Origin: Rhodohalobacter barkolensis
GTDB lineage: Bacteria > Bacteroidota > Rhodothermia > Balneolales > Balneolaceae
NCBI RefSeq assembly: GCF_002834295.1
Contig: NZ_PISP01000001.1
Span: 1,488,001-1,552,000, forward strand
Reading direction: 5' to 3'
Length of the DNA stretch: 64,000 bases
Shown here: in pieces, positions 1 to 64,000 of the stretch
Numbering within the stretch: position 1 is the stretch's first letter
Layout: each line of letters starts with the position of its first letter
Notes under the pieces: model-generated
What the model was told of the DNA's origin: nothing
The model's input: only the letters and a program-made list of their open reading frames with translations
Database searches by the model: none
Translations under genes and position numbers: made by a program

Positions 1-212
1 CCGTAAGCAATATTCAAAAAATGTCTGAATTCTTTTTTACCAGACCTGCCGGCACCTTCAGCAATATTTGAACTTACTGAAACTGAACATCTGCGAATCT
101 GAGATATAAGGCCATACATCTCATTTTTAGGGTAGGTCTTAGTTAGCTGATAAATTTCAGTTGCCAATTCAACTGATCTTTGCCAAACGTGAAGCTCTTT
201 AAAATTATGCAT
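1..212 (-). CDS. four-helix-bundle (S23-type) protein, 3' end outside window
   Basis: The reverse strand from ATG at 212 encodes about 70 residues before leaving the left edge, beginning MHNFKELHVWQRSVELA and continuing through YGLISQIRRCSVSVSSNIAEG to GRSGKKEFRHFLNIAYG. This is the hallmark pattern of the four-helix-bundle family, first described from open reading frames in 23S rRNA intervening sequences and related to diversity-generating-element accessory proteins. The SSNIAEG stretch and the following F-x-x-F-L-x-I-A are the most conserved parts of the family. Its molecular function is not settled; members act as small helical oligomers that may bind nucleic acid. It points away from the paa genes on its right, so it is not part of that operon. 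Confidence 0.85.
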   Translation of the reverse strand, partial: MHNFKELHVWQRSVELATEIYQLTKTYPKNEMYGLISQIRRCSVSVSSNIAEGAGRSGKKEFRHFLNIAY

Positions 213-294
213 ATTTATCTCACATTAATTAAGGTTACACCTATAGGAACCTAAATCGAGAAAACCCTTACAAAATTTCTATCTTTAGTCACTA

Positions 295-323
295 CCTAAT
301 ACCCAATACTTAATACTCAATAC
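295..323. repeat. short tandem YAATACY repeat before paaD
   Basis: Four imperfect copies of a 7 to 8 base unit, (C/T)AATAC plus one or two pyrimidines, run head to tail just upstream of the paaD start. No promoter or binding-site role can be assigned from sequence alone. Confidence 0.6.
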
Positions 324-330
324 AAAGACA

Positions 331-840
331 TTGAAAACAGATCAAACCATATCGAAACAAAATATCTGGTCGTACCTCGAGGAGGTGATCGATCCGGAAA
401 TACCTGTGTTAAATGTTGTCGAAATGGGAATTGTTCGGGATGTTGAGATTGAGAGTGATCAGGTCGTTGTGAAAATTACCCCCACATACTCCGGATGTCC
501 GGCAATGAACGCTATTGAGGTCGCCATTCATGAAAAATTAACCGAAAAAGGGTTAGAGTCGTTTAAAGTAGTTACAGATTTCAAGGAGAGCTGGACCACC
601 GATTGGATGACCGATCACGCCAAAAAGAAGCTGAAAGAGTACGGTATTGCTCCGCCTGAAAAAACCGGTGATGACTCCGACTTTCTCACATCATTAAAGG
701 GTTCACAAAAAATAGTACCTTGCCCCTATTGCGATTCAATGGATACAAAACTTCAAAGTGAGTTTGGTTCCACAGCATGCAAATCGCAATACTACTGCAA
801 TGAGTGCCATCAGCCGTTTGAACACTTTAAATGTATCTGA
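331..840 (+). CDS. paaD: PaaD, phenylacetyl-CoA epoxidase maturation subunit
   Basis: 169 residues from a TTG start. The N-terminal MIP18/DUF59 domain carries DPEIP (21-25) and TPTYSGCPAM (50-59, Cys56). A C-terminal zinc ribbon has Cys131, Cys134, Cys156 and Cys159, followed by the family ending PFEHFKC. PaaD belongs to the multicomponent phenylacetyl-CoA 1,2-epoxidase system (PaaABCDE) and is thought to help insert or maintain the metal centre rather than catalyse. The length is normal. paaG follows 45 bases downstream in the same direction, which suggests co-transcription. The epoxidase subunits PaaA, B, C and E are not in this window; they may lie beyond the left edge. No ATG in the frame would keep the full domain, so TTG is chosen. 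Confidence 0.93.
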   Translation: MKTDQTISKQNIWSYLEEVIDPEIPVLNVVEMGIVRDVEIESDQVVVKITPTYSGCPAMNAIEVAIHEKLTEKGLESFKVVTDFKESWTTDWMTDHAKKKLKEYGIAPPEKTGDDSDFLTSLKGSQKIVPCPYCDSMDTKLQSEFGSTACKSQYYCNECHQPFEHFKCI

Positions 841-885
841 TTAAAAAAGATTCAATCTCTTACTTTTTAAATTTCACCGTTCTAC

Positions 886-1668
886 ATGTCTTTCATTATA
901 TCATCACTTGATCATAATATTTTAACCCTCACCCTGAACCGTCCAGAGAAGTATAACAGCTTCACCGAACCGATGGCGCTGGAGCTTCAAGAAGCGTTAC
1001 AGAAAGCTAAAGATGATGCCGTCCGATGTGTAATCTTAAAGGCGAATGGAAAGGCGTTCTGTGCAGGACAAGACCTTCCGGAAGTGGTTGAGAGAGCCAA
1101 AGATTCAAGTTATGAACTCGCCGATACGGTTCGAACGACATACAACCCGATCATCCGGGCTATACGAAAGCTGGAAAAACCTGTAGTTTGTGCAGTTCAG
1201 GGAATGGCAGCAGGAGCAGGCGCCAATATCGCGTTTGCGTGTGATATCGTCGTTGCGGCGAAAAGTACACAGTTTGTGCAGGCATTCAGCAAAATTGGAT
1301 TGATCCCCGACAGCGGCGGCACCTGGTTTCTACCTCGATTGGTTGGCCTTGCACGAACCAACTTCATGTATCTTTTGGATGAAAAAATTTCCGCCGATCA
1401 AGCCGTTAATTTGGGATTGATCTACAAGGCTGTAGGGAATGAGAATCTCGAGGATGAAATCAACTCAATCGCTCAAAAACTGGCTAATATGCCCACCAAA
1501 GGATTTGGCATCTACAAGCGAGCAATGAATGAAACATTCAGCAATAATCTTGATCAACAACTGGAGCTGGAAGCCAACCTTCAAACCGAAGCCGGAAATA
1601 CGGATGACTATAAAGAGGGTGTTGAGGCTTTTTTGGAGAAGAGAAAGCCAGAGTATAAAGGGGAGTAA
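886..1668 (+). CDS. paaG: PaaG, epoxyphenylacetyl-CoA isomerase (crotonase family)
   Basis: 260 residues, a full-length crotonase-fold enzyme. FCAGQDL (58-64) and GMAAGAGANIAFACD (106-120) build the CoA pocket and oxyanion hole. IPDSGGTW (140-147) includes Asp142, which aligns with the catalytic Asp of PaaG-type isomerases. The enzyme converts the ring 1,2-epoxide of phenylacetyl-CoA to the oxepin form before ring hydrolysis, in the cytoplasm. The neighbours PaaD, PaaH and PaaI support this over a generic enoyl-CoA hydratase. It is the last + strand gene before the convergent toxin-antitoxin pair, with only 30 bases between the stop codons. Confidence 0.9.
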   Translation: MSFIISSLDHNILTLTLNRPEKYNSFTEPMALELQEALQKAKDDAVRCVILKANGKAFCAGQDLPEVVERAKDSSYELADTVRTTYNPIIRAIRKLEKPVVCAVQGMAAGAGANIAFACDIVVAAKSTQFVQAFSKIGLIPDSGGTWFLPRLVGLARTNFMYLLDEKISADQAVNLGLIYKAVGNENLEDEINSIAQKLANMPTKGFGIYKRAMNETFSNNLDQQLELEANLQTEAGNTDDYKEGVEAFLEKRKPEYKGE

Positions 1669-1698
1669 AATCCTGAACTATTCGATTTTTGCATCAAT

Positions 1699-2115
1699 TT
1701 ATTTCAGTGGATTTTTTACATAATCTGAGAATATTGTTGTATTCAAGCCCCTGACCAAGCGATCATCTGCAGTCCACATTTCAGACTGTTTTTCAACCGC
1801 TAAGGCAATGTATAATGCATCATAAATTGTAACTGGTAGTGAGATTGAAATATCGAAAGCCAGGTCTAATAAAATGTGATGATATACCACTTCTACAGAA
1901 ATGTCTCTGACTAATTCTCTCTTTTGATGTACCTCATCGTTGCTTAATTCTTTCTTTCTGAATTTCTTCCCGATTACAGCATCCATTTCCAGATAGAACA
2001 GATCCGGAACTGCAAAGAGATCCTGTTTGGCCAATACCTTCTCAGCTTGTTCAGATCCGGGTTCAAGAAAAATCCATTTTGCTGCAATTGAAGCGTCCAG
2101 CACAATGGTTTTCAT
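1699..2115 (-). CDS. vapC: VapC-like PIN-domain toxin
   Basis: 138 residues with a PIN-domain pattern. Acidic metal ligands are visible at Asp7 (VLDAS), Glu43, Asp99 (TIYDALY) and Asp117/Asp118 (TADDR). VapC/FitB-type toxins are Mg-dependent ribonucleases, most often cutting tRNA or rRNA. Its ATG overlaps the TGA of the upstream antitoxin by four bases (ATGA), the classic coupled arrangement. The catalytic residues are intact, so the toxin looks functional. It lies antisense inside the paa cluster, between paaG and paaH, so it is likely a later insertion. Confidence 0.88.
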   Translation of the reverse strand: MKTIVLDASIAAKWIFLEPGSEQAEKVLAKQDLFAVPDLFYLEMDAVIGKKFRKKELSNDEVHQKRELVRDISVEVVYHHILLDLAFDISISLPVTIYDALYIALAVEKQSEMWTADDRLVRGLNTTIFSDYVKNPLK

Positions 2116-2348
2116 CGGTTTCGTAGCTCACGAATTTCATCCACGCTATCAGAGAACTGCCTCCCCTCCGCGCGATATTCTTCCAAAACCTCCCTTACCC
2201 TGCTTCGGGTTTCTTTAATATCAGCCTTTCCATATGCTTCCAAAATCATCTTCAACTCTGCCTGAAGTGACCTTTTATTTTCTGCAGCTCTCTTTTTCAA
2301 GCTTTCGAGTGTTTTTTCGTCAATATTTCTGATCAGTACATCTGGCAT
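2112..2348 (-). CDS. vapB: VapB/FitA-like ribbon-helix-helix antitoxin
   Basis: 78 residues. The N-terminal half (MPDVLIRNIDEKTLESLKK, then AAENKRSLQAELKMILE) matches FitA-type ribbon-helix-helix DNA-binding antitoxins: a short beta strand followed by two helices. The charged C-terminal half is expected to wrap the PIN toxin. It is encoded directly upstream of the toxin with a 4-base overlap. The start is fixed by a strong Shine-Dalgarno, GGAGGA, five bases before ATG, which is unusual here because most genes in the window have weak ones. A double palindrome lies 18 bases upstream and is a good candidate for autoregulation. Confidence 0.87.
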   Translation of the reverse strand: MPDVLIRNIDEKTLESLKKRAAENKRSLQAELKMILEAYGKADIKETRSRVREVLEEYRAEGRQFSDSVDEIRELRNR

Positions 2349-2349
2349 A

Positions 2350-2358
2350 TTTCCTCCG
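2350..2358 (-). promoter_or_regulatory. strong Shine-Dalgarno of the antitoxin
   Basis: On the - strand CCGGAGGAA precedes the antitoxin ATG by a few bases. It is an almost ideal anti-16S match in a window where other genes show little of this, and it fixes the start at 2348. Confidence 0.75.
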
Positions 2359-2365
2359 GTTTAGT

Positions 2366-2384
2366 TGATATCATTATGATATCA
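2366..2384. promoter_or_regulatory. putative VapB operator, paired TGATATCA palindromes
   Basis: Two copies of the self-complementary octamer TGATATCA are separated by TTA, 18 bases upstream of the antitoxin start. Ribbon-helix-helix antitoxins bind paired palindromes of this size, and FitA is known to bind inverted repeats with a similar TGATAGCA core. The operator function is inferred. Confidence 0.65.
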
Positions 2385-2477
2385 CATTTCCTTTGAATCT
2401 ACAACGCTTGGTTTTGATGGTTGATTGCTTATTTTTGAATCAAAATTCAGAGTATTGCAAACAGATAAAATCATTTC

Positions 2478-3659
2478 ATGAGTTTAGACAAAAATTCTAC
2501 AGTAGCTGTAATTGGAGCCGGAACGATGGGAACCGGAATTGCGCAAATTGCATCGACCTTCGGTCACAGGGTTCAACTTTTTGATATCAGCGAAGACCAG
2601 ACTAAAGATTCAGAAAAGGGGTTGGTAAAAATTCTGCAGCGACAGGTTGAAAAGGAGCGCATGACACAAGATGAAGTGGATGGAATTCTAAACAGAATTA
2701 CATTTACTAATCATCTCAATTCAGTTGAAGGCTCGCACTTCGTAATTGAGGCCATTGTCGAAAATCTTGATGTAAAGCAAAGCACGTTTCAGAAGATTGA
2801 AGCATTAGTGGATCAAAAAGCAATTATCGCTACCAACACCTCTTCCCTTTCCATCGCCTCTATTTCATCTGCATTGGAACATCCGGAGCGCTTTTTGGGC
2901 ATTCACTTTTTCAATCCGGCACCGTTGATGAAACTGGTTGAAATTATTCCCGGTATATCCACCTCATCAGGTACTGTAAAAAAAGCTCGTTCATTAATCG
3001 ATGCGTGGGGCAAAACAACGGTTCAGGCCAAGGATACACCCGGCTTTATCGTAAACCGTGTTGCCCGTCCTTTTTATGGTGAAGCGTTGCGAATTTATGA
3101 AGAAGGAGTTGCCGACCACGCCACCATCGACTGGGCCATGAAAGAGCTTGGCGGATTTAAAATGGGACCTTTTGAGTTGATGGATCTGATCGGCCACGAC
3201 GTCAATTACAAAGTTACTGAATCTGTTTTTAAAGAGTTTTACTACGATCCACGATTCAAACCGTCGTTTGCTCAGAAACGGTTGGTGGAAGCAGGTCGAT
3301 TGGGCCGAAAATCGGGAATCGGCTTTTACGACTATCGTGAAGGTGCAGAAAAAGTAGAACCGAACAAAGACAAGGAGCTTGGGGAAAATATCCTGAACCG
3401 AATTCTGGCCATGCTGATCAACGAAGCAGCCGATGCCGTATTTATGAATGTGGCATCCGCTGAGGATGTGGATCTGGCAATGACCAATGGAGTTAACTAT
3501 CCAAAGGGATTACTTAAATGGGCCGATGAGATTGGTATTGAAACAGTATATCACTGGATGAACGCGCTTCAGGTTGAATATCGTGAGGACAGGTATCGCC
3601 CCAATCCACTTTTGAAGCGAAAATACAAGAATGAAGAGACTTTCTATGGAGACATTTGA
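2478..3659 (+). CDS. paaH: PaaH, 3-hydroxyacyl-CoA dehydrogenase
   Basis: 393 residues. A Rossmann NAD-binding site, GAGTMG (13-18), opens the N-terminal 3HCDH domain. The catalytic stretches TNTSSLSI and GIHFFNPAPLMKLVEI follow, then PGFIVNRVARPF leading into the helical domain. A second C-terminal 3HCDH segment contains NEAADAVFMNVASAEDVDLAM. In phenylacetate breakdown the enzyme oxidises 3-hydroxyadipyl-CoA to 3-oxoadipyl-CoA with NAD. It is shorter than the roughly 500-residue PaaH of E. coli but has both domains. It overlaps or abuts paaI, which indicates translational coupling. The upstream gap holds only the antitoxin operator, so its promoter may be shared with that region. Confidence 0.88.
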   Translation: MSLDKNSTVAVIGAGTMGTGIAQIASTFGHRVQLFDISEDQTKDSEKGLVKILQRQVEKERMTQDEVDGILNRITFTNHLNSVEGSHFVIEAIVENLDVKQSTFQKIEALVDQKAIIATNTSSLSIASISSALEHPERFLGIHFFNPAPLMKLVEIIPGISTSSGTVKKARSLIDAWGKTTVQAKDTPGFIVNRVARPFYGEALRIYEEGVADHATIDWAMKELGGFKMGPFELMDLIGHDVNYKVTESVFKEFYYDPRFKPSFAQKRLVEAGRLGRKSGIGFYDYREGAEKVEPNKDKELGENILNRILAMLINEAADAVFMNVASAEDVDLAMTNGVNYPKGLLKWADEIGIETVYHWMNALQVEYREDRYRPNPLLKRKYKNEETFYGDI

Positions 3660-4074
3660 TCAGAAGCGGGCGGAAAAAATTGTAGCCCATATGATGAAAA
3701 ACGATGAGTTCAGCCGCTGGATGGGTGTCAAAGTCCAGAGCGTAGATGAAGGATATTGCAAAATCACCTGCCCCATCAAAAATAAGATGTTAAACGGATT
3801 CTCCGTAACACACGGTGGCATTGTATTCTCATTGGCCGACAGTGCATTAGCTTTCTCCGCAGCCACTCATGGCAGGGTCGCTCTTGCGATTGAAAACTCT
3901 ATCTCATTCACTCAAAAAACTGTTTCAGGCGACCAGATCACTGCAGAATCACGCTGCCTAAACCTGACACACAAAACCGGGTTGTTTGAAGTTAAAGTTC
4001 TTGATCAAAATGAAAACCTTGTCGCATTGATGAAGGCAACTGTCTATCGAACATCTGAAGAATTTCCTGTATAG
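3646..4074 (+). CDS. paaI: PaaI hotdog-fold acyl-CoA thioesterase
   Basis: 142 residues from the ATG at 3646. An ATG at 3631 would add five residues, but the later one has GAAGAG seven bases upstream and matches the family start better. The hotdog fold shows the PaaI signature VTHGGIVFSLADSALAF, with HGG at 56-58 and catalytic Asp65. PaaI hydrolyses hydroxyphenylacetyl-CoA and other ring-CoA dead ends, freeing trapped CoA during phenylacetate degradation. The start lies inside the end of paaH (14-base overlap), so the two are translationally coupled. It is the last gene of the paa run on this strand. Confidence 0.88.
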   Translation: METFDQKRAEKIVAHMMKNDEFSRWMGVKVQSVDEGYCKITCPIKNKMLNGFSVTHGGIVFSLADSALAFSAATHGRVALAIENSISFTQKTVSGDQITAESRCLNLTHKTGLFEVKVLDQNENLVALMKATVYRTSEEFPV

Positions 4075-4140
4075 AAATAGTAATAACTTTAATGCCAAAT
4101 ATCCGTAAAGTATAGCCAACCGGACATAACTCTTTATTTG

Positions 4141-5301
4141 ATGGGATTAAAAAACGAGACAAAGTCAAAATACGACACCAAAACATTCTATAAGGAGTAT
4201 GTAAGCGGTATGAACTCCCGCCAGCTTGGCAAAGAGTTTCAATCGGACTCCGAACGTTTAAAAAAGCTGTATTTTGACGCCTTAAAGGAGACCAATCCAA
4301 ACTCTGCCCCTCAAAAAATACCTATTACTCAGAAGTTTTTAAGCTTGTTGTCTGCGCTTACCAAAAGACTCAACCCGGTTCGCAGATTAGTGTTTGGGAT
4401 CTCAGTAGTAAGTTTTTTCCTCCACTTTATTTTATCATTTATCGGTTTAACGATATACCCGATTCAGCCTTTACTTCTGCCTGTTGCATTTCTTGGAATG
4501 CTGGCAATTTTACTGATTGAGCTTTTAGAAAAGTCTGATGTGCAAAAGGAGTTGGACTTTGCACGCGACATTCAACTGAGTTTGCTTCCACCCTCGGCTA
4601 CAGAGTGGCAACAGCACGAAGCTTACTCATTTGCAGCAACTGCAAGTGAAGTTGGTGGGGATTACGTAGATATCATCAAGACAGAGAAAGGAACTTATGT
4701 AATCATAGCCGATGTATCCGGAAAAGGAATAAGTGCGGCACTCTATATGGTGCGCATGCAAGCCCTGGTTCACTTATTGATTAAGAAATTGAATCCCGGT
4801 CCAAAAGAGCTCTTCCTTGAGCTCAACGAGTACGTAAAGTCGAACAAGATGGACAAAACTTTTGTAACAGCCTGCGCTGCTTTTTTTCCAAACGGAGAAG
4901 ACCATTTCATTTTTGCACGGGCCGGGCACAATACGCCCATCATTTTCAATAAAAAGCTGGACAGTACCTTCAGTTTAAAAACAGAGGGCTTTGCCTTGGG
5001 TATGACATCAACCCGAATGCTTAGAAAAAATCTTGAAGAGAAAAAATTCCAGTTTGAAGCCGGTGACAGTATTTTATTCTACACAGATGGTTTGGTAGAA
5101 GCTCGAAATAGGCACAATGAAGAGTATGGAGAAGAGCGACTCGATGGCTTGATGTCAATCTATGGATCACTTCATGCAAAGTCGATAACTCAGAAAATTC
5201 AATCTTCCATAGAGCTCTTTGCAGGTGATGAGAAACCCATGGATGATATTACGTTTACTACCGTTCATAAGAACGACCCGCCAAAACAGATCGATAAATA
5301 A
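4141..5301 (+). CDS. membrane-anchored SpoIIE/RsbU-type PP2C phosphatase
   Basis: 386 residues. An ATG at 4141 directly follows an in-frame TTG, and I prefer the ATG. The N-terminal 80 residues are charged and unassigned. Two membrane helices lie near 82-104 and 108-130. The PP2C/SpoIIE domain starts with ARDIQLSLLPP (141-151), then VGGDYVD (Asp174) and ADVSGKGISAALY (Asp191), and closes with FYTDGLVEARN and PMDDIT. These supply the metal-binding aspartates. Such enzymes dephosphorylate anti-sigma-factor antagonists in partner-switching stress pathways. No STAS or anti-sigma kinase partner is nearby, so the target is unknown. It follows paaI by 66 bases but is probably a separate function. 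Confidence 0.85.
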   Translation: MGLKNETKSKYDTKTFYKEYVSGMNSRQLGKEFQSDSERLKKLYFDALKETNPNSAPQKIPITQKFLSLLSALTKRLNPVRRLVFGISVVSFFLHFILSFIGLTIYPIQPLLLPVAFLGMLAILLIELLEKSDVQKELDFARDIQLSLLPPSATEWQQHEAYSFAATASEVGGDYVDIIKTEKGTYVIIADVSGKGISAALYMVRMQALVHLLIKKLNPGPKELFLELNEYVKSNKMDKTFVTACAAFFPNGEDHFIFARAGHNTPIIFNKKLDSTFSLKTEGFALGMTSTRMLRKNLEEKKFQFEAGDSILFYTDGLVEARNRHNEEYGEERLDGLMSIYGSLHAKSITQKIQSSIELFAGDEKPMDDITFTTVHKNDPPKQIDK

Positions 5302-5334
5302 AAAAAGCCTGTCGGAATTAAATCCAACAGGCTT
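5301..5334 (-). terminator. rho-independent terminator of tkt
   Basis: Stem AAGCCTGT / ACAGGCTT with an inner GGA/TCC. On the - strand it is followed by a run of seven T. It lies 25 bases past the transketolase stop. On the + strand there is no T run, so it mainly serves tkt. Confidence 0.85.
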
Positions 5335-5359
5335 GGCGATTATCTAATCTTATTTGAAT

Positions 5360-7357
5360 TTATTTTAGAAGAGTTTTCGCATTTTCTACGATCTTTTCAA
5401 CCGTCAATCCGAGATGTTCATAAACTTCTTCATATGGAGCAGATTCACCATATCGATCAATCCCCATGGCAATACCTTCTGTTCCAACCCATTTATGCCA
5501 GCCAAATGTTGAAGCAGCTTCAACAGAAATCCGCTTAATGACTGCCGGCGGCAATACCTCATCCCGATAAGATTTCGGTTGTTCTTCAAACAGTTCCCAA
5601 CACGGCATGCTTACGACTCGTACTGACTCTCCTCCTGCTATCAGTTTTTCAGCAGCTTCGAGCACCAATTGGACTTCAGATCCGGATGCCATTAAAATCA
5701 GGTCCGGCAGATCCTCTTTCTCTTTTTTAAGAATATAGGCACCTTTTTCGGATTCTGATGCTGCAGTATATTTACCGCGATCGATGGTAGGTAAATTTTG
5801 TCTGGTCAACACCAATAGCGACGGACCGTCATTTTTTTCTATCGCACATTTCCAGGCATAGGATGTCTCATTTGCATCAGCAGGGCGAAGCACATTTACG
5901 TTAGGGATCGCTCTAAGGGCTGCCAAATGCTCTATTGGCTGATGAGTAGGGCCATCTTCCCCTAAACCAATACTATCGTGTGTAAAGACAAATATGGAAG
6001 GAATTTTAGATAATCCTGCAATTCTAATAGCCGGTTTATTATAGTCTGAAAATACAAGAAAAGTACCACCAAATGGAATCACACCACCGTGAAGCGCCAT
6101 TCCATTCATTGCAGCTCCCATAGCATGTTCCCGAACTCCGTAGTGAATATTTCTTCCGCTATAGTTATCCGGCTGAAATATTCCTTTGCCGTCCATATCG
6201 GTTTTATTACTGCCGGTTAAATCCGCTGAACCACCAATCATATTCAACACATGATCCGCAATTTCATTGATAACAACTCCTGAAGCTTTTCGACTAGCCA
6301 TCCCCTTTTCATCTGTATCAAAAGACGGTAAAACTTCTTCCCATTTTTCAGGCAGTGTACGAGAAACATGGTCATTGAAACTTGCACCATCCACGGGGTA
6401 TACTTTCTTGTAGTCTGATAGAAGTTTATTCCACTCACTTTCCAGCTCACTTCCCTTTTCAACAGCCGTTCGAAAATGGTTCAATACATCGTCGTCGATC
6501 TGAAAGGTTTTATCCGGATCCATACCAAGTTTCTCTTTGGTAAGACGAACTTCCTCGTCGCCAAGTGGTGCCCCATGCGAATCGGCTGTACCCTCTTTGT
6601 TTGGACTTCCAAAACCAATTCTGGTTTTGCATTCAATCAAGGAAGGAGTCTCTGTTTTCTGCGCCCGTTCAATGGCACGCTCAATTTCGTTGCGATCATG
6701 ACCATCAATAGTCTGCACATCCCAGCCGTAAGCTTCAAATCTTTTTACCGTATCATCCGTAAACGCAAGATCGGTTGAACCGTCGATAGAAATTTTATTT
6801 GAGTCGTAAAGGTAAATCATCTTTCTCAATTTAAGATGACCTGCCAGGGAAGCGGCTTCGTGAGATATTCCCTCCATTAAGTCACCATCACTTACAATTG
6901 CATACGTAAAGTGATCTACAATTTTTTGCTCTTCTTTGTTGAAGGTTTCAGCCAGGTACGCCTCAGCCATTGCCATACCAACTCCTGTGCCGAAACCCTG
7001 TCCCAAGGGTCCGGTAGTTGTTTCTACACCCGGAGTCATTCCAAATTCTGGATGCCCGGGAGTTATGCTCCCAAGCTGTCTGAAATTTTTCAGTTCTTTT
7101 AATGATACGTCGTAACCGGTTAGATGAAGAAGTGAATAAAGCAACATCGATCCGTGACCCGCGGAAAGAATGAATCTGTCCCGATCTGACCAATTCGGAT
7201 TTTTTGGGTTATGCTTTAGAAATTTTGTCCATAATACATAAGCAGCATCGGCCATACCCATGGGCATTCCGGGGTGGCCTGAATTTGCAGCTTGTACGGC
7301 ATCAATAGAGAGTGTTCTGAGTGTATTTACGCAACGCTGAGCAAGTTGGTCAGACAT
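5360..7357 (-). CDS. tkt: transketolase
   Basis: 665 residues, the usual length. The N-terminal thiamine-diphosphate domain shows [24 protein letters not shown] and [14 protein letters not shown]. The pyrimidine-binding domain carries the proton-relay Glu in [14 protein letters not shown], then [10 protein letters not shown] and [22 protein letters not shown]-terminal transketolase domain ends the protein. It transfers two-carbon ketol units between sugar phosphates in the non-oxidative pentose phosphate pathway, in the cytoplasm. It stands alone, with a strong terminator behind it and about 145 bases before the next gene upstream. Confidence 0.97.
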
Positions 7358-7502
7358 GTTTTTATCGGGTAAAATGTAAATTAAAATGAGTTTTAGAGTA
7401 GGGTCAAAAGATACCCAAGTTCAGAGGAAGGAGAAAGAAAATTGTTAATTTAAATCTTATTTAAGGATTTTTATTTACGTAAAAATCAGACTGCACTTAA
7501 AG

Positions 7503-8459
7503 TCAGGCTCTTATGCCCTTCTTTCGTTTTATATGAATGAGCATAACCGATGTCATTACAAAAAGGATACCTGTAATTTGTAACCCATTGAGATTATCGC
7601 CAAACATAAAAAAACCAATCATCGTAGCCGCAATCGGTTCAGTCATTGCAGTAATAGAAGCTTTTCCGGGTTCAATTTTCTTTAAACCTTCAGTGTAAAG
7701 CAGATAGGCAAGCACTGTCGGCAAGAATCCAAGACCTATTATCCACGACAATGTTGAAAGGTTGGTTAATCTCGCCATTGAGTCGATGGTATATATTCCG
7801 CTTACGGGAATCCAAAAAATTGAAGCTATCAAAAATGTGTAAAAAATTATGGTTAAGGGAGAATAAACCTTCAAAGCCAGCTTGCTAAAAATACTATATA
7901 AAGCATAACCGAAACCGGCTCCTACACCTATAATTATTCCATATGTTGAAAACTCTCCACCGCCGGTTATTACCTCCGCCACGAGAATAATTCCCAGAAA
8001 CGTGAAAATGAGTGCCAGTAACTTTTGCAGTGTTACTCTCTCTTTAAAAAAAATTCTGGATAATACGACAACGAAAGCCGGACCTGTATATAAAAGTACC
8101 ACCGCTACTGAAAGTGACGTTTCCCTTATAGCCGTAAAGTAGCTCCAATTAAAAAAGCTGATACTCAATAACCCTGTTCCAATAAAATAGTGGAGATCTT
8201 TCCACTTAATTCTTAATCGTTCAGGCTTACTGAAAACAAGGAATAGATAGAGCAATATTGTAGCGCTGACAAATCGAAATGCGACAATTTCATTTGTGTT
8301 GAATGAGTGCTGATCCAGATATTCAACAAAGAAACCTACGCACCCCCACAAAGCCGCAGCAACTGCGACAAAGAGATAAGGCAGAATGTTTTTAAAATAC
8401 TGACTCAATGCAGAACCTGATTCAAATATTGTAATTCTACTGGAATCATAATGATACAA
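7503..8459 (-). CDS. EamA-family (DMT) transporter
   Basis: 318 residues, about ten hydrophobic helices in two EamA repeats. The first begins PYLFVAVAAALWGCVGFF and the second near YGIIIGVGAGFGYALYSIFSK. LPTVLAYLLYTEGLKKIEPGKASI and the following TEPIAA segment are typical of the second repeat. Family members export metabolites or amino acids; the substrate here cannot be told. The ATG at 8459 touches the terminator of the upstream gene, leaving no room for a promoter. The real start may therefore be a TTG about 17 codons in (LSQYFKN), just before the first helix, with the promoter inside the present 5' end. Confidence 0.85.
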   Translation of the reverse strand: MYHYDSSRITIFESGSALSQYFKNILPYLFVAVAAALWGCVGFFVEYLDQHSFNTNEIVAFRFVSATILLYLFLVFSKPERLRIKWKDLHYFIGTGLLSISFFNWSYFTAIRETSLSVAVVLLYTGPAFVVVLSRIFFKERVTLQKLLALIFTFLGIILVAEVITGGGEFSTYGIIIGVGAGFGYALYSIFSKLALKVYSPLTIIFYTFLIASIFWIPVSGIYTIDSMARLTNLSTLSWIIGLGFLPTVLAYLLYTEGLKKIEPGKASITAMTEPIAATMIGFFMFGDNLNGLQITGILFVMTSVMLIHIKRKKGIRA

Positions 8460-8488
8460 AAAAAGCCCTCATCACTGAGGGCTTTTTT
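8460..8488 (-). terminator. terminator after the TPR gene
   Basis: Stem AAAAAAGCCCTC / GAGGGCTTTTTT with a six-base loop, 26 bases past the TPR gene stop. The A and T flanks make it work in either direction. Confidence 0.88.
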
Positions 8489-8513
8489 AAATTTAGCGAT
8501 ATAGAAGCTTAAA

Positions 8514-9542
8514 TTATCGACCGGTTGGTGTATGACCTTCGCACTTCAATTCAAACTGAAGTTCGTGATTGGCCGGTTCAGTAAAGTCGCCGTAACGGGC
8601 GTTTTCAAACGCTTCGCAGGCTTTATCCTTTTCACCTTGACCTTTGTATGCCATACCCATTTCAAAGTAGATTTTTGCCTGATCATTTACACCACCTGAT
8701 TCATACTCCAAAGCTCTGGTTGCGTGCTGTAGAGCCTGATCCCATCGGCCTCTTTCATTATGGATAGCTGCCATTCTGTACTGAGCATCAGCTGACTGAG
8801 AATCGTATTGTTCTACTCTTTCAAGTAACTCCAACGCTCGGTTGTACTGCTCGTCTTCAAACAAATTTACAGCTCTGTAAATAAGTTCTTCAGCAGCACC
8901 TTCTCTGGCATTTTCAACAGTTCTGTTATCATTGGCGCGTTCACCAACTTCAATGGCTGTATCGAACCATTCCAACCAGGTATCAACATCGTCCGGACTC
9001 TGCTCTTTGATCACTATAGCTTTTTGATAATATGCCGTAGCATAATTTTCATTCAATTCAATGGCTGTGTCGAGATCTGCAAGAGCAGCATCATAATTTT
9101 CAGCACGGAATTCCAGTACGGATCTTATGTAATACAATTGAGGTATAGCGGCGGTTGCTTGCTGCTTCACCTGATCATTTCCGAACTCTTCAGCGATCTC
9201 TTTCGCTTCCTGAAATGCCTCTAAAGCATTATTTGCAGATTCTAAACTTCGTTCGTTCTGATATCCTCGATATGCATTTGATGCTCTGCTTGAAGCAACC
9301 CGTGGAATTCTTTCCACAATCAATTCGGTGATATCATTTAAATCATTCTCCTGAGCGATTTCAAGGGCATCTCTATACAGATCGATAGAATTGTCAAAGT
9401 CACCTGATCCGGCTAACTCCTGTGCTTGATTATATAGATCAATGGCCTCATTTCGGGCGTCTTGAGCATGTGATTGTTCAACTGCAAACAGCGTCAATGA
9501 AAATGCAGCAAACAGTAGTACTATGGATTTCAATGATTTCAT
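8514..9542 (-). CDS. secreted tetratricopeptide-repeat protein
   Basis: 342 residues with a signal peptide (hydrophobic core IVLLFAAFSLTLFAV, cleavage after SHA near residue 26). About seven TPR-like helix pairs follow, for example LYNQAQELAGSGDFDNSIDLYRDAL near 37-61, then LEFRAENYDAALADLDTAIEL and YATAYYQKAIVIKEQ. TPR arrays act as protein-binding scaffolds in the periplasm or outer envelope. No enzymatic motif is present and the partner is unknown. It is a single gene with its own strong terminator. Confidence 0.85.
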   Translation of the reverse strand: MKSLKSIVLLFAAFSLTLFAVEQSHAQDARNEAIDLYNQAQELAGSGDFDNSIDLYRDALEIAQENDLNDITELIVERIPRVASSRASNAYRGYQNERSLESANNALEAFQEAKEIAEEFGNDQVKQQATAAIPQLYYIRSVLEFRAENYDAALADLDTAIELNENYATAYYQKAIVIKEQSPDDVDTWLEWFDTAIEVGERANDNRTVENAREGAAEELIYRAVNLFEDEQYNRALELLERVEQYDSQSADAQYRMAAIHNERGRWDQALQHATRALEYESGGVNDQAKIYFEMGMAYKGQGEKDKACEAFENARYGDFTEPANHELQFELKCEGHTPTGR

Positions 9543-9656
9543 GGATTTCTGATTGATTATGATTCTGTCCGATTAAACGGGCTTAACTTAATGAAATTTT
9601 GTAAACAAAATTACTAAAGCTTAGTATTTTAAACATCTTTCATAAAAAAAAGTTTC

Positions 9657-10367
9657 TTAGTAAGTAAAATTAGGTTCCGGCTTCTCTTTTTTATAGAAAT
9701 CGCACACGTGTTTTACCGCGTCTTCATAGTCATCCGTTAAATAAAAAAGGTCCAAATCTTCTTCGTTGATTAAGCCATCAAGTATAAGGTGATTTTTAAT
9801 CCAGTCAACCAACCCACCCCAGTACTCAGTTCCCACCAACACAATCGGGATCTTTTTAATTTTTTCTGTTTGAATAAGAGTCAGAGTTTCAAATAGCTCA
9901 TCCAATGTTCCAAAGCCACCGGGAAAAACGATAAATGCCTGTGCATATTTCACAAACATCACTTTCCTTACAAAGAAATACTTAAAATTGATCTCATATT
10001 TAGAGTGCACAAAATCATTTACACCTTGTTCAAAAGGTAATTCAATGCCGAGTCCGACTGACTTTCCATTTTTATTATGTGCTCCTCGATTAGCCGCTTC
10101 CATTATTCCGGGTCCGCCACCGGTAATGATACCAAACCCACTTTCGGTAATTAATTCAGCGGTTTTAATCGCCATTTCATAATATTTACTTCCGGGCTTT
10201 AATCGTGCAGATCCGTAAACAGATATACAAGGCCCTACTCTGAAGAGCTTATCATATCCATCAACAAACTCTCCCATAATTTTAAAGATGCTCCAGAGGT
10301 CCTTATTACTGTCACCCTCAAAATGTTCTTTCTGTTGAGTAAATTTAAAAAATTTTGATGCTTCCAT
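9657..10367 (-). CDS. LOG-family nucleotide phosphoribohydrolase
   Basis: 236 residues. The family signatures are clear: ITGGGPGIMEAANRGA in the middle and FPGGFGTLDELFETLTL later, the PGGxGT phosphate-binding site with the catalytic Glu of the LOG (TIGR00730) family. Members cleave nucleoside 5'-monophosphates to base and ribose phosphate; in plants this activates cytokinins. It is often mislabelled lysine decarboxylase. It sits nine bases downstream of the DUF5683 gene and likely shares the parAB transcript. The bacterial physiological substrate is not known from sequence. Confidence 0.88.
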   Translation of the reverse strand: MEASKFFKFTQQKEHFEGDSNKDLWSIFKIMGEFVDGYDKLFRVGPCISVYGSARLKPGSKYYEMAIKTAELITESGFGIITGGGPGIMEAANRGAHNKNGKSVGLGIELPFEQGVNDFVHSKYEINFKYFFVRKVMFVKYAQAFIVFPGGFGTLDELFETLTLIQTEKIKKIPIVLVGTEYWGGLVDWIKNHLILDGLINEEDLDLFYLTDDYEDAVKHVCDFYKKEKPEPNFTY

Positions 10368-10376
10368 TGTCTTACT

Positions 10377-11012
10377 CTATCGATTGTAAAGTGTTATTCT
10401 TAATGATACACCGGGACTTCGATCTGCTATCATAGCCGGTTGTATAACCGTTTTGGCTGAAAGGTCATCCGACACATCAAAACTTCTCATATGTGCAAAA
10501 ACATAGGCATCTAAAACATTCAACCCGTACGCCAATCCCATTACTACAAACATAAAATCTCTTTGATTTCTCAGACTGTTTCTGTTTGATTGTAATTGAT
10601 TTGCGTTGATACCTTCCAGATACCCCGGTGTTGGACCAAATCGCAGGTCATCATTATCCGGAAAACTATTGTAGTAAGCTGCTCTATAATCCTGATATTG
10701 CCCATTCAGGTGAATAGTATAGTAACCAACGCCTGCGAACAAACCGTAAATAATCGGCACTTTCCAAATTTGCCGGTTTACAATTTGTCCCCATCCGGGG
10801 ATCATCATTGATTTAAACATTACAGATTTTGGATTTGGGAATTCACCATCATCTGTTGTATCTCTATAAGCATGTTCAGCACTATATTCGCTGTTGATAC
10901 GGCTTTCCAACAGAAAATAGTTACTGTTCAGGAATTCAGGGTTTTGTTGGGCATAGAGATCCTGAATTGAAAACAGAAATAAAATGAGTATGAGATTAAC
11001 CCATTTCATCAA
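10377..11012 (-). CDS. DUF5683-domain envelope protein
   Basis: 211 residues with an N-terminal hydrophobic signal (LILILFLFSI, cleavage near LYA-Q). Then comes MFKSMMIPGWGQIVNRQIWKVP, a pattern typical of DUF5683 proteins found next to parB in Bacteroidota. Two further hydrophobic stretches are present (YGLFAGVGYYTIHL and FMFVVMGLAYGLNVLDAYVF). The start overlaps the end of parB by about 17 bases; a second ATG one codon later is possible. The function is unknown, but the conserved coupling to parAB suggests a link to chromosome segregation or cell-envelope growth. Confidence 0.8.
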   Translation of the reverse strand: MMKWVNLILILFLFSIQDLYAQQNPEFLNSNYFLLESRINSEYSAEHAYRDTTDDGEFPNPKSVMFKSMMIPGWGQIVNRQIWKVPIIYGLFAGVGYYTIHLNGQYQDYRAAYYNSFPDNDDLRFGPTPGYLEGINANQLQSNRNSLRNQRDFMFVVMGLAYGLNVLDAYVFAHMRSFDVSDDLSAKTVIQPAMIADRSPGVSLRITLYNR

Positions 11013-11922
11013 ATAGTTGCATCAAACGTTCCAAATCATCCTCAGAATAGTACTCAATCCGAATTTCACCACCTTTTGCCTTCTGTTTGATGTTCACTTT
11101 TGTACTCAAACTTTGACGCAATCTTTTGGAGAACTCATCCAGGAATGGATTCGCTTCCTTCTTTTCAGGTTTTTTAGATTTCTGCTCACTCTTTTTATCC
11201 AACGAGCGCACTAAATCTTCGGTTCGCCGTACAGAAAGTGAATTATCAACAATTTTTTTCAGTGCTTTTTTCTGATCATCCTCAGTTTTAAGGTTAATCA
11301 GTGCACGTGCATGGCCTGTAGTGATAGATTCATCCCGTAATGCAGCCTGAATAAAATCGGGTAGCTGCAGTAATCGAAGCATGTTGGTAACGGTGGATCG
11401 ATTTTTTCCAACCCGCTCTGCTACTTCACTTTGCGTATAATTACATTCATCAATGAGTCGCTTGTACCCCATGGATATCTCAAGCGGGTTCAGCTGCTCG
11501 CGCTGAATGTTTTCTATAAGCGCGAATGCAATCAGCTGTTCGTCATTTGCTTCCCTGATATATGCCGGAATTTCATCAATTCCCGCCTGCTTGGTCGCTC
11601 TTAACCTTCTTTCACCACTGATTAGCTCAAAACGTTTTTCGCCTAAATAGCGAACCGTTATGGGCTGAATTAAACCGTGTTTTTTGATGGATGATGAGAG
11701 CTCATCCAAGGCTTCTTCGTTAAAATCCTTTCGTGGCTGATGGGGATTTGGCCGAATGTGATCAATGGGAATGCTTAACACCACATTCACTCTTTCGGCG
11801 GGTTCTATAGGTACGGCCGTTTTGGTTTCCGGCTGCTTTTTTCCTTCCTTTTTCTCTCCTTCACCATCATCATACTCCGGGAAGAAAGCGCCTAAACCTC
11901 TGCCTAAAACTTTTTTCGACAT
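10996..11922 (-). CDS. parB: ParB chromosome-partitioning protein
   Basis: 308 residues. The N-terminal ParB/Srx nuclease-like domain (about 50-140) has IRPNPHQPRKDF, the CTP-binding GERRLRATKQAG and AFALIENIQREQLNPLE. The helix-turn-helix follows (YTQSEVAERVGKNRSTVTNMLRL), then TTGHARALI. A Lys/Glu-rich linker leads to a C-terminal dimerisation segment. ParB binds parS, slides as a CTP-gated clamp and loads condensin. It lies 12 bases downstream of parA in one operon. I could not find a convincing parS (TGTTNCACGTGNAACA) in the window. Confidence 0.95.
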   Translation of the reverse strand: MSKKVLGRGLGAFFPEYDDGEGEKKEGKKQPETKTAVPIEPAERVNVVLSIPIDHIRPNPHQPRKDFNEEALDELSSSIKKHGLIQPITVRYLGEKRFELISGERRLRATKQAGIDEIPAYIREANDEQLIAFALIENIQREQLNPLEISMGYKRLIDECNYTQSEVAERVGKNRSTVTNMLRLLQLPDFIQAALRDESITTGHARALINLKTEDDQKKALKKIVDNSLSVRRTEDLVRSLDKKSEQKSKKPEKKEANPFLDEFSKRLRQSLSTKVNIKQKAKGGEIRIEYYSEDDLERLMQLFDEMG

Positions 11923-11934
11923 ACTACAACCCCT

Positions 11935-12732
11935 CTATTTAGAAAGAACCGGACTGTTCTTAAATAACTTCTTATTTCTTTGTATAATCTCTCGAGCAAG
12001 GGATAAATAGTTTTTGGAACCCACACTCGTTGCATCATATAAAATTGCAGGTTTTCCAAAACTTGGAGCTTCTGCAAGCCTTACATTCCGTGCAATAACG
12101 GACGAAAAGACTCTGTCATCAAAATAACGTTTTACTTCTTCAGCCACTTGATTGGAGAGTCTTGTACGGCTGTCATACATCGTCAACAGTACTCCTTCAA
12201 TTTCCAAATCTGTATTCAGATGCTGGCGAACTATTTTTATGGTATTTAAAAGCTGCCCCAACCCTTCGAGCGCAAAATATTCACACTGAACCGGTATTAA
12301 CACTGAATCAGATGCCGTTAAAGCATTTATTGTCAATAAACCGAGAGAGGGCGGACAATCAATGATGATAAAGTCATACTTATCATCAACTCCTTCAATT
12401 GCTTTAGATAAAATCCGCTCACGTTCATTTCTGTCTACCATCTCTATTTCCGCTCCCACAAGATTGATGTGAGACGGGATAAGATCCAAGTATGGAAGTT
12501 CTGTTTCCCGGATGGAGTCATTTACATCCACTCCGCCTACCATTACTTCATAAACAGAATTAGAAACTGTTTTAGACTCAATTCCCAAACCACTTGTTGA
12601 GTTGCTTTGGGGATCGATATCAATGATCAATGTAGGATGTTCGATAGCAGCTAAACTTGCAGCCAGATTTACGGCCGTTGTTGTTTTACCAACACCGCCT
12701 TTCTGGTTTGCAATAGATATAATTTTACCCAT
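11935..12732 (-). CDS. parA: ParA/Soj chromosome-partitioning ATPase
   Basis: 265 residues. A deviant Walker [10 protein letters not shown], begins at residue 11 ([12 protein letters not shown]). Walker A' appears as [14 protein letters not shown] and Walker B as [18 protein letters not shown]. The length and the lack of an N-terminal HTH place it with chromosomal Soj-type ParA rather than plasmid type Ia. It binds DNA as an ATP dimer and is stimulated by ParB. It is the first gene of parA-parB-DUF5683-LOG. The 178-base upstream gap holds a DnaA-box-like inverted repeat. Confidence 0.95.
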
Positions 12733-12799
12733 TCGTATATGAAGGTAATTTAGTATGAATTTTGTAAATGAATATAACCCTCAGTGGGTACCTAACCAA

Positions 12800-12835
12800 A
12801 CAAAGTTATGCACATATAAACGTGGATAACTTTGT
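12800..12835. promoter_or_regulatory. inverted repeat with two DnaA-box-like sites upstream of parA
   Basis: Perfect 10-base arms ACAAAGTTAT / ATAACTTTGT enclose TTATGCACA (12806-12814), which fits the DnaA-box form TTATNCACA, and CGTGGATAA (12821-12829), whose complement TTATCCACG differs from the consensus at one base. The sites face each other. It could be a DnaA-controlled parA promoter, part of an origin region, or the terminator hairpin of the upstream sigma/anti-sigma operon. Confidence 0.5.
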
Positions 12836-12910
12836 CTTAATAGGAAGTAATGAATTGATATATTTTAACTTACAGCTATATAAATATCAATAGATCGGGC
12901 CTGAACCCTA

Positions 12911-13483
12911 CTATTGCCGGCTTCCGGTGAGATGTAGATTTCTCTGGTAAACACTGTTTTCCAATCGGTTATTAACCGGAGTTAATCGCTGATAACTATC
13001 TTTAAGTAATGAGTCAGAACTTTCTTGCTCAATACCTGAAAAATGGAGGATATCATTACGGTCTACCCACGGAGAAATTTCTCTGTCCAGATTACCTTCT
13101 GATTGAACTGTACCGGTTGCCGACCCAACAGAACCGAAGGATGCAGCACCGGCATCTCCTGTAGAATTGTCCGAATCCATCACTAAGGCACCTGCCATAA
13201 ATCCAATAGATAGCAGAGCTGCTGCTGCAAAATAGAAAGGCTTTTTACGGGTAATACTTGTCGATGTGCTCTGTTCAGATGCTCGTTCGCAAATTGACTG
13301 AATTACTCGGTCTGGTGCAGATATTTTTGGCAGCTCCTCAAATTTATTCCTGATATTTCGAAGTGACTCAACTTCGATCAGTAAATTTTCATTTTCTCTG
13401 AGCTTTCGTTCGAATTCAACCTGCTCAGAAGGATCCATCTCATTAAATAAGTAAGCTACACTGTCAGTTTTTTTGATACTCAT
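12911..13483 (-). CDS. putative membrane anti-sigma factor
   Basis: 190 residues. The N-terminal 60 residues are acidic and helical (SVAYLFNEMDPSEQVEFERKL), as in cytoplasmic anti-sigma domains. One membrane helix lies near 79-102 (PFYFAAAALLSIGFMAGALVM), followed by a Gly/Ser/Ala-rich and then polar periplasmic tail of about 85 residues. No zinc-binding His/Cys motif is seen. Its ATG overlaps the sigma factor's stop in ATGA, the usual sigma/anti-sigma coupling. The assignment rests on topology and gene context. Confidence 0.7.
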   Translation of the reverse strand: MSIKKTDSVAYLFNEMDPSEQVEFERKLRENENLLIEVESLRNIRNKFEELPKISAPDRVIQSICERASEQSTSTSITRKKPFYFAAAALLSIGFMAGALVMDSDNSTGDAGAASFGSVGSATGTVQSEGNLDREISPWVDRNDILHFSGIEQESSDSLLKDSYQRLTPVNNRLENSVYQRNLHLTGSRQ

Positions 13484-14115
13484 ACTTTATTTGATTCCTT
13501 CTCATGTTCCTCATCAAACATTTTACGAAGATTAATCAAAGCATATCTCATTCGGCCCAAGGCAGTATTAATTGATACATCAGTTAATTCAGCGATTTCC
13601 TTAAATGGCATTTCATAATAGTGCCGCAACATCACCACTGTTCGCTGCTCTTCGGGCAGATTTCCAATATGCTTCAAAAGTCTTGATGTGGACTCATCCA
13701 GTTCCAGCTGATCGTGCTGTCCCGGAGTGCCCTCATCAGGCAATCTTTCATAAAAATCTGTTTTCGACTCTTCGTCATACGAACTGCTAACGTCGACAAA
13801 CCGCTTTTGTTTTCTGATGTGATCAATTGTTGCATTATGTGCAATTCTCATCACCCAAGCGATCCATTTACCCTGCTCATTGTAGGTATCGTCCATTTTA
13901 GTAATAACCTTAGTAAAGGTCTCCTGGAAGATATCATTGGCCGTTTCTCTATTCTGTATCATACTGTAAATGTACGAATAGATCTTAGCCTGATGACGGT
14001 TCATCAGCTCTTGAAAAGCCAATTGGTCATCTTTTTTCCGGAACAGATGTACTAATTCCCTGTCTTTCATCTGCTCGTATCGGCGTGGTATGTGGTCTGA
14101 ATTATTGAGTCTCAT
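13480..14115 (-). CDS. ECF sigma-70 family RNA polymerase sigma factor
   Basis: 211 residues with region 2 (AFQELMNRHQAKIYSYIYSM, then ANDIFQETFTKV and WVMRIAHNATIDHIRK) and region 4 (LPEEQRTVVMLRHYYEMPFKEIAEL, then SINTALGRMRYALINLR). The roughly 45-residue linker between them is acidic. ECF factors redirect RNA polymerase to stress or envelope regulons. The next gene is a coupled single-pass membrane protein, a likely anti-sigma factor. An internal ATG at MKDRELVHL (residue 16) is an alternative start. Confidence 0.92.
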   Translation of the reverse strand: MRLNNSDHIPRRYEQMKDRELVHLFRKKDDQLAFQELMNRHQAKIYSYIYSMIQNRETANDIFQETFTKVITKMDDTYNEQGKWIAWVMRIAHNATIDHIRKQKRFVDVSSSYDEESKTDFYERLPDEGTPGQHDQLELDESTSRLLKHIGNLPEEQRTVVMLRHYYEMPFKEIAELTDVSINTALGRMRYALINLRKMFDEEHEKESNKV

Positions 14116-14244
14116 AACAGTGCTAATTTAGAATGTTGCATCACACTTTCAAAAACAGATTTTTAAATCTATCCATTCAGTTTTGTCTGTATCTACTTAA
14201 TGGTACTGCACAGACGATGCCAATGTTTCAATACTGACGTATTT

Positions 14245-14274
14245 ACAGGTGAATATTTTACGATAACCACCTGT
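14245..14274. other. hairpin between uvrC and the sigma gene
   Basis: ACAGGTG and CACCTGT are 16 bases apart in the 223-base gap downstream of uvrC and upstream of the sigma gene. There is no T run, so it is either a weak uvrC terminator or an operator for the sigma promoter. Nothing else recognisable is in the gap. Confidence 0.35.
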
Positions 14275-14338
14275 CTTTAATTAAGTATTCGAATTATTTG
14301 ATATTAAAACAATAGCATCTTCATGTGAAGCAGAGTAA

Positions 14339-16168
14339 TTATTCCTGAAGATGACTATGGACTCTCTCTCCCAATTTCTCCCCAAGCAACTCTTGTAAAG
14401 TTTCTAAATTTTCTTTTTTGATCTGATTTACGGATCCAAATTCCTTCAGCAGCTTTTGAGCCGTTTTATCACCTACACCGTCTATTTCAGTCAATTCTGT
14501 TTTGAGGGTTCTTTTTGATCTTTTCTGCCTGTGATAGGTAATGGCAAACCGATGTGCTTCATCTCTGGCACGCTGTAGTAATTTTAATGCAGATGATGTT
14601 TTGGGTATCATAATCGGATCAAATTTTCCTGGTAAAAAGACCTCTTCCAAACGTTTTGCTAAACCTGCAACATCACAAGCATCCCTAAACTCAATTTCAT
14701 CCAGTGCTTCCAGCGCAGCATTTAATTGACCTTTTCCACCATCAATCAAGATCAAATCGGGAACCTGCAATTTCTCTTTTTTCACTTTTGAATAACGCCT
14801 TCTTACAATTTCCTTCATCGATGCAAAATCATCCGCACCGGTAACGGTCTTGATTTTAAACCGCTTATATTCGCTCTTTCGTGGTTGACCATCAACAAAA
14901 CAGACCATAGACGCTACCGGATCTGTTCCTTGTGTGTTAGAGTTGTCAAAGCATTCTATTCTTCGGGGCAGCCGATCCAGCTTCAGATACTCTTTAAGAT
15001 CTTTAACAGCCTGGGGAATACGATCGCGTTCCGCTTTCTGTTTCTCCAGTTTTCTCTCACCGAGATTGAGCCGGGCATTGGTAATGGCCATCTCTATCAA
15101 GTGCTTTTTCTCCCCAATTTGCGGTACATGAATCGGTACTTTTTTTCCTCTCTGTTCCCAAAGATACTCTAATAAAGGGTCTTCCTCTTCCATCTGGTCA
15201 CTCAAATATACTTCATCCGGAATTGCACCTACCATCTGGCCGGTATAGTAATCTTCCACAAAAGACTGCATCATCACACTTCGCGGGCGATCTTCTATAT
15301 TTTTCAAAAACCGATTAAACTTTCCGATCAGTTTACCCTCCCGAATTTTGAAAAGAACCCCACAGGCTTCACCCAGCTCTTCATCCACATCTATGGCAAA
15401 CACATCTCTGTGAACCTCTTTATTAGCAACAATCTTCATTTTCTGATTGTACTTTTCAAGAGATTTAACACTGTCGCGCAATCGAGCTGCTTTTTCGAAC
15501 TCTAATGCCTGAGAGGCGATCTCCATCTCCTCTTTCACTTCACGTATCAAATCGCCTGTTTTACCGGATAAAAGGCGCTCCACCTTTTCAATCGTTGCCT
15601 GATACTCCTCATCATCCCAATCACCCGAACAGTTTTGTAGGTAATCATCAAAACAAGAGTGCCATTTGGGTGCCCCTCTCGATTTATCGACCATTTTGGG
15701 CGATACAGCACAGGTACACAGTCCAAAAGCTTTTCTGATTGTTTCCAGCATTCGACGCATATGCCCCACATGATCATAAGGACCAAAATACTTACTTCCA
15801 TCCCGCACAACCGTTCTTGTTGGATATACCCGTGGTTTTTGCCCCGGAGTTATGCAGATATAGGGATACGACTTATCGTCCCTGTACATGATGTTATATC
15901 GAGGCTGATGCTTTTTAATCAGGTTATTTTCAAGAATCAATGCCTCAGCCTCAGAGTCTGTGACAATTACCTCAACATCTTCAATCTTAGACACCATCAA
16001 TTTAATTCTGCCGTCGTGATACCTCGAATCCTGAAAATAAGACCTTACGCGATTACGCAGTTTCTTAGCCTTACCCACATAAAGATAGTTGCCTCTACTA
16101 TCCTTGAATTGATAAACACCCGGACTAAACGGAAGGTGAGCGATTTTTTCTTCTACTGATATTGACAT
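14339..16168 (-). CDS. uvrC: UvrC excinuclease subunit
   Basis: 609 residues from the ATG at 16168. A longer frame to 16270 exists, but it would overlap the divergent pseudouridine synthase and adds residues unlike the family. The GIY-YIG nuclease is N-terminal (SPGVYQF, 15-21; YLYVGKAKKLRNRVRSYF, 28-45). A UVR helical segment (ASQALEFEKAARLRDSV) binds UvrB. The RNase H-like nuclease begins near IECFDNSNTQGTDPVASMV, and helix-hairpin-helix motifs end the protein (LTEIDGVGDKTAQKLL). UvrC makes both incisions in nucleotide excision repair. No uvrA or uvrB is in the window. Confidence 0.95.
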   Translation of the reverse strand: MSISVEEKIAHLPFSPGVYQFKDSRGNYLYVGKAKKLRNRVRSYFQDSRYHDGRIKLMVSKIEDVEVIVTDSEAEALILENNLIKKHQPRYNIMYRDDKSYPYICITPGQKPRVYPTRTVVRDGSKYFGPYDHVGHMRRMLETIRKAFGLCTCAVSPKMVDKSRGAPKWHSCFDDYLQNCSGDWDDEEYQATIEKVERLLSGKTGDLIREVKEEMEIASQALEFEKAARLRDSVKSLEKYNQKMKIVANKEVHRDVFAIDVDEELGEACGVLFKIREGKLIGKFNRFLKNIEDRPRSVMMQSFVEDYYTGQMVGAIPDEVYLSDQMEEEDPLLEYLWEQRGKKVPIHVPQIGEKKHLIEMAITNARLNLGERKLEKQKAERDRIPQAVKDLKEYLKLDRLPRRIECFDNSNTQGTDPVASMVCFVDGQPRKSEYKRFKIKTVTGADDFASMKEIVRRRYSKVKKEKLQVPDLILIDGGKGQLNAALEALDEIEFRDACDVAGLAKRLEEVFLPGKFDPIMIPKTSSALKLLQRARDEAHRFAITYHRQKRSKRTLKTELTEIDGVGDKTAQKLLKEFGSVNQIKKENLETLQELLGEKLGERVHSHLQE

Positions 16169-16257
16169 GTCTGCATTTGATTGTGCCCTAAAAATACGAA
16201 AACGATGAGCTGCATTGAAAAGTTTAAATTGGTTTCTGAAAGCACGATCATTGCAGT

Positions 16258-16953
16258 ATGAAAACAACACAGACCAACCCTGATATCGACATCATTTATG
16301 AAGACAACCATTTACTGGTTGTTAATAAACCAAGCGGATTGCTCTCACAGGAGGATCATACCGGAGATCCGGATATCTTAACCCTCTGTAAAGAGTACAT
16401 TAAAAAAGAGCATAAAAAGCCCGGCAATGTTTTCCTGGGGCTGCTTCACAGATTAGACCGACCGGTAAGCGGTGTAATGATGTTTGCAAAAACTTCTAAG
16501 AGTGCATCCAGGATCAGTGAACAAATACGGCAAAGGACAATTAAAAAGAAATATCTGGCGGTCGTTGAGGGAAACCCACCCCCAAACGGATATCTGACAC
16601 ACCATTTACTTAAAGATGAGAAAACTAATACAGTTAAGGTTGTCAAACCCAATGTGAAAGGTGCACAGGACGCCAAATTAATGTTTCATCGATTAGAAAC
16701 TGTTAAAAATTTGCATCTACTCGAAGTCAGCCTGATTACAGGCCGCCCGCACCAAATTCGGGTGCAATTATCAGCTGAAGGATACCCGATTTGGGGAGAT
16801 CAAAAATATGGTGATTCAAAAAATTCCACTCCGGCTCTGCACGCTTTTAGATTGAAAATTGATCACCCTACTCTCAAAGAAGAGATAGTTTTTACAGCAA
16901 AACGTCCGGAATTTTTTCCTTGGAATAAATTCAGTGCCTCTGATTCCTTTTAA
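16258..16953 (+). CDS. RluA-family pseudouridine synthase
   Basis: 231 residues. The catalytic motif HRLDRPVSG has Asp67. VVNKPSGLLS, KKYLAVVEG and TGRPHQIRVQL are the other conserved blocks. There is no N-terminal S4 domain, so it resembles the RluA/TruC subgroup, which modifies 23S rRNA and/or tRNA. The exact target uridine cannot be told. It is divergent from uvrC with about 90 bases between starts and has no clear operon partner. Confidence 0.9.
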   Translation: MKTTQTNPDIDIIYEDNHLLVVNKPSGLLSQEDHTGDPDILTLCKEYIKKEHKKPGNVFLGLLHRLDRPVSGVMMFAKTSKSASRISEQIRQRTIKKKYLAVVEGNPPPNGYLTHHLLKDEKTNTVKVVKPNVKGAQDAKLMFHRLETVKNLHLLEVSLITGRPHQIRVQLSAEGYPIWGDQKYGDSKNSTPALHAFRLKIDHPTLKEEIVFTAKRPEFFPWNKFSASDSF

Positions 16954-17098
16954 AGACATGTGTACGATTAAATTATGTGATGCTCAAGTAATCGAGTAAT
17001 CAGTAATAATGCGTTGAATGATTGAACTTATCTCAATGTTAAAAAATGTATAACCCAGTCACGATCATTTTCACTTCTCGAATTTCTGCACAGCAGCT

Positions 17099-17989
17099 AT
17101 GAACAAGTTAACAAGACATCAGGCAGAGCTATTACTTCCGGCCGTTATCGACGATGAGGCATCGGATCAGGAGAAAAGTGCTTTTTTCGAGTATTTGAAA
17201 TACGATCGAGAATTAGAAAGAGAATATTATTCAACTTTACAAATAAAACGATTGCTAAATGAGCATCTACCCAAAAAACCTGCTCCTGAATATTTAAAAA
17301 ATAAAATTCTTAGGCAGATAGAAGAAGAGAGAGAAAAAGATAAGTTAACCCAGGATGGTGACCCTGTCATCATGCATAAAAAAGCGTCATCCGAAAAAGG
17401 AAGCTGGGATGTACTTCTGAAATCCGGATTTCGCTATATGGCTGCTGCAGCTGTGATATTGATGATCACACTAATGATTGTTCAGCTGCTTGAACGATCA
17501 ACTGGTTTAAATAATCAAGAGATGTTCGTAATTGAAAATATTTCGGCACAACATTTTGCAGGAGCCGGCGGGAAACTGCTTGAACCTCATTTTTCAACAA
17601 ATTCACCCGAAGAAGCAGAACAGTACCTTCTAAACCATCACGGATTAAATATGACAATTCCTCATCTTAAAGGAGCAGACTTTGCAGGGATTGTTTTAGC
17701 CGATTTCCACAACGGAATGGAGGTTCCTCTATTGGAATATGTTCAGAATGAGATTGACGAAAATATCTTTATTTTCGCCATAAATTTAAGTCAACTGCAG
17801 AATGTTAACTCCATGAAACGTGAGGATAATGCAGCCGAGAGTTGTACAACACAGACGGATTATTTTGTTAATAATATCGACGGGATACATGTTGTTTCCT
17901 GGCTATGGGAAGACAACTGGTATTCTGCAGTATCCAATCATAACGGGCACGATCTGGCCGCTTTGGTTGAACCGCTAAATGCTGATTAA
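17099..17989 (+). CDS. putative transmembrane anti-sigma factor without adjacent sigma gene
   Basis: 296 residues. The N-terminal domain (LLPAVIDDEASDQEKSAFFEYL) resembles anti-sigma N-termini but lacks the zinc His/Cys set. One membrane helix lies near 113-130 (YMAAAAVILMITLMIVQLL). The periplasmic part ends HVVSWLWEDNWYSAVSN followed by HDLAALVEPL, reminiscent of the 'vvrW..ggl.YwaVSd' ending seen in some transmembrane anti-sigma factors. No sigma gene is adjacent; the ECF pair 3 kb away already has its own partner. Its stop overlaps the convergent rmuC stop by three to four bases. The assignment is tentative. Confidence 0.5.
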   Translation: MNKLTRHQAELLLPAVIDDEASDQEKSAFFEYLKYDRELEREYYSTLQIKRLLNEHLPKKPAPEYLKNKILRQIEEEREKDKLTQDGDPVIMHKKASSEKGSWDVLLKSGFRYMAAAAVILMITLMIVQLLERSTGLNNQEMFVIENISAQHFAGAGGKLLEPHFSTNSPEEAEQYLLNHHGLNMTIPHLKGADFAGIVLADFHNGMEVPLLEYVQNEIDENIFIFAINLSQLQNVNSMKREDNAAESCTTQTDYFVNNIDGIHVVSWLWEDNWYSAVSNHNGHDLAALVEPLNAD

Positions 17990-19287
17990 TTATCTGCTTC
18001 CTCGTCTGACGATTCCAATTTGTCACCGTTAAATTCAGGTGGTAATTTTTTTGAAGCTTTAGCTCCTAACTCTCTCAGCATTTCTGTTTGACGAACCAGA
18101 TTACCGCGACCCTCACTCAGCTTACCCATTGCATTCTGATAGCTGGTATGCGTTTGATCAATTCGATTGCCAATGTCCTGCATATCCTCAACAAAACCGA
18201 CAAACTTATCATAAAGTAACCCGCCACGTTCGGCGATCTCCATCGCATGTCTATTTTGATACTCCTGCTTCCAAACATTTTCTATCGTTGCCAAGGTTGC
18301 CAATAGAGTTGTGGGACTCACAATGATGATGTTTCTGTCGAACGCGTCATTGTAGAGCTCCGGAGCATACTGCATGGCTAGACCAAAAGCCGGTTCTATT
18401 GGAATGAACATCAAAACAAAATCCGGACTCTGAAATCCGTGGATCTGCTCATAGTTTTTGTTACTCAATCCTTTCACATGAGCACGAAGTGAGCTAATAT
18501 GTTGCTTCAGTGCTTTTTGTTGATCATCCGGATCATCAGACGAGGTGTATGATTCATATGCTGTTAACGTAACTTTCGAATCGATAACCAATTTCTTTTC
18601 ATCCGGTAGTTGCACAACAACGTCTGGCTGCAGTCGTCGCCCATCAGCCGTAGTTGTACTCTCCTGTACTTCATACTCCCGCCCTTTTACCAATCCTGAT
18701 TTTTCCAAAATTCTTTGAAGAATTACTTCCCCCCAATTTCCCTGCTGTTTATTATCACCTTTCAGGGCTTTTGTAAGATTTTTTGCCTCCTCACTCATTT
18801 TTTGATTCAACTCCTGCAGCATGGACAGATGCTGCCCCAATGCACTTCTCCCCTTAATATCTTCTTTATGAGTCTCCTCAACCCGCTTCTGAAACTCAGA
18901 TATTTTTTCACCCAGGGGTTTTAAAAGGGTATCCAGATTTTCACGATTTTGTTGAGTAAATTTTTTCGACTTCTCTTCCAAAATCTCATTTGCCAGATTT
19001 TTAAACTCATTTTTGAATCTCTCCTCCATTTTTTCAAAATCGGCCTTCTGTTCTTGAAATCTCTCTTTCAGATTTAGAAAATTCGCTTTGATTGTGGCAA
19101 GTTTGTTTTCTGCCTGATTTGCCCGAACAGATTCTGATTCAAGCTTTTGCAACGCCTCACCTTTTGCTGCTTCCAATATTTCATTTCTCTCTTCCAAACG
19201 GGATTGCTTTGGCCGGGCCATAAACCAGGCAATTGTGAATCCTATTCCTCCAAAAAGCAGCGCAATAATTAGTTCTGTTATTCCCAT
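17986..19287 (-). CDS. rmuC: RmuC-family protein
   Basis: 433 residues. An N-terminal membrane helix (ELIIALLFGGIGFTIAWFM) is followed by a long coiled coil (about 30-190). The RmuC nuclease-like domain has GNWGEVILQRILEKSGLVKGREY, LQPDVVVQLPDEKKLVIDSKV and FVLMFIPIEPAF. RmuC limits inversion at short inverted repeats in E. coli and has a PD-(D/E)XK-like fold, but its biochemical role is unclear. That link is notable in a genome region carrying many short inverted repeats, although it is a common housekeeping gene. Confidence 0.93.
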   Translation of the reverse strand: MGITELIIALLFGGIGFTIAWFMARPKQSRLEERNEILEAAKGEALQKLESESVRANQAENKLATIKANFLNLKERFQEQKADFEKMEERFKNEFKNLANEILEEKSKKFTQQNRENLDTLLKPLGEKISEFQKRVEETHKEDIKGRSALGQHLSMLQELNQKMSEEAKNLTKALKGDNKQQGNWGEVILQRILEKSGLVKGREYEVQESTTTADGRRLQPDVVVQLPDEKKLVIDSKVTLTAYESYTSSDDPDDQQKALKQHISSLRAHVKGLSNKNYEQIHGFQSPDFVLMFIPIEPAFGLAMQYAPELYNDAFDRNIIIVSPTTLLATLATIENVWKQEYQNRHAMEIAERGGLLYDKFVGFVEDMQDIGNRIDQTHTSYQNAMGKLSEGRGNLVRQTEMLRELGAKASKKLPPEFNGDKLESSDEEADN

Positions 19288-19327
19288 AGTTCGATTTTCT
19301 TTGAGATTTCGGCCTTAAGATAACAGA

Positions 19328-19354
19328 AAGGGGTGACAGATTCTGTCACCCCTT
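19328..19354 (-). terminator. hairpin terminator of the grpE-dnaJ operon
   Basis: A 13-base perfect stem, AAGGGGTGACAGA / TCTGTCACCCCTT, separated by one base, lies between dnaJ and rmuC. On the - strand it is followed by TTTCTGTT, a weak T tract. Confidence 0.75.
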
Positions 19355-19406
19355 CTGGAAAGTTTAGTAGATTTTCTAAGATCAGGCTGAAAATGCCTGA
19401 AACCTG

Positions 19407-20579
19407 TTAACTGAATACATCTTTAATCTTGGAAAAGAACCCTTTTTCACGCTCTTCTGCATCTGAAGGATCAAAATGTTTTTCTCCTCTCAGAGCTTCA
19501 ACATGTTTCCGTTCTTCGGGTGTTAAATCTTTCGGTACATAGATATTCACTTTAATGAACTGATCTCCGGTACCGCTGTTATTCAGTCCCACGATTCCGC
19601 GTCCGCGCATTCGTAGAAGCTTACCGGGCTGTGTTCCGGGTTCAACTTTCACTTTGGCTTTACCCTTTAGTGTCGGAACCTGAACTTCCGTTCCAAGTAT
19701 TGCATCCGGTATGCTTAGATGGAGATCGTAGTAAATATCATTTCCTTCCCTTTCAAAATTTTCATGCTCTTTCTCTTCTATCAGAACAATCAAATCACCG
19801 GGCTCACCACCTCGAACTCCGGCATTCCCCTGCCGTCTAAGGGTGATATAATTCCCTTTTGAAACCCCGGATGGAATATTCACCTTGATATTATCTTCAC
19901 TGCGTTTGCGGCCTTCTCCGCCACATTCAGAACATTTATTTTTTATGATGCGACCTTCTCCGCTGCAAGTGGGGCAAGGCTGAACATTCACAAACTGCCC
20001 AAACATGGTTCGGGATACCTGGCGCACTTCACCGGTACCGTTACATGTTCCGCATGTTTCAAAATCGGATTCAGTTTCTGCACCTGTACCGCTGCAGGAG
20101 TCGCACTTCACCTGCTTTTTCACTTTCAGTGTTTTCTCAACACCTTCAGCAATCTCTTCCAGGGTCAGTTCAACACGAAGTTTCATATCGCTACCGGGTC
20201 GACCAGTACCACGACGTCTGCGGCTCTGTCTGCGACCACCGCCCCCGAAGGCTTCTCCACCAAATATATCGCCTCCAAAAATGTCACTGAACCGGCTGAA
20301 AATATCTTCGAAATCGGCATTGCCAAAATCAGATGCTCCCCCGAAACCGCCGCCATTCATTCCTGCGTGGCCGAACTGATCATAACGTTGCCTTTTCTGA
20401 GGGTCTCTGAGAACTTCGTACGCCTCAGAAGCTTCCTTGAACTTTTTCTCCGCTTCATGATCCCCTTTGTTTCTATCGGGGTGATACTTCATAGCCAATT
20501 TGCGATAAGCTTTTTTAAGCTCTGCTTCACCGGCACTTTTTTCTACACCTAATACTTCGTAGTAATCTCGTTTAGACAT
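19407..20579 (-). CDS. dnaJ: DnaJ co-chaperone
   Basis: 390 residues. A J domain with the HPD motif (YHPDRNKG near 33) is followed by a Gly/Phe-rich linker. Four CxxCxGxG zinc repeats are seen ([32 protein letters not shown]), then the C-terminal substrate-binding domain. This is a canonical type I DnaJ that stimulates DnaK ATPase and delivers unfolded clients. It lies ten bases downstream of grpE in one operon. dnaK is not in the window, and no CIRCE element precedes grpE. Confidence 0.97.
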
Positions 20580-20589
20580 GAATTGTGAT

Positions 20590-21171
20590 TTACTCGCTTA
20601 CAATTACTTTTGCGTGTCGAAGTGTCTTATCTCCAATGCGATACCCGCTCTCTAAAACCTGGAGAACCGTTCCGCTCTCTATGGAGTCATCATTTGCCGG
20701 CTGCCTCAGCATCGCATCATGGATATCCACATCAAAGGGTACACCTTCTTCATCAATTCGCTCAACGTTATATCGCTCCAAAACGTCCTGGAATTTATCA
20801 GCAACCAATCTCACACCATCAACAAATGATTGATCCGCATTAGCTTTTTCAAGTGCTTCCAGAGTTCGGCGGAGGTCATCATTAATAGGCAAAAATGCCT
20901 CAATGGCAGATTCACGCGATTTCTGGAAAACCTGATCTCTTTCCCGCTGGAGACGTTTCTTGAAATTCTCCATTTCAGCGGCTTTCCGCAGATGATTGTC
21001 TTTTATACTCTGAAGTTCTTCTTCAAGCTCATTAATTTTTTTCTGTTGCTCTTCAACCAGTTCGTCCAGCTCTTCTATACTGGCAGACCCACCGTTTGAA
21101 GTCTCATCCACCTCATTCTCAACAGTTGACTGCTCTTCAGCAGATTCTAGTTTTTCTTCTTTACTACTCAT
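20590..21171 (-). CDS. grpE: GrpE nucleotide exchange factor
   Basis: 193 residues. An acidic, disordered N-terminus precedes a long helix ([20 protein letters not shown]) and the GrpE core with [31 protein letters not shown] and [20 protein letters not shown]. It releases ADP from DnaK and can act as a thermosensor. It is the first gene of a grpE-dnaJ operon. The 146-base upstream gap shows nothing I can name. Confidence 0.95.
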
Positions 21172-21317
21172 TTAAAAATCGATTCTTAATTTCTTATTTC
21201 AGGCCTTTTAACTCAGGCAATGCTTTGATGTTTCGATTCAATAGTGTGCAAATAGTATGCCATAAAGATTTATACTATCAGTTCGTCACCAATGCCAAAA
21301 AAACCTGTCGTTTCGCC

Positions 21318-21701
21318 TTATTCGCCTTCGTAGAAAAATTCAATCATATTTCCATCGGGATCAGATGCAAATACAAAACGTCCTTTTTTACGATTAGCGG
21401 GTCCACTCAAAATGGTTACCTCTTTATCTCTCAGATAGGTTGCCATTTCATCCACCTGATCGGCAGAGTCGAGATAGAACCCTATGTGGTCTACCCGGAA
21501 ATCCCTGGAATTCGGATCGTAACTGGTTTCGGCCTCAACAATCACCAAAGTATCTTCTTTTCCAATTTTATAGACAGCCATACTTTGGCCCATTTTTCGT
21601 ACTAGTTCAAACCCCAGAATTTCTCCATAAAACTCTTCGGCCCGTTCAATTTCATTAACCCTTATGGTAATATGGTTAATACCGGATGGTTTAAAATCCA
21701 T
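21318..21701 (-). CDS. VOC-family (glyoxalase-like) protein
   Basis: 127 residues with one vicinal-oxygen-chelate module: INHITIRVNEIERAEEFYGEILGFELV at the start and FASDPDGNMIEFF at the end. His10 and the terminal Glu are the likely metal ligands. The family includes glyoxalases, dioxygenases and thiol transferases, so substrate and reaction are undetermined. Its start lies about 100 bases from the divergent rsmI start, so the two may share a control region. Confidence 0.82.
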   Translation of the reverse strand: MDFKPSGINHITIRVNEIERAEEFYGEILGFELVRKMGQSMAVYKIGKEDTLVIVEAETSYDPNSRDFRVDHIGFYLDSADQVDEMATYLRDKEVTILSGPANRKKGRFVFASDPDGNMIEFFYEGE

Positions 21702-21800
21702 AGTTTTTCACTTTCTTTTATTAGTTTAAATGCACCCGATAAACTAATGGTTTTTCGGTTATATTTTGAATCGAAATTTTTGAATTCAACTTTCAGTCTA

Positions 21801-22484
21801 TTGGCAACACTTTATTTGGTAGCAACACCTATTGGAAACCTTTCCGACTTTTCTACACGAGCCGTCGAAACATTACAGTCTGTAGATCAGATCGCTTGTG
21901 AAGATACCCGGACGTCAGGTGTACTGCTTCAACACTTTCAAATCAGTAAACCTACATTTTCGTTTCATCAGCACAATGAACATCAGAAGGTAAAACATCT
22001 GATGAACCTGCTGAATGGAGGACTCAATATTGCACTGATCAGTGACGCAGGCATGCCGGGAATATCTGATCCCGGATTTTTAGCAACTCGAGAAGCTCAT
22101 CAGAATGGACATGAAATTATTGCCATACCCGGCCCGGACGCTGCCACCACGGCACTGGCCGTTAGCGGTTTACCCTGCGATCGGTTTATTTTTGAAGGGT
22201 TTCTACCTCCCAAAAAAGGACGCCAAACCCGAATACAGGAAATTGCAGAGAGTGATATCACATCTGTTGTTTATGAAAGTCCTCATAAACTGGTTCGTTT
22301 TCTGGAAAAATTGCACGAATATGCCGGTGATGAACGTTGGGTATGCGTTGCCAGAGAATTAACTAAGAAATTTGAAGAAAAAGACCGGGCCCAGCTTGGA
22401 GAGTTGCTCCCGCGGTGGCGTGAAAAGAAATCCATTAAAGGTGAAATAGCTGTCGTTATAGCCGGTAAAACCTACAGTGAATAA
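21801..22484 (+). CDS. rsmI: RsmI, 16S rRNA C1402 2'-O-methyltransferase
   Basis: 227 residues from a TTG start at 21801. The frame is open upstream to 21672 (ATG also at 21747), but family members begin at the LYLVATPIGNLSDFS block, so the TTG is chosen. Tetrapyrrole-methylase fold: GNLSDFSTRAVETL, the SAM-site stretch ALISDAGMPGISDPG and IAIPGPDAATTALA. The product methylates the ribose of C1402 in the decoding centre. The stop codon overlaps the lnt start (TAATG), so the two are coupled. Confidence 0.88.
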   Translation: MATLYLVATPIGNLSDFSTRAVETLQSVDQIACEDTRTSGVLLQHFQISKPTFSFHQHNEHQKVKHLMNLLNGGLNIALISDAGMPGISDPGFLATREAHQNGHEIIAIPGPDAATTALAVSGLPCDRFIFEGFLPPKKGRQTRIQEIAESDITSVVYESPHKLVRFLEKLHEYAGDERWVCVARELTKKFEEKDRAQLGELLPRWREKKSIKGEIAVVIAGKTYSE

Positions 22485-24034
22485 TGAATAAAAATCGTTT
22501 TTGGGATCAACCCTGGGTACTTAGTATAACTGCCTCCATTTTACTCAGTCTCTCATTTCCGCCGTTTGACCTGTCCATTCTTCAAATTCCGGCTTTTGTT
22601 TTTTTATTTCGGGTGGCGATAATCAGCCGTTCGGTGCGCGAAGTAATATATTATACATATCCTGCATTTGTACTTTGGAATCTGTTTGTAACCTATTGGC
22701 TGATGATGGCAACCGTGGCAGGGGGAGTGGCGGCTATTCTTGCCAACGCCGCGCTAATGCTTATTCCTCTTCTGCTGATCAGAAAACTGTTTAAATCTGA
22801 TCTGAATCCAATTGTAACATCATTTTTTGCGGCAGCAATTTGGGTAAGCTACGAGTTTCTTCACCATAACTGGGATCTCGCCTGGCCATGGCTCACTCTC
22901 GGTAATGGTTGGTCTAACCTGATAAATGTTATTCAATATATTTCGGTAACCGGAGCTTTTGGAATCTCATTTTGGGTTGTGTTTACCTCTGCCCTCCTTT
23001 ACAACTACATTGTAGAGCCCGTTAAACCGATACTCTACTCTGCTATCATCATCTTCTTTGCATTTCCACTGTTTTCGATTTTTTCCATGATCATGCAGAC
23101 TCAAGAACAGGGTGAACCGCTTGAAGTAGCCATTATTCAACCCAATTCAGATTCCTATCAGAATTTTGGCGGAATGGGTTCGCTTGATAACCTGATTGAA
23201 AAGCTCCTAAGGCTTTCCGGTGAAACGGTAACAGAAAGCACTGATCTGCTGATCTGGCCGGAAAATGCGGTTGATGCAGCTCTCCCTCTCGACAACCGTT
23301 ATTTCGATGTGATCAGTGACTCTTTAGAATCATGGAATACAACATTAATTACAGGCTCCGGATATGTGGAATACTATAGTGAAGAAAATCGGCCGGAGGT
23401 GGTGAAAGAGACCTCAAGTGGCAGAATTTACAATATTTTTAATGCTGCTTTGCACTTCAACTCCTCCGCTGAAGCTGAGATCTATCGAAAGGGTAAATTG
23501 GTACCTATTGTAGAGCGGTTTCCATTTGTGGAGTTCTTTCAAACGATTGACCTATTTAACTGGATCGATTGGGGTAGCCTGATGGGCTATGGACTAGGGG
23601 AAGAAGCAAATAACTTCAATGTGAATGGAGCCCAAACTCCGGCATTGATTTGCTACGATTCCGTTTTTTCGGGCTGGGTAAATCAATTTGTACAAAACGG
23701 TGCCGGATTCCTGACCATCATTACCAATGACGGATGGTGGGGGGATTCTAATGGCCATAATCAGCATTTTGCATTTGCACGCCTGCGCGCCATAGAGCAT
23801 CGAAAATGGATTGCACGCTCTGCAAACAACGGGATCTCCGGAATTATATCACCCGATGGAAAAATTCAGTTTGAAACAGAATACTGGACCGAAGACGCTT
23901 TCACGTTTACAATTTACAATCGACAGATACCCACTTTTTATTCAGCCTATGGAGATTGGTTCAGCTATGTAATGCTACTCTCGTCATTTCTTGGCATTGG
24001 CTTTCTGGAAATCAGAAAAAGAAAGCAGAAATAA
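22484..24034 (+). CDS. lnt: apolipoprotein N-acyltransferase
   Basis: 516 residues. An N-terminal half of about six membrane helices is followed by a periplasmic nitrilase-like domain. The catalytic triad is visible: Glu in LLIWPENAVDA, Lys in IYRKGKLVPIVERFPF and Cys in ALICYDSVFSG. ITNDGWWGDSNG and HRKWIARSANNGISG are further family blocks. A last helix anchors the C-terminus. Lnt adds the third acyl chain to lipoproteins in the inner membrane. It starts inside the rsmI stop codon. Confidence 0.94.
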   Translation: MNKNRFWDQPWVLSITASILLSLSFPPFDLSILQIPAFVFLFRVAIISRSVREVIYYTYPAFVLWNLFVTYWLMMATVAGGVAAILANAALMLIPLLLIRKLFKSDLNPIVTSFFAAAIWVSYEFLHHNWDLAWPWLTLGNGWSNLINVIQYISVTGAFGISFWVVFTSALLYNYIVEPVKPILYSAIIIFFAFPLFSIFSMIMQTQEQGEPLEVAIIQPNSDSYQNFGGMGSLDNLIEKLLRLSGETVTESTDLLIWPENAVDAALPLDNRYFDVISDSLESWNTTLITGSGYVEYYSEENRPEVVKETSSGRIYNIFNAALHFNSSAEAEIYRKGKLVPIVERFPFVEFFQTIDLFNWIDWGSLMGYGLGEEANNFNVNGAQTPALICYDSVFSGWVNQFVQNGAGFLTIITNDGWWGDSNGHNQHFAFARLRAIEHRKWIARSANNGISGIISPDGKIQFETEYWTEDAFTFTIYNRQIPTFYSAYGDWFSYVMLLSSFLGIGFLEIRKRKQK

Positions 24035-24070
24035 TGTAACCGTCAGGTTTCTCACCGAAGGTTACATTAT
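24031..24070. terminator. hairpin between convergent lnt and phosphohexomutase genes
   Basis: Arms ATAATGTAACC / GGTTACATTAT with an 18-base loop begin in the lnt stop codon and end ten bases from the stop of the convergent gene. There is no T run, so it may act on both strands. Confidence 0.6.
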
Positions 24071-24079
24071 CCAGGTGAA

Positions 24080-25816
24080 TTAGAAATCTAATTCTGCTTT
24101 AATCTCGTCGATCACTTCATCCAGCATTTTCATTTTCTTACGGAAAGCGGCTTTATCTTCCAGCTCACCGTTTATACTGATATAAAACTTAATTTTCGGC
24201 TCTGTACCTGACGGTCTCGCGGATATAATGTAATCCCCTTCCGTAATAAATTGAAGTACATTTGATGTCGGAAAATCAATGCTGTTTACTCGACCAGACT
24301 CCACGTCTGTTTCGGTCAAGTGCATATAATCCTTCACCGTCACTACCTTCTGGCCTGCAATCGATTCAGGTGCCTGATGCCGAAGTCCGTCCATAATTTC
24401 CTGGATCTCTTCCGCACCCTTTTTCCCAGCTTTTTTGATTGAAATCAGCTCCTCTTTATATAACCCATACTTTTCATAAATATTCAGAAGCGAGTCATAT
24501 AAAGAAAGACCATTATCCTTATAAAAGGCGGCCATTTCTGCAATCATTGTACAAGCTACAACAGCATCCTTATCGCGAACATGATCTCCGACAAGATAAC
24601 CGTAACTCTCTTCACCGCCTGCAATAAACTTTTCCCGTCCCTGAAGTTCTGTCATCAATGCACCGATATACTTAAAACCGGTCAACGTATTGTAGCACTT
24701 CACTCCTTTTGACCGGGCGATTTTGTCAATCAAATAGGTCGTCACTATTGTTTTTACGATATACTCATTTCCCTGCAGTATACCTTTCTCTTCCCAGGCT
24801 GTGAGCAGATAATTAAATAGCAGTACAGCCGTCTGATTACCATTCAGAAGTTCAAATTCACCTTTCTCATTTCTAACGGCTATACCAACTCTATCAGCGT
24901 CGGGATCGGTAGCCATTACCAGCTCTGCATTTGTTTCTTCAGCCATGTTTAAGGCTAAAGTCAGAGCTTCTTTTTCTTCCGGATTCGGATAAATTACAGT
25001 CGGGAAATTTCCATCTATAGTACACTGCTCTTCCACCAGATTGACATTGGTAAAACCTACCTCTTTCAACGCTCTTGGAACAATATCCACGGCAGTACCA
25101 TGAATTGGAGAAAAAACGATATTGAGATCAGATTGAGATTCAATCACTTCCGGGTAGATCGACTCAGACGCCACTCGCTCTATATACTTTTGATCCATCT
25201 CCGAACCAATTTTCTCAATCAAATCTTCATTACGACTGAAGTCCACCTGATCAACCGATTCGATTTTATTTACTTCAGCAATGATATTTTTGTCGTGCGG
25301 CTTAATCACCTGTCCACCATCACTCCAATATGCTTTGTAACCGCTATACTCTTTCGGATTATGAGATGCCGTAAGCATTACACCGCTGTGGCAGTTCAGT
25401 TCGCGTATGGCGTAAGAGAGCTCCGGTGTGGGTCTAAGTGAATCAAAAAAGTAAACGTGTATACCGTTGGCACTAAAAACATCAGCCACGATCGAGGCGA
25501 ATCGTTCAGCATTATTTCTATTATCGTGGGCAATGACAACTTTGATCTGCTCATCCGGATATTGGGTTTTCAGGTAGTTGCTTAAACCCTGAGTAGCGGT
25601 TCCGAGCGTGTATTTATTTACACGGTTCGAACCGATCCCCATGATCCCTCTCAGGCCCCCGGTTCCAAACTCAAGATCTTTATAAAAGGCATCTGTCAAC
25701 TCCTCGACCTTACCCTCATCCAGCATCTTTTGCAGTTCAGATTTTGTCTCTTCATCGTAATTTCCTTGCAGCCAGTGATTAATTTTTTGCTGAACGTTTT
25801 GATCCAATTTCTCCAT
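24080..25816 (-). CDS. phosphoglucomutase/phosphomannomutase (PGM2-like)
   Basis: 578 residues, the length of the PgcA/PGM2 subgroup. FGTGGLRGIMGIGSNRVN forms the N-terminal loop. The phosphoserine loop is VMLTASHNPKEYSGYKAYW, the metal loop ATDPDADRVGIA, the sugar loop GGEESYGYL, and the C-terminal phosphate loop ISARPSGTEPKIKFY. It interconverts hexose 1- and 6-phosphates for glycogen, envelope sugars or nucleotide sugars. It is a single gene with over 100 bases to the upstream cyclophilin. Confidence 0.93.
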   Translation of the reverse strand: MEKLDQNVQQKINHWLQGNYDEETKSELQKMLDEGKVEELTDAFYKDLEFGTGGLRGIMGIGSNRVNKYTLGTATQGLSNYLKTQYPDEQIKVVIAHDNRNNAERFASIVADVFSANGIHVYFFDSLRPTPELSYAIRELNCHSGVMLTASHNPKEYSGYKAYWSDGGQVIKPHDKNIIAEVNKIESVDQVDFSRNEDLIEKIGSEMDQKYIERVASESIYPEVIESQSDLNIVFSPIHGTAVDIVPRALKEVGFTNVNLVEEQCTIDGNFPTVIYPNPEEKEALTLALNMAEETNAELVMATDPDADRVGIAVRNEKGEFELLNGNQTAVLLFNYLLTAWEEKGILQGNEYIVKTIVTTYLIDKIARSKGVKCYNTLTGFKYIGALMTELQGREKFIAGGEESYGYLVGDHVRDKDAVVACTMIAEMAAFYKDNGLSLYDSLLNIYEKYGLYKEELISIKKAGKKGAEEIQEIMDGLRHQAPESIAGQKVVTVKDYMHLTETDVESGRVNSIDFPTSNVLQFITEGDYIISARPSGTEPKIKFYISINGELEDKAAFRKKMKMLDEVIDEIKAELDF

Positions 25817-25933
25817 GAATGCTTGTTTTATTTGATTGATTCAAGCTTCTATACTGAAAGACTGTTCTTTTAGAAAAGAATCAGTGCTTTAACTACAGAA
25901 TATGTGTTCGTAGATATTAATTAAAAGCTGAAA

Positions 25934-26371
25934 CTATTCTTCGATAATTTCAATCTTGTTGATAACATCGCCCTGTCGAATATCATCGATTACGTCCAGA
26001 CCTTCTACTACTTTCCCAAAAACGGTATGTTTACGATCAAGGTGAGCTGTATTCTTTCTACTGTGACAGATAAAAAATTGAGAACCTCCTGTGTCACGAC
26101 CGGCATGAGCCATGGATAAAACTCCACGATCGTGATATTGATTCTCCCCATCCAGTTCACAATCTATGGTGTATCCGGGTCCGCCGGTTCCATCTCCTTT
26201 CGGACATCCCCCCTGAATCACAAAATCCGGGATTACACGATGGAAAGTCAGTCCATCATAAAATCCATCCTTCGACAGGTTAACAAAGTTTTCAACGGTT
26301 CCGGGAGCATCTTTCTCAAAAAACTCCACGTTCATGTCGCCTTTTTCAGTTCTGATAATTGCTTTTGGCAT
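25934..26371 (-). CDS. cyclophilin-type peptidyl-prolyl isomerase
   Basis: 145 residues. The fold is marked by [28 protein letters not shown], with the catalytic Arg in FHRV, then [18 protein letters not shown] and [13 protein letters not shown]. No signal peptide is present, so it should act in the cytoplasm on proline peptide bonds. The length is typical for short bacterial cyclophilins. It has no tight operon partner. Confidence 0.93.
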
Positions 26372-26489
26372 CGGTTATCTTTTTCCTTTAAAATCTTTTC
26401 GGTTTACTTATTAAAGAGATAAAAGATAATGAATTATCAGGAATTGAGAGTATGGGATTTGAAGCTACCCAAAACTCTTACAAGCTTAC

Positions 26490-27011
26490 TCAATTCAGGA
26501 CTTCAATAAATGATGTGTTCGACATTTCTGCGGAAAGCTTATCCACAACAGCAGAACGGGAGAGTTCTGCATGAATAAAAAGATGCGGAATTCCATCTTT
26601 TTCCTTCACTTCAGATTTAATATTTGCATCCGATAAGTCCAGTTCCTGAATCACATTCCTGAGATTCATAATAAACTCCGGAGTGCCGAATGGATTGGTT
26701 CCCTCTTCCTCTTCAAGTTCCCGACGCACTTTTTCGGCGTACCGATCAATTTCAAAACGAAGATTGGAAATAGCTATTCTCTCTGCTTGTTGGCGGGCGC
26801 GATCTTCATTATCTGCTACGGAATGTGAGTAGCCTGAAAAGCTCAGGGAGTCTGAATTTGATTCTACATTGGAATCAAACCATTCAGGAGCAAACTGTTC
26901 CTCCGGTTCTTCTGTGCTCTCCGGGGATTCTTCATTGTTACTTACTGTCTCTGTTGATGCGCAATGGGTGAATAAAATAGCTGAGATAACGAGTACGAAA
27001 AAATATTTCAT
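26490..27011 (-). CDS. putative LPP20-like lipoprotein
   Basis: 173 residues. Signal sequence MKYFFVLVISAILFTHC carries a lipobox-like LFTHC with Cys17. A Glu/Ser-rich linker follows, then a compact domain beginning APEWFDSNVESNSDSLSFSG with ARQQAERIAISNLRF, resembling the LPP20 family. It is predicted as an outer-membrane or periplasmic lipoprotein. It lies five bases after the HtrA protease stop and is probably co-transcribed with recO-htrA. The function is unknown. Confidence 0.68.
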   Translation of the reverse strand: MKYFFVLVISAILFTHCASTETVSNNEESPESTEEPEEQFAPEWFDSNVESNSDSLSFSGYSHSVADNEDRARQQAERIAISNLRFEIDRYAEKVRRELEEEEGTNPFGTPEFIMNLRNVIQELDLSDANIKSEVKEKDGIPHLFIHAELSRSAVVDKLSAEMSNTSFIEVLN

Positions 27012-27016
27012 CGGGT

Positions 27017-28561
27017 CTAGTTAATTTGAAAGTAGCCGATAGCTCCTTCTTCTGTCAAAATTTTAAGGGTTAAAGATCGGTTTCTTTTTATAGAATCGGT
27101 AATGATTTGTTCCACTACTTGAAGATCGTTAACAGTCTCACTGTTAAGTTCAACAATTTCAAAACCTTCTCTCAATCCTCTGTTCCAAGCTTCTGAGCCC
27201 GGAACTACACGATGGATATAGATATTAAAAAGCTCGGGATCTTCCGGTGTTGAAAGTGCACGCAGTGTAAATCCAAGTGACTCAAACCTTTGTTGTTCAA
27301 TTCCTCTTTCACGTCCTCCTTCGGGTATTTCGTCCCACTCATCTAATTCCGGTTCAGCTTCATTTTCTAAAACAAAGGAGTTTTGAGCTAGCTCCTGCTG
27401 AGGCAATTCTTCCAGAGTTACAGAACGTTCAAGTATTTCGTTATCTCTCCAAATTGTGAGTGTTACCATTTCATTTGGACGAAACATGGCAACTTTTTCC
27501 TGCAACTGATTCGACTCGGCCACGCTTTCACCATTTACACGGAGTACAATATCATTTCTCTGAATTCCTGCTCTTTCAGCAGCTCCATCACTATTTACGT
27601 TCATAATCATCACACCGGTTATATCTTCGAGTCCGGCACGTCGGGCAATCCGATCGTCGACTGATTGTATGGTAACTCCAAGAATTCCTCTTTTCACTTC
27701 ACCAAACTCAATCAAATCGCGCGACACCTTCAGAGCAAGATTGCTTGGGACTGCAAATCCATACCCCTGATAACTTCCGCTTTGAGTTGCAATTGCAGTA
27801 TTGATTCCAATTAGTTCGCCACTGGTATTTACCAGTGCTCCGCCGCTGTTTCCTCTGTTGATAGCGGCATCAGTCTGTATAAAACTTTCAATACGGCGGG
27901 CATCATTTATAATTTGAACATCACGGCTTAATGCGCTCACTATTCCGGCCGTTACGGTTGACCGCAGCCGGAAAGGATTCCCAACAGCAAGAACCCACTC
28001 GCCTACTTCAAGATGATCAGAATTGCCGATCACTACGGTGGGTAAATTGTTCTCATCAACTTTTATTACTGCTAAATCGGTACTTGGATCACGTCCCACT
28101 ACCCGTGCATCAAGCGTTCTTTTATCTTCAAGTGTAACCGTAATTTCATCTCTCACGGCACCTTCAATAACATGGTTATTGGTGAGTATATATCCATCTG
28201 AAGAGATGAGTACACCGGATCCCACTGTTCTAACCCTTGGCGGTATAAATCTCTCCCAAAATCGGTTGTCCTCCTCTTCTTCTGTTTCTGGTTGGCGATC
28301 CCTGGTTGCAATAAGAGTTTCGATGTATACAACTGTAGGGGTCACGGATTTGGCAACGGATCTGAACAAAAAACGATCATCAATTTTTTCCAGATCTTCT
28401 GAACTCCAGAAGGGTTCGTCACTTCTGTTGATATCGGTCACCCGCACCTCAGCAAGATCCAGTGAGATTGCTCCATCCCGGAAAAACATCAGGATCATTC
28501 CAAGCATTACCCCGATGAGTATTAAAAGTATACCGGTAAGATATTTATCACGGGTTTTCAT
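27017..28561 (-). CDS. HtrA/Deg-family serine protease
   Basis: 514 residues from the ATG at 28561. The frame extends 36 bases into recO, but this start leaves a five-base gap and begins just before the membrane anchor (YLTGILLILIGVMLGMILMFF). The catalytic triad is His in LTNNHVIEGA, Asp in PSTDLAVIKV and Ser in NRGNSGGALVN. Two PDZ domains follow (about 295-390 and 430-510). Such proteases clear or refold damaged envelope proteins. The gene sits between recO and a lipoprotein gene. Confidence 0.93.
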   Translation of the reverse strand: MKTRDKYLTGILLILIGVMLGMILMFFRDGAISLDLAEVRVTDINRSDEPFWSSEDLEKIDDRFLFRSVAKSVTPTVVYIETLIATRDRQPETEEEEDNRFWERFIPPRVRTVGSGVLISSDGYILTNNHVIEGAVRDEITVTLEDKRTLDARVVGRDPSTDLAVIKVDENNLPTVVIGNSDHLEVGEWVLAVGNPFRLRSTVTAGIVSALSRDVQIINDARRIESFIQTDAAINRGNSGGALVNTSGELIGINTAIATQSGSYQGYGFAVPSNLALKVSRDLIEFGEVKRGILGVTIQSVDDRIARRAGLEDITGVMIMNVNSDGAAERAGIQRNDIVLRVNGESVAESNQLQEKVAMFRPNEMVTLTIWRDNEILERSVTLEELPQQELAQNSFVLENEAEPELDEWDEIPEGGRERGIEQQRFESLGFTLRALSTPEDPELFNIYIHRVVPGSEAWNRGLREGFEIVELNSETVNDLQVVEQIITDSIKRNRSLTLKILTEEGAIGYFQIN

Positions 28562-28565
28562 AAAA

Positions 28566-29306
28566 TTAGTCAGCCAAAAGCTGCTCAAAAATTGCATCTG
28601 ATTTACGAGGCTTTACCCCCTCTATATGGTAACGAAAATACTTGTCCAAATAATCTATCAGAGATTTTAATTCATTCGTTGATAAATCTATATCAAAAAT
28701 GGACGATTTCATAGACTTTAGTGACTCTCGTACAAAATGAAATTGCTTTGGGGTTAATTTCACAGCTTCACTTTCGACAGGTTGAGACGATAGTGTTCCT
28801 GATTCAATATTGATGTAACCCATATTCACTGAATCATGTTCCTCAATTACATTTTGAATTCCTATTCCCAATAGCTGAGCCAATCGGATCTGAATGTATG
28901 GAAACATAATCCTGGATACTTCATCCTGTTTATTGATCCAGGGCAACATCACAGAAAGAAACTGAAATAGAGGCTCATTTACTTCATTATCATGGAGCAG
29001 CTGTGAGGTTAATTCAAGTGTAATGGTTGCCAGTGCCATTTTTTGCAGGTCCAGCCGGATGTTATCCAATTTCTTCAAATAAGAAACATCAGAGAGTGTT
29101 TGCACCTGTCGAGTCTGCTTCATGTAATAGACCACTTCAAGCATCTGGCCCGGCACCAAAAATGCTGAAAATTTGCTTTTGGGCTTTCTTGCTCCCTTTG
29201 CAATGACAGCAATTTTGCCATGCTTATGTGTGAAAAGCGTTGCTATGATACTCGACTCCTGATACTCAACCGTTCGTAGAACTATGGCTTCGGTTTTTGT
29301 TATCAT
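28566..29306 (-). CDS. recO: RecO recombination mediator
   Basis: 246 residues. The N-terminal OB fold shows TEAIVLRTVEYQESSIIATLFTHKHG, then VIAKGARKPKSKFSAFL and GQMLEVVYYMKQTRQVQTLSD. A helical C-terminal domain follows. The family's four-cysteine zinc site is absent: the matching stretch reads MGYINIESGTLSS without cysteines. RecO works with RecR to load RecA on SSB-coated DNA. It is the first gene before htrA. Confidence 0.9.
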   Translation of the reverse strand: MITKTEAIVLRTVEYQESSIIATLFTHKHGKIAVIAKGARKPKSKFSAFLVPGQMLEVVYYMKQTRQVQTLSDVSYLKKLDNIRLDLQKMALATITLELTSQLLHDNEVNEPLFQFLSVMLPWINKQDEVSRIMFPYIQIRLAQLLGIGIQNVIEEHDSVNMGYINIESGTLSSQPVESEAVKLTPKQFHFVRESLKSMKSSIFDIDLSTNELKSLIDYLDKYFRYHIEGVKPRKSDAIFEQLLAD

Positions 29307-29371
29307 AGCGTTTGATATTTTATAGGTTCAATCGCAGTTATCTCTTGAACAGATTGAGCTTGATCAGGACA

Positions 29372-31876
29372 TCAGTGTATCCAGTCTTTATCCTCAAGGA
29401 ACTGAACCATTGCGGGCAGAAATGTAAGAGCAGACAATAGAGTCATACCGATTCCTACCACAGCCATAATTCCGATCGACTGCAAGCCGGGATGATTTGT
29501 AAAGAGCAGTCCGGCAAAACCCATCATTGTTGTGAATGAACCAATTGTAATGTGCTGGCCTGTACTGGAAAGAACATCCCACATACTTTTTTGTCCTTCA
29601 TCGCGATACCGATGAGCGAGATGAACCCCATTATCACACCCGATTCCCAAAACAGCGGGGAGCACTACAAGGTTGTAGAAGTTAAATTTAAGTCCAAATA
29701 AAAGCATAATTCCAAACAGCCAGAGGAGGCCTATTATTAGTGGAATTAGAGCAATTAATGCCCATCTTAAATTCTTAAAACTGAACCAGATAAAGAGGAA
29801 CACAATCAAAAACGTAGCCGAAACCATGTACGGACTCTCTGTTCTCATCAAGTCGAGCATGGTGGCTGCAACAATTGAAGTACTGGCCGAATGGTAAGTT
29901 TTACCACTGGCAAGCTCTACTTCTCCCACTTCATCCTTGAAGGCGATCGATTTCAACCCGTCCGAAAGCCCACTCTCCGGATAGATAATTACAAATCGTC
30001 CAATTTCTCCTTCCTGAGTCATGAAACGATTTTTTAGAAAATCCGGGATAATATCCTCATCCAACGGCTCCCTGGTTTGCGACCCACGCCGCAACAGATC
30101 AAGATTTTCGTCCTGTTGATCTCTAATGAAACTGTTTTGCAAAAGTTGACGAACTTCAGCTATATGTTCCAGTTTCTCATTCGCCATCTCATCATTGGGG
30201 GGGAATCGTTCCTGAAGTGCTTCTACATCGCGGATAAGCGTTTCCGGATTTTGATCACTTCTTGTTCTCAGCGAATCAAGAACTTCAAATACATCATCGT
30301 TTGTATCTGCAATAATATATGCCGGATTTCTTCGCCCGTTTTCATCCACTCCTGATGTAAATTCTCTGAATTGTTCATATTCTTCAAACGTCGGTTCCAG
30401 ATTTCCGAACTGATATTCAAATCTCAAGTTTCCTGAAAAAATCAGGACGATAAGAGATAAAATCAAACCAACCGACACGATTGAACGGGCGTATGGATAT
30501 CGGTGAATGCCTTTAGAGCGTACATAATCGTCCCCTACTCGATTGGTCAAAATCCAGTTCCACTTTTCAAAAATGACAAGCAAAGCTGGCAGAACAAACA
30601 ACATGGCAACCAACGCAAACAAGATCCCCATGCCGGCGATAAAGCCAAATTCAGAGAATCCCCTGAAATCAGCAAACATCAGAACAAAAAGTGCAGCGGC
30701 TGTCGTCAATGCACTTACGATAATTGCAGCCCCGGTTTTATCATATGCTAATAGCACACTGTTTTCAACCGAACGCCCCATGGATCTATACTCAATGTAA
30801 CGGGCGTAATAGTGGATTCCGTAGTCGATACCCAACCCAAAAAGTATCACAAACAGAACGGAAGTCATGGTATTCAGTACCTCAATTTGGAGATAGGTGA
30901 TACCAAATGTCCACATTAAACTAAATAATAACGGAATTCCGATGACAAGAACCGGTACCGGCATTCGAATAAAATGAGACCAAAAACTGTGTTTTCTTCC
31001 AATTTTCGATCCTTTCCGGTAGTGAATGTATTTTTTAATGAAGAAGTAGAGCATCACAAGCAGAATCACACTGCTGATTCCCAGTGAGAAACTGTTAAAA
31101 ACATCATTCATGATAGACTCAAACTCGTCCAGATGTCGCTTTAAACGTCCGCCAAATTTGATTTCCATTTCTGGGTGGTAAGATGCGGTATCAACCTCAT
31201 CAAGCATGTCCTGATAAACCTCAAACATATCTTCAAGATACCGTATATCGCTCTGCGGACCTGTGGGATAAAGGGTTAACATCACAACTGTGCTGTCAGA
31301 GTTTGTTGCGTACTCAGGTGGAATCAGATCGTCGTAACTTTCCCGAAATTTTCCAATGTCAGTCTCTTCTCCTTCTTCTTCATCTTCAAAATCGTCCGAG
31401 AAGTCGACAAAAAACGGGTTGGCTTCTTCTCTGGCAGTCTCAATTTCATCCTGCAAATAATCTTTGATCTGTATCAGTTCCTGGACTGTGGCAAGGTAGA
31501 GTGCATTATCCTGGAGCACCTCCGTTTCTCTTCGAAGTTCAGCGCGGCTGAAAAAATTATCTTCATATCTGGGATAGTAAAGGTCCAGACTTTTTTCAGC
31601 CAGAAACTCAGCCATGTCAACATTTGCATCAAAGTCAGGAGATTTGATAGCAACCTGCATTTCTGTCTCTCCGCCGGCAGTCTCTTTTAGTTTCTCAAGA
31701 GCTTGAACGTTCTCATTAGAGGGGGGCAAAAGATTGGCAATATCTGTGTCCACCGTTAATTTAGATGCGAAGAAACCCGCAGCAATAGAAAGTAACAAAG
31801 CTACAGCAATAACGGTATATGGGCGGCGGTTACTTAGCTGAACTACCGGAATAAAAAATCGAATAAATTTAGACAT
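29372..31876 (-). CDS. RND/MMPL-superfamily exporter
   Basis: 834 residues with about 12 membrane helices. Helix 1 (YTVIAVALLLSIAAGFFAS) precedes a large periplasmic loop. Two sterol-sensing/MMPL helix bundles lie near 260-440 and 660-825; the first contains LFGLGIDYGIHYYARYIEY and the second VLGIGCDNGVHLAHRYRDEG, both with the conserved acidic residue for proton coupling. The organisation matches hopanoid or lipid exporters (HpnN-like) and MMPL proteins. The substrate is not evident. The gene stands alone, with 531 gene-free bases upstream. Confidence 0.85.
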   Translation of the reverse strand: MSKFIRFFIPVVQLSNRRPYTVIAVALLLSIAAGFFASKLTVDTDIANLLPPSNENVQALEKLKETAGGETEMQVAIKSPDFDANVDMAEFLAEKSLDLYYPRYEDNFFSRAELRRETEVLQDNALYLATVQELIQIKDYLQDEIETAREEANPFFVDFSDDFEDEEEGEETDIGKFRESYDDLIPPEYATNSDSTVVMLTLYPTGPQSDIRYLEDMFEVYQDMLDEVDTASYHPEMEIKFGGRLKRHLDEFESIMNDVFNSFSLGISSVILLVMLYFFIKKYIHYRKGSKIGRKHSFWSHFIRMPVPVLVIGIPLLFSLMWTFGITYLQIEVLNTMTSVLFVILFGLGIDYGIHYYARYIEYRSMGRSVENSVLLAYDKTGAAIIVSALTTAAALFVLMFADFRGFSEFGFIAGMGILFALVAMLFVLPALLVIFEKWNWILTNRVGDDYVRSKGIHRYPYARSIVSVGLILSLIVLIFSGNLRFEYQFGNLEPTFEEYEQFREFTSGVDENGRRNPAYIIADTNDDVFEVLDSLRTRSDQNPETLIRDVEALQERFPPNDEMANEKLEHIAEVRQLLQNSFIRDQQDENLDLLRRGSQTREPLDEDIIPDFLKNRFMTQEGEIGRFVIIYPESGLSDGLKSIAFKDEVGEVELASGKTYHSASTSIVAATMLDLMRTESPYMVSATFLIVFLFIWFSFKNLRWALIALIPLIIGLLWLFGIMLLFGLKFNFYNLVVLPAVLGIGCDNGVHLAHRYRDEGQKSMWDVLSSTGQHITIGSFTTMMGFAGLLFTNHPGLQSIGIMAVVGIGMTLLSALTFLPAMVQFLEDKDWIH

Positions 31877-32120
31877 CAGATCTGTTTGCAGTCAGAAAAT
31901 TCTTAAAAGACGGAAATTACATAAAATTTAATACAATTGAGCACTTTAGATCATATTAGAGAGTTCATCAATACATGAAATCTTACAATCCGGATCAACT
32001 CAATCAGGCAATCATCTTGCATGAATAGTACTTTGATAAAGGTTCAACTACTCCATTTATTTATTATTGCTAAACCATTGATATTCCCATTCAATTCATT
32101 TCAAAACGCACTTGATCACA

Positions 32121-32159
32121 AAAAAATAGCCGAAGCAGTATTATTACCGCTCCGGCTAT
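32121..32159 (-). terminator. orphan rho-independent terminator
   Basis: Stem ATAGCCGAAGC / GCTCCGGCTAT (one G-T pair) with a 12-base loop is followed on the - strand by seven T. No annotated gene ends here. A transcript would have to start in the 250 bases to its right. Confidence 0.75.
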
Positions 32160-32298
32160 ATGTGTTCTCCCCTCTTGATCGAAGTGGATTGTTATGTTTT
32201 AGCTTGTTTGAAATATTTCGTTCCATCAACTCATCAATTATAGAATGCTGCTGTGACAACATACTGTCAGTACGGGGTAAATTATTCTTACTCTTTTT
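32121..32298 (-). ncRNA. candidate small RNA ending at the orphan terminator
   Basis: On the - strand TTGGTC and TATAGG are 17 bases apart (about 32300-32329), a plausible promoter. They are followed by about 170 to 180 bases ending in the strong terminator. An internal CTGACA/TGTCA hairpin is present. No known RNA family is recognised, and the length alone resembles 6S RNA. The boundaries are estimates. Confidence 0.3.
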
Positions 32299-32407
32299 CT
32301 GCCTATAGTCTTAATATGCTTACAGACCAAATCACTCTGATATACAGAACGTTACAGTATTCTCGTCTGTTGAAGAGATGAAAACTTAAATCAAACAGAG
32401 AATAAAT

Positions 32408-33406
32408 ATGAAATATCGATTTTTAGGAAGATCCGGTTTAAAAGTTTCAGCACTTTCATTTGGATCGTGGGTAACATTTGGGGATCAAATTGATGAGGAT
32501 ATTGCCTATAACTGCATGAAGGAGGCATATGATGCGGGTGTAAACTTTTTTGACAACGCAGAAGCTTACTCTGAAGGTCAGTCTGAAAAGATGATGGGAA
32601 ATATCATCAAAAAAGCAGGCTGGAAACGGTCGGATCTAGTTCTCTCTACAAAAATATTCTGGGGAGGCGAAGGACCAAATAACTCCGGGCTCTCTTATAA
32701 GCATATTATTGAGGGAACAAACGCAGCCCTAAAGCGAATGCAAACAGACTACGTTGATTTGATATTTTGCCACCGTCCGGACAAATTCACCCCAATTGAA
32801 GAGACTGTCTGGGCTATGAATCAGGTTATTCAGCAAGGTAAAGCCTTTTATTGGGGAACCAGTGAGTGGTCGGCCGAGCAAATCCGTGAAGCTTATCATA
32901 TAGCAAAAGCCAATAATCTTCGTCCTCCTTTGATGGATCAGCCTCAGTACAACATGTTCCATCGAGAGCGTGTGGAAAAGGAGTATGCACGGTTGTATGA
33001 CGAGATCGGGCTGGGAACTACCATTTGGAGTCCCTTGGCAAGTGGCTTGCTCACCGGGAAATACAACGATGGTGTACCGGATGACAGCCGCCTATCCCTG
33101 GACAAATACAAATGGCTCCGAGAAAATCTACTCGAAACAGAGACCGGTAAAAAGAAGCTGGAAAAAGTAGGTAAGCTGGCTAACGTTGCTGAGGATGCAG
33201 GACTTTCCATGCCGGAAATGGCGCTCGCATGGTGCCTGAAAAATGAACATGTGAGTACAGTTATTACCGGTGCATCCAAACCAGAGCAGGTTAAACAAAA
33301 CATGAAAACCATCGATAAGATGGACAATTTAACTGATGATGTAATGGATGCTATAGAGGATATCCTGGATAACAAACCTGAAGAAGAGAATGATTTCAGG
33401 CCATAA
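32408..33406 (+). CDS. aldo/keto reductase, K+ channel beta-subunit-like
   Basis: 332 residues. [21 protein letters not shown] starts the TIM barrel. The active site is Tyr in [10 protein letters not shown], Lys in LSTKIFWGG and His in IFCHRPD, with [10 protein letters not shown] and [12 protein letters not shown] typical of the Kv-beta/AKR6 group. It is an NADPH-dependent carbonyl reductase; the physiological substrate is unknown. The start is supported by AACAGAGAATAAAT upstream but no strong Shine-Dalgarno. A strong terminator follows. Confidence 0.92.
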
Positions 33407-33441
33407 TTCTAAACATTTCTAAGTAGAACTACGTACCTTCT

Positions 33442-33478
33442 AAAAGGCGCAGATTTAACAATCTGTGCCTTTTCTTTT
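33442..33478 (+). terminator. terminator of the aldo/keto reductase gene
   Basis: Stem AAAAGGCGCAGATT / AATCTGTGCCTTTT with a four-base loop, then TTTTCTTTT, 35 bases past the stop. Confidence 0.9.
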
Positions 33479-33528
33479 GATGATCAGTGTCGTAACTTTA
33501 TTTGTAAATACAATAAGATCAATTCTGT

Positions 33529-34035
33529 ATGACAGAAAAAGAGTCAAAACGGGGAATGAAGGTAATTGGAGTAACTCTGATCATCTTTGCTATTCTTGTT
33601 GCTCCACACGAAGGCGAATTTTGGCCATTTAGTATCTACCCTATGTTTTCGCAGGCAGGAAATCCCTGGACACGAGCCATGATTCTTGACGTCACAGATT
33701 ACAGCGAAGAAGAAATTTGGCAGCAGCGTACAAATGAAGATTTTATAGGGGATCCGGTTGCTGTCAGACAATATGGAGTGGATGAAATTGATTTCTCTAA
33801 CTACGTTTCTAAAACTGAAAACTGGACCGACCGCCGACGGGAAGCCATTCGTAGAATGTTTGGTCTTCATACTTTTGAAGAAAACAGATGGCTGGTGGTG
33901 AAAGCCAACGGATACCTCGCTGGTGAAGACTCCGTAGCAGTAGATATCATCCCCTGGATCCTACTGACAAGTGAAGGCACTGAGCTCAACCCCAATATCG
34001 ACAATTCCGAATATATGTCGGGAGGTGAGCGATGA
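33529..34035 (+). CDS. single-pass membrane protein of a two-gene module
   Basis: 168 residues. One N-terminal helix (VIGVTLIIFAILVAP) is followed at once by EGEFWPFSIYPMFSQAG, an aromatic block that looks conserved in proteins encoded next to polytopic HTTM/DoxX-like genes. The rest is soluble and mixed alpha/beta, probably on the outer face of the membrane. Its stop overlaps the next gene's ATG (ATGA). I do not recognise a named family, and the function is unknown. Confidence 0.7.
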   Translation: MTEKESKRGMKVIGVTLIIFAILVAPHEGEFWPFSIYPMFSQAGNPWTRAMILDVTDYSEEEIWQQRTNEDFIGDPVAVRQYGVDEIDFSNYVSKTENWTDRRREAIRRMFGLHTFEENRWLVVKANGYLAGEDSVAVDIIPWILLTSEGTELNPNIDNSEYMSGGER

Positions 34036-34922
34036 CATGGTATGAAAAAATTGGGCATCAACTTTTTGAACCGAAAAGAGATCAAACCCCCGGCGAACTT
34101 ATCTTTTTTAAGGTTTTTGAACTCTTTGTTCTCTTCTACACTATCAAATACGCTTGGGAGTGGGGAATCTACACACAACTTCGAAATACAGAGGTTGTAT
34201 TACCACTCGGGGTTGCCAACTATATCGACATCTCCCTGATGTTTGAATGGAATCTGGCTCTGATCAACGCAGCTGTTATCACGCTTCTTGCCGTTATTGC
34301 ATTCGCTCGTATGGGTGCGAGGTGGTTCTACATGGTGGTGATCGTACTGCTTCATATTCAATACGTGGCCCGTTTTTCTCAGGGTGAAATTCCACACAGT
34401 ATGAACCTGATTGGCATGTCTGTATTCGCCTTTGCTATCGGAGCCATCTGGTTTCCGGGCAAGAAAAATATGCCCCGGTTTGTTATCGGTGCCATCGTCT
34501 TTTTTATCGGACTGGGATACACATCAGCTTTTTTCGCAAAAATGATCGGAACCGGAATCAACTGGTATGATGGCCGACATCTCTGGCTTTGGATCAGTGA
34601 AAAAAGTATTGATGTTTACTCTACTATTGGATATTACGAGCCTAACTTCCTTCAGGAACTGGCGCTGTCCTATCTGCCCGTTGCTTCTGTTATTCTGTTA
34701 ATTGGCTGGTTAACCGAACTGATCGGATTTACCATGTGGTGGAAAAAGCTACGTCCATTCACCGTCACTTTGTTGATTGGAATGCATATTGGAATTACAA
34801 TGACCATGAACATCCGGTTTGATGCGTTTGTGATGCAATTAATCCTGATCGGCTTTCCCTGGTATCTGTTGTTTGACAAATTTGTTCAACATACACCGAA
34901 GTGGATCGAAAGAACGGTCTGA
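34032..34922 (+). CDS. polytopic membrane protein, HTTM/DoxX-like
   Basis: 296 residues with about seven to eight helices (for example FFKVFELFVLFYTIKYAW, LINAAVITLLAVIAFA and FVIGAIVFFIGLGYTSAFF). It is overlapped by the preceding gene in ATGA, so the pair is translated together. The arrangement resembles HTTM (vitamin-K-dependent carboxylase-like) proteins, but I cannot confirm the catalytic lysines. The MFS gene converges on it with only 21 bases between stops. Confidence 0.6.
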   Translation: MTWYEKIGHQLFEPKRDQTPGELIFFKVFELFVLFYTIKYAWEWGIYTQLRNTEVVLPLGVANYIDISLMFEWNLALINAAVITLLAVIAFARMGARWFYMVVIVLLHIQYVARFSQGEIPHSMNLIGMSVFAFAIGAIWFPGKKNMPRFVIGAIVFFIGLGYTSAFFAKMIGTGINWYDGRHLWLWISEKSIDVYSTIGYYEPNFLQELALSYLPVASVILLIGWLTELIGFTMWWKKLRPFTVTLLIGMHIGITMTMNIRFDAFVMQLILIGFPWYLLFDKFVQHTPKWIERTV

Positions 34923-34943
34923 GTTAGAAGTAACCGTAAACGA

Positions 34944-36134
34944 TCAGCTCTTAAAAAAGAGGCGACAAGAAAGCAGCGCCGAAAAGAAGCTCGAGGTTAG
35001 GGCGATCACAAATATGGATGTAAGAGTAAAACCGCTGTCGAGCATCCAACCCATCAGAAACGGGCTCAAAGCTGTGCTGAATACCATAATAGAGGCAAAT
35101 AGACTTTGAACGGTTCCGATCATTTTGGTTCCATAGAGTTCGGCCCACAGAGATGATTTAAATGTACTGCTCAATCCCAGCGTAACTCCAACCAAACCCA
35201 TATAGATAAATGCTGTCCAGGTACCGCTGAAAAAGATGGCGACCGTGAGCCCCAGCATCATCGGTATTAGAAAAAACGGGAAAAGAGTTTGAGCAGAAAA
35301 ACGATCGATCATCGGTCCGGATAACAAACCTGAAACAATTCTGCTAATGGCAAACGCCACAAATGCAGACGCCACTATGGCTGCGGTCCATCCCATATCT
35401 CCGGCTGCCGATACCTGATAAAGAAAGAGTCCGGTTACCCAGAACGGCGGGATCAGAATGGCCGGAATGGTGTAAAAGGTTCGATTGTCGGAGAAAATTT
35501 TGGAGTAGTTCTCGCGGGTGGTTCCCACGTCCTCTTCACTCTTCTCTACGGTTGTACTCTCATTTTTAATGAGTGACCAGAGAACCGGGATGAAAAATAG
35601 TGCGATGAGTCCGGCTACAAATCCCCACACCGTTCGCCAATGCATATAAACCATCATGAAGGCAATCAAAGAAGGCAAAATAGCTTCACCTATCGGATAA
35701 CCAAGAGCTGAAATGCTGAGTGCTTTTCCACGGTCACGATCATAAATACGTGCCATAGTTGCCTGTGCGGTATGACCGCTGAGCCCCTGTCCGGTGAGTC
35801 GTAAAAAGATTAGTGCTACAAATAGCATGGCCACGTGCCATGCGATCGACATCAGAATGGCTGCTACTAAAAGACCGGAAGCTACATACATGCTGTAATT
35901 TCGCAGGGGTATTCGATCAATCCACTGTCCCAGATAAGGTAATGCCATTGCACCCGTAAGAGTGGCAAGGGAGTAAAGTGTTCCAAAAGACGCATTGCTC
36001 AAATCAAATGCTGTCAGAAAATAGGGTACGAAAAGTGAGAGCAGAAATGTCTGCCCAAAACTTGAAAAAAATGTGAGCGAAATTGCAAATGTAAGAAGTC
36101 GTCTCTCTTTCCGGACGAATGTCAGGTAAGTCAT
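34944..36134 (-). CDS. MFS transporter
   Basis: 396 residues, 12 predicted helices. The first half has FDLSNASFGTLYSLATLTGAMALPYLGQWIDRIPLR, including the loop 2-3 MFS signature, and IFLRLTGQGLSGHTAQATMARIYDRDRGKALS. The second half starts near FYTIPAILIPPFWVTGLF. The substrate is unknown. The 857-base region upstream is a repeat island, and no operon partner is seen. Confidence 0.85.
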   Translation of the reverse strand: MTYLTFVRKERRLLTFAISLTFFSSFGQTFLLSLFVPYFLTAFDLSNASFGTLYSLATLTGAMALPYLGQWIDRIPLRNYSMYVASGLLVAAILMSIAWHVAMLFVALIFLRLTGQGLSGHTAQATMARIYDRDRGKALSISALGYPIGEAILPSLIAFMMVYMHWRTVWGFVAGLIALFFIPVLWSLIKNESTTVEKSEEDVGTTRENYSKIFSDNRTFYTIPAILIPPFWVTGLFLYQVSAAGDMGWTAAIVASAFVAFAISRIVSGLLSGPMIDRFSAQTLFPFFLIPMMLGLTVAIFFSGTWTAFIYMGLVGVTLGLSSTFKSSLWAELYGTKMIGTVQSLFASIMVFSTALSPFLMGWMLDSGFTLTSIFVIALTSSFFSALLSCRLFFKS

Positions 36135-36399
36135 TAGGGATTGTCTGTTTCTATGATCTTTTTTCAGATCGATGTCGATATGATTTTTAATTAGCCTTGA
36201 AAATACGGGTTTTCAAGATGAAGCTACAGGTTTTGTTGATAGAAATAATTGATAATGGTGAAAGGGTGAGTGAGATGTGAAAAGTAAAAAAGCAAACGTG
36301 AAACATTGATCATGAACTTCAAATGACCAAACGCCCGATTTCATTTAAAATCCCACAATTTGTACCCCGTCGTATAGACTGAACTGAGACGTAAAACAC

Positions 36400-36520
36400 A
36401 GCGGAGCTGCAAGTTGTCGTCACAAGTGCGGAGTATCCAAACGAGGTTATTGTGATTTGAACTGCGAATGACGAATCACGAACACCGATTTTCGTATTGA
36501 GACCTGCCGTTTGAAACTTG
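36400..36520 (+). repeat. B-F module of the composite repeat
   Basis: The B part (36400-36447) reads GCGGAGCTGCAAGTTGTCGT and ends near ACGAGG. The F part has TGACGAATCACGAACACCGA. The same two modules occur in this order, on the other strand, at 57.4-58.3 kb. Confidence 0.7.
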
Positions 36521-36560
36521 AATTGAATCCATCAGCCTGCAATTGCAGCATGCAGATGGG

Positions 36561-36592
36561 ACACACCCCTCAATCCCCTCTGGAGAGAGGAA
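36561..36592 (+). repeat. C-family repeat, copy 1
   Basis: ACACACCCCTCAATCCCCTC followed by a purine-rich GAGAGAGGAAG arm. Shared with copies at 36.9, 47.2 and 50.1 kb. Confidence 0.65.
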
Positions 36593-36646
36593 GAACTCCC
36601 ACTCCCGGTTAAACCAAAACTTTGATTCATCTTAGATTTATCTACC

Positions 36647-36870
36647 TGCTCCGATGGGGCAGCATATGATTAGCCCGGGGTGAAACCCCGGGTATAAAGT
36701 CACCCTAAATTCCCCGCCGAACAGAGAGAGTGATTTGAAACATTGGACAGAGAAGAGGCGGACCATTCAGGGATTAGGTTTGACTAAATCTATTCAATAA
36801 AAAGATTATGAAATCTTTGTGCATCGGAGCTGCAAGTTATCGTCGCCGATGCAGAGCACCGGGACGAGGA
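36647..36870 (+). repeat. composite A-E-B repeat, + strand copy
   Basis: A (36647-36696): CCGATGGGGCAGCATATGAT, then a CCCGGGG-TGAAA-CCCCGGG hairpin. E (36713-36800): CCCCGCCGAACAGAG, then AGAGGCGG, then GACTAAATCTATTCAA. B (36821-36870): GGAGCTGCAAGTTATCGTCG and GAGCACCGGGACGAGGA. Two inverted copies with the same module order lie 21 kb away. Confidence 0.75.
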
Positions 36871-36895
36871 ATAAAAGCTTTGCGCCGCATTTTGT

Positions 36896-36955
36896 AACAC
36901 ACCCCTCAATCCCCTCCGCCGGTAGTCGGACAAGTTCTCGAGAGGGGAAGGTCTC
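36896..36955 (+). repeat. C-family repeat, copy 2
   Basis: ACACACCCCTCAATCCCCTC with a distal CTCGAGAGGGGA arm. CCCCTC and GAGGGG can pair to form a hairpin. Confidence 0.65.
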
Positions 36956-36991
36956 CCGATATATTTGGGCTTAATTTCCCTATCCCAACCT

Positions 36992-37759
36992 CTACTTCAC
37001 AGCAAATAGATTAAAAGCATTTTTTGTGGTTACTTCGGCAATTTCCTGAAGCGTTCGTCCGTGTAACTCGGCCAGATTCTCTGCGATCAGTTTGATGTAT
37101 GACGGTTCATTTCTTTTTCCACGGTGAGGCGCCGGAGTTAAATATGGGGCATCCGTTTCGAGAATCATTTTATCGAGCGGCAGTTTAGAGACCGTTTTGT
37201 TCACACCTGCATTTTTGAACGTGGATACTCCACCGATGCCCAAATGAAGTCCCAGATCAATGGCTCGTTTTCCCTCCTCTTCGGTGCCTGTGAAGCAGTG
37301 CCAAACGCCGGTCAAATTACCATCCTGCTCCTCTTTAATTATATCAAGCAGATCTTTGGTACTCTCCCGGTTGTGAAGCACAATAGGCTTTCCGGTTGCT
37401 TTGGCCATATTGCAGTGCATTCGTAAGCTGGTTTTCTGTTGATCTACAAAGTCCGTACTCCAGTAGTAGTCGAGGCCGGTCTCTCCAACTCCCACTACAT
37501 CTTCCCGTTCACAAAGATCGGCAAGTTTTTGTTCATCAAACGGCCAAACGTCCTCCACGCTGCAGGGATGGATTCCTGCCATTTTATAAAAAGTAATTTC
37601 CGGATGATGCAGATCATCCATCTTTTCAAATGACTTCCAGTCAATTGCAGGAAGGAAAATGTGGGTAATTCCTGCTTCTACCGATCGTCGGTATACTTCA
37701 TCAATATCTTCTTCAAACTGTTCGAGGTATAGGTGGCAATGAGTGTCTGTGAGTGTCAA
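36992..37759 (-). CDS. tatD: TatD-family metal-dependent DNase
   Basis: 255 residues. The metal ligands are visible: TDTHCHLYL at the N-terminus, GVGETGLDYYW with Glu, PIVLHNRES, GVWHCFTGT and ILETDAPYLTP with the final Asp. TatD proteins are 3'-5' exonucleases/deoxyribonucleases of the amidohydrolase fold, linked to DNA repair and quality control. It is downstream of the broken PemK-like toxin gene, with only 11 bases between. Confidence 0.93.
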   Translation of the reverse strand: MTLTDTHCHLYLEQFEEDIDEVYRRSVEAGITHIFLPAIDWKSFEKMDDLHHPEITFYKMAGIHPCSVEDVWPFDEQKLADLCEREDVVGVGETGLDYYWSTDFVDQQKTSLRMHCNMAKATGKPIVLHNRESTKDLLDIIKEEQDGNLTGVWHCFTGTEEEGKRAIDLGLHLGIGGVSTFKNAGVNKTVSKLPLDKMILETDAPYLTPAPHRGKRNEPSYIKLIAENLAELHGRTLQEIAEVTTKNAFNLFAVK

Positions 37760-37770
37760 AATTTCTGTAA

Positions 37771-38133
37771 TTATTCTAATTCAAAAAGGTGATAAAGCTT
37801 CTGCTTTATATTTTCTTTTAGCTCATTATCCAATTCACCAAGTTTTCGCTTAATCAGTGATTATGGAATCGTTACAAGTTTGTGAAGTCTTAGAACGGAA
37901 TCAACATGGAGGCCTGTCTTTTCCCATGATGTACTCCCCTGCTCAATCAAAACATCGCTTGGTTCTAATTTATCTGGAATAACGCTGGATATAAATGCAA
38001 TCACCACGTGCTCAAATTTCCCAACCGATGAAGTCAGGCATAGAGCCGGCCTTACTTTCAAGTCAGAAAAATCATCGAAGGGAAATGGGACCAAAACAAT
38101 TGAGTATTTAATCTTCGAACAGCTCACCATCAC
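37771..38133 (-). pseudogene. PemK/MazF-like toxin gene with premature stop
   Basis: The intact part (37861-38133) encodes 90 residues, with YSIVLVPFPFDDFSDLKVRPALCL and HVVIAFISSVIP typical of PemK/MazF endoribonucleases, ending RLHKLVTIP. A TAA follows at 37861-37863. The same frame then continues for 29 more codons (SLIKRKLGELDNELKENIKQ, then a Leu-rich helix) to a TAA at 37771. That tail is the expected C-terminal helix of the family and brings the total to about 119 residues. So the gene seems to have lost its last helix through one nonsense change, probably AAA or a similar codon to TAA. The truncated protein may be inactive. It overlaps its antitoxin-like neighbour by 26 bases. Confidence 0.75.
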
Positions 38134-38347
38134 TTAGTGTGTAGATGTTCTGTTTATCATCCTTTAAAAAATCAAAAGAGGGGCTTTTAACGGTACTAGC
38201 AAACCAACCTGCTTCACTTAAAACACTTTCTTCAGATTCGTCGACCAATATTAAAACACGAACATTTTTATTTTCATAACCTGTTTCCTGTTCGATTTTA
38301 ATCCGACCATTTTCATCCGTTTTACTATGTAATTCTATTGCTTTCAT
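38108..38347 (-). CDS. antitoxin-like partner of the broken PemK/MazF toxin
   Basis: 79 residues. It begins MKAIELHSKTDENGRIKI and has ESEESVLSEAGWFASTVKSPSFDFL and a final acidic DGELFED. The beta-rich N-terminus and position directly upstream of a PemK-type gene fit a cognate antitoxin. No clear AbrB or ribbon-helix-helix signature is recognised. It is intact although the toxin is broken, as expected when an antitoxin outlives its toxin. Confidence 0.65.
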   Translation of the reverse strand: MKAIELHSKTDENGRIKIEQETGYENKNVRVLILVDESEESVLSEAGWFASTVKSPSFDFLKDDKQNIYTLSDGELFED

Positions 38348-38421
38348 GGAATTGATATCTTTAATTCATTACAATACAATCTAATAACTAATCACGAAAG
38401 TATTCATTGTTCAATTACAAC

Positions 38422-39276
38422 TTACCAAAATTTGATTGTACTGCTTTTTACTTTTTCCAAAAATGATTCAATCACCGGGTAGCGAACATATACATCGGTA
38501 TAGCCGGCATCGTTCATCACTTTTAGCAATATTTCCTTATGAACATCGGCAACTTTTCCTGTAAAAATGATCTTCTCACCCCCCTTCAAATCCAGCATTG
38601 AGAGTTGCTGTTCAATAAACTCTTTAAATGCCTCTTTTATTAAAAGATTAAGCTCTTCGGGCAGAGACTCTTTCAGTACTTCTCCGGCCAGGGATGCCAG
38701 TTCCCTGTTCGGCTTCTCAGCCTGATAAATACGCGCCACCATATCCCCGTAATTATCAGGTGATAATGTCTGACTCAGAAAATTGTCAGTTTCATTCGAA
38801 AATTGTTTTCTAAAATATCCCCGTAAAATTCTTCGGCCCAGGTCGGCTGCGCTCCCTTCATCTCCAATGGCAAATCCCAAAGCTGCAGATTTGTGAACCG
38901 GTTTACCTGATTCAACTTTTGCACAAATTGATCCGGTTCCAAGAACTGCAACCACTCCGTCGCCTTCACCGAAAAAAGCCCGGGCTGAGCCTTCCAGATC
39001 ACTCTTCACTTCAATTTCATTTGCAGTGGGAAAGACCTTTCTCAGAAGTGCATGAATCTTTTCATCTGACGCCTGATTTCCAAGTCCGGTTCCATAAAAG
39101 TAGATACGGTTTGGCTGAACATTCGGCAGTTCCGATTTCAATTCATTTGCATCTGTAACTGGATCCAAAAAAGCCGGGTGTAGCCCTCCGGTACTGAAAA
39201 AATTATGGATCTCACCCTCTACATAGAGCCAATCCGTTTTTGTTGCTCCGCTATCTGCAATTAATATTTTCTGCAT
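38422..39276 (-). CDS. BadF/BadG-type N-acetylglucosamine kinase-like ATPase
   Basis: 284 residues of the ASKHA fold: the phosphate-1 loop ILIADSGATKTDW, then GDGVVAVLGTGSICA (phosphate 2) and IGDEGSAADLGRRIL. Bacteroidota proteins of this kind are annotated as N-acetylglucosamine kinases, phosphorylating amino sugars recycled from the wall or chitin. The substrate is inferred from family only. It lies 21 bases downstream of metF, perhaps in one transcript. Confidence 0.82.
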   Translation of the reverse strand: MQKILIADSGATKTDWLYVEGEIHNFFSTGGLHPAFLDPVTDANELKSELPNVQPNRIYFYGTGLGNQASDEKIHALLRKVFPTANEIEVKSDLEGSARAFFGEGDGVVAVLGTGSICAKVESGKPVHKSAALGFAIGDEGSAADLGRRILRGYFRKQFSNETDNFLSQTLSPDNYGDMVARIYQAEKPNRELASLAGEVLKESLPEELNLLIKEAFKEFIEQQLSMLDLKGGEKIIFTGKVADVHKEILLKVMNDAGYTDVYVRYPVIESFLEKVKSSTIKFW

Positions 39277-39297
39277 TGTGCGTTTAGCTATTTCAAT

Positions 39298-40251
39298 CTA
39301 CTTCTTTTGTATAAAGTCGATTACATCCAAAGCGGGCTTGGGATTCCCCATAATGTAGTAGTGAATTCCCGGTGCACCCTTTTCCATCAGCTCCAGAGAC
39401 TGCTTTTGAGCCCACTCTACACCGATCTCTTCAACCCGATCCGGGTTTGCATCCACCTCCTTAGTCAGCTCATCCGGCAGGTTGAGATGAAAGTGACGAG
39501 GCAATGTTTTCAGATGATTGATTGTCCGCAGGATTTTCAAACCGGGTATAATCGGCACTTCTATCCCGTTGGCCCTGCATTTCTCAACAAAATTGAAATA
39601 GACACTGTTATCAAAAAACATCTGTGTTACAATATAGTGGGCACCGGCATCCACTTTCTCTTTGAGTCGTTGCACATCCCAATCTATGTTCGGTGCTTCA
39701 AAATGTTTTTCCGGATATCCCGCCACACCAATGCAAAAATCGGTCTGTTGCGCATTTACAATGTCTTCCAGGTACTCACCACGATTCATATCCTGAATCT
39801 GACGCACCAAATCTATGGCGTACTTGTTTGCAGTACCATTCGTATGCATGGGCACTTGTGAACCTGTATTATCGCCACGCACTGCCAGCACATTATGAAT
39901 GCCAAGATAGTTAAGTTCAATCAGGGCATCTTCACTCTCCTCTTTTGTAAATCCTTCACATATCAGGTGCGGTACCGGGTCTATATCGTATCGATGAAGA
40001 ATGGCTGCACACAAACCAATTGTTCCGGGCCTTTTTCTTCGAATAATGCGTTTCAGGGTCCCATCAGAAAGTTCTTCTACGTATGCCTCTGCAGCGTGAT
40101 ATGTTACATCGATGAAAGGAGGTTTTACTTTTTCAACAATTCTATCCAGAGAATCAAATATACTATTTACCCCTCCCCCTCTTCTGGGTGGAATAATTTC
40201 GAACGATATGAGCGGTTCAGTTGCTTTTTTGTAATGTTCTATAACTTTCAT
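39298..40251 (-). CDS. metF: 5,10-methylenetetrahydrofolate reductase
   Basis: 317 residues, TIM-barrel flavoprotein. SFEIIPPRRGGG carries the conserved Glu, then FIDVTYHAAEAYVEEL, GIHNVLAVRGDN and GAHYIVTQMFFDN. It makes 5-methyl-tetrahydrofolate for methionine synthesis. metH is divergent 130 bases away, so the two steps are side by side. I see no SAM or cobalamin riboswitch in the shared spacer. Confidence 0.95.
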   Translation of the reverse strand: MKVIEHYKKATEPLISFEIIPPRRGGGVNSIFDSLDRIVEKVKPPFIDVTYHAAEAYVEELSDGTLKRIIRRKRPGTIGLCAAILHRYDIDPVPHLICEGFTKEESEDALIELNYLGIHNVLAVRGDNTGSQVPMHTNGTANKYAIDLVRQIQDMNRGEYLEDIVNAQQTDFCIGVAGYPEKHFEAPNIDWDVQRLKEKVDAGAHYIVTQMFFDNSVYFNFVEKCRANGIEVPIIPGLKILRTINHLKTLPRHFHLNLPDELTKEVDANPDRVEEIGVEWAQKQSLELMEKGAPGIHYYIMGNPKPALDVIDFIQKK

Positions 40252-40381
40252 GAAATAATTTAGATCAAACCAGTTGCCATAATTACAATACTCAAACTTA
40301 CGAAATCAATACATGCTTTTAAGCTTTAAAATGCAGATTTTTCAGCTTCGCAAGCTCAGCAGTTAATAAAGAAAAAACTCT

Positions 40382-43300
40382 ATGTCACGTTCCGCTCATC
40401 CGCTCTTTTCCATTCTTAAAAACCGTATTCTCATTTTAGATGGGGCTATGGGAACCATGATTCAGGGATATAAACTCTCTGAAGAGGACTTTCGGGGAAG
40501 TAAATTTAAGAATGTTGATAATGAACTTAAGGGTAATAATGATCTCTTGAGCGTAACTCAGCCTGATATCATTCGGGATATTCACTCTCAATTTTTGGAT
40601 GCCGGTGCCGACATCCTCGAAACGAATACGTTTAATGCGAACCCGATCTCACAGGAGGATTACCAGCTTCAGGATTTTTCGTATGAGATCAATTTGGCAT
40701 CTGCAAAGGTTGCCCGAGAAGCCGCGGATGCATTCACACAAAAAAATCCCGACAAACCTCGTTTTGTAGCAGGAGCGGTAGGACCAACCAATAAAACCCT
40801 CTCCCTCTCCCCTGATGTGGAAAATCCCGGTTACCGTGCCATCACGTTCGATGCACTTGCTGATGCCTATGAAGAACAAATTCGCGGACTGATTGACGGC
40901 GGTGTGGATACAATCCTTATCGAAACGGTTTTTGATACACTTAACTGCAAGGCGGCTATCTACGCCGCTCATCGCCACATGCGTAAAATTGGAAGGCGAC
41001 TTCCGATCATGATTTCAGGTACCATAGTGGATCAAAGCGGCCGAACTCTCTCCGGACAAACCACTGAGGCGTTCTGGACATCCGTTCAACATGCCAATCC
41101 ACTATTGAGTATCGGGCTGAACTGCGCACTCGGCTCCAGCCAGATGAGGCCCTACATTCAGGAGCTGTCAAAACATGCGAGCTGTTTCACAAGTCTATAT
41201 CCCAATGCCGGCCTTCCAAACGAGATGGGTGAATATGACGAGTCGCCCGGCTACATGGCACAACAGTTAAAAAATTATGCTGAAGAAGGATTGGTTAACA
41301 TGGTGGGCGGTTGTTGCGGTACAACCCCCGATCATATTCGGGCCATCGCTGAAGAAGCTGCAAATCATAAACCGAGAAAAAAATCTAAACCCAAGCCCTA
41401 TTTGCGACTTAGCGGTTTGGAACCGCTGGTGGTTAGACCGGATACCAATTTTGTAAATATCGGTGAGCGTACCAACGTCACAGGGTCAGCCAAGTTCAAG
41501 CGTCTCATCAAAAATGAAGAGTATGATGAAGCCCTGGCCGTTGCGCGAGATCAGGTTGAAGGCGGTGCGCAGATCATTGATGTAAACATGGATGAAGGTC
41601 TGCTCGACTCTGAACAAGTAATGACCGATTTTGTTAATCTGATGGCAGCAGAGCCCGACATTGCCCGGATTCCGTTTATGATCGACAGTTCAAAATGGAG
41701 TGTACTGAAAGCCGGACTTAAAACCACACAGGGAAAAAGTGTGGTAAACTCTATCAGCCTTAAAGAGGGCGAGGAGTCATTTAAAGAACAAGCCAAAGAA
41801 ATTCTGGATTTCGGAGCCGCCGTGGTTGTCATGGCGTTTGATGAAGAGGGTCAAGCCGATTCGCTGGAGCGCCGTAAAGAGATCTGCAAACGTGCTTATG
41901 ATATTCTGGTGGATGAAGTTGGTTTTGCTCCTCAGGACATCATACTCGATCCGAATATTTTAACTGTTGGTACGGGAATTGAGGAACACAACAACTATGC
42001 CGTCGATTTTATTGAAACTGTCAGATGGGTCAAACAGAATCTTCCGAAAGCGCAAACCAGTGGTGGGTTGAGCAATATCTCCTTCTCTTTTCGTGGAAAT
42101 AACAGGGTTCGCGAAGCAATGCACTCTTCATTTCTCTATCACGCCATTCAAGCCGGACTCGACATGGCAATTGTCAATCCCACTCAGCTGGAAGTGTATG
42201 AAGAGATTGAGCCTGAGTTAAAAGAATTAGTTGAAGACGTACTGCTGAATCGCAGAAATGATGCAACCGAACGACTGATTGAATACGCCGACAGAATTAA
42301 AGATGAAGACGAGGAAACTGCTGAAGTTAAAAAGGATGAGTGGCGTAATGGCACCGTTGAAGAACGTATTCAACATGCGCTGGTGAAAGGAATTGTTGAC
42401 TATATTGAAGCGGATGTTGAGGAAGCTCGTCAGCAATATGAACACCCCATCGAAGTCATTGAAGGCCCCATGATGGATGGTATGAATATCGTAGGTGATC
42501 TCTTTGGCGCCGGCAAGATGTTTTTGCCTCAGGTTGTAAAAAGCGCTCGGGTAATGAAGAAAGGAGTAGCCATATTAATTCCTTTTATCGAAGCAGAAAA
42601 AGAGAATTCACCCGATAGTAAACCAAAGGCCAAGGTGCTTTTGGCTACTGTAAAAGGTGATGTTCACGATATTGGGAAAAATATTGTGTCTGTTGTTTTA
42701 AGCTGCAACAATTACGATGTGATTGATCTTGGTGTAATGAATCCTGCCGACAAAATTCTGGCTGCAGCAAAAGAACACAAGGTAGATGTAATTGGCCTCA
42801 GCGGCTTGATTACCCCGTCACTCGACGAGATGGTACATGTTGCCAAAGAGATGAAGAAAGGTGGTTACATAACTCCACTGCTGATCGGCGGCGCCACCAC
42901 TTCAAGAATGCATACAGCTGTAAAAATCGCTCCCAATTACGATGAACCCGTCATTCACGTTTTAGACGCTTCCCGTAGCGTAACTGTTGTAAACCGATTG
43001 GTATCAACTACATTGAAAGAAGGCTTTTTGAATGAGATCAAAAATGAATATGAAGATTTAAGAAAGCAGTATAGCAGCCGGAATAAAAGGAAAACGTATC
43101 TACCGATTGAAGAGGCAAGAGAAAACAGAACAAACGTCGATTGGAAGAAAGCCGATGTTACACCGCCTGTAAATCCAGGGATTACTGCATTCAAAAACTT
43201 TCCATTAGATAAACTCAGACGCTTCATCGACTGGGGACCATTTTTTATTGCATGGGAGATGAAAGGAAAATTTCCGGACATTTTACAGGATGAGCATGCC

Positions 43301-44077
43301 GGAGCACAAGCACGAAAACTGTTTGATGAAGCCAATCACCTGCTCGACAAAATTATTGACGAAAACCTATTTACAGCACACGGTGTAGTTGGACTTTTCC
43401 CCGCCAATTCTGTCGGTGATGATATTGAACTCTACAAAAACCAACAGCGAGATGATGTAATTGCTACGTTTCACACGCTTCGTCAGCAATCTAAAAAACG
43501 ATCCGGTCAACCTAATAAAGCTTTGTCTGATTTTGTAGCACCTAAGGATTCTGGAAAAGCCGACTATTTAGGTGCATTTGCGGTCACTACCGGACACGGA
43601 GTTCGTGAGCTGGTCAAAAAATTCCAGGCCGATCATGATGATTATAATGCCATTTTAACCAAGGCATTAGCTGACCGCCTGGCTGAGGCGTTTGCGGAAT
43701 TTCTGCATCAGGAGGTACGAAAAACGCTGTGGGGCTACGCACCGGCTGAAGACTTTGACAACGATGAACTGATCCGTGAAAAATACCGAGGAATTCGTCC
43801 GGCTCCCGGTTATCCGGCACAACCTGATCATACCGAGAAACGCACCATGTTTGATCTTCTGGCTGTTGAGGAGATTACCGGAATTTCATTAACCGAGCAT
43901 CTGGCCATGTCGCCTGCATCGTCTGTAAGCGGACTCTATTTTGCCCATCCGGAGGCCAAATATTTCAATCTTGGAAATATTCAGCGCGATCAGGTAGAAG
44001 ATTATGCCAAGCGGAAAGGTATGAGTGTGGAAGAGATCGAGCGATGGCTCGGGCCAAACCTGGCTTATGATAATTGA
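40382..44077 (+). CDS. metH: cobalamin-dependent methionine synthase
   Basis: 1231 residues, all four modules in one chain. The homocysteine barrel has the zinc cysteines Cys248 (GLNCALG) and Cys311/Cys312 ([10 protein letters not shown]). The folate barrel follows (about 345-620: [15 protein letters not shown]). The cobalamin module has the cap, then [10 protein letters not shown] with the lower-ligand His762. The C-terminal activation domain has [15 protein letters not shown], which binds S-adenosylmethionine. It transfers methyl from 5-methyl-THF through B12 to homocysteine. The length matches E. coli MetH. The genome must obtain or make cobalamin. Confidence 0.97.
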
Positions 44078-44124
44078 GCCAAGTTCCTCCACGACCATTA
44101 ACTTAATATTGAGTGCAAATTAAT

Positions 44125-45174
44125 CTAATCAGCTACAGTGTAGCTTGCTTTCTGGCTGTTGGCGAATTTAACCAATGACAACATGATCGGTACTTCGATT
44201 AGTACGCCAACCACCGTAACCAGAGCGGCACCGGATTGAATACCAAAAAGCATAATCGCCACAGCAACCGCCAGTTCGAAAAAGTTACTGGCACCAATCA
44301 TGGAGCCGGGTGCGCAGGTTTGATAGTTTAATTTAAGCCATTTACCGCCGTACCATGCCACAAAGAAAATGAAATAGGTTTGAATGATAAGCGGAACGGC
44401 GATGAGTAAAATCACAACCGGCTCGTCTAAAATCCGATCTCCCTGATAAGCAAAAAGCAGAATTAACGTTAGCAAAAGAGCACTAATGGAAACCGGTTTA
44501 AATTTGGGCAAAAACTGATTGGTGTACCATTCCATTCCTTTCTTTCTCACCAGTATTTTGTGTGTGAGATAACCCGCAACCAATGGAATCACTACAAACG
44601 CTACAATGGATGTCACTAGGGTGTTGTATGGAATCGCGATATCTGTAATACCCAATAAAAATGCTACAATGGGAATAAAGAGGATCAGGATCAAGATATC
44701 GTTTACGGATACTTGTACCAGAGTGTAGGTTGGATCGCCATCAGATAGATACGACCACACAAAAACCATAGCCGTACAGGGGGCAGCTCCCAGTAAGATT
44801 GCTCCGGCTATATATTCCTGAGCCATGGATGGGTCAATCCACGCACCGTATATATGGTAAAAGAAAATCCAAGCAAAGAAGGCCATTGTAAACGGCTTAA
44901 TCGCCCAGTTTATAATCACTGTCCAAACAACCCCTTTAGGAGCTTTACCAATATCTTTCAATGAGGCAAAATCTATCTGCAGCATCATCGGGTAGATCAT
45001 CGCCCATATTAAAATAGCGATGGGAATATTTACATTATAGAGGTTGAAGTTGCTAAGTACCTCAATGGAATCACCCGAAACATATCCAAGGCCAATTCCA
45101 ACAGCAATACAGAGTAAAACCCAGACGGTAAGGTATTTTTCAAAAAAGTCGATCGATTTATTCTCTTCAGTCAC
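44125..45174 (-). CDS. acr3: ACR3 arsenite efflux permease
   Basis: 349 residues, ten helices. The essential Cys sits in ILLGAAPCTAMVFVWSYLS; a conserved Glu is in VVGVLIEVPIMLSL. GASNFFELAVAVAIMLFG is another ACR3 block. It exports As(III), and here probably works with ArsA. It is the last gene of the ars run on the - strand, 67 bases after arsA. No arsB of the E. coli type is present. Confidence 0.95.
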   Translation of the reverse strand: MTEENKSIDFFEKYLTVWVLLCIAVGIGLGYVSGDSIEVLSNFNLYNVNIPIAILIWAMIYPMMLQIDFASLKDIGKAPKGVVWTVIINWAIKPFTMAFFAWIFFYHIYGAWIDPSMAQEYIAGAILLGAAPCTAMVFVWSYLSDGDPTYTLVQVSVNDILILILFIPIVAFLLGITDIAIPYNTLVTSIVAFVVIPLVAGYLTHKILVRKKGMEWYTNQFLPKFKPVSISALLLTLILLFAYQGDRILDEPVVILLIAVPLIIQTYFIFFVAWYGGKWLKLNYQTCAPGSMIGASNFFELAVAVAIMLFGIQSGAALVTVVGVLIEVPIMLSLVKFANSQKASYTVAD

Positions 45175-45241
45175 TATTCTTCTTTATAATTTCGATTAGA
45201 TGATATTTTTTCAAAATCAGTTATAGCTCAGCCACATTTTT

Positions 45242-47020
45242 TCAAGCAATAACGTCCTTTTTCTGTTTTGATATGAGTGTTTGTAAAACATGATGCTCAG
45301 AAATCCATGGAATCGCATACAGTTTTTTTGCATGACTTTTATCGATTTCATCCAATAGAGGCACCTCTGCTGCTGCTCGCTGTTTGAGTAGTGGATCAGA
45401 AATATTTGTTGCAGACATACTCTGATTAGCTACCCACGCATAGGGCTCAATTCCTGACCTTCTCAAATCATCCTGAAGTTTTGCTGCTTCGGTAATTGGT
45501 GTGGTTTCCGGAAGGGATACGATAATCAGTTTTGCGTAATCGGAATCCTGCAAGAACATATACGGTGTTTTGAACTTATCCGCATCCATAGCAGTATTTC
45601 GCAGTACTTCGCGATGGTAGCTCCCGGTAGTATCGAGCAAGAGCAGAGTGTGTCCGGTCGGGGCTGTATCCACAACCACAAATTTCCGTTTCGCCTGGTG
45701 AATTGCTTTTGAAAACGCCTGAAATACGGCAACCTCTTCGGTACAGGGCGACTCCAAATCCTCCTTCAGCAGTTTCAGCTCCTCTTCCGTTTTGTTATTC
45801 CCTTTCTGCTTGAGAACTTTTTCGATGTATGCTTTTTTCTCGGAGTGAGGATCAATCCGATTAACCTCCAGATTTTCCGGCAACTTCATATCTCCAAGAT
45901 GGTCCATCAAGTGGGCCGCCGGATCGGTTGTTGTGAGATGAACCGGATAACCTTTCTGAGCGAGCCGAAGCGCAATGGCTGCAGCAACGGTTGTTTTACC
46001 GACACCGCCTTTCCCCATGGTCATTACCAGTCCGTGATCCTTATCGTCGATGATATCCTCTACCATATCCTCAAGTCCAGGGAAGTCACTCTCATAATCT
46101 TCCGTCAAAATAGATCCGCTGTTATTTTTAATTTCGTCTTTATCGAGCGGCTCAAACACTTTTCGAAGCTTTTCAATCCCCAGCAGGTTGTAAGGTCGAA
46201 GCGGAAATGTAATTTGCTTCATCTCTTTAAGGCGATCCGGCATGTTCTCCAAAGTGTGATCTGCCATCTCCTTCATTTTCTGTGCAAATAGATCCGATAC
46301 ATCTACAGGTTCAAAATAGCCGTTAATCAACAGCAATTGATTTGCGAGCCCCATCTCCTTCAACTCCAGTCCTGATCGATCAGCTTCCCGAAGAGCGGAT
46401 CCATCGGGCCGAGTGACCAGATATATAGTAGTCGCATCTTTGTCCTTCAAACGATCCACTACTTTCTGGTATCTCGCCTGACTGGTTTTCAGTGCCGATG
46501 ATGGACCGATACAAGAGGCTCCATCAGGATTGGATTCAATAAATTCACTCCAGGCAGCCGGCAGTTCCAAAAGGCGCAATGTGTGTCCGGTTGGTGCCGT
46601 GTCAAAGACAATAACATCATACGGCTGATTTTCACCGTCTCCTGCAACGTATCGTGCAAATTCATCAAAAGCGGCGATTTCTGTCGTACAAGCTCCTGAA
46701 AGCTCTTCCCGTATCTTGTTAATCTCCTCTTCCGGCAGAATCCCCTCCATCGGTGATGTGACCCGCTTTCGATACTCCTCAGCCGAAAGCTCCGGGTCGA
46801 TGTTTACCGCATGAAGATTCTCAACTCCATCAATGGGAGTGATCTTCTCGGTAACATTGGTTTCCAGCACTTCTTTCAAATTTGAGGCGGGATCCGTGCT
46901 GATCAGCAATACCGACTTTCCTTCATCGGCCAGTTTAACTGCTGTAGCGCTAGCAAGCGATGTTTTACCAACGCCCCCTTTTCCAGTAAAAAATATATAG
47001 GGTGTAATTTCAGGTAACAT
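45242..47020 (-). CDS. arsA: ArsA arsenite-stimulated ATPase, two-domain
   Basis: 592 residues made of two homologous halves. Each has a deviant Walker A (GKGGVGKT at 13-20 and 336-343) and a signal DTAPTGHTL. The metalloid-binding cysteines are Cys111 (SGACTTEIAAF), Cys170 and Cys426 (ESPCTEEVAVF). It couples ATP to the efflux permease; the pump partner here is Acr3. The 387-base gap upstream, between it and arsD, is filled with repeats, so co-transcription with arsD has to read through them. Confidence 0.95.
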   Translation of the reverse strand: MLPEITPYIFFTGKGGVGKTSLASATAVKLADEGKSVLLISTDPASNLKEVLETNVTEKITPIDGVENLHAVNIDPELSAEEYRKRVTSPMEGILPEEEINKIREELSGACTTEIAAFDEFARYVAGDGENQPYDVIVFDTAPTGHTLRLLELPAAWSEFIESNPDGASCIGPSSALKTSQARYQKVVDRLKDKDATTIYLVTRPDGSALREADRSGLELKEMGLANQLLLINGYFEPVDVSDLFAQKMKEMADHTLENMPDRLKEMKQITFPLRPYNLLGIEKLRKVFEPLDKDEIKNNSGSILTEDYESDFPGLEDMVEDIIDDKDHGLVMTMGKGGVGKTTVAAAIALRLAQKGYPVHLTTTDPAAHLMDHLGDMKLPENLEVNRIDPHSEKKAYIEKVLKQKGNNKTEEELKLLKEDLESPCTEEVAVFQAFSKAIHQAKRKFVVVDTAPTGHTLLLLDTTGSYHREVLRNTAMDADKFKTPYMFLQDSDYAKLIIVSLPETTPITEAAKLQDDLRRSGIEPYAWVANQSMSATNISDPLLKQRAAAEVPLLDEIDKSHAKKLYAIPWISEHHVLQTLISKQKKDVIA

Positions 47021-47053
47021 CTTGATGACTCTTTTTAAGTTTATAAAATCGTT

Positions 47054-47084
47054 GAATTTCCCCTCCTTTTTAAGGGGTGGTTTT
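47054..47084. repeat. C-family-like repeat, copy 4
   Basis: CCCCT and AGGGG arms around CCTTTTTA, 34 bases before the arsA start, with T-rich flanks. On the + strand a T run follows. Confidence 0.5.
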
Positions 47085-47170
47085 TATTTTTATATACTGT
47101 CAGCACGCTTAAAACGGTTAAAGGGATAAGTTCTTCTTCCGAATTGGTTCGAGAGCAAATCCACGTTACT

Positions 47171-47230
47171 AAACACACCCCTGCCCGTTTCGCTAAATGC
47201 TCAACCGTCTGTCCCCTCTCGAGAGGGGAT
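47171..47230 (+). repeat. C-family repeat, copy 3
   Basis: AAACACACCCCTGCCCGTTT and a distal TCCCCTCTCGAGAGGGGA arm, sharing ends with copies 1 and 2 but with a different middle. Confidence 0.6.
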
Positions 47231-47242
47231 AATTTAATCAAC

Positions 47243-47268
47243 CTGACAGCACCAACCGGATCTGTCAG
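47243..47268 (-). repeat. D-family hairpin, copy 1
   Basis: CTGACAG, 12 bases, CTGTCAG. The same seven-base stem with GC-rich flanks recurs at 49.7 and 58.4 kb. Confidence 0.6.
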
Positions 47269-47375
47269 CGTTGAGTTTATGCTTCAGTTACAAACCGAAA
47301 CTGTCAGAATTTTCATTACGTGTTCAAAAATGAGCACTTTGTTACAGACACTCACAAGTCTGGATTTCATAGCAT

Positions 47376-47404
47376 CCGTCAGACCGCTCCAAGCGGTCAG
47401 ACGG
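47376..47404 (-). repeat. G-family hairpin right after arsD
   Basis: CCGTC-A-GACCGCT / AGCGGTC-A-GACGG, one mismatch in 13 base pairs, starting three bases after the arsD stop. There is no T run. A relative sits in the same place after arsC. Confidence 0.65.
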
Positions 47405-47407
47405 GTA

Positions 47408-48034
47408 TTAACAGCATCCGCTTCCGGGTGCACATCCATTAGACGGCACGCCAAGCAACTCGTTCGCCGTTTCAACAATTTCTGACAGCGGTACCTGACG
47501 CACATTCAAACCGGACTGCATCGCCTTGGCCATATCATCCTGAGAAATTCCTTCCTCTTTTCCCTTGGCAAACATCTCCCGTAAAATCGAATCACTTCCC
47601 GATGCTACGGCTGAACCGATTGCTACCAGAATATCTACCTTTTCGTTGTAGAGTGGTTTTACTATTTGATCCAGAGGCTCTTCTGAAACTGCTGAATCTT
47701 CCTTGGAACCGTTCAATTCGGCCCACTCCATCAAAGTGGATCGATCCGGATAACCGCCCTCTGATACCATTTCACCATTTACCAGGATAATTGGAAGTAC
47801 GTCAGACCCCTCCTTTTGTAGCCGTGTTAATACCGGCACACACATCTTGAACTCCTCCGGTTCTTGTCCCAAATTATACCGCTTCAACTCAATACCTTGT
47901 GACTTTAGCCATTTCACATCATTTGCAAAATCTGCCAATTCATCATCCACGTCCGGTCCGCATACACCGGTGCTGCAGCACATGGCAGGGTCATAAACTT
48001 CAATTATTGTCTTAGTCTCGGTTTGATTACTCAT
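47408..48034 (-). CDS. arsD: ArsD metallochaperone fused to a decayed AhpD-like domain
   Basis: 208 residues from the ATG at 48034. The frame is open to 48109, but that would put the start upstream of the palindromic operator (48075-48090), so the later ATG is used. The N-terminal 110 residues are ArsD: a thioredoxin-like fold with Cys19-Cys20 and Cys25 (DPAMCCSTGVCG), then VLPIILVNGEMV. The C-terminal part (about 120-195) looks like a carboxymuconolactone-decarboxylase/AhpD domain (VDILVAIGSAVASGS, then MAKAMQSGLNVRQVPL). Where active members have two redox cysteines, this one reads GSDSILREMF. The protein ends CAPGSGCC, adding a C-terminal cysteine pair. ArsD passes As(III) to ArsA. The fused domain may be structural only. 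Confidence 0.85.
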   Translation of the reverse strand: MSNQTETKTIIEVYDPAMCCSTGVCGPDVDDELADFANDVKWLKSQGIELKRYNLGQEPEEFKMCVPVLTRLQKEGSDVLPIILVNGEMVSEGGYPDRSTLMEWAELNGSKEDSAVSEEPLDQIVKPLYNEKVDILVAIGSAVASGSDSILREMFAKGKEEGISQDDMAKAMQSGLNVRQVPLSEIVETANELLGVPSNGCAPGSGCC

Positions 48035-48074
48035 TTGCTTCATTTTGTTCTTGTTGGTCATAATTTCTAAATTC

Positions 48075-48090
48075 ATCGTAAACTTACGAT
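48075..48090. promoter_or_regulatory. putative ArsR operator upstream of arsD
   Basis: ATCGTAA-AC-TTACGAT, a perfect seven-base inverted repeat 41 bases before the arsD start. An identical pair of arms lies upstream of arsM. ArsR/SmtB repressors bind this type of palindrome. Confidence 0.72.
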
Positions 48091-48128
48091 TAATGATTTG
48101 CAGTTCCAATCATAATTTCAAAATCGAT

Positions 48129-48593
48129 CTATTTTCTAGGCTCCCCATACTTCTTCGCCAGCGCAATTTGACCGGCATGATAAGCAGTATGCGTCGTAAT
48201 TCTGCCAAGTGCTTCAGCTCGGGTCACTGTTCCAAATTCCGCCGTGGTAACCTCACCATCCCACTCTTCTATCTTCTGAATGGCTGAACCCAGTTCCTCT
48301 TCTGCTCTTTCAATAAGTTCCAGCAAAGGTTCCAGTTCCTTAAACTGTCCGCGGTCTTTGGCGATGGAACCAATGGTTTGTGCTTTTACATTTAAATCTT
48401 GCTCAAAAACATTTTTTGCGAATAGAAGCTCCACTTCCACAATATGACGCAGCAGCCAACCCACACTGTTAGATTCACTTTGAACCCTTTTTAGCAGATC
48501 TTCTTCCGAAATCTTGTCCAGCTGATTTGTCAAACGGGTTCGCCCCATTTTCCACATGTCGTAATAGTTTTGATCGGTCATCTTCAACTCCAT
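48129..48593 (-). CDS. DinB-superfamily four-helix protein
   Basis: 154 residues, or 150 from an internal ATG. The metal-binding histidine pattern of DinB/YfiT proteins is present: GWLLRHIVEVELLF in helix 2 and ITTHTAYHAGQIALAKK near the C-terminus. DinB-like proteins include bacillithiol- or mycothiol-dependent transferases and many of unknown role. It lies between arsC and arsD. A thiol-transferase role in arsenic handling is conceivable but not shown. Confidence 0.75.
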   Translation of the reverse strand: MELKMTDQNYYDMWKMGRTRLTNQLDKISEEDLLKRVQSESNSVGWLLRHIVEVELLFAKNVFEQDLNVKAQTIGSIAKDRGQFKELEPLLELIERAEEELGSAIQKIEEWDGEVTTAEFGTVTRAEALGRITTHTAYHAGQIALAKKYGEPRK

Positions 48594-48705
48594 TTTTGAA
48601 TTCTTTCTGATCTCTCGTCAGCACAGATAATGTGAGCAGACAAGAATCTTTCAGCAAAACTTGTGTGTCGCTCCTACAGAGCTTTCCAATTTTAGTACAA
48701 TTCCT

Positions 48706-48755
48706 TTTCCCAGGGTAAAAACCCTGGGCTATTTGTCCACCGCCCCGATGGAGCT
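48706..48755 (-). repeat. A module of the composite repeat, between dinB-like and arsC genes
   Basis: On the - strand GCTCCATCGGGGCGGTGG, then TAGCCCAGGG-TTTTTA-CCCTGGG, matching the A module at 36.6 and 49.5 kb. Confidence 0.65.
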
Positions 48756-48775
48756 TTTTAATGTCACTGATCTAT

Positions 48776-48804
48776 CTGTCAGACCGCTTTTAGTGTTCTG
48801 ACGG
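48776..48804 (-). repeat. G-family hairpin right after arsC
   Basis: CTGTCAGA / TCTGACGG with an inner CGCT/AGTG pairing, beginning seven bases past the arsC stop. Same placement as the hairpin after arsD. Confidence 0.6.
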
Positions 48805-48810
48805 AGATTT

Positions 48811-49425
48811 TTAGCTTTGAACCCGGCACATCATATAAAACATCTCTGTTGCAATTTGCCGGCATCGATCATCGTAGGTCTCTTTTTCATGATCTGTTCC
48901 ATCCGACTCTTTTGGATCGCGATAGGTCACCGGTTTCCGGTAGGTAGCACCCGGAACAAACGGACAGTTATCATCTGCATCCGAGCAGGTCATAATTGCG
49001 GCAAAGTTATTATCCGGATTCACTTCATCATCAAAGGTTTTTGAAAAACAGTACATAGGATCTGCATCCTCTGCAATTCTCACTTCATACCTCGGGTTCT
49101 TTCCGACCGGGCTATTGACATGAAACCCGGCTCGTTCTATAGCGGCTACGGCCCTGGGATTAAATGCCGTTGCTTCTGTTCCGCCTGAAAATGTCTTCAC
49201 TCCTTCTACTCCGTAATGAGCAGCAGCCGTTTGAGTCCAGATCTGCGCCAGATGACTCCGCCGGCTATTGTGTGTGCAGATGAAGTTCAGCTTAACCGTT
49301 TCATTTTCATTTAACCCCTTGGTTATATAGTCCGCAACATCCTGCAATGTTTTTTTACGTTCTTTCGGGATGCTATCAAAATTCTGAGTCAGCTGAGAGA
49401 TATAGTTTTTTAGTTTTGAGTACAT
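48811..49425 (-). CDS. arsC: arsenate reductase, low-molecular-weight phosphatase fold
   Basis: 204 residues. The CX5R catalytic loop is Cys50-THNSR-Arg56 (FICTHNSRRSHLA). AIMTCSDADDNCPFVPGA holds further conserved cysteines, and RDPKESDGT the general-acid Asp. Compared with the 130-residue thioredoxin-linked ArsC there is an N-terminal extension of about 45 residues and a longer C-terminus. It reduces As(V) to As(III) for Acr3 and ArsM. The 331-base gap to arsR upstream holds repeats. Confidence 0.88.
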   Translation of the reverse strand: MYSKLKNYISQLTQNFDSIPKERKKTLQDVADYITKGLNENETVKLNFICTHNSRRSHLAQIWTQTAAAHYGVEGVKTFSGGTEATAFNPRAVAAIERAGFHVNSPVGKNPRYEVRIAEDADPMYCFSKTFDDEVNPDNNFAAIMTCSDADDNCPFVPGATYRKPVTYRDPKESDGTDHEKETYDDRCRQIATEMFYMMCRVQS

Positions 49426-49493
49426 AGTTAATGTTCTAATGTTGATTGATCAAAGGATTTAAAAAACAGTCTGAAGGATGCTTTTAAAACGCA

Positions 49494-49622
49494 AGCTCCA
49501 TCGGAGCGAACTGTCTATAGCCCCGGGTTTCAACCCGGGGTAAACGAGGAAAAAAGAAATATCGCCGAAGCTGTGCATTCATTCGAAGAGCAACATATTC
49601 AGAGGCGATGTGGCTCATGGTT
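49494..49622 (+). repeat. A-E modules of the composite repeat between arsR and arsC
   Basis: A: GCTCCATCGGAGCGAACTGT, then CCCCGGG-TTTCAA-CCCGGGG. A degraded E follows (AGAGCAACATATTCAGAGGC). The B module is missing. Confidence 0.6.
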
Positions 49623-49699
49623 TTCAACCTGACAGCGTAACTGATTGCTTTCGGAGAACTTCTGGCCGTGTTGAAAAATGACATTAATCTAAACTGACG

Positions 49700-49735
49700 C
49701 TGTCAGGAATTTCACTTCGCTTCATACGCTGACAG
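49700..49735 (+). repeat. D-family hairpin after arsR
   Basis: CTGTCAG, 22 bases, CTGACAG, with ACGCTGWCAGG repeated directly at both ends. It begins 22 bases past the arsR stop. Confidence 0.62.
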
Positions 49736-49756
49736 GTCTTCTATATCTATTCGGGG

Positions 49757-50083
49757 TTAACAACAGGTTTGAATCAGCTCATCAGACAACTCCGATAGCA
49801 AACTTTTCAGCTCCTTCACACCATCGGGATTCAGACAGTAGCAGGTTCTTACACCTTCTACTTCTCCTTTAATTAAACCGGCGGTTTTCAATGCCTTTAA
49901 GTGCTGGGAAACGGTGGATTGGGCCAGCGGCAAAATTTCGGTAATATCTCCGCAAAAGCAGCTGTTTCTCTGGGCCAATATCTTGAGAATAGCAATCCGC
50001 GCCGGATGACCCAACGCTTTGGCTATAGCTGCAGACCGCTCAATTGCGGGATCGTCCAGTTTTATCGGGTTTGCTTGTATCAT
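49757..50083 (-). CDS. arsR: ArsR-family metalloregulator
   Basis: 108 residues, winged helix. CFCGD near the start of the recognition region (Cys42, Cys44), STVSQHLKALKTAGLI as the recognition helix, then CYC (Cys81, Cys83) and a final CC. Cysteines in these places fit As(III) sensing. It should release DNA when bound. Two candidate operators, upstream of arsM and arsD, have identical arms. No such palindrome sits directly upstream of arsR, so it may be transcribed from the arsM promoter. Confidence 0.92.
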   Translation of the reverse strand: MIQANPIKLDDPAIERSAAIAKALGHPARIAILKILAQRNSCFCGDITEILPLAQSTVSQHLKALKTAGLIKGEVEGVRTCYCLNPDGVKELKSLLSELSDELIQTCC

Positions 50084-50112
50084 AATTTGATTGGTTTTAG
50101 TTAAAAGACCTG

Positions 50113-50164
50113 ACCCACCCCTAGCCCCTCCCTATGTCGAAAAGCACTCCACATGGAGGGGAGC
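50113..50164 (+). repeat. C-family repeat, copy 5
   Basis: GACCCACCCCTAGCCCCTCC with a distal ACATGGAGGGGAG arm, in the space between arsM and arsR. Confidence 0.55.
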
Positions 50165-50232
50165 TCGTTTGTTGAGTCCGTTTTAATTTCTATAAACACA
50201 TGCTAATCACTTAATAAAAAAATGACTCTCAT

Positions 50233-51054
50233 CTACCTCTTCTCCGCATACACCGTTATACTGTATATACCTGTATCGGAGTTTCTGAATTCTTTTAGTT
50301 CTTCTTTTGTGAGATAATTCAGCAGCATTTCATCCGGGAGCTGAATCTCCTTCAGTTTCTGAATGGTGATATTTTCAAAACCGGTTTCCTTTACAATCTT
50401 TAAATACTCATCCTTGTCGATCGCTCCGGCCACGCAACCAGCATACATTTCCGCATCCTCTTTGATGGCATCCGGCAAATCTCCGGCAACAACAATATCT
50501 GAGATACTAAAATGTCCGCCGGGTTTCAGTATTCGATAGGTCTCTGCAAAAGCCCTCTCCTTATCCGGCACCAAATTCAAAACACAGTTACTCACTACTA
50601 CATCGGCAATCTCATCATCGAGCGGCATCTCTTCGATATCGCCCAGTACAAAATCTACATTCATGTAGTTGAGTTTGATTGCATTCAGCGTAGATCGTTG
50701 AATCATCGCCTCGGTCATATCCAGACCAATTACCTTGCCTGACTCACCTACTACCTGTCGTGCAACAAATGCGTCATTTCCCGCGCCGGAGCCGAGATCC
50801 ACAACCGTATCACCGGGCTTCATTTTGGCGAATTCGGTTGGCAGCCCGCAGCCTAGATTTAAATCCGCATCAGGATTGTACCCATCCAGGTTCGAATAGT
50901 CATCTGAAAAAATGGTGTAATCCACACTGCTATCTGTTGAGCAACAACCCGAAGGTCCACAACACCCGGCTTCTCCGTTCTGTTCACTGATTTTTGCATA
51001 CTTCTCTTTAACTGACTGTTTGATCTTCTCGGGAGATTCTTTCCTTATTTTCAT
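50233..51054 (-). CDS. arsM: ArsM arsenite S-adenosylmethionine methyltransferase
   Basis: 273 residues from the ATG at 51054 (the frame is open to 51096). The SAM site is VVDLGSGAGNDAF. The three conserved As-binding cysteines appear in LNLGCGLPTE, VVSNCVLNLV and MYAGCVAGA. An N-terminal CCGPSGCC adds more thiols. It methylates As(III) to mono-, di- and trimethyl forms. It is the first gene of the ars run, with a palindromic operator 50 bases upstream. Confidence 0.94.
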   Translation of the reverse strand: MKIRKESPEKIKQSVKEKYAKISEQNGEAGCCGPSGCCSTDSSVDYTIFSDDYSNLDGYNPDADLNLGCGLPTEFAKMKPGDTVVDLGSGAGNDAFVARQVVGESGKVIGLDMTEAMIQRSTLNAIKLNYMNVDFVLGDIEEMPLDDEIADVVVSNCVLNLVPDKERAFAETYRILKPGGHFSISDIVVAGDLPDAIKEDAEMYAGCVAGAIDKDEYLKIVKETGFENITIQKLKEIQLPDEMLLNYLTKEELKEFRNSDTGIYSITVYAEKR

Positions 51055-51103
51055 CGCTTTTCTGTTGAGAATTTTATAAATGATACGATAAATCATTTAT
51101 TCT

Positions 51104-51119
51104 ATCGTAATTTTACGAT
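51104..51119. promoter_or_regulatory. putative ArsR operator upstream of arsM
   Basis: ATCGTAA-TT-TTACGAT, arms identical to the site before arsD. An overlapping, weaker ATGAT/ATCAT pair lies beside it at 51080-51096. Confidence 0.72.
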
Positions 51120-51250
51120 GAATATAAGACAGGTCAGATTGATTCCAAAATTAAATTTATTGATTGGCTCTCTAATTTATCAGTCTTTAATAGCCTCTAA
51201 GACTCCCTAAACCATTGAAGATCTTTAGGTTCAATACTCTCGAATCAACA

Positions 51251-52507
51251 TCAACCCTCATGAATTTTCAATCCTCGGAAATCATTCCCGGATGGCTGCT
51301 GGAAAATTTTCAATCCAAATTCTGGAGCAATAGCAAGCAGGTGATCGAATACATCCGACTGTATTCCCTCATATTCTGCCCAAACGGTAGTATTGGCAAA
51401 GAAATAGATCTGAATTGGTAAACCCGTTTCGGTCGGCTCAAGCTGCCTGACCAGCATCGTCATATCCTGACGAGCATTTGGATTCTTCTTCAGGTATTCA
51501 ATCACATAACGGCGGAATGTACCAATATTGGTGAGCCAGCGGCCATTAGTAAGTGTTGAGGTATAGCCTTTCAAATGCTTTTCGTTATACTCACCAATCT
51601 CCTTCATCTTTTCATCCATATATTTAGAAAGGAGATGAGATTTTTTCAGCGTTTGTATTTCATTGAATGTGAGAAAACGAACCGTCGAGATGTCAATTTT
51701 TAGTGATCGCATCACCCGGCGTCCGCCCGACTCCTGCATACCGCGCCAGTTCCGGAAACTGTGCTCCAGAAATTTATGAGTTGGAATAACAGTTATCGTT
51801 TTATCCCAGTTCTGAACCCGAACGGTGTTCAATGCAATGTCAATCACATCTCCGTCGGCTCCAAACTGAGGCATATCGATCCAGTCTCCCACCCGAATAA
51901 GATCATTGCTGGTTAACTGAACGCTGGCTACAAGTGATAGCAGAGTGTCCCTAAACAGCAAGAGAATGATCGCCATTACGGCACCAATACCGCTCAGAAA
52001 GTACCAGGGTGATTTGTCAGCCAGGCTTGAAATAATGAAAAATCCGGCCAAAACGTAGACGATCACTTTACCCAGTTGAATATAGCTTTTGATAGGGGTC
52101 AAATGTGCATCGGGCCGCAGAAGATAGAGCGAATGCATTGAAGAGAGAAAAGCATCAAAAACGCGGGCTCCCACTAAAATCATTAGTGCTGCGGTAACGC
52201 GCAAAATAAAACTTGTCAGATCTTCATTAAATTGCGGGACCAGTTCAAGACCGTTATAGATAATGACCAAAGGAATCATAAAAAGAGCTCGCTGTGGAAG
52301 CTTATGCCTTAGAATGATGTCGTACCACTCTGAATCTGTCTTTTCATCAAAACGAGTCAGCAGTCGGATAATCCATACCCGGATAAACAGATGAACTAGA
52401 GCTGAAATCAAAAAAATCAACGCCAATCCCACAGCAGCTTCCGCACTTTCCCCCCGCAAGTGTTCTGGCAGAATTTGAGTCAAATTTTTCAGGAGATCCG
52501 TCTGCAT
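51251..52507 (-). CDS. MscS-family mechanosensitive channel
   Basis: 418 residues from the ATG at 52507 (an earlier in-frame ATG at 52543 is possible). About five helices are followed by a MscS beta domain (LVASVQLTSNDLIRVGDWIDMP, then GDVIDIALNTVRVQNWDKT) and a cytoplasmic domain with an inserted helical segment. This matches the YbdG/MscM-like subgroup, which opens under osmotic downshock. It is not clearly linked to arsenic, although it is next to arsM. Confidence 0.88.
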   Translation of the reverse strand: MQTDLLKNLTQILPEHLRGESAEAAVGLALIFLISALVHLFIRVWIIRLLTRFDEKTDSEWYDIILRHKLPQRALFMIPLVIIYNGLELVPQFNEDLTSFILRVTAALMILVGARVFDAFLSSMHSLYLLRPDAHLTPIKSYIQLGKVIVYVLAGFFIISSLADKSPWYFLSGIGAVMAIILLLFRDTLLSLVASVQLTSNDLIRVGDWIDMPQFGADGDVIDIALNTVRVQNWDKTITVIPTHKFLEHSFRNWRGMQESGGRRVMRSLKIDISTVRFLTFNEIQTLKKSHLLSKYMDEKMKEIGEYNEKHLKGYTSTLTNGRWLTNIGTFRRYVIEYLKKNPNARQDMTMLVRQLEPTETGLPIQIYFFANTTVWAEYEGIQSDVFDHLLAIAPEFGLKIFQQPSGNDFRGLKIHEG

Positions 52508-52718
52508 TAATAAATAGGAAATTGCCATTACTGCTCTTCTCAATCTAAATTTCGGTTAGGGAATATCGGGTAAAAGGTAATAAGAAGAACTGTACAGAAA
52601 CAGAAGAAAAAGAGTGAATAACTATTTACCTCAGCAGTATTTCTTTAAACATTGCCTTAATCTTCAAAAGAACTATTTTATACTAACCTCATTTTAAACT
52701 TTTGAAAACAATCCGCTC

Positions 52719-53897
52719 ATGCTTCAAAAAGCTACTTTGCTCAAATCCGGTCTTCTAATCTTTACCTTTCTGATTACCTCTGTCAGCACAATCTCTGCAC
52801 AAAATCTTTACTACCCGCCTGCAGGGATTGGCGACAATTGGGAACAGAAATCCGCCTCGGAATTAGGATTTCAATCCTCCGAATTGGATGATGCCGTTCA
52901 GTTTGCTATCAACAATGAAAACAGTGTAGAGAATGATCTTCGAATTGCCATCCTGAAGGGATTTAGTCATGAACCATACCATCAACTTGCGGGGCCTGTC
53001 AGAGAGCGGGGCAATCCGGCTGGAATGGTGATTAAAGATGGATATATTGCTTCAAGCTGGGGTGATTTGAAACGGGTAGATATGACATTCAGCGTTACCA
53101 AAAGTTATCTCTCGGCCGTTGCCGGATTGGCCTGGGATGATGGTTTGATCCACAGCCCGGACGACCGACTCACAGAATATGTTTGGGATCGCACCTTTGA
53201 TGGAGAGCATAATTCAAAGATTACCTGGGAGCATCTTCTCAATCAATCATCAGATTGGTACGGCACACTTTTCGGGATGGAAGACTGGAGTGACCGTCCA
53301 CCTCGTGAGGGCGGCATTGACGACTGGCGTTACCGTGAACTGCATGAACCTGGCACGCACTACAAATACAATGATGTTCGGGTAAATCTTCTCGCCTACT
53401 CACTGCTAAAGGTTTGGCGAAATCCACTACCCCAAGTATTAAAACAGAGAATAATGGATCCAATCGGAGCTTCTTCAACCTGGCGCTGGTATGGATATGA
53501 CAACTCTTTCGAAATGATCGACGGTGTGGAAATGCAGTCGGTCAGCGGTGGAGGACATAACGGCGGCGGACTCTTCATCAGCACCTATGATCACGCCCGC
53601 TTTGGACTCCTTTTTGCAAGAAACGGTGTATGGAAAGATCAGCAACTTATCTCCCGGGAGTGGATTGAAAAATCCGTCGCACCATCTCCTGCCAACTCGC
53701 AATACGGTTATCTCTGGTGGCTGCAGGATGACGAGAATAATTTCGAGGATGTGCCGGATCATGTCTACTACGCAGCCGGTTTTGGGGGCAACTTCATTGT
53801 TGTGGATGATCAAAATGACATTGTTATTGTTTTGCGATGGATTGACAGTTCAAAACTCGGTGATTTTGTAGAGATGGTTTACCAGGCACTTGAATAA
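52719..53897 (+). CDS. secreted serine hydrolase, class C beta-lactamase fold
   Basis: 392 residues with a signal peptide (LLIFTFLITSVSTISA-Q). Active-site SxxK is Ser125-VT-Lys128 in MTFSVTKSYLSAV, the YxN-type motif lies in HYKYNDVRVN, and HNGGGLFIST takes the place of the KTG box. These are the features of esterase/peptidase relatives of AmpC. The substrate is unknown; an antibiotic-resistance role is not implied. It ends about 100 bases before satD. Confidence 0.88.
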   Translation: MLQKATLLKSGLLIFTFLITSVSTISAQNLYYPPAGIGDNWEQKSASELGFQSSELDDAVQFAINNENSVENDLRIAILKGFSHEPYHQLAGPVRERGNPAGMVIKDGYIASSWGDLKRVDMTFSVTKSYLSAVAGLAWDDGLIHSPDDRLTEYVWDRTFDGEHNSKITWEHLLNQSSDWYGTLFGMEDWSDRPPREGGIDDWRYRELHEPGTHYKYNDVRVNLLAYSLLKVWRNPLPQVLKQRIMDPIGASSTWRWYGYDNSFEMIDGVEMQSVSGGGHNGGGLFISTYDHARFGLLFARNGVWKDQQLISREWIEKSVAPSPANSQYGYLWWLQDDENNFEDVPDHVYYAAGFGGNFIVVDDQNDIVIVLRWIDSSKLGDFVEMVYQALE

Positions 53898-53919
53898 CAA
53901 TTAGCTTAATAGATTAATA

Positions 53920-53990
53920 AACCATTTTAGTTAATATTTGCATTTTTAAACCAATTTGGTTAATTATTAAATGACTTAACTAAATTGGTT
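53920..53990. promoter_or_regulatory. three copies of a 15-base palindrome upstream of satD
   Basis: AACCATTTTAGTTAA at 53920-53934, AACCAATTTGGTTAA at 53949-53963, and TTAACTAAATTGGTT at 53976-53990 (its complement is AACCAATTTAGTTAA). Spacing is 29 and 27 bases. The last copy ends four bases before the satD ATG, so a bound protein would block the promoter or initiation. Confidence 0.72.
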
Positions 53991-53994
53991 CAAT

Positions 53995-54630
53995 ATGCAG
54001 AATTACATTGTTGTAATCGGGGATATCATCGAGTCCAAAGATTTGGAAGCTGATGACCGAAAAGAGACTCAGATCAAGCTGGAGGAACAATTCAAGAAGA
54101 TGAATCGAGAGTCCGGACAACTTCTCTCTCCTTACACCATTACTCTTGGGGATGAGTTTCAAGCCGTGTATCGTTCTTCGGATCATCTGTTCAGAGATAT
54201 CTGGACAATTATGGCCCAAATCCATCCGGTCCAGATACGAATTAACATCAGTGTGGGTGAAATAACCACCGAAATCAACAGAGAGCAGTCAATTGGTATG
54301 GACGGCCCCGTATTTCATGTGGCTAGAGACCAAATTGAAGAGATGAAAAAGGAAGATATTCTTCTCACTATTGCTACAGACAACAAACAGTTCGACCGGT
54401 TGGTGAACAGCAGTTTTCGAATTTTGTCGGCCAATCTTCGGGCATGGAACAGAAATCGCCTTATGATTCTCAAAAAGAGATATGAAGAGATCGACGTAAA
54501 ACAGATTGCCGGGGAGTTAGAACTATCAGAAGTTGCCGTCTATAAAAATATCCGGGCCGGAACACTCGATGCCATACAAGATTTAACCGATTCCATAACA
54601 GAAATCGTAAATGAAATGGTGAACCCATGA
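53995..54630 (+). CDS. SatD-family protein with C-terminal HTH
   Basis: 211 residues. It starts MQNYIVVIGDIIESKDLE, the SatD-family opening, with TLGDEFQAVYRSSDHLFRDIW and RINISVGEITTEI. The C-terminus carries a probable helix-turn-helix (QIAGELELSEVAVYKNIRAG). SatD was first noted in the acid-tolerance region of Streptococcus mutans; its activity is not established. It overlaps the next membrane-protein gene by four bases (ATGA). The three palindromes in front suggest autoregulation. Confidence 0.78.
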   Translation: MQNYIVVIGDIIESKDLEADDRKETQIKLEEQFKKMNRESGQLLSPYTITLGDEFQAVYRSSDHLFRDIWTIMAQIHPVQIRINISVGEITTEINREQSIGMDGPVFHVARDQIEEMKKEDILLTIATDNKQFDRLVNSSFRILSANLRAWNRNRLMILKKRYEEIDVKQIAGELELSEVAVYKNIRAGTLDAIQDLTDSITEIVNEMVNP

Positions 54631-55382
54631 ACTACACGATCTTCTTTGCCGTCCTCAATCTGATTTTGATCTCCAGACTGCGCTTTACCTTACGTGATCG
54701 CCCTATAACAAAGATGTCCGATTTTGTTCGCCTGACTGCCATTCCGATGCTCATTCTCCCCTTTTTGAGTATTACTGCCGGCTCGATTATTCTGATCGTC
54801 TATCTACTGATGCGGCCATTCATCTTAAAAATGCTTGAGAATATTCAGGGAGATCTAAATAGAAACCGGATGATTGCTCTTGTGATAGATATTCTGGCAA
54901 TCGGAGTTCTTTGCTCACCCTTGCTGTCGTTACAAGTAGCCGATTGGAGCATTGAATTTGCTTCACGACTTAACGAAGTTTTCAATCCATCGTCGGAAAC
55001 AATAGTGAGCTTACAATGGCAAACTGTGCTGGCAATCCTTTTTGGCTTTTTAATGATCCTGAATGAAATTAATCTCCTCATCCGATACATACTGGAAAAG
55101 CTGCAACTGGCACCTCTGAGCAATCAACACAAAAAGAAGATCGATGAAAAGCAGTTCCGAACCGGCCGGGTGATAGGATTTCTGGAACGAATTTTTGTCT
55201 TTCTTTTTATTCTGATGGGACAGTACACAGCAATCGGTTTTGTATTGGCTGCAAAAGGAGTAGTTCGATATCCCGAGTTTGGAAACCGAAGCTTTGCCGA
55301 ATATATTTTGATCGGTACTCTTCTCTCTTCACTGTTGGCTATGGGGATGGCGTTTTTCATCAAAATCTTTTTGATCCTGTAA
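54627..55382 (+). CDS. membrane protein resembling the C-terminal part of DUF3307 proteins
   Basis: 251 residues, about six hydrophobic segments. The end (ERIFVFLFILMGQYTAIGFVLAA, then RSFAEYILIGTLLSSLLAMG) matches the C-terminal half of DUF3307-domain proteins often encoded next to satD. The upstream neighbour satD overlaps it in ATGA, so the two form one module. The function is unknown. The next 408 bases hold nothing recognisable. Confidence 0.68.
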   Translation: MNYTIFFAVLNLILISRLRFTLRDRPITKMSDFVRLTAIPMLILPFLSITAGSIILIVYLLMRPFILKMLENIQGDLNRNRMIALVIDILAIGVLCSPLLSLQVADWSIEFASRLNEVFNPSSETIVSLQWQTVLAILFGFLMILNEINLLIRYILEKLQLAPLSNQHKKKIDEKQFRTGRVIGFLERIFVFLFILMGQYTAIGFVLAAKGVVRYPEFGNRSFAEYILIGTLLSSLLAMGMAFFIKIFLIL

Positions 55383-55790
55383 CTCCATCCTAACCATTAT
55401 AACATCGTTTCATTTCAAAATTTGAAGAAATAAACAGCGAAAGAATCAATTATTTGTTCAAAGTGAAGGAAAATATTACAGCCGACTCAAATGTTTGGTG
55501 AATCGATCAACGAGATTGATTCAGTCAACTGCAAAACTGACTTTTAAAACCAAGTCACGTATAACAATCCTTGGTAAGAAATTTAATATAAAAAAAGGGA
55601 GGTCGGAATTTACTTCGGCGGGCTTATATTGAAGTAACATATGCTAAAATACGAGGATATCCACCTCTCAACCAAACATATTTATAGATGTATAGGTAAT
55701 GTATGCTAATATTGAATAAAAGTATTCTTTAAATAATTGAAGGTGGTTTAAAAGTTGGATGATATCACCTTGAAGTTCAATCCTGAGTGT
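55383..55790. other. 408-base gap without recognised content
   Basis: AT-rich. No frame above 20 codons has a family pattern, and there is no repeat shared with the islands and no clear terminator. It separates the satD pair from the convergent cupin gene. Confidence 0.6.
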
Positions 55791-56327
55791 TCAAATAAAG
55801 CGAACATTATACTTTCCACAAATTGAAAAAACCTTCTCCATTTCCGGCGGCCCCGGTGGCAGTGATCCCAATTCCTCAAACATATGTTCCAGTCCGGCAG
55901 GGAAAATACTCAAATCAACTTTCGCAGGTTGATCTCCAACTACCCGCCAACTGTGTGGAATACCTCTTGGGGCAAACGCCGTATCACCCGCTTTCAAAAC
56001 TGCTGTATCTTCACCAACTTTCACCTCCAGTTCGCCCTCAATCACACGAAATATTTCATCCTCATCTTCATGAATATGAGTTGGAATTTGTACACCCGGC
56101 TCATTATTCTCTTCAATAAGCGTGAACTGACCATTGGTCTCTTCTCCTGTCAGTTTAAAAGTCATCTTATCCCCCAAAACATTGATCTTTTTCCCTTCAC
56201 TATTCCTTACAATTTTTGGCGAGGACATTTCAGTAATCACCGATTCTGTATTGATTCTTCCAAATGGTGCTATCACAAAGGTGCTCGTTCCAATTCCTGC
56301 TACTCTCAGAAATTCTGATCTTTTCAT
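55791..56327 (-). CDS. exported cupin-domain protein
   Basis: 178 residues from MKRSEFLRVAG (an ATG five codons earlier is possible). The N-terminus resembles a Tat-type signal with KR in place of RR and the core IGTSTFVIAPF. A single cupin domain follows: PTHIHEDEDEIFRVIEGELEV with three likely metal ligands, then GDTAFAPRGIPHSWRVVG. Role unknown; such proteins bind or oxidise small molecules. It lies 97 bases from the AraC regulator gene, same strand. Confidence 0.78.
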   Translation of the reverse strand: MKRSEFLRVAGIGTSTFVIAPFGRINTESVITEMSSPKIVRNSEGKKINVLGDKMTFKLTGEETNGQFTLIEENNEPGVQIPTHIHEDEDEIFRVIEGELEVKVGEDTAVLKAGDTAFAPRGIPHSWRVVGDQPAKVDLSIFPAGLEHMFEELGSLPPGPPEMEKVFSICGKYNVRFI

Positions 56328-56423
56328 TGCTTCATCTGTCATTTAATTTTGAATTGAGTTTCAAATATGACTTTTGAAGGAAGATCATTCCATACAAAAA
56401 AGGTGGGAAATCATATATAAATG

Positions 56424-57227
56424 TCACATCTGACGAAAATCAGTCGGCGATGATCCAAATTCTCTTTTGAAAAAATTACTAAAGTGAAACGGTTCCGAAA
56501 ACCCAAGTTCAAATGCAATTTCCTTAACATTTTTTGCTGAAAACTTCAGTTCTCTTCTAGCATGTATCATAATCTGTTCCACGATCAAAGACTTGGCTGT
56601 TACACCTAAAATCTCACGTACTGCCCGATTCAGATATTTTGGTGTGACATGCAACTGCTCTGCATACAGACTAACTCTGTGTATCGTCTTGTAGTTCTTG
56701 GCAATCAACTCTTTGTAATTAGCTACCAGTCGTACACCGTTTTGGCTACACTCTCCATTCAGACGGATATTGCAGCGACTGTCGCAGTAGACTAACAGTG
56801 TTTTAAACAGCGATGCTACTCCCTGCTCACGATTTGGAATAATTGATCCACTCAATTCATCAATCATCTCAGCAAGGTTATGAACCCTATCCCCAATTTT
56901 TGGGCTTAGAATTATTTTCGGTATCTTATCAAAGCCTGACAGAAGCTCTGCCTCTTTGATGCGAAGATTCTCTCTTACCCGATCCCGCATATATGATTTT
57001 GAAAACAACAAAATCCACCCTTCAAAATCGTCACCGGGTTCAACAGTAACAAAACGTGAAGGAGTTAAAAAACAGATTAAATTGGGGCATGCCTCAAACT
57101 CTTGATCATCAATTCGAATTCGTTTGAATCCATTTCGCATCCACAAAATCTGGTAGTACTCCCCGTTTGTATAATCCCTTTTCCCCAACTCAAAGGAGCG
57201 GATCACAATTTCATCCTGATTCCCCAT
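56424..57227 (-). CDS. AraC-family transcription regulator
   Basis: 267 residues. The N-terminal cupin-like sensor (about 1-140) reads YQILWMRNGFKRIRIDDQEF. The C-terminal double helix-turn-helix ends with FSAKNVKEIAFELGFSEPFHFSNFFKREFGSSPTDFR, the AraC signature. The ligand is unknown; the downstream cupin gene is the most likely target. It is preceded on the right by the largest repeat island. Confidence 0.88.
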   Translation of the reverse strand: MGNQDEIVIRSFELGKRDYTNGEYYQILWMRNGFKRIRIDDQEFEACPNLICFLTPSRFVTVEPGDDFEGWILLFSKSYMRDRVRENLRIKEAELLSGFDKIPKIILSPKIGDRVHNLAEMIDELSGSIIPNREQGVASLFKTLLVYCDSRCNIRLNGECSQNGVRLVANYKELIAKNYKTIHRVSLYAEQLHVTPKYLNRAVREILGVTAKSLIVEQIMIHARRELKFSAKNVKEIAFELGFSEPFHFSNFFKREFGSSPTDFRQM

Positions 57228-57365
57228 AACACATTACGGCTTTTTGTTTTACAATTCCTCAAAGCAGTATGTCTCTCTTAAAAAAGAATGTAGCAAAAAA
57301 GTACATTCCGTGCAGTTGCCTCTTTTAACAGCCTTCCGTTACCAGGCAACAGACCCCAAATCGCA

Positions 57366-57734
57366 GTTCGTTATTCGTCAATCAACTCCTCGTCCCGCAG
57401 CTCCTTTCAGAATCCTCGTCTGTCGAAATCCGGTGCGCTTTTGCGGCGGTTCGCCCGACGAGTTTTTTCAGGTTACAAGCGGCAGGACGCAGGCTCCCAT
57501 CTCCCTCCTCATCCCGGTCCACGGCGACGACAATCATGCAGCTCCGCTGCATAAAACGCCTTAACCCCAATTTGAATGGATTTAATCAAATTGAACGCTT
57601 AAGATGACCGCCTCTGATTTGTTTGATACTCCGAACCTACCCCTCTGATCGGCGGGGTATTTGGAATGGCCCATATTCCCCGGGTTTCGTTTCACTTCAC
57701 CCGAGGCTAATTACATTCTGCCCCGCTGGGGCAG
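57366..57734 (-). repeat. composite A-E-B-F repeat, island copy 1
   Basis: On the - strand: A at 57734-57675 (CTGCCCCAGCGGGGCAGAAT, then TTAGCCTCGGGTGAAGTGAA), E at 57660-57585, B at 57552-57505 (GCAGCGGAGCTGC, then TGTCGTCGCCG), F at 57463-57366 (CGACAGACGAGGATTCTGAA and TGACGAATAACGAACTGCGA). Confidence 0.78.
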
Positions 57735-57780
57735 AGTAAAAATCCCCCTGTCGGCCTGTCGCGGCACACTTCACAAATCA

Positions 57781-58040
57781 AAATTCGATATTCGTTATTC
57801 ATCATTCAATTCTTCTCGTCCCGGTGCTCCGCGACGGGGACAACAACCAGCAGCTCCGCTGCATATAGTTTCGAGCTCCTAAATCTGTTTAGACAAATTC
57901 AATTTGTGAGATGACCGCCTCTAATCTTTTCTATGCTCTGAACCAATCTCTCTGTTCGGCGAAATTTTGTGATAATCGCTGTATTCCCCGGGTTTCGTTT
58001 CACTTCACCCAAGGCTAATTACATTCTACCCCGTTGGGGC
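57781..58040 (-). repeat. composite A-E-B-F repeat, island copy 2
   Basis: A at 58040-57981, E at 57965-57895 (CGCCGAACAGAGAGATTGGT, then AGAGGCGGTCATCT), B at 57865-57811 (GCAGCGGAGCTGCTGGTTGT, then GAGCACCGGGACGAG), and a short F at 57811-57781. Same order as copy 1, about 0.3 kb apart. Confidence 0.78.
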
Positions 58041-58112
58041 ATTTTCGTTTCCCCGTCTGAATGCTGTAGTTGCCAGATGCAGGCTTCAAGCAACAGGCCC
58101 CATACAGTTCTG

Positions 58113-58276
58113 TGTTCGTTATTCGTAATTCAATTCTTCCGGGTCCCGGTGCTCTTTTCAGAATCCTCGTCTGTCGAATCCCAGCGCGCTTTTGCAGCGG
58201 TTCGCCTGACGAGTAGAACTCACCTCCTCGTCCCGGAGCTCCGCTCCGGCGGCGACAACCCAGCAGCTCTGCTGCC
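58113..58276 (-). repeat. B-F modules, island copy 3
   Basis: B at 58276-58224 (GCAGCAGAGCTGCTGGGTTG), F at 58213-58113 (CGACAGACGAGGATTCTGAA, shared exactly with copy 1 over 20 bases). The A and E modules are missing. Confidence 0.72.
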
Positions 58277-58356
58277 TTCAGGTTGCTGGCGGCAGGCATC
58301 ATGTTGCAGGTGAAATCAAACCCGAGCAGTGTATTCCGTAAACCGAAACCAAAATT

Positions 58357-58397
58357 CCGACGCTGACAGGATCCTCCTTGCGTCGGTAGGCTGTCAG
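58357..58397. repeat. D-family hairpin after the 997-residue gene
   Basis: CCGACGC pairs with GCGTCGG (58380-58386), and CTGACAG (58363-58369) pairs with CTGTCAG (58391-58397). The two pairings interleave, so they compete or form a pseudoknot. It starts nine bases past the stop. Confidence 0.62.
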
Positions 58398-58405
58398 GTC
58401 TTGAC

Positions 58406-61399
58406 TTACATCCTGGCAGACCGCTTACTGATGCTGAATGAACTGTTCTGCAACATTTCGGCGAGTCCGTCTCCGTCATCATCAAGATCAAGCGGATCAA
58501 CCTCCAGATCAAAATGCCACTCCCCTCCGGTGAACAGCACGGTAAGAGTTCCACCCGTTGGTAAATCACTTCCACCCTCCAGCTCATTCAGATTGTAGGA
58601 CCACTGATATACATCATCCGTTGACTCAGTTTCACTCGTTTGGTTAGCGTTCGGATCCACGCCTTCTTTCGACTCCATGGTCTCCAATTCACTGCCCACA
58701 TTTCGTCCCGTGCGTGCACTGCGCTTGCTGATGCTGTAGGATGCTGTTTCAATGCCATCCAGCACTCCATCATCATCTGAATCCTCATCGATTGGATCGA
58801 TCTCCAGATCAAAATGGATTCCGTCTCCATCACTATCCATATCTTCGTCACCGGATGGATTACGACCGGTTCTTGCGCTTCGCTTGCTGATACTAAATGA
58901 TGCAGATTTCATGAAATCCGGGAAACCGTTGGAATCAACTTTACCTCTGCGAATATCTTTCTTATCGATTCCTCGTTCTGCTTGCGCACTCGAGCTCATC
59001 TCCTGTTGGGAGTTGGTTCCAATTTCCATACAGTAAGACCCCGGCTGAATAGTATATCGCTGAACATTTGCAGATTCCGGGTCATCGCTGTCTCCATCGT
59101 TAGCCTGTCCTTCATCGAGCGGATTTTCACCGGAATTTGAGTTACTGTTGTATAGAGGATTACCACCTGATGCCACCATACCTGTCTTTACAATCACGCC
59201 CGCCGGATTTGCCAACCGGGCCATTGTGAAATCTACTCCATCATCAATTCCGTCATCATCACTGTCCATGTCACCGTCACCAATATCCGCAGCGCGCGAG
59301 GACGGTTTGTTGGATCGGCTGGAGTTGTAATCCCGAGCCGGTGCGATCTGCGCCAGATCGCTCAGTCGATTCATTTTTACCAGCAGTTTCTCTTCCATTG
59401 CCAATGCTTCCCGGCAGACGTCGGTTTCACATTTCCCCAATGATTCAACATCCTCTTTCACAATGTTTAAAATCTCTTCAATATGCGTATCGAATTCAGA
59501 GGGGTTATTCTGGGCACTTCTAACTGCACTATCGCGGTGATCAGCATTTAGTCTCACCTGCCCGCATACACCTTCATCACATCGATCCAGAACCTGCTTG
59601 ATGTTTTCAATATCGTCGCCTACAGAAGCGAGTCCCAGTTCTTTCGCCAGGTACAAGTTATGATCCGGCTGCGGGCACATATCTCCTTCACAAGAGTCTA
59701 CACTTGCCCCGGAAGTATCACCCCAGCAATATACCTCACCACTTCCATCCATGAGACTGGCTCTGGAATTATCACCCCAGCAGTACACTTCACCATCTCC
59801 GTTCTCAAGACTTGCACTGGAAGCAACTCCCCACGAATACACTTTACCCTCGTCACCACCGGCACTGGTTTTTGGAGCTAATCCCCAACTATACAGTTTC
59901 CCATTTTCATCTTGCATGATGGCTTCAGGCTCCCCTCCCCAGGCATATACTTTTCCGTCACCATCTTGTGTAATCAGCACTACCTGTTGTCCGGCATCAT
60001 CTCCCTGGTCATTGCCACCATCTGCAGCACTGGATGTAGGCTTGTTCGACCGGGCTGCATTGTAATCCTGCGCGGCGACAGCTCTGCCTGACTGAACCAG
60101 ACTCATAAGAACATTCATGTGTTCCAGAAGCTGCACCTCTTTAGTTAAAACTTCTCTACACACATCCGACTCACACTTTTGGAGAGACGCCACATCCTCC
60201 GTCACGATGCTGTGAATATCTTCTATTCCTTGATCCTGTGATATTTGTCTCTGTCTCACTTGTCGATATTTATCTACTCTCCCATCCGCATTCTGTCGTA
60301 CCTGAGTACAGACTTCATCCTCGCAGCGATCCAATACTTCAATAATCTCATCTATAAAACTGTCAACCGCGGTGAGTCCCTCACCTTTTATAATCACAAC
60401 ATCATCCAGAGCTGCTTCTGATCTCGGCTTATTGGATCGGCTGGAGTTATAATCCTTCGCACGACTACCATCGGGTGTACAACGGATATCACCATCATCG
60501 CAATCACCCCCGCCATCATTGGCAATACTTCCGCCGGGTTTATTGGACCGGCTGGAATTGTAATCCTGGCCGGGCGCAGCCGGTGCACTGGATCCGCCAA
60601 AGCTTATTTTAATTCCGGCATTGGCAAAAAAGTTCGTTTTTGGAGCCTTTTCGGTTCGCTGGACCAACGGAGCCTGCTCAAACTGTGAGTACATCTCAAA
60701 AACGTTATCCACCTGCATCACACGCGATAAGTCTCTTTCAGTGTAGGTAATTTCTCGATCTGACAGATGGTGCTGAATTCCCGTCTTGATATTAAAACTA
60801 AACCGATCACTAAACCCTGGCTTAAATTCAAACTGCATCTGTGGGCGGATTGCAGTTGTCCAACCGCCACTATCCTCACCCTCCATCTCGGCTAAAACAA
60901 TGTCACTATCAATCCCGGAGCTCTCCAGCTCACCGGTTGTATCATTGAACCGGACTGATTGTGAAGGTGCTTCCTGATTGCTCATTGCCAAATCGAGACC
61001 CAGGTTCATACTTACAAAACGACTCAGGCTCTGTTCAAACCGAGGGCCGAAATTGATGTAAAACGCTTCCCACTGATTTTCACTCGCTTCGGATACCGTA
61101 AACTGCTCATATCCGGTTCTATATTGATCAGCACTGAAACCGGAATCAAACGAATAGATGCCGGCATTGAGCCCCACTCCCCATCTCCCCGGCATGTAAC
61201 TTAATCCGAGTTCCGGCTGAAAGGCTGTATTTGTTGTGGAATTACCGATTAATCCTCCACCGGCATTCAACTCAATCGAAAACGGCCGGGATGATTGCTG
61301 TGCATGAGAAAGGTTTGTAATAAGACCTAATATTGAAATGAGGAAAATAGAAAAGGAAAGCTTTTGAAAAACAAATTTGTAACGATGATCCATAGACAT
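58406..61399 (-). CDS. secreted repeat protein: barrel-like N-terminus plus four repeat families
   Basis: 997 residues; signal peptide to about residue 33 (LISILGLITNLSHA-Q). 36-268 alternates like an outer-membrane barrel (NAGGGLIGNS to ANAGIKISFGG). Then come four motifs DYN(S/A)(S/A)RSNKP at 279, 316, 445 and 690. Two equal-length cysteine modules have Cys359/364/409/414 and Cys607/612/657/662, the same 5-45-5 spacing. Five tandem 18-residue units (V/L)Y(A/S/C)WG start at 483, 501, 519, 537 and 555. Asp-rich, calcium-binding-like stretches alternate with SISKRSARTGRN at 836 and 889 and a cut copy, SISKRSARM, at the end. I do not recognise the family. A surface or adhesion role is plausible. 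The abrupt end next to the repeat island suggests loss of a longer C-terminus. Confidence 0.8.
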   Translation of the reverse strand: MSMDHRYKFVFQKLSFSIFLISILGLITNLSHAQQSSRPFSIELNAGGGLIGNSTTNTAFQPELGLSYMPGRWGVGLNAGIYSFDSGFSADQYRTGYEQFTVSEASENQWEAFYINFGPRFEQSLSRFVSMNLGLDLAMSNQEAPSQSVRFNDTTGELESSGIDSDIVLAEMEGEDSGGWTTAIRPQMQFEFKPGFSDRFSFNIKTGIQHHLSDREITYTERDLSRVMQVDNVFEMYSQFEQAPLVQRTEKAPKTNFFANAGIKISFGGSSAPAAPGQDYNSSRSNKPGGSIANDGGGDCDDGDIRCTPDGSRAKDYNSSRSNKPRSEAALDDVVIIKGEGLTAVDSFIDEIIEVLDRCEDEVCTQVRQNADGRVDKYRQVRQRQISQDQGIEDIHSIVTEDVASLQKCESDVCREVLTKEVQLLEHMNVLMSLVQSGRAVAAQDYNAARSNKPTSSAADGGNDQGDDAGQQVVLITQDGDGKVYAWGGEPEAIMQDENGKLYSWGLAPKTSAGGDEGKVYSWGVASSASLENGDGEVYCWGDNSRASLMDGSGEVYCWGDTSGASVDSCEGDMCPQPDHNLYLAKELGLASVGDDIENIKQVLDRCDEGVCGQVRLNADHRDSAVRSAQNNPSEFDTHIEEILNIVKEDVESLGKCETDVCREALAMEEKLLVKMNRLSDLAQIAPARDYNSSRSNKPSSRAADIGDGDMDSDDDGIDDGVDFTMARLANPAGVIVKTGMVASGGNPLYNSNSNSGENPLDEGQANDGDSDDPESANVQRYTIQPGSYCMEIGTNSQQEMSSSAQAERGIDKKDIRRGKVDSNGFPDFMKSASFSISKRSARTGRNPSGDEDMDSDGDGIHFDLEIDPIDEDSDDDGVLDGIETASYSISKRSARTGRNVGSELETMESKEGVDPNANQTSETESTDDVYQWSYNLNELEGGSDLPTGGTLTVLFTGGEWHFDLEVDPLDLDDDGDGLAEMLQNSSFSISKRSARM
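59684..59953 (-). repeat. 54-base coding tandem repeat, five units
   Basis: Encodes the five 18-residue VYxWG units exactly in register inside the 997-residue gene. Such repeats vary in number by slippage or recombination. Confidence 0.8.
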
Positions 61400-61693
61400 G
61401 TTGTTTTTTAAGGGTAAACATCCAGCATCAAAACTGAACTGTAGGAATAAAACACAATAAGTCTATAAATACAATTATACCTACGTAATTAACCCTCTTG
61501 AAAATATTGACTCCCATTGAATTACCTTAATAAATAAGATGACCAACTATTTTTATGTGCAAAGTGTAAATGTTAGAATCATGTAATTGAGATGGGGTAA
61601 TCCTGAAATCCAACTTACGGAGATAATTCACTGAGAATTGTTCTCAATTCGTTATTGTTTAATCGTTAAATCAACTTTTAGTGGTAACTCAAT
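61400..61693. other. 294-base AT-rich divergent promoter region
   Basis: Lies between the divergent 997-residue and CIA30 genes. No repeat module or gene is seen; promoters for both are expected here. Confidence 0.5.
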
Positions 61694-62215
61694 ATGTATA
61701 TAAAGCCTGTAGTAATAACCGATTTTACCAATTTAGCGAACCAAAAATGGGAAATTATAAATGATGATGTGATGGGAGGCCAATCCGAAAGTCAGTTTCA
61801 GATTAATAAAGATGGAAATGCTGTTTTTCTAGGGCACATCTCGCTAAAAAACAGTGGCGGATTTGCATCAGTTCGAAATCATGAGCCGTTAAATTTAAGT
61901 GGATTTAACACTATAAGATTGACAGTTAAGGGGGATGGCAACCAATACAGCTTCAGATTAAAACCCAATACAGAAAATCCGGCTGCTAATTTTTGGTACG
62001 AAGATAGATTTCAAACCAAGAATGGCGAGTGGATTGAAATAGAACTTGCATTAAAAGACTTTGAACCTACTTACAGGGGAAGAAAACCTCAAAATGCCGC
62101 GACGTTGGATGTGGAAAATATTGAACAGTTTGGTTTCTTGATCAGTGACAAACAAAAAGGGGAATTCCGGCTTGAAATCAATAAAATTGAAGCCTTACCG
62201 GATTCCCACTCTTAA
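61694..62215 (+). CDS. CIA30-family protein
   Basis: 173 residues. The CIA30 pattern is clear: NQKWEIINDDVMGGQSES near 23-40, GFASVRNHEPLNLSGFNTI, and QFGFLISDKQKGEFRLEI at the end. In mitochondria CIA30 helps assemble complex I; bacterial members are galactose-binding-like beta sandwiches of unknown role. No signal peptide, so probably cytoplasmic. It converges with the outer-membrane protein gene, with six bases between stops. Confidence 0.88.
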   Translation: MYIKPVVITDFTNLANQKWEIINDDVMGGQSESQFQINKDGNAVFLGHISLKNSGGFASVRNHEPLNLSGFNTIRLTVKGDGNQYSFRLKPNTENPAANFWYEDRFQTKNGEWIEIELALKDFEPTYRGRKPQNAATLDVENIEQFGFLISDKQKGEFRLEINKIEALPDSHS

Positions 62216-62221
62216 CCATTT

Positions 62222-63781
62222 TTAGTATAAATTAAATCTCACCGTTGCAAGCACTTGCCAGCGGTCTACATTTCTGGATGCATTTTCTGACTGAAAATTA
62301 AATGCAGGCGGTTCATCCGGAAGGGCTGAATAATCATATTCTGCATAATCGTAAACGGATGATACCTCATCCCATGCTTTATATTGACCTGCAAACTCAA
62401 ATTGAACACCGGGTGAAATTGCAATTCCTGTTCCAAAAGAAAAGATACTGCGGTCATCGGTACCGTTTTCAAATTTACTTGGCAAATAGCTGTAACCGCC
62501 ACGTAAAGTTAATCCATCATTAATCTGATATTGAACCCCTCCTCTAAGATTCCAAACCGATCTGAAGTTATTCTCGATAAACTCATTTTCTACAATTTCA
62601 TCTTCAAAAAGGTTACCGTCATTGAAATCTACTCGGGTACCGGCGTAGTTTACATACTCAGCAGCAGTCGAGATTGTAATTCCATTCAGATCATTCAGTG
62701 AAAAACCGATCGAGGTTCTTGAGGGCATCTCTATATTGTAGACAAACTCACTGTTTAGCTCATCCTCAAAGACTACACTGTTGTCAAACGTGGTTTGAAT
62801 ATTCGCATCAAAGATCTCCTCAACTTCCATACGGGTTCCCATTGTATAACTTGCACCTATGTTGAGAATCTCGTTCAAGCGATATATTGCACCTGCTCGA
62901 AGTTTTAATCCTGTATAATTACTTCTGATTTGATCTTGAAGGAGGATATTATCAATATCACTATCTCCTGTACCATCATCATTCGTATCGATAAAATCAC
63001 TATTGTAGTCATTAAAATTATCCACTTCCTGGAAGAGGCGATCATACTTGTAACGTCCGTTCAAAACCCCCAGACTTACTCCAACCATCAAATCTTCCTG
63101 AAATTCAGTCGCTGCAAAGAAACTGTACTCACCGCCATAACCACTTTCAAAAATTTCTCCCTGCTGTCGAATACCTAAATAGTCACCCCATTCAGGAAAT
63201 CCGATTCTAAAGATCGACTCATCCCAATCTTCAAACTCATCACCGTAGTCGATAGCAAAAGTGTTAAAAGCGATGTCGGCATAAGTTGAACCGGGAGACT
63301 TAAATTGATCTGTAATGGAAGTCTGTTCATTGCGCCCCCTGAAGCCAAGAGCCCTGTTAAATACCGAATGTTGATTGTAGCCGGCCCCAACTACAAGACT
63401 TCCTTGCTGGGTAGGAAACGAGTAGACAAAACCTGCGCTCGACAAATTAAACTGATTGTCACTTAACGATTGCGAACTGTTTACAAATTGTGCTGATTCA
63501 TCAACAGTGGTATAAGCCAGTCCAAACTGGCCAAAACTTTGATTGTACAGCGCTGCAGAAGCCGGGTTATCTAAAAAAGATCCGAAGCCGCCTGCATATG
63601 CCGTCCCCGGCATTACAATTGTGACAGGATCCATTGCAATCCCCTGATCGCTAAACATATTTGCCTGGTTACTGTACAGCAGAGAATTTAATGAATTTGT
63701 TGATTGCCCGATCGACGTATTTAATCCGGTTACAAGCAGTAAAACCCCTACTATCGTCAGTGATTTTATAATTTTTTGCAT
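62222..63781 (-). CDS. OmpP1/FadL-like outer-membrane barrel
   Basis: 519 residues from MQKIIKS (the frame is open nine codons further). Signal peptide with LTIVGVLLLVTGLNTSIGQ. PVTIVMPGTAYAGGFGSFLDNPASAAL is the FadL-like N-terminal hatch with the NPA motif. Alternating beta strands follow to a final VLATVRFNLY, ending in an aromatic residue as outer-membrane proteins do. Likely a hydrophobic-substrate channel. It has its own upstream region, just past the terminator of the next gene. Confidence 0.83.
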   Translation of the reverse strand: MQKIIKSLTIVGVLLLVTGLNTSIGQSTNSLNSLLYSNQANMFSDQGIAMDPVTIVMPGTAYAGGFGSFLDNPASAALYNQSFGQFGLAYTTVDESAQFVNSSQSLSDNQFNLSSAGFVYSFPTQQGSLVVGAGYNQHSVFNRALGFRGRNEQTSITDQFKSPGSTYADIAFNTFAIDYGDEFEDWDESIFRIGFPEWGDYLGIRQQGEIFESGYGGEYSFFAATEFQEDLMVGVSLGVLNGRYKYDRLFQEVDNFNDYNSDFIDTNDDGTGDSDIDNILLQDQIRSNYTGLKLRAGAIYRLNEILNIGASYTMGTRMEVEEIFDANIQTTFDNSVVFEDELNSEFVYNIEMPSRTSIGFSLNDLNGITISTAAEYVNYAGTRVDFNDGNLFEDEIVENEFIENNFRSVWNLRGGVQYQINDGLTLRGGYSYLPSKFENGTDDRSIFSFGTGIAISPGVQFEFAGQYKAWDEVSSVYDYAEYDYSALPDEPPAFNFQSENASRNVDRWQVLATVRFNLY

Positions 63782-63823
63782 ACTTCTCCTATAGATCTTG
63801 AATATCAAAATGAAGGTAAAAAA

Positions 63824-63846
63824 AGCCGAATGCAGAACATTCGGCT
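63824..63846 (-). terminator. terminator of the Ser/Arg-rich gene
   Basis: Stem AGCCGAATG / CATTCGGCT with a five-base loop, followed on the - strand by seven T, six bases past the stop. Confidence 0.85.
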
Positions 63847-63851
63847 CTCAA

Positions 63852-64000
63852 TCAATTATTTCTATTGTTTGAAGATGATGAAGATCGACTTCTTGATGAT
63901 GACCCACTGCTGCTGGATCGATTACTTGATGATCGTTTAACAGCTGAACGATTTGAACTGCTGCTTCTGGTACGATTTACACTTGAAGAGGATGACCTAC
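63852..64000 (-). CDS. C-terminus of a Ser/Arg/Asn-rich protein, 5' end outside window
   Basis: The last 49 codons before a TGA at 63852-63854 encode almost only Ser, Arg, Asn, Lys and Val: RSSSSSVNRTRSSSSNRSAV, then KRSSSNRSSSSG and SSSRSRSSSSSNNRNN. Low complexity and strongly basic. The frame is supported by the terminator six bases downstream. Its RSN/NRS content recalls the RSNKP motifs of the 997-residue protein nearby. The family cannot be told from the fragment. Confidence 0.68.
   Translation of the reverse strand, partial: RSSSSSVNRTRSSSSNRSAVKRSSSNRSSSSGSSSRSRSSSSSNNRNN

Follow-up and report, generated by a model that had tools for sequence, protein, structure and literature searches.

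In outer-membrane proteins of the OmpA type, an even number of strands brings the C-terminus of the barrel out on the same side as its N-terminus, in the periplasm. Inverse autotransporters of the intimin type combine a 12-stranded N-terminal barrel with a C-terminal passenger. TraB and OmpA are described as a barrel, then TSP3 Ca-binding repeats, then an OmpA domain (PMC12045341, which cites a structural paper by Dai et al. 2017).

The protein described here, from Rhodohalobacter barkolensis, has, like OmpA, OprF and Myxococcus TraB, an N-terminal barrel, predicted to be 8-stranded, that is followed by Asp-rich calcium-type repeats. It differs from them in that no OmpA-like C-terminal domain was detected, and it carries Cys four-helix modules and two recurrent peptides instead. 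The window analyzed is a stretch of 64,000 nucleotides (contig NZ_PISP01000001.1, positions 1,488,001 to 1,552,000), in which the 997-aa ORF starts with ATG on the minus strand (Table 1). A first-pass annotation had listed several repeat families in this ORF and had matched it to no named family. The ORF and all the listed repeats proved real when their positions were re-read, and no match of the whole chain to a characterised family was found in Pfam, NCBIfam, or the PDB sequences. By parts, the statement holds for the arm, which matches no described family. The anchor resembles known barrels (OmpA/OmpW-like), the YxWG array passes the RCC1_2 cut-off, and SISKRSARTGRNP has a likeness to the HU/IHF signature.

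Table 1 Features of the 997-aa gene, with positions in the window
Feature	Position	Strand	Basis
Complete gene, 997 aa	58406..61399	-	ORF and matches in relatives
Putative signal-peptide-like N-terminus, residues 1-33, ...SHA/QQ	61301..61399	-	Read by eye
Predicted 8-stranded OmpA/OmpW-type beta-barrel, residues 36-268	60596..61294	-	AlphaFold2 model and PDB fold matches
DYNSSRSNKP copy 1, residues 279-288	60536..60565	-	Motif pattern
DYNSSRSNKP copy 2, residues 316-325	60425..60454	-	Motif pattern
Cys module 1, residues 323-438, CX4C-x44-CX4C	60086..60433	-	Copy alignment
DYNAARSNKP copy 3, residues 445-454	60038..60067	-	Motif pattern
Five 18-residue YxWG repeats, residues 480-569, RCC1_2-like	59693..59962	-	Pfam and repeat count
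Cys module 2, residues 571-686, predicted four-helix bundle	59342..59689	-	Model, pLDDT ~75-88
DYNSSRSNKP copy 4, residues 690-699	59303..59332	-	Motif pattern
EF-hand/TSP3-like loop DSDDDGIDDGVD, residues 712-723	59231..59266	-	Loop pattern
MARLxNP...GNPLY...ENPL...QPGSYC segment, residues 725-793	59021..59227	-	Kept in relatives (alignment)
SISKRSARTGRN copy 1, residues 836-847, then P; HU/IHF-arm-like	58859..58894	-	Pattern and family matches
EF-hand-like loop DSDDDGVLDGIE, residues 873-884	58748..58783	-	Loop pattern
SISKRSARTGRN copy 2, residues 889-900	58700..58735	-	Motif pattern
EF-hand-like loop DDDGDGLAEMLQ, residues 973-984	58448..58483	-	Loop pattern
C-terminal SISKRSARM, residues 989-997	58409..58435	-	Shorter than the SISKRSARTGRN-stop of several relatives

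The predicted barrel and the position of the arm

AlphaFold2 was run on an alignment of eight sequences and gave five models; the best had a mean pLDDT of 74 and the other four about 50, that is, one good model in five. The barrel-like N-terminus reported earlier is a beta-barrel in the best model, with eight long strands in which short turns (residues 69-72, 125-128, and 193-199) alternate with long loops (86-108, 144-177, and 212-254). Comparison with PDB folds matched it to the OprF barrel (Z 13.1, 2.6 A, 133 residues), OmpA (Z 13.0, 2.4 A, 134 of 137 residues), and OmpW (Z 12.6, 4.0 A, 174 residues). Foldseek returned the same OprF/OmpA/OmpW group, with E values of 4e-6 to 1e-3. The linker behind the barrel is rich in Ala and Pro (SSAPAAPG), which we take to recall OmpA's hinge. 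A Pfam scan of the 997-aa protein found no OmpA family at E≤1 that could correspond to the C-terminal peptidoglycan-binding domain.

Because of the strand parity and loop lengths of the predicted barrel, the arm of ~725 residues that follows it would lie, by OmpA topology, in the periplasm and not on the surface. This argues against the surface scaffold or display protein proposed in the first-pass annotation. The arm is strongly acidic, with a net charge of -78.

Modules and peptides of the arm

The two cysteine modules have exactly the 5-45-5 spacing first noticed in them (C359/C364/C409/C414 and C607/C612/C657/C662), and all six copies aligned from three genomes are free of indels between the cysteines. 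In the four-helix model of module 2, the two CX4C pairs sit in the turns that link helix 1 to helix 2 and helix 3 to helix 4. No family was recognised for this module: nothing convincing was found among the PDB sequences (best E 0.76), no Pfam family rose above chance (best E 0.034, in one of six copies), and no Foldseek match reached E 0.001. The fold matches were generic four-helix bundles, among them pectin methylesterase inhibitors, ROP, and copper storage proteins (Z 10-15). A search of 394 genomes of the phylum found the module in 3, each time in the family of the 997-aa gene.

Outside the Cys module, the arm mostly models below pLDDT 50-70, with short strands at SFSISKR, HFDLEID, LTVLFTG, and WHFDLEV. 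Judged from this model and the alignment with relatives, the repeating unit of the arm may consist of a strand (HFDLEIDP), an Asp loop, a short helix, a second strand (SxSISKR), and a basic tail.

Residues 271-997 contain three EF-hand-like loops, whereas 2000 shuffles of the residues gave 0.07 on average and never more than 2; the R. halophilus relative (G019) has six, against a shuffle mean of 0.08. Loops of the TSP3/EF-hand form DxDxDG...[DE] therefore occur above chance, and together with the SISK peptides they bear out the acidic, calcium-like segments and basic motifs of the earlier description. The loops probably fold on Ca2+. As they represent a fit to a pattern, and the strict pattern is found in neither the G024 nor the G111 relative, Ca2+ binding may not be general in the family.

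The five YxWG repeats start at residues 485, 503, 521, 539, and 557, with the exact period of 18 given in the first-pass annotation. The array scores 30.7 bits against the Pfam RCC1_2 cut-off of 22 and shares the core GxVYxWGxN with RCC1 repeats (PF13540). It differs from these in its period, 18 rather than about 50, and in having five repeats of exactly 18 residues where RCC1 has about seven blades of ~50. It occurs only in this genome's copy; none of the eight further gene pieces read has it. Given its period and this absence, the array is probably a private expansion.

Two peptides recur along the arm. The pattern DYN[SA][SA]RSNKP occurs four times; the DYNSSRSNKP motif of the earlier list needs the small correction that one copy reads DYNAARSNKP. 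At the DNA level, DYNxxRSNKP has four matches in the 3.6 Mb genome, each within the 997-aa gene (reversed control 0), and a looser pattern has 13, four of them in this gene (reversed control 10). Of 30 places listed over 116 genomes (control 13), 19 lie in the gene's family (G000, G003, G019, and G084); the remaining 11, when translated by eye, lack the motif. A degenerate DNA pattern for SISKRSARTGR matched 12 times, in 6 of 128 genomes and always in the same family (reversed control 0). Within the genomes scanned, DYNSSRSNKP and SISKRSARTGRN are thus limited to this gene. The first-pass annotation had raised the possibility of a shared sorting or modification system; a genome-wide mark of this kind is ruled out, as each motif is confined to one gene per genome scanned. 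None of the papers in the literature collection searched contains DYNSSRSN, SISKRSAR, or KRSARTGR.

Most differences between the copies of these peptides are synonymous, a sign of purifying selection on both. DYN copies within genes have a pS of 0.76 and a pN of 0.065, and the SISKRSAR 11-mers 0.71 and 0.17, ratios that are descriptive, since the repeats are short, non-independent, and chosen by a peptide pattern, a choice that in itself lowers pN; for comparison, the barrels of G000 and G019 have a pS of 0.61 and a pN of 0.10. The C-terminal SISKRSAR copy uses a TCT serine codon in four of five genomes, and all nine internal copies use AGY. Such position-specific codons indicate that the SISK copies are old and unhomogenised, and that their sameness does not come from recent gene conversion. 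An in-frame mobile DNA repeat is ruled out by the many synonymous differences between copies. Both peptides often come after Asp loops, and the protein ends in a third copy of SISKRSARTGRN, cut to SISKRSARM, in which the last residues of the motif are missing.

The second peptide bears a resemblance to the arm signature of HU/IHF proteins. SFSISKRSARTGRNP matches NCBIfam IHF-beta with E 1.1e-4 in the whole protein and 1.7e-5 in the C-terminal part, as do the C-terminal parts of four of seven family members (best E 1.7e-7); Pfam Bac_DNA_binding gives E 0.009 in the 997-aa protein and 0.013 in G019. These scores, which may be raised by summing duplicated motif copies, stay below the curated cut-offs for the whole domain of ~90 residues (22.5 bits against 119.95 for IHF-beta, at model positions 49-74 of 94, and 16.7 against 22.4 for Bac_DNA_binding). 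The arm shares with HU/IHF the signature F-x-[IV]-x-x-R-x-x-R-T-G-R-N-P, but the match spans 18-26 residues, between a fifth and a quarter of the domain; the remainder of the HU domain is absent. Of 14 motif copies, 2 have the arm-tip proline after GRN. For SISKRSARTGRNP, these comparisons point to resemblance and not to membership.

Family range and exchange of arms

The 997-aa protein was matched in 8 of 58 genomes of relatives, its own included, and a seven-piece profile matched 12 of the 128 genomes of the order. Eight of these 12 have a repeat-type C-terminal region (G000, G019, G003, G024, G084, G030, G111, and G057, the last a fragment at a contig end); G009, G022, G123, and a second gene of G024 encode a different form of ~1600 residues, and G117 has the N-terminus only, at a contig end. 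In the named collection, a barrel profile found seven loci, in R. halophilus JZ3C29, Gracilimonas amylolytica LA399, and Balneolaceae MAGs (one labelled Chitinophagaceae). This is a small, lineage-restricted family, seen in Balneolaceae. A phage or plasmid origin was also considered, and tblastn found no match in either collection (50,697 phage and 72,556 plasmid records).

Copy numbers vary between relatives, and modules are gained and lost. In the R. halophilus copy, the frame is broken near residues 72-74 (L026 6013-6228 and 6158-9043; the same as L125), by damage to the gene or by misassembly. In a short form of 282 residues in G030 (L029 7753-8601), SISKRSARTGR units and the C-terminal module come straight after half a barrel.

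No constant partner gene was found at the loci compared, and around the R. halophilus copy the neighbors differ. Upstream in the window lie a gene for a CIA30-family protein (61694-62215, E 6e-47) and one for an OmpP1/FadL-type transporter (62222-63808, E 7e-10). In G019 and G003, the CIA30 gene and the barrel gene are on different contigs, which argues against a stable operon. A serine-hydrolase-like gene, named by eye (52719-53897), recurs nearby in G111 (71% identity) and G022 (65%), as does a SatD-like gene in G022. On the other side, the ~0.9 kb between an AraC-type gene and the 997-aa gene (57349-58284) consist of repeated non-coding blocks, among them one of 60 bases (57674 and 57982, 95% identity) and one of 77 bases (57387 and 58138, 86%). 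A search of 56000-64000, which takes in this stretch, gave no Rfam match at the gathering threshold.

The giant proteins of G009, G022, G024, and G123 carry a barrel of the same family, 47-81% identical to the repeat-type barrels, but their ~1300 C-terminal residues are unrelated to the repeat-type arm. A gene of ~708 aa follows each of them (L030, L031, L032, and L104); the one in L031, adjoining the G022 giant, has an fn3 domain, and the large protein of L031 itself gave no Pfam family. Among the giants, the C-terminal regions are 77-88% identical, whereas the barrels are 52-55% identical in five of six pairs and 87% in G022/G009. The repeat-type barrel of G024 is 78-81% identical to the giant barrels of G022 and G009 but 50-61% identical to the other repeat-type barrels, among which G019 and the short G030 form were compared only in part. 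It groups with the giants in the tree (support 98/99), and its pS is 0.51-0.63 to the giants against 0.76-0.88 to the two repeat types compared. The G022 and G024 giants show a step in identity inside the arm, near residue 470-480, with a pS of 0.79 in the barrel and 0.55 in the arm. For G022 and G123 the two values are about equal (0.72 and 0.73), which leaves room for faster barrel evolution in that pair. Judged from these sequences, the repeat-type gene of G024 is chimeric between the two lineages, and the discordant identities, the tree, and the pS values argue that barrel and arm are at least sometimes exchanged by recombination.

Possible roles of the protein

We tentatively favor, at a little short of an even chance, an OmpA-like envelope anchor in which the peptidoglycan-binding domain has been replaced by an arm of Ca loops and motifs, the whole acting as a tether or scaffold. 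The chain would run from a signal peptide through an 8-stranded outer-membrane barrel into a long periplasmic arm made of Asp-rich loops on Ca2+, four-helix Cys modules, and the DYNSSRSNKP and SISKRSARTGRN peptides. Stiffened by calcium, this arm would bridge the envelope as a tether or scaffold, with its basic peptides docking onto an anionic polymer of the cell wall or a partner in the periplasm. The barrel would serve as a portable anchor to which recombination joins different arms. The sparseness of the family (12 of 128 genomes) argues against a housekeeping tether. It is unlikely that the arm is instead displayed on the surface or acts as an adhesin, exported via the barrel or alongside it in the manner of inverse autotransporters. 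Such proteins also have an N-terminal barrel before a long repetitive C-terminal region, the rapid module turnover is typical of exposed proteins, and the paralogue with a ~1300-residue arm adjoins a gene with an fn3 domain. However, the model, at moderate confidence, has 8 strands and not the 12 of a translocator, an OmpA/OprF-like barrel too narrow for a passenger, and no intimin/invasin-type Pfam domain was found at E≤1. A neutral repeat tail, driven by recombination and with no specific function of its motifs, seems less probable still. The differing copy numbers, the coming and going of modules, the YxWG array private to this genome, and the broken R. halophilus frame fit it, but the retention of the peptides while synonymous sites approach saturation largely contradicts it, and the position-specific serine codons and exact Cys-module spacing also speak against it.

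Quite doubtful is a peptide code. Balneolaceae would use one small barrel as a portable anchor for exchangeable periplasmic arms; in the repeat-type arm, each Ca2+ loop would be followed by either DYNSSRSNKP or the HU-arm-like SISKRSARTGRN, and these peptides would be read by an envelope partner or polyanion and switched by Ca2+ in salty habitats. We consider it very unlikely that the arm handles metal, with the four Cys at one end of the bundle binding Cu or Zn and forming no disulfides. The CX4C pairs do sit at the helix turns in the model, and copper storage proteins are among the weak fold matches (Z about 10-11), but four-helix bundles match each other at such Z values, none reached E 0.001 in Foldseek, and each module has four Cys where many line the inside of the four-helix bundles of Csp proteins. 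That the SISKRSARTGRNP peptides bind polyanions in the manner of the HU/IHF arm, with DNA or some other polyanion held in the envelope by the arm, is the most improbable of these readings. The IHF-beta and Bac_DNA_binding matches in four of seven members and the strands modelled at SFSISKR and HFDLEID are consistent with it. Against this, the match covers 18-26 of 90 residues at 22.5 versus 120 bits, the copies are duplicates with an overstated summed score, two of the 14 have the tip proline, and the arm carries a net charge of -78.

The Cys module is a ready target for structure work, and the two strongly conserved peptides, each found in a single gene, offer a handle on an envelope partner in halophilic Balneolaceae. 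If the reading as an OmpA-like tether or scaffold is true, OmpA-type anchors can trade their conserved peptidoglycan-binding domain for a lineage-private arm, with barrel and arm swapped by recombination.
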